Origin: a virus
Direction: 5' to 3' (one strand)
IMG/VR virus record: IMGVR_UViG_3300040751_002789
Coordinates: 1-29,841 of that record
DNA: 29,841 nt
Shown piece by piece: positions 1 to 29,841 of the stretch. How positions within the stretch are numbered: the first letter of the stretch is position 1; every line of letters begins with the position of its first letter. The notes beneath the pieces are model-generated. The model made no database searches. It saw only the letters and a program-made list of their open reading frames with translations, and was not told where the DNA came from. The position numbers were made by a program, and so were the translations under genes.

Positions 1-471
1 AAGCTTGCTTTCAATCCTAACAAAGCTCAAAGAGACCAATTGTATAGTTCAAATATTAATCCAGTTATGGCTCAGGTAGGACGAGGAATTGTTCTATTCG
101 GTGATAAAACAGGATTAGGTGCTAACTCTGCATTTGATAGTATTAATGTTAGAAGATTGTTTATAGCGGTTGAAAAGGCAATTGCCAATGCAGCCGAAGG
201 ATTCTTATTTGAATTGAACGATGAGTTTACTCAATCACAATTCAAAGGAATCGTTGAACCATTCTTAAGAGACATTCAAGGTAAAAGAGGAATTGTTGAT
301 TTTAGAGTAGTTTCTGATACAACTGTTAATACACCTGCGGTTATTGACCAAGGTAAGTTCAGAGCTAATATCTTTATTAAACCTGCGCGTTCAATTAATG
401 TTATCGAATTAACTTTCGTGGCAACAAGAAGCGGTGTAGAGTTTGATGAAATCGTTGGGTCACTAACATAA
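1..471 (+). CDS. 18: Tail sheath protein gp18, C-terminal part (5' end outside window)
   Basis: The reading frame is open from the first base and ends at TAA 469-471, so about 156 C-terminal residues are visible. The stretch RDQLYSSNINPV, then GIVLFGDKT, then SAFDSINVRRLF is the conserved C-terminal core of T4-family contractile tail sheath proteins. Sheath subunits polymerise around the tail tube and contract to drive it through the envelope. The next gene is the tail tube gp19, the normal T4 order. An in-frame TTG at 40 is not the real start because homology continues upstream of it. Family assignment is secure; the N-terminus is simply cut by the window edge. Confidence 0.95.
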   Translation, partial: KLAFNPNKAQRDQLYSSNINPVMAQVGRGIVLFGDKTGLGANSAFDSINVRRLFIAVEKAIANAAEGFLFELNDEFTQSQFKGIVEPFLRDIQGKRGIVDFRVVSDTTVNTPAVIDQGKFRANIFIKPARSINVIELTFVATRSGVEFDEIVGSLT

Positions 472-477
472 TAAATA
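470..477 (+). promoter_or_regulatory. Probable late promoter upstream of gp19 (AATAAATA)
   Basis: AATAAATA differs by one base from the T4 late box TATAAATA and fits the relaxed NATAAATA form described for marine T4-like phages. By the T4 rule (box at -13 to -6) transcription would begin near 483, 19 nt before the gp19 ATG. It overlaps the gp18 stop codon. Confidence 0.5.
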
Positions 478-501
478 ATTATTAAATAAAGGAGAATAAG
501 A

Positions 502-1035
502 ATGGCGTTTAATATTAATGAGTTCAAATCCCAGTTAACTGGCGGTGGTGCTCGAGCTAATCTTTTCCAAGTGCAAATTCTAAACCCTGTTGACCCGGTG
601 GCTGATTTCAAAATTCCATTCATGGTTAAAGGTGCAAACATTCCTGCTTCCGATATCGCTTCTTACAAAGTGAATTATTTCGGAAGACAGATTGCATATG
701 CAGGTGATAGAACATTCGCTACTTGGGAAGTGACAGTTATTAATGATGAGGATTATCAAATTCGCAATTCTATGGAAGCGTGGATGAATTCTATTAATTC
801 ACACCAAGGAAATATTTCTGGTTTACCCCAGGATTATAAAACTGATGCATTAATTACGCATTTCAGTAAAAATGGAGATCCTCTTAGAACATATAAATTT
901 GAGGGATTATTCCCAACATCCGTTAGCTCAATGGCAATGGGATGGGATACCGCAGCAGGTATTCAGGAATTTACAGTAGGCTTCGACTATGACTTATGGA
1001 CAGTCGAAGGAAATACTGGTATTCCAACTACATAA
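502..1035 (+). CDS. 19: Tail tube protein gp19
   Basis: 177 residues, close to T4 gp19 (163). It forms the inner tube of the contractile tail through which DNA passes. Family signs are the N-terminal FNINEFKSQL followed by GGARANLFQVQI, the central Y-F-GRQI-YAGDRTF-TWEVTVINDED segment, and the ending EFTVGFDYDLW. The ATG has a clean ribosome site, AAAGGAG, 9 nt upstream. It lies between the sheath and the portal gene as in T4. No anomaly seen. Confidence 0.95.
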   Translation: MAFNINEFKSQLTGGGARANLFQVQILNPVDPVADFKIPFMVKGANIPASDIASYKVNYFGRQIAYAGDRTFATWEVTVINDEDYQIRNSMEAWMNSINSHQGNISGLPQDYKTDALITHFSKNGDPLRTYKFEGLFPTSVSSMAMGWDTAAGIQEFTVGFDYDLWTVEGNTGIPTT

Positions 1036-1054
1036 TTAAATAATAGGTGATATT

Positions 1055-2575
1055 TTGAAAATTTTTGGCTTTGATATAAAGAGGGCAGAGGAGGAGACCA
1101 CTTTACCGGTTTCTTTTGCCGAACCCTCTAATGATGATGGAGCGATTACGGTTGGTAATGCTCTAGGTGGTTTTTATAATACGATACTTGATATGGAAGG
1201 TTCCGCTAAAACGGAATCTGAGTTAATTACAAGATATCGTCACATGTCAATGCAGCCTGAGGTTTCTCAGGCAATTGATGACATTGTGAATGAGGCAATT
1301 AGTGTTGATACAAATGATAGAGTTGTTGAAATCTCTTTAGGAGAAACAGTTTTATCAGATAAAGTAAAGAAGTCGGTTGTTAAAGAATTTGACAATATAC
1401 TTGCATTATTTGATTTTACAAACAATGCATATGATATGTTTTTCAAGTTCTACGTTGACGGAAGATTAAATTATCATATTATTATTGACCCTGAGGATGT
1501 AAAGAAAGGTGTTTTAGAATTAAGATATGTTGACCCTCGTAAACTAAAATTGATACGAGAAGTAGACAAGAAGAGTAAAGATAAGCATTCAGGAATACCT
1601 GTTAAGAAAGTTAAAAATGAGTATTATATGTATTCTGAAAATGGGTTTCAGAATGCGGGTACAGGAGCCGGTGGTACTTCAAGTACAACAGGTGTAAAGA
1701 TTGCGAAGGACTCTATAGCAAGAGTAACTTCAGGATTGATGAATGAGAATAATAGTTTAGTATTATCTCATTTACATCCAGCAGGTAAAGCTTTAAATCA
1801 GCTGAGAATGTTGGAAGATGCTGTTGTAATATACACGTTAACAAGAGCACCAGAAAGAAGAATTTTTTATATTGATGTAGGTAACTTGCCAAAGAATAAG
1901 GCAGAGCAATATCTTAGAGATATGATGGCTCGACATAAGAACAAGTTACAGTACAATTCAGAATCAGGACAGATTACTGATTCTCGTAAGATGCTAACAA
2001 TGACTGAGGACTTTTGGTTCCCTCGTCGTGGTGGAGAAAGGTCAACTGAAGTTGATACCCTCGCAGGAGGTAATGCACCAGGGTTGAGTGGTAACGAAAA
2101 CTTAGAGTATTTTCAACGTAAATTATATAAAGCGTTGAAAGTACCCTTATCGCGTTTAGAACCAGAGGCAATGGCAACCTTCGGTAGAACATCAGAGATT
2201 ACTCGAGATGAACTGAAGTTTGGTAAATTTATTAGAAGAATTCGTGCACGTTTCTCATGGATATTCAATATGGTATTAGAGAAACAATTAATTCTAAAAG
2301 GAATTTTAACACCTGAGGAATTTAACGAAATCCGTAATGATATACGTTATGATTTTGTTAAAGATAATTATTTTGAGGAATTAAAGGAAGCTGAGATTCT
2401 GAGAGAAAGATTGAATACTTTAAGGGATATATCCGATTACACAGGAAAGTATTTCTCTCATCAGTGGATTACTCAAAATATTCTGCAAATGTCTGAAGAA
2501 GATGCGCAAAGAATGGAAGATGAAATTGCAGATGAAAAGGCTCAAGGTGGACATGCAGAAGATGATGCATATTAA
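1055..2575 (+). CDS. 20: Portal vertex protein gp20
   Basis: 506 residues (T4 gp20 is 524). It forms the dodecameric portal at the unique head vertex, initiating head assembly and serving as the DNA channel. Recognisable parts are ELITRYRHMSMQPEVSQAID near the N-terminus, LRYVDPRKLKLIRE in the middle, APERRIFYIDVGNLP, DFWFPRRGG, and the C-terminal KALKVPLSRLEPEA and REEIT-like helical region. The start is TTG at 1055, supported by AGGTGA at 1044-1049; no in-frame ATG gives a better start. Downstream are the prohead genes in T4 order. Confident. Confidence 0.96.
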   Translation: MKIFGFDIKRAEEETTLPVSFAEPSNDDGAITVGNALGGFYNTILDMEGSAKTESELITRYRHMSMQPEVSQAIDDIVNEAISVDTNDRVVEISLGETVLSDKVKKSVVKEFDNILALFDFTNNAYDMFFKFYVDGRLNYHIIIDPEDVKKGVLELRYVDPRKLKLIREVDKKSKDKHSGIPVKKVKNEYYMYSENGFQNAGTGAGGTSSTTGVKIAKDSIARVTSGLMNENNSLVLSHLHPAGKALNQLRMLEDAVVIYTLTRAPERRIFYIDVGNLPKNKAEQYLRDMMARHKNKLQYNSESGQITDSRKMLTMTEDFWFPRRGGERSTEVDTLAGGNAPGLSGNENLEYFQRKLYKALKVPLSRLEPEAMATFGRTSEITRDELKFGKFIRRIRARFSWIFNMVLEKQLILKGILTPEEFNEIRNDIRYDFVKDNYFEELKEAEILRERLNTLRDISDYTGKYFSHQWITQNILQMSEEDAQRMEDEIADEKAQGGHAEDDAY

Positions 2576-2578
2576 TAA

Positions 2579-2586
2579 TATAAATA
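2579..2586 (+). promoter_or_regulatory. Late promoter TATAAATA upstream of the prohead genes
   Basis: A perfect T4 late box followed by AAAAG. Predicted +1 is near 2592, leaving a leader of about 28 nt before the ATG at 2620. It lies just after the gp20 stop codon and should drive the 2620-4433 pair. Confidence 0.8.
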
Positions 2587-2619
2587 AAAGTATAGTGTAA
2601 ATAAAACTAGGGACTAAAT

Positions 2620-3759
2620 ATGAAAAATTTTAAAGATCTCGTCTCAGAAATTGCTCAACCAAAAGCACCTGAAGAAAGACGCTTTAAGGACCAACATACA
2701 ATTGAGGTGATTAAACATCCTGTTGCTCCTGACCACGTTTTTACTGGTGAGATTCCTGGAAGAGTAGGTAAGGATGGTAAGCGACCTGCTGACCAAGAAG
2801 GCGATACGAGTTACGACTTAGCGTATAAAACTAAAATTGCTCAAACTTTGCCACAACGTGCAGGTGCAGGTAAGCAAGTTGCTGAACAAAAATCTATTAC
2901 AGAAATTCTTGGAGTCAATAAAAAGAAAGACGAAAAGAGAGATGACGAAGAATCAATGGAAGAAGAATTAAAGGCTTCTTGCGGTTGCGACGAATCTTGT
3001 GAACACTGTGGTGGAGAACATAAGGTTGAAGAAATCGGTAAAGAATGTTCTTGCTGTGGCAATGAGATTAAAGGTATTGAGGAAGGTGGTTGTTCAGGTG
3101 ATAAGCTAAATGCTGAAAAGAAACCTGTTAAAAAGGCAGAAACTAAAGAATCAGAAACAGATTCTGCTAAAACTATCGAACCTGAAGTACAAAAGAAAAA
3201 AGTTTTAAAAGGTGATGGTAAACCTAAAACAGGTCCAACATCAGTCACTATTAAAGATAGTAATGGTAAAACATTATCAATGACATTTAAAGAAATGTTA
3301 GCAAAAGTATCAACAGAGGAAGAATTGCTTGAAAGTCCCCAACAAGAAATTCCTATGATGATGAAACAACTACATTTCATTTGTTATGCCGCTGAAGAAA
3401 TCCAAGAATATCTAAAAATGGAAGGACAAGATCCTGAAGAATGGTGGCAAAATAAATTAGCAGAAGTATTTTCTAATGTTAAATCATTGTATGCTTATAG
3501 TAAAGGTGACCAAATGGTTAACGGTAAACCTTTATCAGCAGCAAAGATGTATACAGCAGCTTATGAATCAATTGAAGCTGGTGAGTTTCAATTACAAAAT
3601 GACGAAGTAATTGAAGTATCAGAAGAAGATGCTAACATTTTAAATAATATGTTTGATGAATTAAATGAAACTAATACAACCGAAATGTATAACGTTCTAA
3701 TCGCTGACGAAGCAGGTTATAACGAAATCCTTACATTTGCGAAGGAGAATCTACAATGA
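2620..3759 (+). CDS. Prohead-locus protein (gp67/gp68 position) with cysteine-rich insert
   Basis: 379 residues between portal and prohead protease, where T4 has the small core proteins gp67 and gp68. The first 90 residues are basic and polar (ends in QRAGAGKQVAEQ); residues 100-240 are very charged, rich in Lys and Glu; the C-terminal third is acidic and helical. A compact cluster of Cys (121, 123, 127, 130, 143, 145, 146, 158) plus His 129 and 134 looks able to bind one or two zinc ions. I do not recognise a named family. By position and composition it is probably an internal head or core protein. It shares an ATGA overlap with gp21, so translation is coupled. The cysteine block is unusual for a scaffold component. 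Confidence 0.75.
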   Translation: MKNFKDLVSEIAQPKAPEERRFKDQHTIEVIKHPVAPDHVFTGEIPGRVGKDGKRPADQEGDTSYDLAYKTKIAQTLPQRAGAGKQVAEQKSITEILGVNKKKDEKRDDEESMEEELKASCGCDESCEHCGGEHKVEEIGKECSCCGNEIKGIEEGGCSGDKLNAEKKPVKKAETKESETDSAKTIEPEVQKKKVLKGDGKPKTGPTSVTIKDSNGKTLSMTFKEMLAKVSTEEELLESPQQEIPMMMKQLHFICYAAEEIQEYLKMEGQDPEEWWQNKLAEVFSNVKSLYAYSKGDQMVNGKPLSAAKMYTAAYESIEAGEFQLQNDEVIEVSEEDANILNNMFDELNETNTTEMYNVLIADEAGYNEILTFAKENLQ

Positions 3760-4433
3760 ATTTAATTACAGAATATAGAGAAGATTCCGTAGAGGTAATT
3801 ACTGAAGCTAAAGAAGACGGCAAAAAGAATTACTTTATCGAAGGAATTTTTATGCAAGGCGATATTAAAAATCGCAATGGAAGAATTTATCCAAGTGCAA
3901 CTTTAGAAAGCGAAATGGATCGCTATAATAAAGAGTTTATTGAAACTAAACGTGCTCTTGGAGAACTAGGTCACCCTGATGGTCCACAAATCAACGGGGA
4001 TCGCGTTTCACATCTAATTACTGACATGAGACGAGATGGCAACGATTTTTATGGTAAAGCTAAAATCTTATCAACACCGATGGGGGAAATCGTTAAAAGC
4101 CTATTAGACGAAGGAGTAAAGATTGGAGTTTCGACTCGAGGTCTTGGTTCGGTCAAGGCAGGTAGAAATGGAGTTATGGAAGTGCAGAAGGATTTCCACC
4201 TTTCTACTGTAGATATTGTTACTGACCCTTCAGCACCAAACGCGTTCGTAAATGGTATCATGGAGAACGTTGAATATTACTACGATATCGCTTCTGGGAA
4301 TTGGAGAGCTACTGAAGTTATTCAGGATATCCAAGAAGAAGTTGAGAAAAAGGTTAACAGAGTAGTAAAAACTATTGACGAAGCAACGGCAACAAGAATG
4401 TTTGAAACATTTATCCGTACTTTGAGAAATTAA
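3756..4433 (+). CDS. 21: Prohead core protease gp21
   Basis: 225 residues (T4 gp21 is 212). It is the maturation protease that degrades the scaffold and trims head proteins, normally cutting after Glu in (L/I)xE. The T4 gp21 (U9/S77) pattern is present: His73 in LGELGHPDG, Ser126 in KIGVSTRGLGS, and an acidic residue in VDIVTDPSAP (Asp153 or Asp157) as likely catalytic set. The N-terminal NYFIEGIFMQGDIKNRNGRIYP segment is also typical in content. The start ATG overlaps the upstream stop (ATGA) and follows GAAGGAGAA. It is followed by a late promoter and the scaffold gene, its main substrate. Confidence 0.94.
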   Translation: MNLITEYREDSVEVITEAKEDGKKNYFIEGIFMQGDIKNRNGRIYPSATLESEMDRYNKEFIETKRALGELGHPDGPQINGDRVSHLITDMRRDGNDFYGKAKILSTPMGEIVKSLLDEGVKIGVSTRGLGSVKAGRNGVMEVQKDFHLSTVDIVTDPSAPNAFVNGIMENVEYYYDIASGNWRATEVIQDIQEEVEKKVNRVVKTIDEATATRMFETFIRTLRN

Positions 4434-4438
4434 CTTTT

Positions 4439-4446
4439 TATAAATA
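4439..4446 (+). promoter_or_regulatory. Late promoter TATAAATA upstream of gp22
   Basis: Perfect T4 late box directly after the gp21 stop. Predicted +1 is near 4452, giving a leader of about 60 nt rich in A/T before the gp22 ATG at 4512. A separate promoter here fits the high demand for scaffold and major capsid protein. Confidence 0.8.
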
Positions 4447-4511
4447 AAAACAGTCAAGTTTATTATAAAGATATTTGTAAATTTTAAAAACAAATTTAAA
4501 GGAGAAAAATA

Positions 4512-5495
4512 ATGGCAAACGTAGAAGAAAAATTCGTTGCTGATGATGGAGTCTCAATGGTCCCTGATGCTGTAACACCTGAAGGTGGAGAAGGTAAAAA
4601 GGACAAGCTGAAGAAGACAACAACTGACGAGCCAAAAGGAGCAGCTGACGGTAAGAAAGTAGTTCCTGGCCAAACAGATGCAGGCAAGCCTGTACCTACT
4701 GCTGAAGAAACTGAAGTTGACGCTGAAGTTGAAACCGTAGAGGAAGTAGTTGTAGAATCTTCAATTGAGTCAATCATTGAAGGCGAAGATTTATCCGAAG
4801 AATTCAAAGGCAAGATTAGTCTTGTATTTGAAGCCGCATTAAACGAAGAAGTAAATAAAAGAACTGAGACAATTCGTGAAGAATTAACTAAGTCTTTAGA
4901 CGAAGCATTAGAAGAAGCAGTAACTGAGAAATTAGATACCATTTCTGAGAATGTTGATAAGTATTTAGATTACGTTGTATCTGAGTGGATGTCTGAGAAT
5001 GAAATCGCAATCGAATCTGGAATTAAGGTTGAGATGGCGGAATCATTAATGTCAGGTCTTAAGAACTTATTCGTAGAACATAATGTTACTGTTTCTGAAG
5101 AATCAGTTGACGTTGTGTCTAACTTAGAAACAACTGTTTCTGAATTGGAAGGAAAAGCAAATGACCTCGTAAATGAGAACATTGAATTACAGAAAGAAAT
5201 TCAAACTTTCAAAGCAGAACAAAAATTTGACGAACTTTCAGAAGGTTTATCTGAGAACCAGGTAGAGAGATTGAAAGTATTGTCTGAAAAGCTTGATATT
5301 GAAGATTTAGAAGCTTATGCAGAAAATCTTCAAGTAATTAAGGAGTCTTTCTTCAGCGACAAACCTATTGTAGAAAATAAGGATGTTCAAGAAGAAAATG
5401 ACGAAATTATTCTAGAAGAACAGGAAGTAACTAAACCAGCTTCTGATTACACTTCTATTAATGCTCTAGTTGAAGCTTTCAACACTAAGAAGTAA
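4512..5495 (+). CDS. 22: Prohead scaffolding core protein gp22
   Basis: 327 residues (T4 gp22 is 269). It is the main internal scaffold around which the gp23 shell assembles; it is later destroyed by gp21. Function is assigned from order (between gp21 and gp23), a highly acidic, Glu-rich composition, and long predicted coiled coil from about residue 90 to 290 with heptad-like ELEGKANDLVNENIELQKEI. The first 80 residues are low-complexity and Lys/Glu/Pro rich, probably disordered. AAAGGAGAAAAATA precedes the ATG. The C-terminal SINALVEAF resembles the conserved end of other T4-like scaffolds. Confidence 0.9.
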   Translation: MANVEEKFVADDGVSMVPDAVTPEGGEGKKDKLKKTTTDEPKGAADGKKVVPGQTDAGKPVPTAEETEVDAEVETVEEVVVESSIESIIEGEDLSEEFKGKISLVFEAALNEEVNKRTETIREELTKSLDEALEEAVTEKLDTISENVDKYLDYVVSEWMSENEIAIESGIKVEMAESLMSGLKNLFVEHNVTVSEESVDVVSNLETTVSELEGKANDLVNENIELQKEIQTFKAEQKFDELSEGLSENQVERLKVLSEKLDIEDLEAYAENLQVIKESFFSDKPIVENKDVQEENDEIILEEQEVTKPASDYTSINALVEAFNTKK

Positions 5496-5551
5496 AGAAT
5501 AATTGAATTTGGTTTTTTAATTAAATTTAAATTAAATAAAGGAGATCCAAA

Positions 5552-6862
5552 ATGGATAACTATACAAGACTAGTGGAAAAGTGGGAGCCAATTTTAGCGC
5601 ACGAATCTTTTTCACCAATTAACGATTCTCATAGAAAAGCAGTTACAGCTACTATTCTTGAGAACACAGAAAGAGCACTAGCTGAAACTGGTGACTTATC
5701 TGCTAACATGACTAGCTTGCTTTCTGAAGCACCTACTAATGACGTCGGCGCAACCGGTGGATTTACAGGTGGTTCTGCTGCTGCAGGTCCTGGTGCAGGT
5801 TATGACCCAATTCTTATCTCATTGGTAAGACGTGCTGTTCCTAACATGATCGCATACGATATCTGTGGTGTTCAGCCTATGACTGGTCCTACAGGATTAA
5901 TCTTCGCAATGCGCGCAAGATATGGTTCACAAGGTGGTGCAGAAGCAATGTACAACGAAGCTGATACAGACTTCTCTGGTACAGGTACTCACGCTAATAG
6001 TTTACCTGGTGCTGCTGTCACTACTGGTACAGGTATGACTACAGCTGCTGCTGAAGCCTTAGGCGACGGTGCTGGTACTAACTATGCAGAAATGGCATTC
6101 TCTATCGAGAAAGTAACTGTTGCTGCTAAGACTCGTGCTTTAAAAGCAGAATACACAACTGAGCTTGCTCAAGATCTTAAAGCTGTTCACGGCCTAGACG
6201 CAGAAACTGAATTAGCTAATATTCTTCAAACTGAAATCTTAACAGAAATCAACCGTGAAGTTATTAGAACAATTTATGACGTTGCTGTTGTTGGTGCTGC
6301 TGGCGCTGCTACTCCGGGTACATTCGACTTAGACGTTGATGCAAACGGAAGATGGTCTGTTGAGAAGTTCAAAGGTTTAATGTTCCAAATCGAGCAAGAA
6401 GCTAATGCAATTGCTAAAGGAACAAGAAGAGGAAAAGGTAACGTTGTTATTTGTTCTTCTGACGTAGCCTCTGCTTTACAAATGGCTGGTGTGTTGGATT
6501 ACACTCCTGCTCTAAACTCTAACTCTCTAGAAGTTGATGACACAGGTAATACTTTTGCTGGTGTTCTTAACGGTAGATTCAGAGTATATGTTGACCCATT
6601 CGCAGGTGCTAACTACTTAGTAGTTGGTTACAAGGGTTCATCTGCATTTGATGCAGGTTTATTCTACTGCCCATACGTACCATTACAAATGGTTCGTGCG
6701 GTTGGTGAAAACAGCTTCCAACCAAAAATTGGATTTAAGACACGTTACGGAATGGTTTCAAACCCATTTGCTCAAGGTGACGTTTCTAGCCAAGGTCTTG
6801 GAGCACTTACTGCTGATCTTAACAAGTACTACAGAAAAGTTACAATCGCTAACTTATTCTAA
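5552..6862 (+). CDS. 23: Major capsid protein gp23
   Basis: 436 residues, shorter than T4 gp23 (521) but in the range seen for marine T4-like phages. HK97-fold shell protein. Conserved features include LVRRAVPNMIAYDICGVQPM, TGPTGLIFAMRARYG, the long E-loop-like Gly/Thr-rich insertion around residues 128-170, KTRALKAEYTTELAQDLKAVHGLD, EINREVIRTIYD, and the C-terminal GFKTRYGMVSNPFA. LSE at residues 57-59 followed by Ala60 fits a gp21 cleavage site, so the mature protein probably starts at Ala60. AAAGGAGATCC precedes the ATG. The gene ends the structural block and is followed by a strong terminator. Confidence 0.97.
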   Translation: MDNYTRLVEKWEPILAHESFSPINDSHRKAVTATILENTERALAETGDLSANMTSLLSEAPTNDVGATGGFTGGSAAAGPGAGYDPILISLVRRAVPNMIAYDICGVQPMTGPTGLIFAMRARYGSQGGAEAMYNEADTDFSGTGTHANSLPGAAVTTGTGMTTAAAEALGDGAGTNYAEMAFSIEKVTVAAKTRALKAEYTTELAQDLKAVHGLDAETELANILQTEILTEINREVIRTIYDVAVVGAAGAATPGTFDLDVDANGRWSVEKFKGLMFQIEQEANAIAKGTRRGKGNVVICSSDVASALQMAGVLDYTPALNSNSLEVDDTGNTFAGVLNGRFRVYVDPFAGANYLVVGYKGSSAFDAGLFYCPYVPLQMVRAVGENSFQPKIGFKTRYGMVSNPFAQGDVSSQGLGALTADLNKYYRKVTIANLF

Positions 6863-6908
6863 GAACTCGTTATAATAAGAAGAGTTTAGGTCAAACTAAA
6901 CCACTTGA

Positions 6909-6937
6909 GAGGAATCCTTCGGGGTTCCTCTTTTTTT
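6909..6937 (+). terminator. Rho-independent terminator after gp23
   Basis: Nine-base-pair stem GAGGAATCC/GGGTTCCTC (one G-U pair) with a UUCG tetraloop (6918-6921), followed by seven T at 6931-6937. It ends the late structural operon on the plus strand. Its T-run touches the stop codon of the convergent minus-strand gene at 6936. Confidence 0.92.
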
Positions 6938-7253
6938 ATTCCCAAATAAAATTAGTCCAAGGTTCATAACAACCAGAAACTCCAATTGCTGAATTGTCAC
7001 AACCTCTTGCATCATCCCATAGTTCTAAGTTAACTTTATCAAACATCTCTTTTGTAAGTTTAACCATAGGAACATTTTCCATAAAGATTGCTGATTTGTA
7101 ATCAATCGACATAGGCTTAACACTAATATGATTTTCTCCAAACTCCTTAATCATACCTACGTATCTTTTACCATCTTTGATAAACTGACACTGTTCAAAA
7201 GTATCTCCGAAAGTATCATTGCCAAGTTTAGTCCATTTTTCAAATAATTTCAT
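6936..7253 (-). CDS. Hypothetical early phage protein, 105 aa
   Basis: No family recognised. A soluble acidic protein with no membrane segment; it opens MKLFEKWTKLGNDTF and contains a YVGMIKEFGENHISVKP segment that could form a small beta fold. It overlaps the preceding gene by one base (TAATG at 7253), so it is translationally coupled and belongs to a two-gene operon driven by the promoter at 7582-7610. It ends against the convergent gp23 terminator. Confidence 0.7.
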   Translation of the reverse strand: MKLFEKWTKLGNDTFGDTFEQCQFIKDGKRYVGMIKEFGENHISVKPMSIDYKSAIFMENVPMVKLTKEMFDKVNLELWDDARGCDNSAIGVSGCYEPWTNFIWE

Positions 7254-7552
7254 TAAGCAACCTCTCTATAACCAGCAGCTTTACCATAAAAGCCAAGTTT
7301 TTCTAATTTTAAAACAATTTCGTTAAAAGCCGCACCTTCAGAATCTTGCGGATAGATACCAACTGTCATTGGGTCATCAATGAATAATTGACATTGTTCC
7401 CAAGTTGGGTTTTGATTGATATAATCGTTGACGATTTTCTTTCCTTTTTCAAAAAGATTCTCATCTTTTGTTCTAACCTCAAAATCAACGATTTCGTAAC
7501 CGTCCATTGTTAATGATGGTTCCGGTTGGTTTCCTAATATTCTTATTTCCAT
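7253..7552 (-). CDS. Hypothetical early phage protein, 99 aa
   Basis: No family recognised. Acidic soluble protein with a beta-rich start (MEIRILGN) and the phrase NPTWEQCQLFIDDPMTVGIYP. The ATG is preceded by AAGGAGTTTAA, a good ribosome site, about 23 nt downstream of the predicted transcription start of the sigma70-type promoter at 7582-7610. First gene of a two-gene operon. Confidence 0.72.
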   Translation of the reverse strand: MEIRILGNQPEPSLTMDGYEIVDFEVRTKDENLFEKGKKIVNDYINQNPTWEQCQLFIDDPMTVGIYPQDSEGAAFNEIVLKLEKLGFYGKAAGYREVA

Positions 7553-7581
7553 TTAAACTCCTTTTTCCTTAATATACAATT

Positions 7582-7610
7582 ATTATACTCTATCTCACAA
7601 CGAATGTCAA
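7582..7610 (-). promoter_or_regulatory. Early sigma70-type promoter (TTGACA-17-TATAAT)
   Basis: On the minus strand TTGACA (7610-7605), 17-nt spacer, TATAAT (7587-7582). The -35 is preceded by AAAACTA. One of a dispersed family of eleven near-identical promoters; it serves the genes at 7253-7552 and 6936-7253. Confidence 0.9.
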
Positions 7611-7633
7611 TAGTTTTATGAGAAAAAAGTGAA

Positions 7634-7852
7634 TTATTTTTTAGAGAAATAGGAACGAATTAAAAAGATACGTGTATATGCTACAATAGTCATTACAGCA
7701 GTGACCAGAGTGCCCAGTATGACAGGGTCGGTTATACCAAACCGTTCTATATAGATATAGAGCAAAAAGAGGTTTAGGGGGTAATTTATGGCTAGGCCAG
7801 TTGCGATTTGAAATGAAGTTTCTTTGTGAATCTTCTTTGTCTCTGGTTTCAT
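7634..7852 (-). CDS. Small membrane protein, two transmembrane segments, 72 aa
   Basis: Two hydrophobic helices (about residues 20-36 and 43-62) flanked by a Lys-rich N-terminus and a basic tail. It resembles the small two-helix membrane proteins common in marine phages, but I cannot name a family with certainty. The start ATG overlaps the stop of the upstream 44-codon gene (ATGA), so it is the last gene of a three-gene operon of tiny membrane proteins following tRNA-Glu. Confidence 0.7.
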   Translation of the reverse strand: MKPETKKIHKETSFQIATGLAINYPLNLFLLYIYIERFGITDPVILGTLVTAVMTIVAYTRIFLIRSYFSKK

Positions 7853-7983
7853 AAGTATTTACCTATAAGATATCCTGCTAGGAATACAAACCAATCAAAT
7901 ATGAAATGCATTACAAAAGATAAGGCAAATATTTCTTTCCAATGTTTTTTACATATATTTAAATATTCTGCTAACCGTTTCAT
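7849..7983 (-). CDS. Very small membrane protein, 44 aa
   Basis: A 44-codon gene in the gap between larger features. It reads MKRLAEYLNICKKHWKEI and then a single hydrophobic helix (about residues 19-41). Both ends interlock with neighbours by ATGA overlaps: its ATG overlaps the upstream stop at 7980-7983 and its TGA overlaps the downstream ATG at 7849-7852. This arrangement is the main support for its being real. Function unknown. Confidence 0.62.
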   Translation of the reverse strand: MKRLAEYLNICKKHWKEIFALSFVMHFIFDWFVFLAGYLIGKYL

Positions 7984-8117
7984 ACCATTGCTGTCCACAA
8001 TAAATTAAAGCAACTTTTAGTAAAAGCTCCTTCATACCAAAGTATTAACATTGCTAATATTGTAATTGCTGTAAAGCACCAAACGATTTCTCTTATTAAT
8101 TGTATCATCTCTTTCAT
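7980..8117 (-). CDS. Very small membrane protein, 45 aa
   Basis: 45 codons: a short polar N-terminus (MKEMIQLIREI), a hydrophobic helix about residues 12-27, and a weakly hydrophobic tail. It ends in an ATGA overlap with the 44-codon gene. The start is uncertain: ATG at 8117 lies 5 nt after the tRNA-Glu CCA with no ribosome site, and ATG at 8108 is possible. It may be translated from a transcript processed at the tRNA 3' end. Confidence 0.5.
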   Translation of the reverse strand: MKEMIQLIREIVWCFTAITILAMLILWYEGAFTKSCFNLLWTAMV

Positions 8118-8121
8118 AATC

Positions 8122-8196
8122 TGGTAGCCCGTAGGAGAATCGAACTCCTGTTGCATGGATGAAAACCATGTGTCCTAACCACTAGACGAACGGGCC
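8122..8196 (-). tRNA. tRNA-Glu (anticodon UUC)
   Basis: Read on the minus strand it folds as a full cloverleaf of 75 nt with encoded CCA. The acceptor stem pairs GGCCCGT with ACGGGCT (first pair G-U), discriminator A. The anticodon arm is CATGG-TTTTCAT-CCATG, giving UUC for GAA codons. The T-arm contains GTTCGATTC. It lies immediately downstream of the terminator of the putative structured RNA. Confidence 0.95.
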
Positions 8197-8200
8197 GAAT

Positions 8201-8253
8201 AAAAAGCGGCGGACCTTCCATATACGCCTATCAAAGGTATGTTAAGGTCCGCC
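8201..8253 (-). terminator. Rho-independent terminator of the structured RNA
   Basis: A perfect 10-bp stem, GGCGGACCTT at 8208-8217 pairing with AAGGTCCGCC at 8244-8253, closes a 26-nt loop that itself can form a small hairpin (CCT/AGG). On the minus strand it is followed by GC and five T (8205-8201), just before tRNA-Glu. Confidence 0.8.
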
Positions 8254-8866
8254 TAGGTATTGAACTTCAGTGTCACAATCGTCAATTGGTCTTACTGCCT
8301 TTCTAAAGGACCTGATGACTAGTCAGGGGTTTCAACTACCTTGGTGATTAGAATACTTTGTTAACGTAATTCGTTAAATAGTGTAGAATTGTTAATCGTA
8401 GTATTCTAATCTAAAAAACTTAAAATTCGTAGGTACGTCTCTCGGACTTATCTGTTACTTGTTAACTCCAGACCTTCAGGTAGGATTCTCACCTACTATC
8501 TGTCGTGAAAGGAGAAAGATCCTAGACTGCCGTCTTGTGTCGGTTTGGGTGCAAACCCTAACCCTATCTCTTTCACAGTGCGCGGCTCTCGGCCGACTTC
8601 AGTATCGAGCGTTTCTTCATACACGGAGACGCTTTCATACCCACTGTATTGATTCGTTCTGACCCGTATAATTACGTACTTTCCAGTACTGGCCCTCTCA
8701 TTACTCTGCCGAATATATCTGTTACGATTGGATATACTCAACAGTTTCAGCTGCCAGTCGGGTTGTCCACCTATATCTTTGAGCCTTCCGATTGATAAGA
8801 TCTTCTATTCGACTCAGGTTATCCATTCACCAATTGTCTCTGTTGGTGGGGTGTTTCCCTCAATAT
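8201..8866 (-). ncRNA. Putative large structured non-coding RNA, about 660 nt
   Basis: The stretch has its own promoter (8873-8901, predicted start near 8866) and its own terminator (8201-8253), and no convincing protein gene. Bases 8521-8640 hold 64 G+C of 120 (53%), against 17 of 60 at 9001-9060. Many local stems are visible by eye: a 12-bp pair 8346-8357 with 8400-8411; 8505-8511 with 8570-8576 continued by 8517-8520 with 8566-8569; GGTTTG/CAAACC 8542-8547 with 8552-8557; 8608-8612 with 8629-8633 inside 8602-8605 with 8637-8640; GTAGG/CCTAC 8480-8484 with 8492-8496; CCTGA/TCAGG 8311-8315 with 8323-8327. Size, phage setting and tRNA neighbour resemble the ornate RNAs GOLLD and ROOL, but I cannot match a family. 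tmRNA and RNase P signatures were not found. Confidence 0.65.
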
Positions 8867-8872
8867 GATACT

Positions 8873-8901
8873 ATTATACTATAGTTTCATTATGATGTCA
8901 A
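8873..8901 (-). promoter_or_regulatory. Early sigma70-type promoter for the structured RNA
   Basis: TTGACA (8901-8896), 17 nt, TATAAT (8878-8873) on the minus strand, in the conserved AACTATTGACATCATAATGA context. The first protein start downstream is far away, so the direct product is the putative RNA at 8201-8866. Confidence 0.9.
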
Positions 8902-8920
8902 TAGTTTTTATGAAAAAAGT

Positions 8921-9112
8921 TTAATTATTTGATAATATGAAATCTGCTACGTCAGAATCCTCGGTAGCTTCAACAATACAAGGAATTCCTTTTGCATCCA
9001 TTTTATTAACAAAATCTCTTGCATGTTTATATCTCATCTCACCTTGGTCAATTTTTTCCATTGTGGATGGATTAATAATAGAGACATTAAATAATGTAAA
9101 GTCAGTAATCAT
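8921..9112 (-). CDS. Hypothetical small phage protein, 63 aa
   Basis: No family recognised. Acidic, soluble; the segment RYKHARDFVNKMDAKGIPC followed by IVEATEDSDV suggests a small alpha/beta fold. The ATG overlaps the stop of the upstream gene (ATGA at 9109-9112). Last gene of the operon running from 10351 down to 8921. Confidence 0.66.
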   Translation of the reverse strand: MITDFTLFNVSIINPSTMEKIDQGEMRYKHARDFVNKMDAKGIPCIVEATEDSDVADFILSNN

Positions 9113-9297
9113 ATTTCAGTAATATTTGATTTATGAACGACAGTTGATTCTAATCTGCCATACTTGTCGTACGTATATACTGTTTCTTGTTGAAAATCGT
9201 TACCTACTTTAGTTACTGCTTTTATTACACGAGTATCATATTCAACTTTGTTGAAATAATTAGTTGGCCAAGTGGGGCTAATTGGTGTAATTTCCAT
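9109..9297 (-). CDS. Hypothetical small phage protein, 62 aa
   Basis: Soluble protein with no recognised family. The TVYTYDKYGRLES segment looks like a beta-hairpin repeat as in RHS/YD-type sequences, but it is too short to mean much. The ATG directly abuts the stop of the upstream gene at 9298 and ends in an ATGA overlap with the next gene, so it sits within a tight operon. Confidence 0.62.
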   Translation of the reverse strand: MEITPISPTWPTNYFNKVEYDTRVIKAVTKVGNDFQQETVYTYDKYGRLESTVVHKSNITEI

Positions 9298-9510
9298 TTA
9301 ATCATTTTCCTTTTGCGTGTCGTACCATTTAACTAATTCTTGGTTATCTCCCAATCCTTGAGTTTTAAGATAACCCATTTCAATTAGTGTATCAATTGTT
9401 TCTTGAGTGATTCTTTTTGAATGCTTGAATGAAGGAGGTTCATTTCTTGCCATAAACCAACCTACACAAGTAAATATTAAAGCAGTTAACCAATAAGTCC
9501 AATTATCCAT
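9298..9510 (-). CDS. Small membrane-anchored protein, 70 aa
   Basis: An N-terminal hydrophobic helix (about residues 4-19, WTYWLTALIFTCVGWFMA) is followed by a soluble tail of about 50 residues with two short helices. ATG at 9510 is chosen because GGAG lies 6 nt upstream; an upstream in-frame start at 9522 has no ribosome site. Function unknown. Confidence 0.65.
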   Translation of the reverse strand: MDNWTYWLTALIFTCVGWFMARNEPPSFKHSKRITQETIDTLIEMGYLKTQGLGDNQELVKWYDTQKEND

Positions 9511-9511
9511 A

Positions 9512-9754
9512 TTAATCTCCATGTCTTGCTAAGACTGCATCAATAATTTTTTCTTGTATTGATTGTGTGTCGTCATCTATCTGACTTGGGTTAGTAATTG
9601 CGCTATCATCTTCAGTAATAATAAAATCATTTTTAATAGCCATTTTATATATTTGGTTTTCTGTCATAGTTTCCAAACAAGCTAATAAAAGATCATTTTT
9701 ATTAATGAAGCCTTTGTTCGCATCGTACATTAATTGCTCTGCTATTTGTTCCAT
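9512..9754 (-). CDS. Hypothetical acidic phage protein, 80 aa
   Basis: Soluble helical protein. Residues 1-50 (MEQIAEQLMYDANKGFINK onward) resemble the short conserved N-terminal domain found on many phage proteins of unknown function, with ETMTENQIYKMA as its core. The tail is acidic. A strong ribosome site AAGGAGAG lies 5 nt before the ATG. Name and role unknown. Confidence 0.7.
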   Translation of the reverse strand: MEQIAEQLMYDANKGFINKNDLLLACLETMTENQIYKMAIKNDFIITEDDSAITNPSQIDDDTQSIQEKIIDAVLARHGD

Positions 9755-9787
9755 AAGAACTCTCCTTTCTATATTGCTAATTATAAT

Positions 9788-10351
9788 TTAAGCAACTTCA
9801 GTCGCATTCCACCATTCAGGTATATCACGTTTTGACCATGTCATACTAAAACGATTTTGCTTTGTATGATAAAACGCACGGTATGATTCTACCGCATTTT
9901 CAGATATGCACTCTGGGTTTGATGCCATAGCAAGTCTGAATGGTGTTCTTTTATTTGACCTCTTCATATTTTCAGGAGGTGCCTTTAAGGCGTTTCTTAA
10001 TTTGTTGTCGGTTGCATGTATCTTTCCATACCTATGTGTATATTCATTACACAATGCAACAAAATGTTTATAGTGCCAATTATAGTTGGCGGTATTTTCT
10101 CTTGTCCAAATAGTACACGGATGATTGAAATGACATGCTTTATACAGTGTCCTTTCTCTTTCTTTATCTTCAAGATAAAAATATTGTAGCATAGAACCAC
10201 TTCTTGAAGGTCTACGTTCCATTATACCGTCACACATACGATGAGTTGTTGAAAGCATCTGTGCAGATTCAATAACCATCTTAACAACATGCTTATCACA
10301 TTGTTGTTGTGCAGCTAATATTGGATCTTCATCTAAAATAAATAAATTCAT
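9788..10351 (-). CDS. Conserved phage protein of unknown function, 187 aa
   Basis: The N-terminus MNLFILDEDPILAAQQQCDK with DKHVVKMVIESAQML and a following His-Arg-x-x-Asp-Gly is a pattern I recognise from many T4-like marine phage proteins of unknown function. The protein is rich in His, Cys and aromatic residues, with NHPCTIWTRENTANYNWHYKH in the middle, and may bind metal. The start is fixed by the conserved N-terminus. The -10 box of its promoter (10359-10364) ends 7 nt before the ATG, so the transcript should have no leader, and no ribosome site is visible. Confidence 0.78.
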   Translation of the reverse strand: MNLFILDEDPILAAQQQCDKHVVKMVIESAQMLSTTHRMCDGIMERRPSRSGSMLQYFYLEDKERERTLYKACHFNHPCTIWTRENTANYNWHYKHFVALCNEYTHRYGKIHATDNKLRNALKAPPENMKRSNKRTPFRLAMASNPECISENAVESYRAFYHTKQNRFSMTWSKRDIPEWWNATEVA

Positions 10352-10358
10352 AGTGTCT

Positions 10359-10387
10359 ATTATATCAAAAGTTTAACTAAATGTCAA
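10359..10387 (-). promoter_or_regulatory. Early sigma70-type promoter giving a leaderless mRNA
   Basis: TTGACA (10387-10382), 17 nt, TATAAT (10364-10359) on the minus strand. Only AGACACT separates the -10 from the ATG at 10351. The -35 overlaps the stop codon of the gene ending at 10377. Confidence 0.87.
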
Positions 10388-10658
10388 TAGTAAAAAAGCC
10401 TATTTCTTCAACACGGGCTTTTATGTATTCAGAAGCTTGTTCTAAACCTTCAATCAGAGATGCTATATCTTCTTTATGATACTCTGCAAATTTATCTACT
10501 CCAGGTACTTTGTAGCCTTCTAAATTGCTGTCAATTAATTCTTTCCAAGTATGTACTTCTTCCCATTCGGGCTCGCAATTGTCTCCAACATATATAGATT
10601 TTAAAATACCTTCCGGCCGAATCCAAGTGCTATAATCAACTTCAAGCTCAACCTTCAT
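10377..10658 (-). CDS. Hypothetical phage protein, 93 aa
   Basis: Acidic protein starting MKVELEVDYSTWIRPEG, likely beta then helical (EDIASLIEGLEQASEYIKARVEEIG). ATG at 10658 is preferred because GAGGAGGA lies 9 nt upstream; a TTG six bases earlier is too close to it. It overlaps the upstream AbrB-like gene by 11 nt. No family recognised. Confidence 0.66.
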   Translation of the reverse strand: MKVELEVDYSTWIRPEGILKSIYVGDNCEPEWEEVHTWKELIDSNLEGYKVPGVDKFAEYHKEDIASLIEGLEQASEYIKARVEEIGFFTIDI

Positions 10659-10842
10659 TTTCAAACGTCCTCCTCAAGGTATATCCAGGATATTCACTGT
10701 ATTCTTCACATATTAAGGTTTCTTCCAATTCGAGCTCGTCACCTTCGCTCCAACCCATTTCAACTATTAGTTCATCGGGAATAGGTAAAATCAGTTCTCC
10801 AGTTTTTGGGTCCTCTTCTATACTAACTATGTATTTAGTCAT
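10648..10842 (-). CDS. AbrB/MazE-like DNA-binding protein, 64 aa
   Basis: The sequence DPKTGELILPIPDELIVEMG followed by WSEGDELELEE is a SpoVT/AbrB (swapped-hairpin) motif, as in MazE antitoxins and AbrB regulators, which bind DNA as dimers. ATG at 10842 is chosen, with GGGAGT upstream and homology starting there; the longer open frame to 10911 lies in the neighbouring gene. No toxin partner is apparent next to it, so a stand-alone transcriptional regulator is more likely than an antitoxin. It overlaps the neighbour starting at 11050 by 8 nt. Confidence 0.68.
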   Translation of the reverse strand: MTKYIVSIEEDPKTGELILPIPDELIVEMGWSEGDELELEETLICEEYSEYPGYTLRRTFENEG

Positions 10843-11050
10843 TTTTGTAATACTCCCAATCGCCAAAAATTTCAGGTGCCTGTTCGGCCGCTTTTTCCAT
10901 ATAGTAATCACCAGGATAATGCTTCAAGCAACGATATGCTTCTTTGCGAATTTCCTTAGGAACACGTGGAGTCTTTTTAGGATTCATTAAATCAACTAAA
11001 AACTGTCGAGTATTATTTACAGCCCATCGGCGTTCATTTGGCATTGTCAT
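10835..11050 (-). CDS. Hypothetical basic phage protein, 71 aa
   Basis: Opens MTMPNERRWAVNNTRQFLVD and is basic and helical, with PRVPKEIRKEAYRCLKHYPG. This is a pattern I recognise from small proteins in many phages and proteobacterial mobile elements (the BPSL0761-type family is a possible relative), function unknown. ATG at 11050 or 11044 could be used; AGGTGG lies just upstream. It overlaps the upstream gene's end by 17 nt. Part of the higher-GC cassette. Confidence 0.68.
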   Translation of the reverse strand: MTMPNERRWAVNNTRQFLVDLMNPKKTPRVPKEIRKEAYRCLKHYPGDYYMEKAAEQAPEIFGDWEYYKND

Positions 11051-11357
11051 CTGCCCACCTAATCTTTTTGCCGTAGTGTTTTTCAAATAACGCAATCAGT
11101 TCATCGTACGGTACTTGTTCTTCCGATTCAAACTCATCTAGCCAATCACTGAACGCATTCCAGTCTTCACCGTGCATCACAGGCAAACTGTATTCGTCCT
11201 GACCACACCAATATTCTTCTTCGTCAAGACCACGAATGTCTATACGTCCGGCTGAGTATTGAATAGTTGGAGTTACACTATCGGCTTCAAGCAGTCCTCG
11301 CTCTTTATACCAGTGAAGATTAATTGGACCCATCCAGTTAGTGCTGTAGGTAATCAT
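11034..11357 (-). CDS. Hypothetical phage protein, 107 aa
   Basis: Starts MITYSTNWMGPINLHWYKER and continues with an acidic domain (GLDEEEYWCGQDEYSLPVM) and helical DWNAFSDWLDEFES. I recognise the pattern as widespread in marine phages and some bacteria, with no assigned function. ATG at 11357 follows GGAAGGAA and overlaps the upstream stop (ATGA). Member of the higher-GC cassette. Confidence 0.7.
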   Translation of the reverse strand: MITYSTNWMGPINLHWYKERGLLEADSVTPTIQYSAGRIDIRGLDEEEYWCGQDEYSLPVMHGEDWNAFSDWLDEFESEEQVPYDELIALFEKHYGKKIRWADDNAK

Positions 11358-11863
11358 AAGTATTCCTTCCAACTTAGCTCGTCAATAAAGACTTTTAATG
11401 TTCTGTTATCATCTTGTAAAGCATAAAAGATTCCTTCTTCTTTATTGAGATACTTTACATAAGTTCGTCCATTATCGTCAATTACTTCAAAGCGTGTGAC
11501 ACATTTCATAGCCTGCAGGTCCTCGCCATCAAAGATAGCATTGTGAATAGCCATGTAGCCACAGTCCATACCACGACCATACATGCTGATGTCAAACCCG
11601 AACACATCATACAGTGCATAACGATAACTGCCGCGGTCTTGTAGCTCTGCTTTGTGTATACGCTTACACACAGCATAGAACGCATCTTCACGTTCTTGTT
11701 CAGTTAGCCCGTTCCACCAATCGTCATTATCGTCTTCGTACTGCTTACGAGCTTTTTCTATTTCTTGGCTTAGTTCTGTCAGTGCATCCAATGCTTCAGA
11801 CTGTTTATTGCGAGGATCCATACCACCATCGCTCACAATATCTGTATACTTGTCATCGCTCAT
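11354..11863 (-). CDS. Conserved phage hypothetical protein, 169 aa
   Basis: Core WWNGLTEQEREDAFYAVCKR followed by IHKAELQDRGSYRYALYDVF and GYMAIHNAIFDGE is a motif set I recognise from phages of several morphotypes; no function is known to me. ATG at 11863 is chosen for GGAG seven bases upstream, rather than the ATG six bases earlier. It ends with the ATGA overlap to the next gene. Member of the higher-GC cassette. Confidence 0.72.
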   Translation of the reverse strand: MSDDKYTDIVSDGGMDPRNKQSEALDALTELSQEIEKARKQYEDDNDDWWNGLTEQEREDAFYAVCKRIHKAELQDRGSYRYALYDVFGFDISMYGRGMDCGYMAIHNAIFDGEDLQAMKCVTRFEVIDDNGRTYVKYLNKEEGIFYALQDDNRTLKVFIDELSWKEYL

Positions 11864-12209
11864 GGCCATACTCCATTTGTAATACCATCCAATTAGTATC
11901 TTCAGGCATCAGAGTAATCTGACCTTCAAATACTTCATTCTCTTTGAGTTGATTATACACTCCACTGTTAGCCATTGTCAAGCGATAACCTTTTTTGTGA
12001 CACACATAGCAACTACCTGATGCACCCCAAAACTTCAAATGGTCGCCTTCTTCGGTTACTTTGGTGATACCACTGTTCATACGCCAACTGTCACCTGAAA
12101 GATATCCACCTGACCAACCAGCAAGCACTTTGTAGAAACCTTTGTCATACTTGCCTTCTTTAATTTTTAGGATAACCCAGTTATCTGGAAAATAGTTTTG
12201 TTCACTCAT
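11853..12209 (-). CDS. Hypothetical phage protein with paired cysteines, 118 aa
   Basis: Soluble, beta-rich protein beginning MSEQNYFPDNWVILKIKEG, with GFYKVLAGWSGGYLSGDSWRM and GASGSCYVCHKKGYRLTM. The single Cys-x-x-Cys is too little for a zinc site by itself. ATG at 12209 follows GAGGTGA. It overlaps both neighbours by a few bases. Function unknown; found in the higher-GC cassette with other small marine-phage hypotheticals. Confidence 0.7.
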   Translation of the reverse strand: MSEQNYFPDNWVILKIKEGKYDKGFYKVLAGWSGGYLSGDSWRMNSGITKVTEEGDHLKFWGASGSCYVCHKKGYRLTMANSGVYNQLKENEVFEGQITLMPEDTNWMVLQMEYGHER

Positions 12210-12498
12210 CACTCACCTCTATAATCATGACATCATCAGTCCAACGAATGCGTTCCACAATCAAAGGTTCATCGCCCTTCTGACCACCTTGAATCTCATC
12301 AAAGTAAATCTTAGAACCAATCCCAACATACGGGCCGCCGCTTGGGTCAAACATACCAAGATTACTATAATCAATATGTTCCTCAAGGTGTTTACCACCG
12401 AAACGACAGTACTTCATTGAGTTACCAGTCATGTGAAACCGGTACTCTTTGTCATTGAGTTTTTCCCAATGATACTCATCACCATAACGATTTTTCAT
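12202..12498 (-). CDS. Hypothetical phage protein, 98 aa
   Basis: Opens MKNRYGDEYHWEKLNDKEYR, with FGGKHLEEHIDYSNLGMFDP, and ends in a beta-rich segment. The frame is open upstream to 12729 but that part runs through two tRNA genes, so the ATG at 12498 with AGAGGAAA upstream is the start. No family recognised. First gene of the cassette, directly downstream of the tRNA cluster, and probably co-transcribed with it. Confidence 0.7.
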   Translation of the reverse strand: MKNRYGDEYHWEKLNDKEYRFHMTGNSMKYCRFGGKHLEEHIDYSNLGMFDPSGGPYVGIGSKIYFDEIQGGQKGDEPLIVERIRWTDDVMIIEVSDE

Positions 12499-12526
12499 TA
12501 CTAAACATTTCCTCTGTTGGTTAATT

Positions 12527-12603
12527 TGGTCGGAGTAATAGGATTCGAACCTATGACCCTCTGCTCCCAAAGCAGATGCGCTACCAGGCTGCGCTATACT
12601 CCG
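12527..12603 (-). tRNA. tRNA-Pro (anticodon UGG)
   Basis: Full cloverleaf on the minus strand, 77 nt with encoded CCA. Acceptor CGGAGTA pairs TACTCCG, discriminator A. Anticodon arm TCTGC-TTTGGGA-GCAGA gives UGG, reading CCA. T-loop GTTCGAATC present. Confidence 0.95.
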
Positions 12604-12607
12604 GATT

Positions 12608-12695
12608 TGGCGGAGAAGGTGAGATTCGAACTCACGGAACCTTTCAGTTCGCAGGTTTTCAAGACCTGTGCATTCAACCACTCTGCCACTTCTCC
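12608..12695 (-). tRNA. tRNA-Ser (anticodon UGA)
   Basis: 88 nt with encoded CCA, acceptor GGAGAAG/CTTCTCC, discriminator G. Anticodon arm CAGGT-CTTGAAA-ACCTG gives UGA. The long variable arm expected of a class II serine tRNA is present. Confidence 0.95.
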
Positions 12696-12702
12696 TACTA
12701 CT

Positions 12703-12778
12703 TGGTAGGACTGGGTGGAGTTGAACCACCGACCTTCCGCTTATAAGACGGATGCTCTAACCATTGAGCTACAGTCCT
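12703..12778 (-). tRNA. tRNA-Ile (anticodon UAU)
   Basis: 76 nt with encoded CCA. Acceptor AGGACTG pairs CAGTCCT, discriminator A. Anticodon arm TCCGT-CTTATAA-GCGGA gives UAU for the AUA codon, which is rare in many bacteria but common in AT-rich phages. Confidence 0.93.
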
Positions 12779-12783
12779 ATATT

Positions 12784-12870
12784 TGGTGCCTCGAGTCGGA
12801 ATCGAACCGACAAGCTCTTACGAGCGAGAGATTTTAAGTCTCTTGTGTTTACCTATTTCACCACCGAGGC
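12784..12870 (-). tRNA. tRNA-Leu (anticodon UAA)
   Basis: 87 nt with encoded CCA, class II with a long variable arm. Acceptor GCCTCGG pairs with TCGAGGC (one G-U). Anticodon arm AGAGA-CTTAAAA-TCTCT gives UAA for UUA codons. Confidence 0.95.
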
Positions 12871-12880
12871 GTAAACACTA

Positions 12881-12909
12881 AAGAAAAGCCCATCAGACGA
12901 CAGGCTCTT
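12881..12909 (-). terminator. Weak hairpin terminator between the 91-aa gene and the tRNA cluster
   Basis: On the minus strand AAGAGCC (12909-12903) pairs with GGCTTTT (12890-12884, one G-U pair) around a 12-nt loop, followed by CTTTAG. It is probably only partly effective, since the tRNAs downstream have no obvious promoter of their own. Confidence 0.5.
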
Positions 12910-12928
12910 CGGATTTGGTCAGAACGAC

Positions 12929-13204
12929 CTATGATGCTTTAAGCATGGTGGCTGGGACTCTCCAAATACCTTGAGGAGTCGAAACCTTAATGTTCTTTTG
13001 CATTACTTTTTCAACAACTCCGGAGATTTTTTCTCCTGACCTGTTTACGAAGAATACGGAATCTCCTGTTGAGAAGTTTCCTGTTGCCATTTGAGCAACG
13101 TTAGTTTGATGTTGCTTGAACAAAGAAGCAACCATTTTAAAATCACCACCTTCCATCTTAGAGAACAAAGTGTTGATTTGCGAGATTTCATTTTTAGTTA
13201 ACAT
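12929..13204 (-). CDS. Small SH3-like phage protein, 91 aa
   Basis: An N-terminal helical half (MLTKNEISQINTLFSKM) is followed by a compact beta domain (GDSVFFVNRSGEKISGVVEK, then KVSTPQGIWRVPATML) that reads like a KOW/SH3-type barrel. Such proteins recur in T4-like marine phages without known function; nucleic-acid binding is only a guess. It follows the promoter at 13236-13264 and the ribosome site AAAGGAAA. Confidence 0.7.
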   Translation of the reverse strand: MLTKNEISQINTLFSKMEGGDFKMVASLFKQHQTNVAQMATGNFSTGDSVFFVNRSGEKISGVVEKVMQKNIKVSTPQGIWRVPATMLKAS

Positions 13205-13235
13205 AATATATTTCCTTTTTCCAATTTATAGAACT

Positions 13236-13264
13236 ATTATACTATAGTTTCTTTATGATGTCAA
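13236..13264 (-). promoter_or_regulatory. Early sigma70-type promoter
   Basis: TTGACA (13264-13259), 17 nt, TATAAT (13241-13236) in the AACTAT...ATAGTT context. It drives the 91-aa gene and probably, by readthrough, the tRNA cluster and the cassette down to 10377. Confidence 0.9.
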
Positions 13265-13272
13265 TAGTTTTT

Positions 13273-13455
13273 TTAAGAAATTTCATTTTCTTGAGAATAA
13301 CGAATTTCAGCCAAATCAACTTTAAGCTCAGAAATCATTGCCAAAGTTTCAGGAGGGAAATACTCCTTCCCAAGGTGGCTGTTAAGAGATAACATTGCTG
13401 TTTCAGCTTCTCGTAAAGCTAATACCTTTCGGTCGATGTTTTGAATGTTTTCCAT
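13273..13455 (-). CDS. Hypothetical small helical protein, 60 aa
   Basis: Soluble, mostly helical (IDRKVLALREAETAMLSL, then ELKVDLAEIRYSQ). ATG at 13455 is chosen because GGAGT lies six bases upstream; the open frame further up lies inside the neighbour. Two bases separate it from the upstream stop. Function unknown. Confidence 0.62.
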   Translation of the reverse strand: MENIQNIDRKVLALREAETAMLSLNSHLGKEYFPPETLAMISELKVDLAEIRYSQENEIS

Positions 13456-13457
13456 AA

Positions 13458-13658
13458 TTATACTCCAGTACTCATAAAACAATGTGCAGCTTTTGATGGA
13501 GGAACCATCATACCAATTTCATCAAATCCATAAAGAACAAATCCATCCATAGGATCAGTTCCTTTTTCGTATTCAATCAAGTCAAACCCAGCAGGTCGAG
13601 AACCACGAAAAGTATTGATGTCTTCAATTAGGATTGTTTCTAAAGTCATGTTTTCCAT
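13458..13658 (-). CDS. Hypothetical small phage protein, 66 aa
   Basis: Soluble acidic protein, MENMTLETILIEDINTFRGS then a Gly/Asp-rich beta segment (GFVLYGFDEIGMMVPPS). No family recognised. First gene after the promoter at 13683-13711; GAGATGG is the only ribosome-site-like sequence near the ATG. Confidence 0.6.
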   Translation of the reverse strand: MENMTLETILIEDINTFRGSRPAGFDLIEYEKGTDPMDGFVLYGFDEIGMMVPPSKAAHCFMSTGV

Positions 13659-13682
13659 CTCTGTTTCAATTATTGAATGTAT

Positions 13683-13711
13683 ATTATGGCAGGTTTATCT
13701 TGAAATGTCAA
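13683..13711 (-). promoter_or_regulatory. Sigma70-type promoter, divergent variant
   Basis: TTGACA (13711-13706), 17 nt, CATAAT (13688-13683) on the minus strand. It keeps the exact spacing but lacks the ATAGTT after the -10 seen in the rest of the family. Drives 13458-13658. Confidence 0.72.
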
Positions 13712-13887
13712 CAACTTTTTTCAGTTATTTTTAGAACTTTTTGTTATATTATTTGCGATTATTATTCACTCTAAAATGTCCTCTAGTAATCACAAATGAT
13801 CATAGTATATTGTATCATACGCCAGAGCTGAAGCCTCTAGAAGTGCCAATTTAAGCTTTATGGTTTCGTATTGGTATATTCATTGTG
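13712..13887. other. Divergent intergenic region between early genes and the curli-like island
   Basis: About 180 nt of AT-rich sequence separating the minus-strand early promoter from the plus-strand late promoter. I see no gene, tRNA or convincing terminator in it, only short imperfect palindromes. It marks the boundary of the late island. Confidence 0.6.
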
Positions 13888-13895
13888 TATAAATA
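13888..13895 (+). promoter_or_regulatory. Late promoter TATAAATA at the head of the curli-like island
   Basis: Perfect T4 late box. With the box at -13 to -6, +1 falls on 13901, the A of the first ATG of the island, so the primary transcript should start with the start codon. It ties the island to late transcription with the structural genes. Confidence 0.82.
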
Positions 13896-13900
13896 ACGGT

Positions 13901-14197
13901 ATGGAAGAAATATTTCAACTAATATCTGACGTTGGTTTACCTATTGCTGGCGCTCTTACAATGGGATTCTTTATATTCATTATTATTAAGCAAATCTTTG
14001 AAGGAATTATTGATAACATTGGTACACTAACAATGTTTGCCGAATCATTAGAGAACCGAGCAAGGACAATGTCCAATGAGATGGTCAAGATTGACCTTCT
14101 TGTTTCGAGTGCCTTAGGGTTAAACCCGGATATTGAAAGAGTAGCTCGCGCTGAAAATTTTGTTGAAGACGGAAAAGTTGACGTAAGAAGAGATTAA
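13901..14197 (+). CDS. Small single-pass membrane protein, 98 aa (holin-like?)
   Basis: Residues 8-33 form a hydrophobic helix (VGLPIAGALTMGFFIFIIIK), followed by an amphipathic region with FAESLENRARTMSNEM and an acidic C-terminus. ATG at 13901 is chosen; an upstream TTG at 13871 would precede the late promoter. The topology (N-terminal membrane helix, helical cytoplasmic tail) resembles small phage holin-like or spanning-adaptor proteins, and the next gene has the same plan. It may be an inner-membrane partner of the secretion genes downstream. No family recognised. Confidence 0.7.
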   Translation: MEEIFQLISDVGLPIAGALTMGFFIFIIIKQIFEGIIDNIGTLTMFAESLENRARTMSNEMVKIDLLVSSALGLNPDIERVARAENFVEDGKVDVRRD

Positions 14198-14201
14198 AAT
14201 A

Positions 14202-14474
14202 ATGGACATTGCGAATTTAGTTAATGAGTACGGATTTCCTGCTGTGATGGTGGTAGGACTTGGGTACTTTGTATATTTTGTTTGGAGGTTTGTAAACGAC
14301 AAGCTTCAGCCGGAAATTGATAAGCAACACATGGCTTTGATTAGGTTAATTGATAGAATGAGAATGCTTGACCAAGATCTTATAAGATTACAACAAAAGG
14401 TTGATGTTGTTCTTAAGTATAAAGAAATAGAAGAATTGAAGAAAAAAGGTGAGAAAGATGGACAACAAGACTGA
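14202..14474 (+). CDS. Small membrane protein with coiled-coil tail, 90 aa
   Basis: A hydrophobic helix at about residues 10-31 (YGFPAVMVVGLGYFVYFVW) is followed by a long charged helix with a coiled-coil pattern (RLIDRMRMLDQDLIRLQQK). The layout resembles BhlA/UviB-type holin-like peptides, but the position before csgF makes a secretion-linked role equally possible. It starts 4 nt after the previous stop and overlaps the next ATG by 17 nt. The first 30 residues of this protein and of its upstream neighbour look alike (G-(L/F)-P before the helix), suggesting duplication. Confidence 0.72.
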   Translation: MDIANLVNEYGFPAVMVVGLGYFVYFVWRFVNDKLQPEIDKQHMALIRLIDRMRMLDQDLIRLQQKVDVVLKYKEIEELKKKGEKDGQQD

Positions 14475-14970
14475 TAAAGCTTTATTAGGAATAGGTTGGG
14501 TTATTGTAATAATGTATCTGTTTTTAGCAGCAGGTAAAGCATACGGAGAACCTATCGTACATAAGTTTAAAAATCCAAGTTTCAGCGGTGTTGGAACTGG
14601 TGCTCATTATCTCACTATCGAGAATCAAGAACATACAAGAAAGAAAGCAATCAGAGATGCATTAGATGCAGCTGAACGTGCAGCACAAAGAGAATTGGAC
14701 AATTCAACGTTATCAAAGTTTATAAGAAACCTTGAGAGTAGAATTTATGCTCAGTTAGCAAAACAGTTGGTGGACAATATGTTCTCTAACGATAACGCAG
14801 TAAGGTTTGGATCTTTTGTTTTAGAAGGTTCAACAGTAACATATGAAGTTATTACAAATGCAGACGGTACAGAATTTATTAAGATGACAATTGTAGATGA
14901 AGATGGTACGACAACTGTTATTGAGATTCCGATAGGAACAGGAAACTTTGGAAGCGATCCAAATGGCTAA
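14458..14970 (+). CDS. csgF: Curli assembly factor CsgF-like protein
   Basis: 170 residues (E. coli CsgF is 138). CsgF binds the outer lip of the CsgG pore and couples secretion to amyloid nucleation. Matching parts are HKFKNPSFSG at residues 35-44 (the CsgF FxNPxFGG element that inserts in the pore), STLSKFIRNLESRIYAQLAK at 83-102, and the C-terminal beta segment FGSFVLEGSTVTYEV followed by MTIVDEDGTTTVIEIP. A hydrophobic signal segment spans residues 9-29. ATG at 14458 follows AAGGTGAG; the GTG at 14449 is less likely. It overlaps csgG by 8 nt. The match is in motif order rather than close identity, but the csgG neighbour makes it firm. Confidence 0.85.
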   Translation: MDNKTDKALLGIGWVIVIMYLFLAAGKAYGEPIVHKFKNPSFSGVGTGAHYLTIENQEHTRKKAIRDALDAAERAAQRELDNSTLSKFIRNLESRIYAQLAKQLVDNMFSNDNAVRFGSFVLEGSTVTYEVITNADGTEFIKMTIVDEDGTTTVIEIPIGTGNFGSDPNG

Positions 14971-15907
14971 ATTATTATCCGCACTCCTCTCAACATTAAT
15001 TTTAGCAAGTTGTGCGCAAATGCCGCAGTGGTCAGAAGGACCTGCGAACTGTGAATACGGTGAAGGTAAGTATGCGCAAGGATTTAATAAAGTTAGAGAT
15101 GAAAATGGAGATGGCTTAGTAATTGATAAAATCAAAACAGGTACTCGTAAATATATTGAGACAAAACAAATATGTGTAGAGCAACCTGAAGTTGTAAAGT
15201 TACCTTCATACATTGATTTACTGAATTTACCACCTGCAGAAAATATGCCTGTGGTTGCTGTTTACAATTTTATAGATAAAACAGGACAAAGAAAAGATTC
15301 ACAGACAGGACAAAGTTTTTCAACTGCTGTGACTCAAGGTGGAACAGAATTATTAATAGACGCTCTGAAAACAGCAGGTGGGGGAACTTGGTTTAGAGTT
15401 GTAGAAAGACAAGGGATTGATGCTCTTGTTAGAGAAAGACAGATTATTCGTTCAGGTCGTGATGAAGCGGCGAAGAAACTGGGCGAAGAACCAAAAGGTG
15501 TTGGACCTTTATTATTCGCAGGAATGATTATTGAGGGCGGCATCATAGGTTATGATAGTAATGTAAAGACCGGAGGCCGAGGAGCTAGAACTTTAGGTAT
15601 TAGCTTTAGCCGTCAGTATCGTCAAGATGTAGTCACAGTATCTGTGCGTGCAGTTTCGGTTCTTACAGGTGAGATATTATTAAATGTCCAAGCAAAGAAA
15701 TCAATCTTGAGCTACGGTTCAGGAGGAGACGTCTTCCGCTTTATAGAGCAAGGTACTCAATTGATTGAATATGAGGACGGGATTGGAAATAATGAGAGTG
15801 TGACATATGCAGTACGAACAGCAATTGAAGCTGCAGTACTAGAGATGGTATACCAGGGCGACGAACGTGGCTTCTGGACTATTAACAATAAAATAGAGGA
15901 AGAATAA
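14963..15907 (+). CDS. csgG: Curli secretion channel lipoprotein CsgG
   Basis: 314 residues (E. coli CsgG is 277). CsgG is a nonameric outer-membrane lipoprotein pore that exports curli subunits. Residues 1-17 are a lipoprotein signal with lipobox LASC, Cys17 being the lipidated residue. The core carries the family signatures: VVAVYNFIDKTGQR (97-110), WFRVVERQGIDALVRERQII (143-162), IIEGGIIGYDSNVKTGGRGA (189-208, a pore region hallmark), QDVVTVSVRAVSVLTGEIL (221-239) and KKSILSYG. Compared with E. coli there are about 60 extra residues between the lipid anchor and the core, containing two further Cys (30 and 71). All core elements are intact, so a functional channel is expected. It overlaps csgF upstream and by one base (TAATG) the curlin gene downstream. 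Confidence 0.95.
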   Translation: MAKLLSALLSTLILASCAQMPQWSEGPANCEYGEGKYAQGFNKVRDENGDGLVIDKIKTGTRKYIETKQICVEQPEVVKLPSYIDLLNLPPAENMPVVAVYNFIDKTGQRKDSQTGQSFSTAVTQGGTELLIDALKTAGGGTWFRVVERQGIDALVRERQIIRSGRDEAAKKLGEEPKGVGPLLFAGMIIEGGIIGYDSNVKTGGRGARTLGISFSRQYRQDVVTVSVRAVSVLTGEILLNVQAKKSILSYGSGGDVFRFIEQGTQLIEYEDGIGNNESVTYAVRTAIEAAVLEMVYQGDERGFWTINNKIEEE

Positions 15908-16641
15908 TGAAAAGAATATTAGGCCTATCTTTATTATGTTTATTCTCTTTCAACAATGTAGCATTCGCACAAGCGACTGACGATAATGAAATCAACATCG
16001 AACAAGATGGTGATACTCTTACTTTGTATATCGACCAATATGGTTACGGTAACAAAATTGGGTTAGATGATTTTTCGTCAAGCTCAAGCGCTATGCCAAT
16101 TACAGGTTCATCGTTAACTTTTAACATTGACCAAATTGGTAACGAAAACTTATTATTCGGAACATACATAGGTGACAGTACAACTGCTAACTTATTATGG
16201 ACTGGAGATTCTAACATTTGGGATTGGAACGTAGGTTATGTTGGTTCATCGGATAGTTCAACATTTGATGTTGACTTTACTGGTGATTCTAACACTATGG
16301 ACTTTGACCAAGGTTATAATGCAAGTGCTGAAAGATTAGATTTTGATTTAACAGTTATTGGAGACAGTAACATTTTTGATGTCGACATTGATGTTGACGA
16401 CGCAATTTGGAATTTTGATATTACTGGTGGAAGTAATAATATCAAGACATTACAGAAAGACGGAGCGGAGCATGAAATTAACGTGACTCACGTTGGTTCT
16501 TCTGCTGATATTGATATTAACCAAATCAGTGGTACTTGTCCAACAGGTGTAACTACTTGTAATGGAATAATCACTTTGGACATAGATTCTGAAAATGCGA
16601 CAATTCAAATTAATCAGAAAGACAGTTCAAACGATTCGTAA
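15907..16641 (+). CDS. Exported curlin-like repeat protein, 244 aa
   Basis: A Sec signal peptide (residues 1-22, ending AFAQA) is followed by eight or so repeats of about 22 residues alternating hydrophobic and polar positions with Asn/Gln/Gly/Asp turns, e.g. INIEQDGDTLTLYIDQYGYG (30-48) and later GDSNIWDWNVGYVG, GDSNTMDFDQGY, GDSNIFDVDI. This is the pattern of CsgA/CsgB curlin amyloid repeats, more acidic and aromatic than E. coli CsgA. Cys211 and Cys218 form a possible disulfide near the C-terminus. As the gene is coupled to csgG (TAATG), the product is the likely cargo of the channel. Whether it is the fibre subunit or the nucleator cannot be told from sequence. Confidence 0.82.
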   Translation: MKRILGLSLLCLFSFNNVAFAQATDDNEINIEQDGDTLTLYIDQYGYGNKIGLDDFSSSSSAMPITGSSLTFNIDQIGNENLLFGTYIGDSTTANLLWTGDSNIWDWNVGYVGSSDSSTFDVDFTGDSNTMDFDQGYNASAERLDFDLTVIGDSNIFDVDIDVDDAIWNFDITGGSNNIKTLQKDGAEHEINVTHVGSSADIDINQISGTCPTGVTTCNGIITLDIDSENATIQINQKDSSNDS

Positions 16642-17764
16642 TTTAATTCTGTGTTCGACACTGCTACTACTTTCGGGAGTGGCATTGTCGAGCTCGGATC
16701 CAATTGGAGCAATCGTTGAACATAAAGGTTCAGCTTCTTTAATTAGAGAAGCAGGTGAAGAGCTTGTTGTTTCTAGTGCATTTGTTCCAGAAGTTGAAAT
16801 GAACGACACAGCCGAAACTGAGAATGGCCGAATGCTTATTCAGTTCCTTGATAAAGCAGAACTCAGTTTAACAGAAAACACAAAAGTATACATAGACAAA
16901 GTATACTACGACCCAGATCCAAGTAAATCAAAAATGACAATGCGTATGGCATTAGGCACAGCTCGATTTGCGTCTGGTCGTTTAGGAATGGTCAATAAGA
17001 ATAACATTGACATTTCAACACCCACGGCAACAGTATCAGTTCGTGGAACAGATTTCACAACAACCATTGATGAGTTAGGAAGATCACTTGTAATACTCTT
17101 GCCTGACCAATATGGTAATCCTTCAGGTAGTATAGAGGTATCAAATCTTGGTGGTACAATTACCTTAGATGAAGCTTATGCTGCTACGATGGTAAGTAGC
17201 TTAGATACTCCTCCCACAAGACAAATTCAAATGCAAGGTATTACTCCTGCTATGATTGATAATATGTTTATTGTATCACCACCTCCTGAAGTGAAAGAAG
17301 CTATTGAGGAAGAATTGGCAGATGACGCAAATAAAGACCAAGGTTTGCTTGATATAGATTTCTTAGAGTTTGATGGATTAGATATTGATTATCTTGAGGA
17401 TGATGCATTAGAATTTACAGAGCTTGATATTGATTATCTTGATGTTGATTTTTTAACAGATGTATTGGACGTGGTTGAAGAATTAGTTAAAACAACAGTC
17501 AAGCTTGATGATAGTGCAATATCAGGTAGTTCGTTAGGAGCAGAATTACGTGGAGCAACTTTTGGATTAAATTCAGATTCACAATATAATATATTTGAAC
17601 AAAGCGGTAGAATAATATTCTTTAGAAACGTAGATGGAATTATACAAATTTCGTTAGCATCCGACGCATCCGTAAAGATTGACACTTCAGTTGACGGATA
17701 CGAAGGAATCATTGACCTTAACCAAGGGCAAAACTCTATTATTATAATCAGACAAGGAGGATAA
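16595..17764 (+). CDS. FecR-domain exported protein with acidic repeats, 389 aa
   Basis: An N-terminal signal or anchor (residues 14-33) leads to a FecR-type domain (about 38-160): KGSASLIREAGEELVV, then MLIQFLDKAELSLTENTKVY, then the hallmark TPTATVSVRGTDFTT at 142-156. FecR domains sit in the periplasm and relay or scaffold signals; they often accompany CHASE2 cyclases in bacterial operons. Residues 251-292 are short acidic repeats of the type L-D-I-D-(F/Y)-L, and the C-terminal 80 residues look curlin-like (IIDLNQGQNSIIIIRQGG). It overlaps the curlin gene by 47 nt. ATG at 16595 has no clear ribosome site, so translation is probably coupled. The repeats could bind calcium, but that is speculation. 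Confidence 0.8.
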   Translation: MRQFKLIRKTVQTIRNLILCSTLLLLSGVALSSSDPIGAIVEHKGSASLIREAGEELVVSSAFVPEVEMNDTAETENGRMLIQFLDKAELSLTENTKVYIDKVYYDPDPSKSKMTMRMALGTARFASGRLGMVNKNNIDISTPTATVSVRGTDFTTTIDELGRSLVILLPDQYGNPSGSIEVSNLGGTITLDEAYAATMVSSLDTPPTRQIQMQGITPAMIDNMFIVSPPPEVKEAIEEELADDANKDQGLLDIDFLEFDGLDIDYLEDDALEFTELDIDYLDVDFLTDVLDVVEELVKTTVKLDDSAISGSSLGAELRGATFGLNSDSQYNIFEQSGRIIFFRNVDGIIQISLASDASVKIDTSVDGYEGIIDLNQGQNSIIIIRQGG

Positions 17765-17767
17765 ATA
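17760..17767 (+). promoter_or_regulatory. Possible internal late promoter (GATAAATA)
   Basis: Matches NATAAATA with one change from the T4 box. Predicted +1 is 17773, the A of the next ATG, the same geometry as at 13888. It overlaps the upstream stop and sits next to the ribosome site AAGGAGG at 17754-17760, which would serve longer transcripts. Confidence 0.35.
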
Positions 17768-17772
17768 ATATT

Positions 17773-18558
17773 ATGAAAGACGAAAATGAAAAAAGAGCGT
17801 GGGAGATGTTTCGTAAATCAATCGGCCCACACATTTGGACTAGTAATGATTTATTCGTATTCTTTGGAATAGGATTGTTATTTGGTATTTTAATGACCTT
17901 ACCGTTAGTTGCTTTAGCAGATAATCTTATTACTATGGAACAGACAGGTGATAATCTAAATTTAGAGATTCAGCAATACGGTGCTGATAATGAAGTTAAA
18001 ATGTTAGACCAATATTCGTATATCAACGCATCGTCACTTGATTTATTAATTGTTCAGTATAATAACGAAGGAAATGATAATACGATTGTGTTTGATGAAA
18101 TCAGTGGAACAGGTAATGAATTTAAATTAGGTCAAGGTGTTGCTTTTGATAATACCACACAAGGTTGGAATTATAATGGCGCTGAAGGTGGTGGTCATTA
18201 TATGGAAATAGATTTATATGGTAATGATAACCACCTTCAGTGGCATCAAACAAATCAAACCGGTGCAACCGACGGACATGATTTTAACTTACATGTTGCT
18301 GGGTCTGATAATTGGATAGATGGAAGACAACAAGATTCAGGTGCAAAAGAAGCAAACATTACACTTTACAATTCAGACAATACTTTAACGTTCAGACAAA
18401 AAGGCACTAACGCAAACCACACAGCAAATATTACTTTAGACGGTATTTACGGAACGGATGCGCTTATCAGACAATTGGGTACAACCAATCAAACATATAA
18501 CTTATCAGTGGATTGTTATACAGTTGGTGGTTGCTCAGTAAGTGTGTTACAAGAATAA
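17773..18558 (+). CDS. Second exported curlin-like protein, 261 aa
   Basis: A long positively charged N-region (residues 1-27) precedes a hydrophobic core and a probable signal cleavage near LPLVALADN (44-51). The mature part has curlin-like repeats of about 22 residues: MEQTGDNLNLEIQQYGADNE, later DLYGNDNHLQWHQ, VAGSDNWIDGRQQ, LYNSDNTLTFRQKG, with a (G/S)-(D/N)-(D/N/S)-N turn each time. Cys248 and Cys254 lie near the C-terminus, at the same place as the Cys pair of the first curlin-like protein. AAGGAGG lies 12 nt before the ATG. It is probably a second CsgG substrate; the two proteins could act as the major and minor fibre subunits. Confidence 0.8.
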   Translation: MKDENEKRAWEMFRKSIGPHIWTSNDLFVFFGIGLLFGILMTLPLVALADNLITMEQTGDNLNLEIQQYGADNEVKMLDQYSYINASSLDLLIVQYNNEGNDNTIVFDEISGTGNEFKLGQGVAFDNTTQGWNYNGAEGGGHYMEIDLYGNDNHLQWHQTNQTGATDGHDFNLHVAGSDNWIDGRQQDSGAKEANITLYNSDNTLTFRQKGTNANHTANITLDGIYGTDALIRQLGTTNQTYNLSVDCYTVGGCSVSVLQE

Positions 18559-18564
18559 TGCAAG

Positions 18565-20610
18565 ATGCTTAAGCAATTAACAAAATGGTGGACTGTTTTA
18601 ATAACTATCACAGGCTTTGCTCTTTTATCAATAAATAATCCGTCAATAGTTCAAAGTATAGAGTATGCATATTATGATTCACTACAGCAGAATAAAGAAA
18701 AAGAGATTGTTGAAGAAATTGTCCTCGTCAACATCGACGAACGAGCAATCTCTGCCGAAGGTCAGTATCCGTGGCCTCGTGGTTCTGTTGCTGATTACAT
18801 ACGGAACGGTCCTGGCGACAGCTTATATGTTCTTAACGTAATATACTCTGAAGAAGATAGATTTAAAGAAGATCATTTACTCGCAGAAGCAATGGCAGAA
18901 AAAGCTGTTGTATTATCTTCTGCTCCCACTCAACAAACATCAGATGGAGTTGGCACCTTTGTAGGTGTTGCTACTTTCGGAGAACAAAATGAAAATTGGC
19001 TTTATAAATTCCCAGGGCTTTTATTCCCTATTGATGCTCTCAGTTCTTGGGCTTTTGGTGTTGGTGCCACCGTTGCTATCCCTGACCAACCCACCGGCGT
19101 CGTGCGAAGAGCTCCTTTGGTTATCAATGCAAATGGATTACAGTACCCCAGCTTGGCACTTGACACCCTTCGAGTGTACACAGGAGAACCAAGCTATCAA
19201 ATGAAAGTAGGCTCTAATGGAGTTGAATGGGTACGAATAGGAAAGCAAGATCCTATCACAACAAATAGTTTTGCTGAAATACCAATTGCCTTTTGGAATC
19301 AATTTCCATCGCAGTCAATAACAGAACCATTACCTAGTGGTAAAGTTTTAGTATTTGGAATAACCGCAGAAGGCTATTCTAATCCAGTACCAACCCCAAC
19401 GGGTGCAATGTATCCCCACGAAGTTCAAGCCCAGTTAATTCAGACCGTCCTCTCAGGCGTTCAAATAACGATTCCCGACTGGAAGCCAATATTTGAGCTT
19501 TTCTTTCTGGTCCTAGTAAGTCTAGGAATCCTTGTAGCGGTCTATGTTTTTCCCATAACTCTTGGGGTGATAACGAGTCTTCTTCTCGTTGGTTCCGGAT
19601 ACGGAGTGAGTCACTGGTTTTGGACTTCCTCATTAACCTTTGTTGATGCATCTTTGGTTTCATTAGCTTCCTTAGTGGTTTTTGCACAATCTTCATTCAA
19701 CAAATACTATTTAACATTTTTGGAGAAACGCGAAATCATGAAACAGTTCGCTGGTTATTGTTCTCCAGAAGTGGTTACTATTTTACAACAAAATCCTTCA
19801 CTTGTCAAGGACGGAATGAAAAAAGATGTAAGTATTGTATTCTCGGATCTTCGAGGATTTACTCCTTTAGGCGAAAGCTTTGGAGATGACGTTAAAGGAC
19901 TGACTACATTGATGAATGGTTATATGGATGCCATTACACAACCTGTTCTAGATGCAAATGGAATGATTATCAAATACATTGGAGACGCAAGTATGCATAT
20001 ACATAATGCTCCAATGGAAGATACCGACCACGCTAAAACTGCGGTGATGACTGGTATTAATATGTTACGAGCGGTAGAGAAATTTAATGAAGAGATTATT
20101 AAACAAGGTAGACCACCCATTGGTATGGGTGCTGGCATCAATAGCGGTCTTGGTTATGTTGGTGAAATGGGAAGTACATCACGACACAGTTACGACATTC
20201 TTGGAGATGCAGTATCAACTGCTGCAAGAATCGAGTCTAAATGTAAAGAATACGGATGTTTACTTTTATTAGGAGAAGAAACAGTTAGGAGATGTAATCC
20301 TGAAGAATTCCTTTTCTTAAAAGTAGATGATCTTGCTGTAAAAGGAAAATCAGTAGGAGTTGGTATATACACTGTACTAGACCTTAATAAAGATAAATAT
20401 ATTAAACCAGCAGAGATGCACGAAGCAATGCATTCAAATTATCAGAAACAAAATTTTGATAAAGCAATAAAAATATGTAATGACCTTATGGGTTGCTTTG
20501 AAGGACAAATGCAAGGTTATTACAAAATGTGGATTGAGCGTTGTGAATATATGAAAACGCAAGATCTGCCGAGGAACTGGGATGGAATTTTTATCGCGAC
20601 GACTAAGTAG
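18565..20610 (+). CDS. CHASE2-domain membrane adenylate cyclase, 681 aa
   Basis: An N-terminal membrane helix (about residues 8-24) is followed by a periplasmic CHASE2 sensor (30-305; hallmark IVLVNIDERAI, YPWPRG, later GKVLVFGIT), three helices (308-375) and a class III nucleotide cyclase domain (420-605). Metal-binding Asp428 (FSDLRGFT) and Asp474 (KYIGDA) are present. Lys470 and Asp544 match the adenine-selecting Lys/Asp pair, so cAMP is the expected product. Arg555 (transition state) is present, but the Asn normally four residues before it is Ser551 (GDAVSTAAR). A short helical tail follows. Cyclases are very unusual in phages. Its place after the FecR and curlin genes suggests it senses the periplasm or the secreted material. 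It overlaps the next gene by 29 nt. Confidence 0.92.
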   Translation: MLKQLTKWWTVLITITGFALLSINNPSIVQSIEYAYYDSLQQNKEKEIVEEIVLVNIDERAISAEGQYPWPRGSVADYIRNGPGDSLYVLNVIYSEEDRFKEDHLLAEAMAEKAVVLSSAPTQQTSDGVGTFVGVATFGEQNENWLYKFPGLLFPIDALSSWAFGVGATVAIPDQPTGVVRRAPLVINANGLQYPSLALDTLRVYTGEPSYQMKVGSNGVEWVRIGKQDPITTNSFAEIPIAFWNQFPSQSITEPLPSGKVLVFGITAEGYSNPVPTPTGAMYPHEVQAQLIQTVLSGVQITIPDWKPIFELFFLVLVSLGILVAVYVFPITLGVITSLLLVGSGYGVSHWFWTSSLTFVDASLVSLASLVVFAQSSFNKYYLTFLEKREIMKQFAGYCSPEVVTILQQNPSLVKDGMKKDVSIVFSDLRGFTPLGESFGDDVKGLTTLMNGYMDAITQPVLDANGMIIKYIGDASMHIHNAPMEDTDHAKTAVMTGINMLRAVEKFNEEIIKQGRPPIGMGAGINSGLGYVGEMGSTSRHSYDILGDAVSTAARIESKCKEYGCLLLLGEETVRRCNPEEFLFLKVDDLAVKGKSVGVGIYTVLDLNKDKYIKPAEMHEAMHSNYQKQNFDKAIKICNDLMGCFEGQMQGYYKMWIERCEYMKTQDLPRNWDGIFIATTK

Positions 20611-21211
20611 TTTATTACTAGGATTGCTTTTATTAGCAGTTCCAGTCTCAGGCTTTGTTCCAACGGACCCATTTATTTCTGAACTCTCAGAAGCACGAAA
20701 AGAACTTATTAGACTAGGACATACAGCTCCTTACAATCAATTAACAGCACAAAGAGTCGTTGTTGGTAAAGCAAGAATAATGTCAAATGGTGCAATTATT
20801 AATTTACCTCATGGTCCTGAGTTTGTTCCTACACTCAATCAATTACGATACGACCCAAAATGGCAAGTAAAAGAAGAACACAATTTTACAATAGACCACT
20901 GGACTGAAAGAGAAAAACGAATGATAGATATTTTATTTTTCTCTTCTCAAATACTTGATGTCTATTCAACTTATCGTGGATTAAAATATGATTGTATAAG
21001 CGAAGCAAATCCATTACTACCAAAAGTACCTGAGATACATGAAATGATAGGAATAAAACTTTTTGTTATTGGTGGACTTGGTGCTTTGTCATCTGATGAT
21101 GAAAATTTTTGGTATGGATGGAAACTTGCCTCAGGTTTAACAACAGGTGCAGTTACAGTAAATAACTTTAGGCTTTTAAGAAAAGCGCAAAGGCGCTGTC
21201 AAAGAAGATAA
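20582..21211 (+). CDS. Exported or membrane protein, DUF5658-like, 209 aa
   Basis: A signal-like segment at residues 9-24 is followed by about 85 polar residues and a C-terminal membrane part (about 115-195). The motif QILDVYSTYRGLKYDCISEA with NPLLPKVP resembles the D-x-x-(S/T)-T...E-x-N-P-L pattern of the DUF5658 family of small membrane proteins, function unknown. It is the last gene of the island, with its start inside the cyclase gene (29-nt overlap), so the two are probably expressed together. The final codons contain a small GC hairpin, AGCGC/GCGCT at 21184-21197, without a T-run. Confidence 0.72.
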   Translation: MEFLSRRLSSLLLGLLLLAVPVSGFVPTDPFISELSEARKELIRLGHTAPYNQLTAQRVVVGKARIMSNGAIINLPHGPEFVPTLNQLRYDPKWQVKEEHNFTIDHWTEREKRMIDILFFSSQILDVYSTYRGLKYDCISEANPLLPKVPEIHEMIGIKLFVIGGLGALSSDDENFWYGWKLASGLTTGAVTVNNFRLLRKAQRRCQRR

Positions 21212-21236
21212 AAAAAGGTGGCCTATTTTGACCACC
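21210..21236 (-). terminator. Rho-independent terminator of the minus-strand operon, also a plus-strand hairpin
   Basis: Seven-base-pair stem GGTGGCC (21217-21223)/GACCACC (21230-21236, one G-U) with a 6-nt loop. On the minus strand it is followed by seven T (21216-21210), a strong terminator. On the plus strand only CTTCTT follows, so it may slow rather than stop transcription of the island. Confidence 0.85.
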
Positions 21237-21264
21237 CTTCTTACCGGTTTGGATTGCACTCAGG

Positions 21265-21375
21265 TTATGCAATCGTACTTATGCTGTAAAACATCATTCC
21301 CATGAAAATGGAAACCAACAGACACTCGATACAGATTTCACTATTGAGAACAATCCGCTTTGCGAACGATCTCAT
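21265..21375 (-). CDS. Very small membrane protein, 36 aa
   Basis: A 36-codon gene with a strong ribosome site (AAAGGAGAGG, 3 nt before the ATG at its nearest end). It has a basic N-terminus (MRSFAKRIVLNSE) and a hydrophobic helix (about 15-34) containing two Cys. It ends just upstream of the minus-strand terminator at 21210-21236, which supports a transcript here. Function unknown. Confidence 0.55.
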   Translation of the reverse strand: MRSFAKRIVLNSEICIECLLVSIFMGMMFYSISTIA

Positions 21376-21562
21376 GTTCCTCTCCTTTGTATTGGTTACG
21401 AGTTTTTAATACATCCCTTTGGATGCCAGGGTTGAATCCAATACTTAAAGAATGTTCTTGTCCACCCTCGGGTGAAAAATCTACGTATTCCTTTAAATAG
21501 CATTTGGATTTACCCCTAATAGCGACAGGATGAATATACCAACTAACATTGATAATTCTAAG
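21341..21562 (-). pseudogene. Open frame without a start codon, 73 codons; possible gene remnant
   Basis: The frame is open from after TAG at about 21565 down to TAG at 21341-21343 and its translation looks protein-like, with KCYLKEYVDFSPEGGQEHSL and then SIGFNPGIQRDVLKTRNQY. There is no ATG, GTG or TTG in it. It could be a decayed gene, a product of frameshifting from the 31-codon gene, or chance. Low confidence. Confidence 0.28.
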
Positions 21563-21588
21563 CTATCTCTAAATTTTTCAAAGTTCAT
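21493..21588 (-). CDS. Possible very small membrane protein, 31 aa
   Basis: 31 codons: MNFEKFRDSLELS, then a hydrophobic helix LVGIFILSLLGV and a short end. A weak ribosome site (GAGATAA) precedes the ATG. It lies in the otherwise gene-free gap before the 36-codon gene on the same strand. Support is limited to layout and hydrophobic pattern. Confidence 0.38.
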   Translation of the reverse strand: MNFEKFRDSLELSMLVGIFILSLLGVNPNAI

Positions 21589-21597
21589 ATTTATCTC

Positions 21598-21627
21598 AAT
21601 TGTAAGAAAGACATTTTCCTTACAATT
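21598..21627. other. 9-bp perfect inverted repeat in the intergenic gap
   Basis: AATTGTAAG (21598-21606) pairs perfectly with CTTACAATT (21619-21627) around a 12-nt loop. Neither side is followed by a clear T-run. It could be a weak terminator or a processing site between the 58-codon gene and the small genes beyond. The surrounding 21628-21680 is nearly all A/T. Confidence 0.45.
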
Positions 21628-21683
21628 CTATATATACAAAAAATTTATAATGTATTATAATTTATGTAATATTTTTGTAATAT

Positions 21684-21860
21684 TTACATCTTATAAAAGA
21701 TGCCTTCTTCTTCGGCAATACAATCGTCATAAAACTTTTTAAGAGGTTTGTATTGATTAAGAATCTGAACAGGCATTACACCACCAGAATCAATTACCCA
21801 TTGAATCTCTCTTGCCAATTTTCTTGCGAGTTGTATTTCTTTTAAGATTCTTTCGTCCAT
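21684..21860 (-). CDS. Hypothetical small phage protein, 58 aa
   Basis: A 58-codon gene: MDERILKEIQLARKLAREIQ forms a strong amphipathic helix, then WVIDSGGVMPVQILNQYK and an acidic tail. The ATG lies two bases after the stop of the NTF2-like gene (21863), so it is translationally coupled and closes that operon. I do not recognise a family. Support comes from operon position and sensible amino-acid composition. Confidence 0.66.
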   Translation of the reverse strand: MDERILKEIQLARKLAREIQWVIDSGGVMPVQILNQYKPLKKFYDDCIAEEEGIFYKM

Positions 21861-21862
21861 AA

Positions 21863-22246
21863 TTATTGCTTAAACGCTGAGATTGATTTAATCTTAAGGT
21901 CGTTAGTCAGCGTTATTAAATCTACGACTTTAAGTGATTCGTGGTTTTCCGCGAAATCATTTGTTGGGTCAACACCTTCAGTGATTATTTCAATCGTTAA
22001 CAATGCACAAACATTATTTCCGTCAATAATAATCTCTTCAGGAATAGCAGTGATCCTCAATACAGAACTAAAGATTTGTTCGTTTGCTCTACATACAGGC
22101 AATAAACCTTCAGCAGATATATCCCAATCTGTCAAAGTAACATCTTTATCAAACATTTTCTCTAAGGCATCAATATCTTTATTACTAAATGCGTCAAAGT
22201 ATTTACGAATGACATCTTCTCTTGTCGCTTGTTCAATGAAACTCAT
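21863..22246 (-). CDS. NTF2-like / SnoaL-like protein, 127 aa
   Basis: The start EDVIRKYFDAFSNKDIDALE followed by KMFDKDVTLTDWD is the typical first helix pair and strand of the SnoaL/NTF2-like fold (ketosteroid isomerase superfamily); length and later beta pattern (IIIDGNNVCALLTIEII) agree. This fold binds small molecules or forms domains in many settings, so a substrate cannot be named. ATGA overlap with the SWIM-type gene upstream. Confidence 0.75.
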   Translation of the reverse strand: MSFIEQATREDVIRKYFDAFSNKDIDALEKMFDKDVTLTDWDISAEGLLPVCRANEQIFSSVLRITAIPEEIIIDGNNVCALLTIEIITEGVDPTNDFAENHESLKVVDLITLTNDLKIKSISAFKQ

Positions 22247-22563
22247 GCTACGCTCCTTATATGTTTACAATCACCACGGAACTGAAATCCTTTACAGTTA
22301 CATTTTCCGTCGATAATATAATAAGTATTCCCATTACTTCCTGGAACAGGAATACCTCCGAGATTATTCTTTTCTTGATAATCTCCAACCTTTACAAACT
22401 TACGTCTTGACTTTGAAAACTGCTTAAGTGGATTTTTAAATACTTTAAGTTTACCACCTGAAGGCTGATGAGCAATTAAATGCCCAGCTTGATTTACGTG
22501 ATAGAAACCATTATTGATTTTCATATCATTCCAATCAGTCACTTCTTTCAAAATCTCAATCAT
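22243..22563 (-). CDS. SWIM-type zinc-binding protein, 106 aa
   Basis: The C-terminus carries Cys88-x-Cys90...Cys99-x-His101 (GKCNCKGFQFRGDCKHI), the SWIM zinc-finger pattern CxCxnCxH with n = 8. The first 85 residues include a basic stretch (KQFSKSRRKFVKVGDYQ). SWIM domains bind DNA or protein. It might be a small DNA-associated regulator of the host takeover phase. Overlaps neighbours on both sides (8 nt upstream, ATGA downstream). Confidence 0.75.
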   Translation of the reverse strand: MIEILKEVTDWNDMKINNGFYHVNQAGHLIAHQPSGGKLKVFKNPLKQFSKSRRKFVKVGDYQEKNNLGGIPVPGSNGNTYYIIDGKCNCKGFQFRGDCKHIRSVA

Positions 22564-22771
22564 TCATAAACTCCTCAATAAGATCTCCACCTGCTGTATT
22601 GAACCACACTGCACCTTTATGAATATAATCTATTACATAATAGAGTGGTGTCCAAATAAGAGCAAAAGGAACGACTAATAACAATTTACTAACTCGTTTC
22701 CAATTCACTGACTTAATACCACTTACAACAGCGTCAGTTGCGGTAGTATAATAATCAATAAGAGGTTTCAT
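22556..22771 (-). CDS. Small membrane protein, 71 aa
   Basis: Single hydrophobic stretch at about residues 30-48 (LLLVVPFALIWTPLYYVI) between a polar N-terminus and an acidic tail (GGDLIEEFMND). ATGA overlap with the upstream gene. Function unknown. Confidence 0.65.
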   Translation of the reverse strand: MKPLIDYYTTATDAVVSGIKSVNWKRVSKLLLVVPFALIWTPLYYVIDYIHKGAVWFNTAGGDLIEEFMND

Positions 22772-22974
22772 GTATTATCTCCATCAAAATACTTTACTTT
22801 AGATTTATCAAAATGCTTATGATATTGTTTATTTAAGAATCCACCTTTTTCCCAAAGTAAAGGGATGTGTTTCTTTTCCTCTTTCTCAACAGACATGTGA
22901 CATCCGATATAAGTAAAGACTGTCGCAACTATAAGGATTACACCTGCGAATATTTGATTTAATAGTTCTTCCAT
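22768..22974 (-). CDS. Small membrane protein, 68 aa
   Basis: N-terminal membrane helix (about residues 5-25, QIFAGVILIVATVFTYIG), then a basic, His- and Lys-rich tail. ATG at 22974 is chosen because it overlaps the upstream stop as TAATG; an upstream in-frame start at 22986 has less support. Ends in an ATGA overlap. Function unknown. Confidence 0.64.
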   Translation of the reverse strand: MEELLNQIFAGVILIVATVFTYIGCHMSVEKEEKKHIPLLWEKGGFLNKQYHKHFDKSKVKYFDGDNT

Positions 22975-23177
22975 TATTTCACCCAAACCTTATTATACTT
23001 AGTAGGCATATTCTCACAAGAGTATAATGCTTCTTTGGTATAATTTATTACTTCAACGCATTCACCACTTGAATGCGAAACATGAACATCAGGAGTATTT
23101 GCATAAACTGCCACTGCGAAAACGAATACAACTGATATGATAAAAATAGATAGTGCAGTGTATAGAATATCTTTCAT
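22974..23177 (-). CDS. Small exported or anchored protein, 67 aa
   Basis: A hydrophobic N-terminus (residues 4-26, ending VAVYANT) looks like a signal peptide with cleavage near AxA-like YAN, followed by about 40 residues with two Cys (40 and 54) that could pair in the periplasm. TAATG overlaps at both ends link it to its neighbours. Function unknown; a superinfection-exclusion type role (early, exported, tiny) is only a guess. Confidence 0.65.
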   Translation of the reverse strand: MKDILYTALSIFIISVVFVFAVAVYANTPDVHVSHSSGECVEVINYTKEALYSCENMPTKYNKVWVK

Positions 23178-23671
23178 TACGCTGCCTCCGAAAAGTAGGA
23201 ACTAAGTTCGGCATATGTTAACTCCGAACCGTCTTCCATAGTGAAGGTTGATTTATAATCTGACATACTATCTTCAGGAGTGATAGTCCATGACTCAAAC
23301 TTAGTGAGAATCTCAGACCTCATATACCCCATGTCGGTATTGTCAGTTTTCTTGGTTGCCATGAAATGCTCACCATCAAACCAAAGCATCGTTGGAGTTT
23401 CCCACTCCTCAATGTGGTTAGAGATTGAGAACTCAGCGTCATCGACGATCTCCCAATCAAGAACATATTCCTCAGCCATTTCGTTAGAGTACGAAACTGC
23501 ATCAAACGCAGATTGCCTAAACGCAGCGTCGGCTGCATCAGCAAATGAACAAGAAACGACGAATGTTTCGCCACCCTTGAACTTCCAATATGGCTCAGAA
23601 ACACCGTGGACATAGTCCTCGTTGTGAGCTGCATAATTTTCTCTGAACTGTGTTTGAATAACTAATTTCAT
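23177..23671 (-). CDS. Conserved marine-phage protein of unknown function, 164 aa
   Basis: The N-terminus MKLVIQTQFRENYAAHNEDY, with PYWKFKGGETFVV, is a pattern I recognise from many T4-like marine phage genomes; no function is known to me. Acidic, soluble. Starts after GGAG, about 24 nt downstream of the predicted start from the promoter at 23702-23730, and heads the operon that runs to 21684. Confidence 0.78.
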   Translation of the reverse strand: MKLVIQTQFRENYAAHNEDYVHGVSEPYWKFKGGETFVVSCSFADAADAAFRQSAFDAVSYSNEMAEEYVLDWEIVDDAEFSISNHIEEWETPTMLWFDGEHFMATKKTDNTDMGYMRSEILTKFESWTITPEDSMSDYKSTFTMEDGSELTYAELSSYFSEAA

Positions 23672-23701
23672 AATTTCTCCATTAATTTAATTTATACAAC
23701 T

Positions 23702-23730
23702 ATTATAACACATTCATAATGAAATGTCAA
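23702..23730 (-). promoter_or_regulatory. Early sigma70-type promoter
   Basis: TTGACA (23730-23725), 17 nt, TATAAT (23707-23702) within AACTAT...ATAGTT. Drives the operon starting with the 164-aa gene. Confidence 0.9.
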
Positions 23731-23755
23731 TAGTTTTTATGAAAATAAACTAACT

Positions 23756-23863
23756 TTATTCATCCTCTTCTCTATCTCTAATCCTTTCAACGATATCAAT
23801 AAGATCTTGGATTTCATTTGCATCTCTTTCGGTATCAAGTTCAATTTCTATCTTAATTTTCAT
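23756..23863 (-). CDS. Very small acidic protein, 35 aa
   Basis: A 35-codon gene: MKIKIEIELDTERDANEIQD, then a charged helix ending in EEDE. The beta-strand then helix pattern and ATGA overlap with the upstream gene (23860-23863) support it. Function unknown. Confidence 0.6.
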   Translation of the reverse strand: MKIKIEIELDTERDANEIQDLIDIVERIRDREEDE

Positions 23864-24213
23864 GAGATTTTTCTGTCCTTCCACATTTGGTGTGTTAAGT
23901 TTCTGTGGATATAGACATCAACAGCTGCACAATTTTCCATTCCACCAATCACATCTCCGTGGTATGTATAACCTCTGAGTTGACCAGTTCTTGGATGTCT
24001 TACTTTGTTGATTGGCTGTCTGCCTTTCAACGATGTTCTATATCTGAGAGGATAACCTCTTGCATCCCTTGCATCGTAAAACTTAAGATCTTTATTCACT
24101 TGCTTGACGACATTTTTAATAGATTCAACCTCTAACATATCACCGGCACATTTAGTTGAAAATGTACCTACATAAGCATCTGTTCTCACTTTTCCATTTT
24201 TATCAAATTTCAT
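23860..24213 (-). CDS. Hypothetical basic phage protein, 117 aa
   Basis: Soluble and basic, with several Arg/Lys-rich turns (YPLRYRTSLKGRQPINKVRH) and MKFDKNGKVRTDAYVG at the start. No family recognised. Ribosome site GGAGTT precedes the ATG; the promoter at 24245-24273 is just upstream. Nucleic-acid binding is possible from charge alone. Confidence 0.68.
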   Translation of the reverse strand: MKFDKNGKVRTDAYVGTFSTKCAGDMLEVESIKNVVKQVNKDLKFYDARDARGYPLRYRTSLKGRQPINKVRHPRTGQLRGYTYHGDVIGGMENCAAVDVYIHRNLTHQMWKDRKIS

Positions 24214-24244
24214 AATAACTCCAATTAATTTAATTTATACAACC

Positions 24245-24273
24245 ATTATACCATAGTTTCATTATGATGTCAA
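24245..24273 (-). promoter_or_regulatory. Early sigma70-type promoter
   Basis: TTGACA (24273-24268), 17 nt, TATAAT (24250-24245). Same CATAATGAAACTATAG spacer type as at 8873-8901. Drives 23860-24213. Confidence 0.9.
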
Positions 24274-24312
24274 TAGTTGTATAAGATTAAATTCCATGAA
24301 AATGGAAGCCGC

Positions 24313-25269
24313 TTACGCAGCCTCCGCCATTTCAACTGCGATGTTGAGAGCATCAAGCTTTCTTTTCGCGTTATGTCCAAACCAAGCAGCCTCAGCTCTT
24401 GTATCAGCAGACCTTCCCATTTCATGGTCAGTCATATAAGTTACTGCGTTATAAGCATTCCACCATGTTCCTGGTGCAAAGTTTGCTCCTGGTTGAGTAT
24501 CAACAATTTCCAAAGCTCTTTCAGCAGTTCTAGACAAGACTTTGTCTTTTTGATTTGAAGTACCAAATACTTGAGCAAGGAATGTCTTAAATGCAGAATC
24601 AGAATACCTTTTAGAACCAAGGAACTCTGCAGCTTCTTTGAACTGTTCTACACGATTATGAGAAATACCTAACAACTGCTTAACAGTATCAGCATTGAAC
24701 TCAGACCTATGAGACATTCTTACAGCAGGTTGACCTTTTTCAGTCAAAGCCATAGACAATGTGTTATTACATACAACTCTTGTCATAATGAACTTGACAT
24801 CAATAGATTTTCCATATACATGAGGATTAGAGAACAAAAGATAACCTTTTACTTCATCACCATTAAATAAGGAAAAACCATCTTTGACATCAGCGGCTGC
24901 GAATACCATTTGACCATCTTTCAATGACCCTGCAGTATCCATGACCATGTCACCGTTAGCAACGAATTCATTAAAGAATTCAAAAGCTTCCAAGTTTTGA
25001 CAGGGTTTCCAGTTACCTGAAACATTCGTCAAGATTTTGCCGTCAGTGTCTCTGACTAAGGCTTCTTGACCTGTCTCAATCTTTTCACCGTTAAGTTCAA
25101 TGAAAGATTTTTGCTTTGAAACTGTCCAATCAAGATTAGCAGCTTTCATCATTTCTATCGGAGTCATATCATCCGATACCGGAACACCTAGACCGTGCCA
25201 AGGGATTCCTTTACTTTCACGATATGCCATTGCGGCTACACCGTTTACCATTTCTAATTCATGTGCCAT
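24313..25269 (-). CDS. DUF932 phage/plasmid-like protein (TIGR03299 type), 318 aa
   Basis: MAHELEMVNGVAAMAYRESK with GIPWHGLG at residues 1-28 is the typical N-terminus of the DUF932 family found in phages and plasmids; later MTRVVCNNTLSMAL and the C-terminal GTWWNAYNAVTYMTDHEMG also belong to it. Length fits. The biochemical role is not established to my knowledge. A strong ribosome site AAGGAG precedes the ATG. Second-to-last early transcription unit before the SpoT-like region; expressed from the promoter at 25855-25883 together with the two genes upstream. Confidence 0.9.
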   Translation of the reverse strand: MAHELEMVNGVAAMAYRESKGIPWHGLGVPVSDDMTPIEMMKAANLDWTVSKQKSFIELNGEKIETGQEALVRDTDGKILTNVSGNWKPCQNLEAFEFFNEFVANGDMVMDTAGSLKDGQMVFAAADVKDGFSLFNGDEVKGYLLFSNPHVYGKSIDVKFIMTRVVCNNTLSMALTEKGQPAVRMSHRSEFNADTVKQLLGISHNRVEQFKEAAEFLGSKRYSDSAFKTFLAQVFGTSNQKDKVLSRTAERALEIVDTQPGANFAPGTWWNAYNAVTYMTDHEMGRSADTRAEAAWFGHNAKRKLDALNIAVEMAEAA

Positions 25270-25291
25270 AGTTATACTCCTTTTCCATTCA

Positions 25292-25450
25292 TTAGTTATT
25301 AAAATTCTCAGTCCAAGCTTTGAAGATCTCGTAGGACTCTCCTTTGCTCAAACCAAACTCATCTTGAAGCACTTTAGGAGCGCCGAACATATTAATAGTT
25401 CCTGACTCCCTCAGAGCATCCAAAAATTCAAAATATTCATTAAGCGACAT
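25292..25450 (-). CDS. Conserved very small phage protein, 52 aa
   Basis: A 52-codon gene starting MSLNEYFEFLDALRESGTIN followed by MFGAPKVLQDEFGLSK. I recognise this pattern as a common small protein of T4-like marine phages: one short helical domain, function unknown. It overlaps the upstream gene by 11 nt and lies 22 nt before the DUF932 start. Confidence 0.75.
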   Translation of the reverse strand: MSLNEYFEFLDALRESGTINMFGAPKVLQDEFGLSKGESYEIFKAWTENFNN

Positions 25451-25823
25451 TTGACATTACTCCTGTAATTCCTAGTAGCTTGAAACCAAAGTCACAGACC
25501 ATGTAATGATCTCCTGTGTCCTTCTCTACGATGATATCACCGACTGAAGTACTGTGACCAGGTTGGATTGTGAACACTGCGTCAGGTTCATCCCATAGGT
25601 TAGTGATTCTAAATACATGATCCAAGCTTTGCGCTTGAACCTCAAAGCAGTCTTTGTAGAAGGGAAGACTGTTTATGTCGAAAGTATCTTCTTCACTGAA
25701 GTGCATAGTTTCGAGCTTTGCTTTCCAAGCTGGTGATTTCTCCTCAGCTCCACCCCAACCATAAAGGTTTGGGTATTCTTTTTCAGATTCTGGGATCTGA
25801 ATTTGTTTAACGATATAATTCAT
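25440..25823 (-). CDS. YodL-like phage protein, 127 aa
   Basis: The C-terminal half has QPGHSTSVGDIIVEKDTGDH followed by YMVCDFGFKLL, resembling the YodL domain (S-(L/T)-S-V-x-D-(V/I)-(I/V)-V ... Y-x-V-D-x-F-G-F) found in phage and plasmid proteins; role unknown. ATG at 25823 is chosen, with GGTGGAAA upstream, over the in-frame ATG at 25841, which lacks a ribosome site. First gene after the promoter at 25855-25883. Confidence 0.72.
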   Translation of the reverse strand: MNYIVKQIQIPESEKEYPNLYGWGGAEEKSPAWKAKLETMHFSEEDTFDINSLPFYKDCFEVQAQSLDHVFRITNLWDEPDAVFTIQPGHSTSVGDIIVEKDTGDHYMVCDFGFKLLGITGVMSNVA

Positions 25824-25854
25824 ATTTTCCACCTTTTCCATAATTTATACAACT

Positions 25855-25883
25855 ATTATACTCTATCTCATAACGAATGTCAA
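25855..25883 (-). promoter_or_regulatory. Early sigma70-type promoter
   Basis: TTGACA (25883-25878), 17 nt, TATAAT (25860-25855) with the same ATTCGTTATGAGATAGAG spacer as at 7582-7610. Overlaps nothing but lies 6 nt from the stop of the gene ending at 25889. Confidence 0.92.
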
Positions 25884-25888
25884 TAGTT

Positions 25889-26218
25889 TTAAGCAACTTT
25901 TTTCACAAAATTTGCGTTTTTGTTATACCTACCTCTACCAGAGTATCCAACAAGGTTAACTGCTTCTCTAGGAGATAGTTCGTTTGAAACTTTAAGGTAT
26001 TCCTCAACAGTATAGTTATCAACTAGACAATTAATCCATGACTTGTAGGGAAATGATCCATACTTATTCCTAGCAATAAATGCAGGCTTTACTTTACCGA
26101 CCCAAGAAGGGTGACAGTCAGGATGTACTTCATCCATTGTTTTAGAACCGACATAATCGCCTCTATACATTAAATACATACCATCCCAGGTAAATTGGTT
26201 CTTGTCAAATTTAGTCAT
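25889..26218 (-). CDS. Hypothetical phage protein, 109 aa
   Basis: Begins MTKFDKNQFTWDGMYLMYRG and continues with a basic, aromatic-rich domain (HPSWVGKVKPAFIARNKYGS), then a helix (SPREAVNLVGYSGRGRY). No family recognised, though a similar opening is common in phage small proteins. ATG at 26218 follows GGAAAGGAAATT; the longer frame to 26248 has no ribosome site. Confidence 0.7.
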   Translation of the reverse strand: MTKFDKNQFTWDGMYLMYRGDYVGSKTMDEVHPDCHPSWVGKVKPAFIARNKYGSFPYKSWINCLVDNYTVEEYLKVSNELSPREAVNLVGYSGRGRYNKNANFVKKVA

Positions 26219-26250
26219 AATTTCCTTTCCTTTTTTCATTTTATACAACT

Positions 26251-26279
26251 ATTATACACCATCTCATAACGAATGTCAA
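26251..26279 (-). promoter_or_regulatory. Early sigma70-type promoter
   Basis: TTGACA (26279-26274), 17 nt, TATAAT (26256-26251). Drives 25889-26218. Confidence 0.92.
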
Positions 26280-26340
26280 TAGTTTTTATGAGAAAAAATG
26301 AATTATTTTGGAATATGGATAGAACTAAAAGGAATAAGGA

Positions 26341-26365
26341 GATCCAGTCGTTATTTAACTGGATC
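26341..26365 (-). terminator. Hairpin over the stop codon of the HD hydrolase gene
   Basis: Perfect 8-bp stem GATCCAGT (26341-26348)/ACTGGATC (26358-26365), loop 9 nt holding the stop codon 26351-26353. On the minus strand it is followed by a T-rich but interrupted tract (TCCTTATTCCTTTT). A plausible terminator separating this gene from the next promoter. Confidence 0.5.
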
Positions 26366-26881
26366 CCAGGATTCGTCAAGCATTGATTGCGCTTGACCTT
26401 TAAGGATTGGGTCTGCCTTCGTTAAAACATCCATCATATATTGTTTTTCATACTTATATGCTTTATGGAAGAACTTTTGGTCATGTGGAATAATAGTTTG
26501 ACTGTTGTGAATTAAGTCGGCAACTTTTATCGTTTGACTTTCAGCAGGTCCTAGAGCAAAATGGTCAGCATCCATTTTTTTGCGGAACGCACGGTTCCCA
26601 TCTTCCTTTTCGGAAACGTTTGTGCAATAGTGAACATATTCTGCTACTGTGGTACCAAATGTATCTTTGATTTCTCTAAATGTAACAGGAGTATCTTCAA
26701 CTACGTCGTGAAGTAAAGCAGCAGCAATCATCTCAGGAGTATGTTCTACTGTCTCTACTATTTTTGAAACGCCAATAGGATGCATGGAGTAAGGTTCTCC
26801 TGTATACTTCCGTCTTTGACCATCGTGTGCACGAATGGCCAACATTAACGCTTCTTGAATTAATTTTGTATCTTTAATCAT
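26351..26881 (-). CDS. SpoT/MESH1-like HD-domain (p)ppGpp hydrolase, 176 aa
   Basis: A single HD domain of the RelA/SpoT hydrolase type. Residues RRKYTGEPYSMHPIGVSKIV (about 23-42, with His34), His58-Asp59 and Glu62-Asp63 in AALLHDVVEDTP, and Asp122 in IKVADLIHN form the metal and catalytic set. No synthetase or TGS domain is present, matching small alarmone hydrolases. Expected to cleave the 3'-pyrophosphate of (p)ppGpp, lowering the stringent response; other phosphohydrolase substrates are possible. The -10 of its promoter ends 9 nt before the ATG and no ribosome site is seen, so the mRNA is nearly leaderless. Confidence 0.88.
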   Translation of the reverse strand: MIKDTKLIQEALMLAIRAHDGQRRKYTGEPYSMHPIGVSKIVETVEHTPEMIAAALLHDVVEDTPVTFREIKDTFGTTVAEYVHYCTNVSEKEDGNRAFRKKMDADHFALGPAESQTIKVADLIHNSQTIIPHDQKFFHKAYKYEKQYMMDVLTKADPILKGQAQSMLDESWDPVK

Positions 26882-26890
26882 AATTGAGCT

Positions 26891-26919
26891 ATTTTAATCT
26901 ATTTTCTTTATGATGTCAA
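26891..26919 (-). promoter_or_regulatory. Sigma70-type promoter giving a near-leaderless mRNA
   Basis: TTGACA (26919-26914), 17 nt, TAAAAT (26896-26891). Nine bases separate the -10 from the ATG at 26881, so the leader is about 1-3 nt. Confidence 0.82.
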
Positions 26920-26932
26920 TAGATATTTATTA

Positions 26933-27280
26933 TTAATGTATTACTTGGCTGCCTTCAGCAACTAATCCATCTATCATATCAAATGTTTCTTCTCCATGAC
27001 CTGACTTGATTATGTCAACAACAGTAGGAAATTCTGACTCTGTTTCAACTTCAAGTGTTGAAAGCTGTCTTTGCTTTCTTAGAGGAAACATATCAGTTAT
27101 ATAATGATGAGCTGCACGTTCAGTTTTAAATGAGCAACATGTAGTTAAGCCAAAAGGATTGTTCGCAGCAAAGCATGCATATATTCTACCATCATCTTCC
27201 ATTCCTAGGTCGTATCCGTTATATGTTCCTAAGAAAACACCCATGTTAATATCAGAGATTATGTACCTTTTCTTTTTCAT
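26933..27280 (-). CDS. Hypothetical phage protein, 115 aa
   Basis: MKKKRYIISDINMGVFLGTY is followed by a mixed alpha/beta stretch with a His-rich piece (ERAAHHYITDMF) and an acidic C-terminus. A similar I-S-D-x-x-x-G-V-F-L-G-T opening occurs in other marine phage proteins, function unknown. It overlaps the nuclease gene by 29 nt and has no clear ribosome site, so translation is probably coupled. Confidence 0.66.
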   Translation of the reverse strand: MKKKRYIISDINMGVFLGTYNGYDLGMEDDGRIYACFAANNPFGLTTCCSFKTERAAHHYITDMFPLRKQRQLSTLEVETESEFPTVVDIIKSGHGEETFDMIDGLVAEGSQVIH

Positions 27281-27944
27281 ATAATTCTTTATATGTTTCC
27301 CTTACAGCTTTAAAGTGGTCAATGTAATCAGTCGTATCAAACTTGAAGATTTGTGGATCTTCATTATCGACACCAATAAAGACAACACCTTTTTTAATTT
27401 GAGTACCTGTCATTTCCTCAAATGCTTTTGCATAGAATGCAACTTGCATATAATAATTGAGAATCCATTCTTCTTTCTTAAGTTTCCTTGATGTCTTAAA
27501 ATCAATAACAGCAAGTTCACCTTCCCATTCTCCGATACAATCTACTTGCCCAGCAGTTTGTAATTCGTTAGAATATAAGAAACATTCTTGGTACCATATA
27601 TTATTTATCTTATCATCAAGAATTGGTTTCATCTTATTGAACATATCAATGTTCGCAGGCATATGTTTCTTTTTATAATCTGGATCGTTATCCAAATAAT
27701 CTTCACATAGTTTGTGTACTGCAGTTCCACGACGTGCGGCTTGAGAAGAGATACGATTTGCTTCTTCTTCTCCAACTCGTTTACGCCATGCCATTAAAGA
27801 TTCTTTTCCAAGAATACCTAATACTGTTGTGACTGAAGGATAACCTTCACCTGATGGAGTTTGGTAAATACGTTTACCGTCTACATTTGCTCGTGTAAGT
27901 TTTTCGAGGACTGGTGCCTCTGAATTGTGTTCAAATAATTTCAT
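27252..27944 (-). CDS. PD-(D/E)XK family exonuclease, 230 aa
   Basis: RecB/Cas4-like nuclease core. His77 (RGTAVHKLCE), Glu120, Asp135 (AGQVDCIGEW), Asp148 and Lys150 (AVIDFKTSRK), and YYMQVAFYA (Gln167) fit the order of PD-(D/E)XK exonucleases. Similar proteins are annotated in T4-like cyanophages as DNA exonucleases, acting in recombination or host DNA breakdown. Only AGGAT is seen as ribosome site. A hairpin at 27965-27982 lies between it and phoH, with no family promoter, so expression may come through from phoH. Confidence 0.87.
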   Translation of the reverse strand: MKLFEHNSEAPVLEKLTRANVDGKRIYQTPSGEGYPSVTTVLGILGKESLMAWRKRVGEEEANRISSQAARRGTAVHKLCEDYLDNDPDYKKKHMPANIDMFNKMKPILDDKINNIWYQECFLYSNELQTAGQVDCIGEWEGELAVIDFKTSRKLKKEEWILNYYMQVAFYAKAFEEMTGTQIKKGVVFIGVDNEDPQIFKFDTTDYIDHFKAVRETYKELYEKEKVHNL

Positions 27945-27964
27945 AATATAATCCTATAAAGGTT

Positions 27965-27982
27965 GGGGATCCGAAGATCCCC
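27965..27982 (-). terminator. UUCG hairpin between phoH and the nuclease gene
   Basis: On the minus strand GGGGATC-TTCG-GATCCCC, a perfect 7-bp stem with a UUCG loop, followed by AACCTTTA. The short T-run makes it at best a partial terminator; it may set the expression ratio of the two genes or protect the phoH 3' end. Confidence 0.6.
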
Positions 27983-27993
27983 TTCCTAGTTTG

Positions 27994-28758
27994 TTAGGCA
28001 GTCATTGCTAAAGGCGGCCTATATGATTGTTTCTCCTTTGCGATAATATATTCTTTTACTAAACCACTTCTTACGATATCTTCAATTCCAAATTGAACTA
28101 TCTTAAAGGAATGGTCCATTCTTTTTAATACATTAATAAAGTCGGTAAGACCGGATGTATCATTCCGATTCCTACTCCCGGCAAGGTCATCTTGCGCTGT
28201 ATCACCACAAAATATAATTCTTGAAGAATCGCCAACTCTTGTTATGATACTATCAAGTTCGTGATAGGTCATACTTTGACATTCGTCTACAATAATAATA
28301 GAATTATCAAATGTAAGTCCGCGAACGAACGACGATGTCATAAATTTAACAGAATGCTTTTGTTTGAGTATCTCCCAAGCATCTCCTCTGCCAAATAAAT
28401 TGTTAACGATATCAGCGTAAGGTACTGCATATACTGCTTCTTTTTGAGCTTGAGTGCCAGGCATAAAACCTTGCTCTCGAGTTTGAACTGCAGAACGAAC
28501 AATTATAACTTGGTCATAATCATCATCATTTAAAATATCACTTAAACCAAGATATAATCCGCACATTGTTTTTCCTGTGCCTGCCGTTCCTATGGCAGCA
28601 ATATTATATCCAGCACGATAGCTGTCGAACATATCTTCTTGAGTATCTGTCATTGGGGAAATATCTCGCATTGAGAATTTTGTATCCAAAGTTCCTTTTC
28701 CTTGTTTCCTTTTCAATAACTTCCGCTCCTTTGGTGATAATCGACGCTGTCTTGACAT
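27994..28758 (-). CDS. phoH: PhoH-like ATPase, 254 aa
   Basis: P-loop protein with Walker A GTAGTGKT (57-64), Walker B IIIVDECQ (154-161) and the downstream FCGDTAQ sensor-like motif (183-189), typical of PhoH. The N-terminal 25 residues are very basic. phoH is a common auxiliary gene of marine phages and is often linked to phosphate stress, but its role, perhaps RNA-related, is unclear. The ATG has an excellent ribosome site, AAGGAGGT. No early-type promoter is nearby; the minus-strand late box at 29076-29083 is the nearest. Confidence 0.94.
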   Translation of the reverse strand: MSRQRRLSPKERKLLKRKQGKGTLDTKFSMRDISPMTDTQEDMFDSYRAGYNIAAIGTAGTGKTMCGLYLGLSDILNDDDYDQVIIVRSAVQTREQGFMPGTQAQKEAVYAVPYADIVNNLFGRGDAWEILKQKHSVKFMTSSFVRGLTFDNSIIIVDECQSMTYHELDSIITRVGDSSRIIFCGDTAQDDLAGSRNRNDTSGLTDFINVLKRMDHSFKIVQFGIEDIVRSGLVKEYIIAKEKQSYRPPLAMTA

Positions 28759-28800
28759 AAATAACCTCCTTTGTCATCAACGCAGAGGCAATCTCTAGAA

Positions 28801-29046
28801 TTACTTCCAGTCGTTGATTTTGTTTCCTGTATATGATTTGTTTTGTTTCATAGACGAAAGTAAATCACGAAAACCTTGGTCGGGTTTCATGCGACCAAGT
28901 CGGGCACTGTCAATCAATGTTGGCCCTGAGGATATGATAGTCTTTAAATGTGGGTTGTCTTGAAGGTAGATTTCTCTGGCTGAGATAGACATGAACTTTT
29001 CAAATTGTTCACCTGTGTTAGTGTCTTCAAAGATATATGTCGGCAT
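28801..29046 (-). CDS. FmdB-like phage protein lacking the zinc cysteines, 81 aa
   Basis: MPTYIFEDTNTGEQFEKFMS followed by ISAREIYLQDNPHLKTIIS follows the FmdB-type small zinc-ribbon regulators seen in T4-like marine phages, but none of the four zinc Cys is present. The C-terminal half (PDQGFRDLLSSMKQNKSY) is also as in phage members. Probably a DNA- or protein-binding adaptor. A perfect late box lies about 24-37 nt upstream. Confidence 0.75.
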   Translation of the reverse strand: MPTYIFEDTNTGEQFEKFMSISAREIYLQDNPHLKTIISSGPTLIDSARLGRMKPDQGFRDLLSSMKQNKSYTGNKINDWK

Positions 29047-29075
29047 TTAGTATCCAATCCTATATTGCATATTTT

Positions 29076-29083
29076 TATTTATA
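29076..29083 (-). promoter_or_regulatory. Minus-strand late promoter TATAAATA
   Basis: Perfect T4 late box on the minus strand followed by AAAAATATG. Predicted +1 near 29070, 24 nt before the FmdB-like ATG at 29046. It overlaps the stop codon of the HAD gene. It suggests that the FmdB-like and phoH genes are expressed late, unlike their minus-strand neighbours. Confidence 0.7.
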
Positions 29084-29669
29084 CAATTTCTTCGTAGATT
29101 TCTTTCCAAAGCCTAACTTTTCTTATGTCAGGATGGTTATAATCATCGTTGAAATCGTGTGCAATCAGATAAGATCTAAGACCCAGATTCAGACCGCATT
29201 CTGCGTTTTCAGGTTTATCTTCAACCCAGATACAACCGCTATCTTTATAAGGAGCTAATCCATCGTCCTTATCTGCACCGCAGTCAAGGCAAACTACTTT
29301 CTCAAATACACCTTTACCAAACAATGTTTCAAGATTTTGTTCTCTCAACTTGCCGGCATAGTAATCAGTACTGAGACTAGTAATACAATGAAATACATAA
29401 CCTTCGTCATGTAATTTTTTGACATATTTAATTGCATCTCTTAATCCTGGTAAATATCCGATTCTTGCAGATTCGTTAAACTGTCTGATTAGTTTCTTAG
29501 CTTCGGCTTTTGTAATGCCAAATGTCTCGGCCACTTCATATTGACCGTGTACCTGCATAATATGGCCTTTGTCAGCCATAAAGCTGTAGAAAGCATATTT
29601 CCAATCAAGGAGTACACCATCACAGTCTACAAGTATTAATTTATCTGTTCTAAAGTTCATTTTTGTCAT
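29079..29669 (-). CDS. HAD-superfamily phosphatase, 196 aa
   Basis: Motif I LVDCDGVLLDW gives Asp15 (nucleophile) and Asp17 (acid/base). Motif II is CITSLS, and the C-terminal motif WVEDKPENA matches the acidic motif IV of haloacid dehalogenase-like phosphatases. Between them is a helical cap (about residues 35-75). Phages use such enzymes as nucleotidases or polynucleotide phosphatases; the substrate is not evident here. Three in-frame ATGs are possible (29681, 29669, 29660); 29669 has GGAAAAAG just upstream. Confidence 0.85.
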   Translation of the reverse strand: MTKMNFRTDKLILVDCDGVLLDWKYAFYSFMADKGHIMQVHGQYEVAETFGITKAEAKKLIRQFNESARIGYLPGLRDAIKYVKKLHDEGYVFHCITSLSTDYYAGKLREQNLETLFGKGVFEKVVCLDCGADKDDGLAPYKDSGCIWVEDKPENAECGLNLGLRSYLIAHDFNDDYNHPDIRKVRLWKEIYEEIV

Positions 29670-29691
29670 TTCTTTTTCCATTTCAAATTAT

Positions 29692-29720
29692 ATTATAACA
29701 AAGAATTGACCAAATGTCAA
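29692..29720 (-). promoter_or_regulatory. Early sigma70-type promoter
   Basis: TTGACA (29720-29715), 17 nt, TATAAT (29697-29692). Predicted start near 29685. Drives the HAD phosphatase gene. Confidence 0.88.
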
Positions 29721-29725
29721 TAGTT

Positions 29726-29841
29726 TTATGAAAAAAAGTTTTTCTTTTCGGATAGCTTTTGTTTCCGAATGTTCCTAGTTTCATTCTTGGAACTTTTATT
29801 CCTTTTATTGTCTACTTTTTTGTATTCATCCCAATCGTTGG
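29726..29841 (-). CDS. C-terminal end of a basic protein (5' part outside window)
   Basis: The minus-strand frame is open from the window edge to TAA at 29726-29728, 37 residues visible. It is highly basic and polar (NDWDEYKKVDNKRNKSSKNE, then RKQKLSEKKNFFS), as in C-terminal tails of small phage proteins of unknown function. The stop lies 6 nt upstream of the next promoter's -35. Confidence 0.55.
   Translation of the reverse strand, partial: NDWDEYKKVDNKRNKSSKNETRNIRKQKLSEKKNFFS

Follow-up and report, generated by a model that had tools for sequence, protein, structure and literature searches.

Why would a phage carry a curli-type secretion operon together with a FecR-domain protein and a CHASE2-cyclase, and what could such genes export, sense and signal? 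Curli genes with no clear function were reported in 2020 from phages that infect some of the most abundant bacteria of the sea (PMC7029224; this paper, PMC9599517, PMC9004378 and PMC9239204 are cited from parts of their texts). We addressed the question in a 29,841-nucleotide stretch, positions 1 to 29,841 of IMG/VR virus record IMGVR_UViG_3300040751_002789, hereafter the window.

A nine-gene operon behind a conserved late promoter

The left end of the window encodes T4-type structural proteins (tail sheath, tail tube, portal and major capsid). Positions 13901-21211 contain nine co-directional genes on the plus strand, flanked by minus-strand blocks. The reading frames and their spacing match their first description, confirming that the nine-gene arrangement is real. 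A terminator-like hairpin of 13 pairs, called on the minus strand, lies at the operon end (21211-21242).

The octamer TATAAATA, which we take to be the T4 late promoter consensus, occupies positions 13888-13895 on the plus strand, and its first base lies 13 bases before the first ATG of the operon. The motif occurs 4 times in the window against 3.24 expected, which is no enrichment by count. Its position is conserved in relatives: scanning each gene from 90 bases upstream to 45 bases inside the longest reading frame, we found it at the first gene in 80 of 145 distinct phage-locus regions (shuffled expectation 1.9%), 39 of them exactly at -13. The later genes gave 0/149 (T), 13/146 (CsgF), 0/140 (CsgG), 3/140 (curlin 1), 0/141 (FecR), 7/123 (curlin 2), 4/127 (cyclase) and 2/57 (end gene), with shuffled rates of 1-3%. 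The octamer precedes the first module gene in the isolate phage Melnitz; in HTVC008M it precedes CsgF and not t. The proposal of an operon behind a late promoter holds.

Curli-type secretion proteins and their putative substrates

Profile searches agree with the identities first assigned to CsgF, CsgG, the first curlin, FecR and the CHASE2 plus class III cyclase. CsgF (14458-14970) matches PF10614 (E 1.5e-16); a three-row CsgF profile gave no match among solved chains at 0.01. CsgG, the outer-membrane secretion pore (14963-15907; PF03783, E 4.6e-52), carries a lipobox-like LASC, judged by eye, and a profile built from the window, Melnitz and HTVC008M proteins matches solved CsgG at E 4.7e-63. 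Pfam searches of the nine operon products gave no match to CsgE or CsgD. CsgE is described as dispensable for curli in the available part of PMC7029224. The module shares CsgG, CsgF and curlin repeats with bacterial curli operons but lacks CsgE and CsgD and adds FecR and a CHASE2-cyclase.

Curlin-repeat protein 1 (15907-16641) matches Curlin_rpt (PF07012) at E 2.7e-5, above the family cut-off; 30 of 36 aligned family members reach the profile at E 0.01. Its AlphaFold2 model is a predicted beta-solenoid (mean pLDDT 87.2) that had no Foldseek match at E 0.001. The model aligns with the CsgA fibril chain 8enq (Z 11.1, rmsd 8.8 over 109) and with general beta-helices at up to Z 17.7, so that CsgA is not singled out. 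Curlin-like protein 2 (17773-18558) falls below the Curlin_rpt cut-off (E 0.01), but an HMM built locally from curlin family 1 recovers it at E 1e-11. At locus L114, one of four cyclase-query loci scored as incomplete, the second curlin is present and was called as family 1.

A FecR-domain protein lies between the two curlin genes (16595-17764; PF04773, E 1.1e-9). Its model and fold comparison indicate an N-terminal signal-like helix, a FecR signalling-domain fold, an acidic LDxD[FY]L linker and a C-terminal beta region; residues 68-226 resemble the cell-surface signalling domain of PupR (Z 15.8). In Pfam searches up to E 1, none of the nine operon products matched a sigma factor or a FecA-type receptor, and none showed an anti-sigma N-domain. 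FecR and the curlins end in a common hydrophobic-x-hydrophobic-x-Gln pattern (FecR 70/73, curlin 1 64/66, curlin 2 67/87; 3-8% in shuffled sequences), which does not occur in CsgF (0/57), t (0/30), T (0/58) or e (0/44). We rejected FecR as a curlin homologue, since hhalign finds no relation (probability 3.9); the shared ending is thus not due to homology.

Small membrane proteins t and T, and the end gene

The operon opens with t (13901-14197), a 98-residue protein matching phrog_18771 (E 4.4e-23), and its 90-residue paralogue T (14202-14474; E 3e-26, supported by alignment). By eye, t has a single hydrophobic stretch followed by a coiled-coil-like tail, and it ends in a D-[AV]-R-[RK]-D motif present in 12/12 aligned and 28/30 dereplicated rows. 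Both t and T remain adjacent to the cyclase even in loci with altered gene order or strand, and they are members of the module.

The accessible part of PMC9599517 places a 'histidine kinase' ahead of CsgF in podoviruses; judging from position alone, this protein may correspond to t/T. We rejected a histidine kinase identity for t/T, given their length (84-116 residues) and the missing kinase signature: no dimerisation or ATPase domain was found among 32 members (Pfam, up to E 1), and the t/T profile matched the PDB weakly (best E 0.025), mainly to coiled coils. A search of 32 virus records for a podophage portal or t/T copy was uninformative, with no match to either target or control. The end gene e (20582-21211) weakly matches DUF5658 (PF18902, E 3.5e-5; 24.9 bits, cut-off 25.2).

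The module is conserved across related phages

For each query we surveyed the best 80 viral loci; the relatives from which they were taken numbered 453, 100 and at least 575. All eight core genes occur in 41/41 CsgG-query, 39/39 t-query and 30/34 cyclase-query loci with enough flanking sequence (41/80, 39/78 and 34/80 loci, respectively; the sets share contigs, and one counted locus is HTVC008M itself). The module is a unit kept together across the related phage contigs sampled.

This combination is not new. The isolate records of HTVC008M and Melnitz have the gene order of the window, and the accessible part of PMC9599517 (2022) describes CsgF, CsgG, CsgA/B, FecR, a second CsgA/B and a cyclase in pelagiphages, together with metatranscriptome evidence that viral curli genes are expressed. 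CsgF and CsgG were also reported in phages by PMC7029224 (2020), and CsgGF of Melnitz by PMC9004378 (2022), which observed no clumping. The window thus carries the pelagiphage T8SS/curli module, in the same set and order, and the first-pass annotation was wrong to suggest that phage curli genes were new in the company of a cyclase and a FecR protein. An earlier description of the full set in phages was one of the outcomes that the annotation itself had named as refuting its proposal. The word CHASE2 is absent from the main texts of PMC9599517, PMC7029224 and PMC9004378, and the parts of these papers available to us contain no domain swapping or host receptor survey. None of the papers found here directly tests a phage curli gene.

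Bacterial counterparts

PMC9599517, in its accessible part, describes such a gene set as missing from bacteria. We identified CsgF, CsgG, curlin, FecR and a CHASE2-cyclase in one run in Hyphomonas sp. TMED17, an alphaproteobacterial MAG. This was the only one of 69 bacterial loci with both FecR and CHASE2-cyclase at E 1e-3, in a sample taken from 80 fetched loci (the best 80 of 258, some ending at contig ends) and searched with local HMMs seeded on three phages, which divergent bacterial FecR or cyclases can escape. Hyphomonas CsgG nests within the phage clade (98/81), where its branch is long, and the phage plus Hyphomonas group stands apart from 36 other bacterial rows (100/97). The GC content of the Hyphomonas operon (0.48-0.53) differs little from the 0.52-0.57 of its flanks, which argues against its having been imported recently from a phage of low GC.

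FecR and CHASE2-cyclases do recur as bacterial partners, as first proposed. A FecR-domain reading frame lies within 2.5 kb of the CHASE2-cyclase in 10 of 39 alphaproteobacterial loci counted (from the 40 best-scoring places), and FecR plus CHASE2-cyclase clusters are reported in Campylobacterota (PMC9239204, in part). These clusters resemble the window in that a CHASE2 class III cyclase adjoins a FecR-domain protein; unlike the window, the 40 alphaproteobacterial regions gave no phage-type CsgF or CsgG match beside the cyclase.

An altered and exchanged cyclase domain

The cyclase gene (18565-20610) encodes a CHASE2 sensor (PF05226, E 1.1e-29) and a Ser-type class III nucleotide cyclase domain (PF00211, Guanylate_cyc, E 5e-17). 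By alignment column, the protein retains D428, K470, D474, D544 and R555, which we take to be the two metal-binding aspartates, the base-binding lysine and aspartate, and the arginine. Ser551 occupies the column of the catalytic asparagine, presumably the transition-state residue. Replacement of this asparagine by serine is expected to give low activity. Among 178 cyclases, the column is Ser in 65 and Asn in 106, with seven sequences cut short. The alphaproteobacterial CHASE2-cyclases read at this column, Hyphomonas included, differ from the window in carrying Asn (39 of 41, two unreadable). Of the isolates, Melnitz has the Ser type and HTVC008M the Asn type.

We typed 71 tree rows by alignment column (22 Ser, 49 Asn). 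The Ser/Asn type requires eight forced changes on the CHASE2-sensor tree and one on the cyclase tree, although the cyclase trees are quick ones that contain long branches (L170 with L171), and some swaps could be artefacts of chimeric metagenome contigs. This difference indicates that the catalytic domain is repeatedly swapped between phages. The Ser-type domain forms one clade by itself and is absent from the bacterial cyclases read here. The comparison of the isolate Melnitz with the window and L020 is independent of contig chimerism.

The first-pass annotation proposed that the system reports to cAMP. We surveyed 147 genomes of the family to which a Pelagibacter MAG belongs, which we took to be SAR11. 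A cNMP-binding domain is lacking in 138 of these genomes and a class III cyclase in 144, making a CRP-type cAMP read-out unlikely if the host is SAR11. No cNMP-binding domain was found in 10 phage records. Together with Ser551, these observations leave reporting to cAMP doubtful for a SAR11 host.

What the module may do

Our tentative interpretation, which we consider just short of an even call, is that the operon encodes a curli-type (type VIII) secretion module that the phage expresses late and that is coupled to a sensor of the envelope. Late in infection, CsgG and CsgF would export the repeat proteins and tether them on the infected cell; a periplasmic FecR protein would sense secretion or envelope state and set the CHASE2-cyclase, and t and T may make up the portion in the inner membrane. 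The phage would probably profit from an altered cell surface, one that blocks superinfection or retains sibling cells. The profile matches, locus completeness, t/T linkage, late promoter, shared C-terminal pattern, PupR-like FecR fold, bacterial FecR-CHASE2 neighbours, Hyphomonas gene order and expression reported in PMC9599517 favour this interpretation. Against it stand the missing CsgE and CsgD, the hhalign result for FecR and curlin, the absence of clumping in the excerpted report on Melnitz (PMC9004378), the fold comparison that does not single out CsgA, the missing catalytic asparagine and a host family mostly without cNMP-binding domains.

One alternative builds on an idea in PMC9004378, that the pore acts in lysis. 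CsgG, with or without CsgF, would then serve as a gated pore of the outer membrane or as a pinholin analogue and bring down the envelope at a set moment; t/T would be its holin-like partners in the inner membrane, and the cyclase would do the timing. The late promoter at the first gene and the presence of t/T with the module in every t-query locus with room are consistent with such a device, as is the resemblance of t/T to one-helix proteins, including weak matches to holin phrog_4898 (E 0.12-0.27) and YvrJ (6 of 32 members, best E 0.084). The holin matches, however, fall short of significance, TM140 is the most frequent of the weak Pfam matches (9 of 32, best E 0.0014), and a search of the Hyphomonas genome, in which no control matched, returned no t/T. 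Lysis also leaves two conserved repeat proteins and CsgF unexplained, and we regard it as unlikely. The available parts of PMC7029224 and PMC9599517 suggest instead an uptake or permeability pore: in the absence of CsgE, CsgG would remain open and let nutrients into the infected cell. The missing CsgE fits, but retention of CsgF, curlins, FecR and cyclase as a block would go unexplained, making this very unlikely.

Two further explanations concern the sensor. The cyclase product could act as a weapon or decoy that disturbs host defence or ATP pools with no receptor signalling, as the scarcity of cNMP-binding domains and class III cyclases in the likely host family and the swapping of catalytic domains would allow; a constitutive enzyme would nevertheless have no need of the CHASE2 sensor and FecR partner that are kept, and we hold this to be quite unlikely. 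Regulation of the module by iron through FecR, suggested in the accessible part of PMC9599517, draws on the presence of the FecR domain. We dropped it as the leading reading and consider it highly improbable, given the missing anti-sigma N-domain, sigma factor and FecA-type receptor, the FecR fold comparison and the recurrent pairing of FecR with CHASE2-cyclases in bacteria.

A bolder and doubtful proposal is that the Ser-type domain is a mobile cassette, repeatedly fitted to distantly related CHASE2 sensors, that functions even where the host has no CRP-type cAMP receptor. If true, the phage would import a complete second-messenger circuit in which the product, the rate or the receptor has changed, and a curli-type pore would be coupled to an infection-stage switch. 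With the conserved eight-gene block and its sensor, the bacterial five-gene core, the exchanged catalytic domain and the scarcity of the usual receptor in the likely hosts, a loosely defined group of auxiliary genes now poses questions that experiments can address: which product is exported, which signal is sensed and which molecule is made.

A late operon of nine genes

The window, a virus record 29,841 bases long, has T4-type genes for the tail sheath, the tail tube, the portal and the major capsid protein at its left end. Its closest named records are the isolate phages Melnitz and HTVC008M, matched through the capsid gene in a DNA comparison of bases 1-24000. Nine overlapping or nearly overlapping module genes occupy the plus strand (13901-21211), with minus-strand blocks on both sides, as the first-pass annotation had described. 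They encode two paralogous small membrane proteins (t, 13901-14197; T, 14202-14474), CsgF, CsgG, curlin 1, FecR, curlin 2, a CHASE2-class III cyclase and a DUF5658-like end protein. The proposed CsgF, CsgG, curlin repeat, FecR, CHASE2 and class III cyclase identities are backed by Pfam. Curlin-like protein 2 falls below the Pfam cut-off, yet a local HMM identifies it as kin to curlin 1. The minus-strand block contains a cluster of four tRNA genes (Pro, Ser, Ile, Leu; 12527-12870), with a separate tRNA-Glu at 8122-8196, and a perfect sigma-70-type promoter match (13264-13236, minus strand; 12/12, spacer 17) is directed into this block.

A T4 late promoter octamer begins 13 bases ahead of the first ATG. 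The octamer count in the window is at chance level (4 vs 3.24 expected). The claim of a late promoter is upheld by conservation of position: the octamer is present around the start of the first gene in 80 of 145 distinct regions, 39 of these at -13. It was found at CsgF in 13/146 regions, and never at T (0/149), CsgG (0/140) or FecR (0/141); counts at curlin 1 (3/140), curlin 2 (7/123), the cyclase (4/127) and the end gene (2/57) approximate shuffled rates. The site lies ahead of the first module gene in Melnitz and ahead of CsgF in HTVC008M.

Conservation and variants of the module

We identified all eight core genes, t to cyclase, in 41/41 CsgG-query, 30/34 cyclase-query and 39/39 t-query loci; these come from the best 80 viral loci per query (of 453, 100 and at least 575 relatives), with some contigs shared between the sets and completeness counted only where flank sufficed. 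In the four incomplete loci, the second curlin had been assigned to family 1 (L114) or was not called (L143), only the cyclase and t/T were present (L160), or curlin, FecR and CHASE2-cyclase were called and CsgF, CsgG and t/T were not (L149, 17.8 kb). Both t and T adjoin the cyclase even where order or strand is altered. The pair is displaced from its place before CsgF, mostly to behind the cyclase and often inverted, in L102, L104, L107-L110, L132-L135, L157, L160 and L161. The CsgF-to-curlin block is itself inverted in L102, L104 and L110. These rearrangements suggest two transcripts. A CsgG match (41.6%) also occurs in a phage record that is possibly host DNA (OR851715.1, 1,499 bases; Salmonella phage S.Kent 1-2-1).

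The cyclase and FecR had been thought new beside phage curli genes; this does not hold, as the combination already appears in PMC9599517. That paper describes pelagiphage podoviruses with CsgF, CsgG and CsgA/B, in which a 'histidine kinase', or a pair of them, invariably comes first; FecR follows CsgA/B, and after it there is frequently another CsgA/B and then an adenylate cyclase. The paper extends this to Myoviridae pelagiphages, whose T8SS genes likewise come with FecR and cyclase, and reports viral curli gene expression in metatranscriptomes. CsgF/CsgG in pelagimyophages, with 'sibling capture' proposed, appear in PMC7029224. The annotated HTVC008M and Melnitz records share the window's gene order. 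No paper in the literature searched joined CsgG, FecR and CHASE2.

From position only, we infer that t/T are the 'histidine kinases' of PMC9599517. Aligned t/T proteins span 84-116 aa, apparently with one hydrophobic helix and a coiled-coil-like tail. Among 32 members, Pfam matches up to E 1 include no kinase family; weak matches include TM140 (9/32, best E 0.0014) and YvrJ (6/32). Of 30 t sequences left by dereplication, 28 end in D-[AV]-R-[RK]-D.

Bacterial counterparts

Among the best 80 of 258 bacterial-genome loci, 11 were set aside as probable phage contigs within MAGs, on the grounds of t/T genes or phage-like scores (L164-L169, L171-L174, L187); 69 remained. The 11 lie in MAGs named Flavobacteriales, Synechococcus, Rhodobacteraceae, Sphingobacteriales, Pirellulales and others, and this scatter makes binning no guide to host.

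One of the 69 loci, on a 705-kb MAG contig of Hyphomonas sp. TMED17 (L170), encodes CsgF, CsgG, curlin, FecR and CHASE2-cyclase as one run, with no t/T match and with flanking genes that look ordinarily bacterial by eye. Of 299 genomes searched in its order, 34 bear CsgF, and this MAG alone among them has a CHASE2 match adjoining CsgF, though fragmented contigs may hide others. It is a counter-example to PMC9599517, in which bacterial T8SS operons have no FecR and cyclase inside. Phage-type FecR matches occur in 3/105 genomes of its family, this MAG included, and all three adjoin a CHASE2/cyclase ORF. FecR lies within 2.5 kb of a CHASE2-cyclase in 10 of 39 alphaproteobacterial loci counted among the best-scoring 40 fetched, and PMC9239204 describes a FecR-CHASE2-cyclase cluster in Campylobacterota. 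FecR and CHASE2-cyclases are thus bacterial partners, as had been anticipated.

Predicted structures

The FecR model (mean pLDDT 81.3) matches the PupR signalling domain over residues 68-226 (Z 15.8, rmsd 2.4 over 136) and, more weakly, the 5ix9 cell-surface anchoring domain over residues 34-133 (Z 9.7, rmsd 2.2 over 74). Residues ~248-295 of this protein (16595-17764) are modelled with low confidence; they make up an acidic linker in which LDxD[FY]L motifs recur, and these motifs are shared across phages. A common strand-like C-terminal pattern occurs in FecR (70/73), curlin 1 (64/66) and curlin 2 (67/87), against 3-8% when shuffled and none in four other operon families; despite it, profile comparison found no relation between FecR and curlin.

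Curlin 1 is modelled with good confidence as a beta-solenoid (mean pLDDT 87.2). Its matches among solved structures are general beta-helices, with no clear CsgA match, so curlin 1 is a predicted solenoid rather than an established amyloid. When the phage CsgG (14963-15907) is aligned by profile with solved CsgG, its loop right before the conserved STAV motif is unlike that of E. coli. Pore gating may differ.

Cyclase types

At the catalytic Asn position, 178 cyclases, redundant contigs included, have the canonical Asn (106), Ser (65, as in the window) or are cut short (7); one Asn-type cyclase (L052) lacks a metal Asp. Of 41 cyclases in the bacterial loci covered, 39 are Asn type, 2 were unreadable and none is Ser type. 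Dereplication left 71 rows (49 Asn, 22 Ser). In the tree of their catalytic domains the Ser type is monophyletic (support 100). On the CHASE2 tree it requires eight changes, each forced by well-supported branches. Median identity among 21 Ser-type rows is 80.2% in the catalytic domain vs 35.9% in CHASE2. The window's protein is 69.4% identical to the phage locus L020 in CHASE2 and 40.5% in the cyclase domain; against the isolate Melnitz the values are 34.8% and 74.8%. The pattern points to repeated domain swaps, with the reservation that the cyclase trees are quick ones with long branches (L170 with L171) and that chimeric metagenome contigs could produce some of the swaps; the comparison of Melnitz with the window and L020 is independent of this.

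Possible functions

Within the family of a Pelagibacter MAG, cNMP-binding domains occur in 9/147 genomes and class III cyclase matches in 3/147, two of the three above the family cut-off; 10 phage records contain no cNMP-binding domain. Given this rarity in the family and absence from those phage records, cAMP action through CRP is unlikely if the host is SAR11. A rival view makes the cyclase a nucleotide weapon. Others take the whole module as an uptake pore or as a lysis device; for Melnitz, PMC9004378 proposes a gated pore in lysis and reports that clumping was not observed. Literature searches turned up no experiment that tests the module's function directly.

The reading with the best support has solenoid repeat proteins exported late and FecR/CHASE2 as reporters; in it, we infer export, sensing and benefit alike. 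Late in infection, CsgG-CsgF would export the repeat proteins, which would be tethered at the surface. With t/T seated on the inner membrane, FecR and CHASE2 may report the state of secretion or of the envelope.
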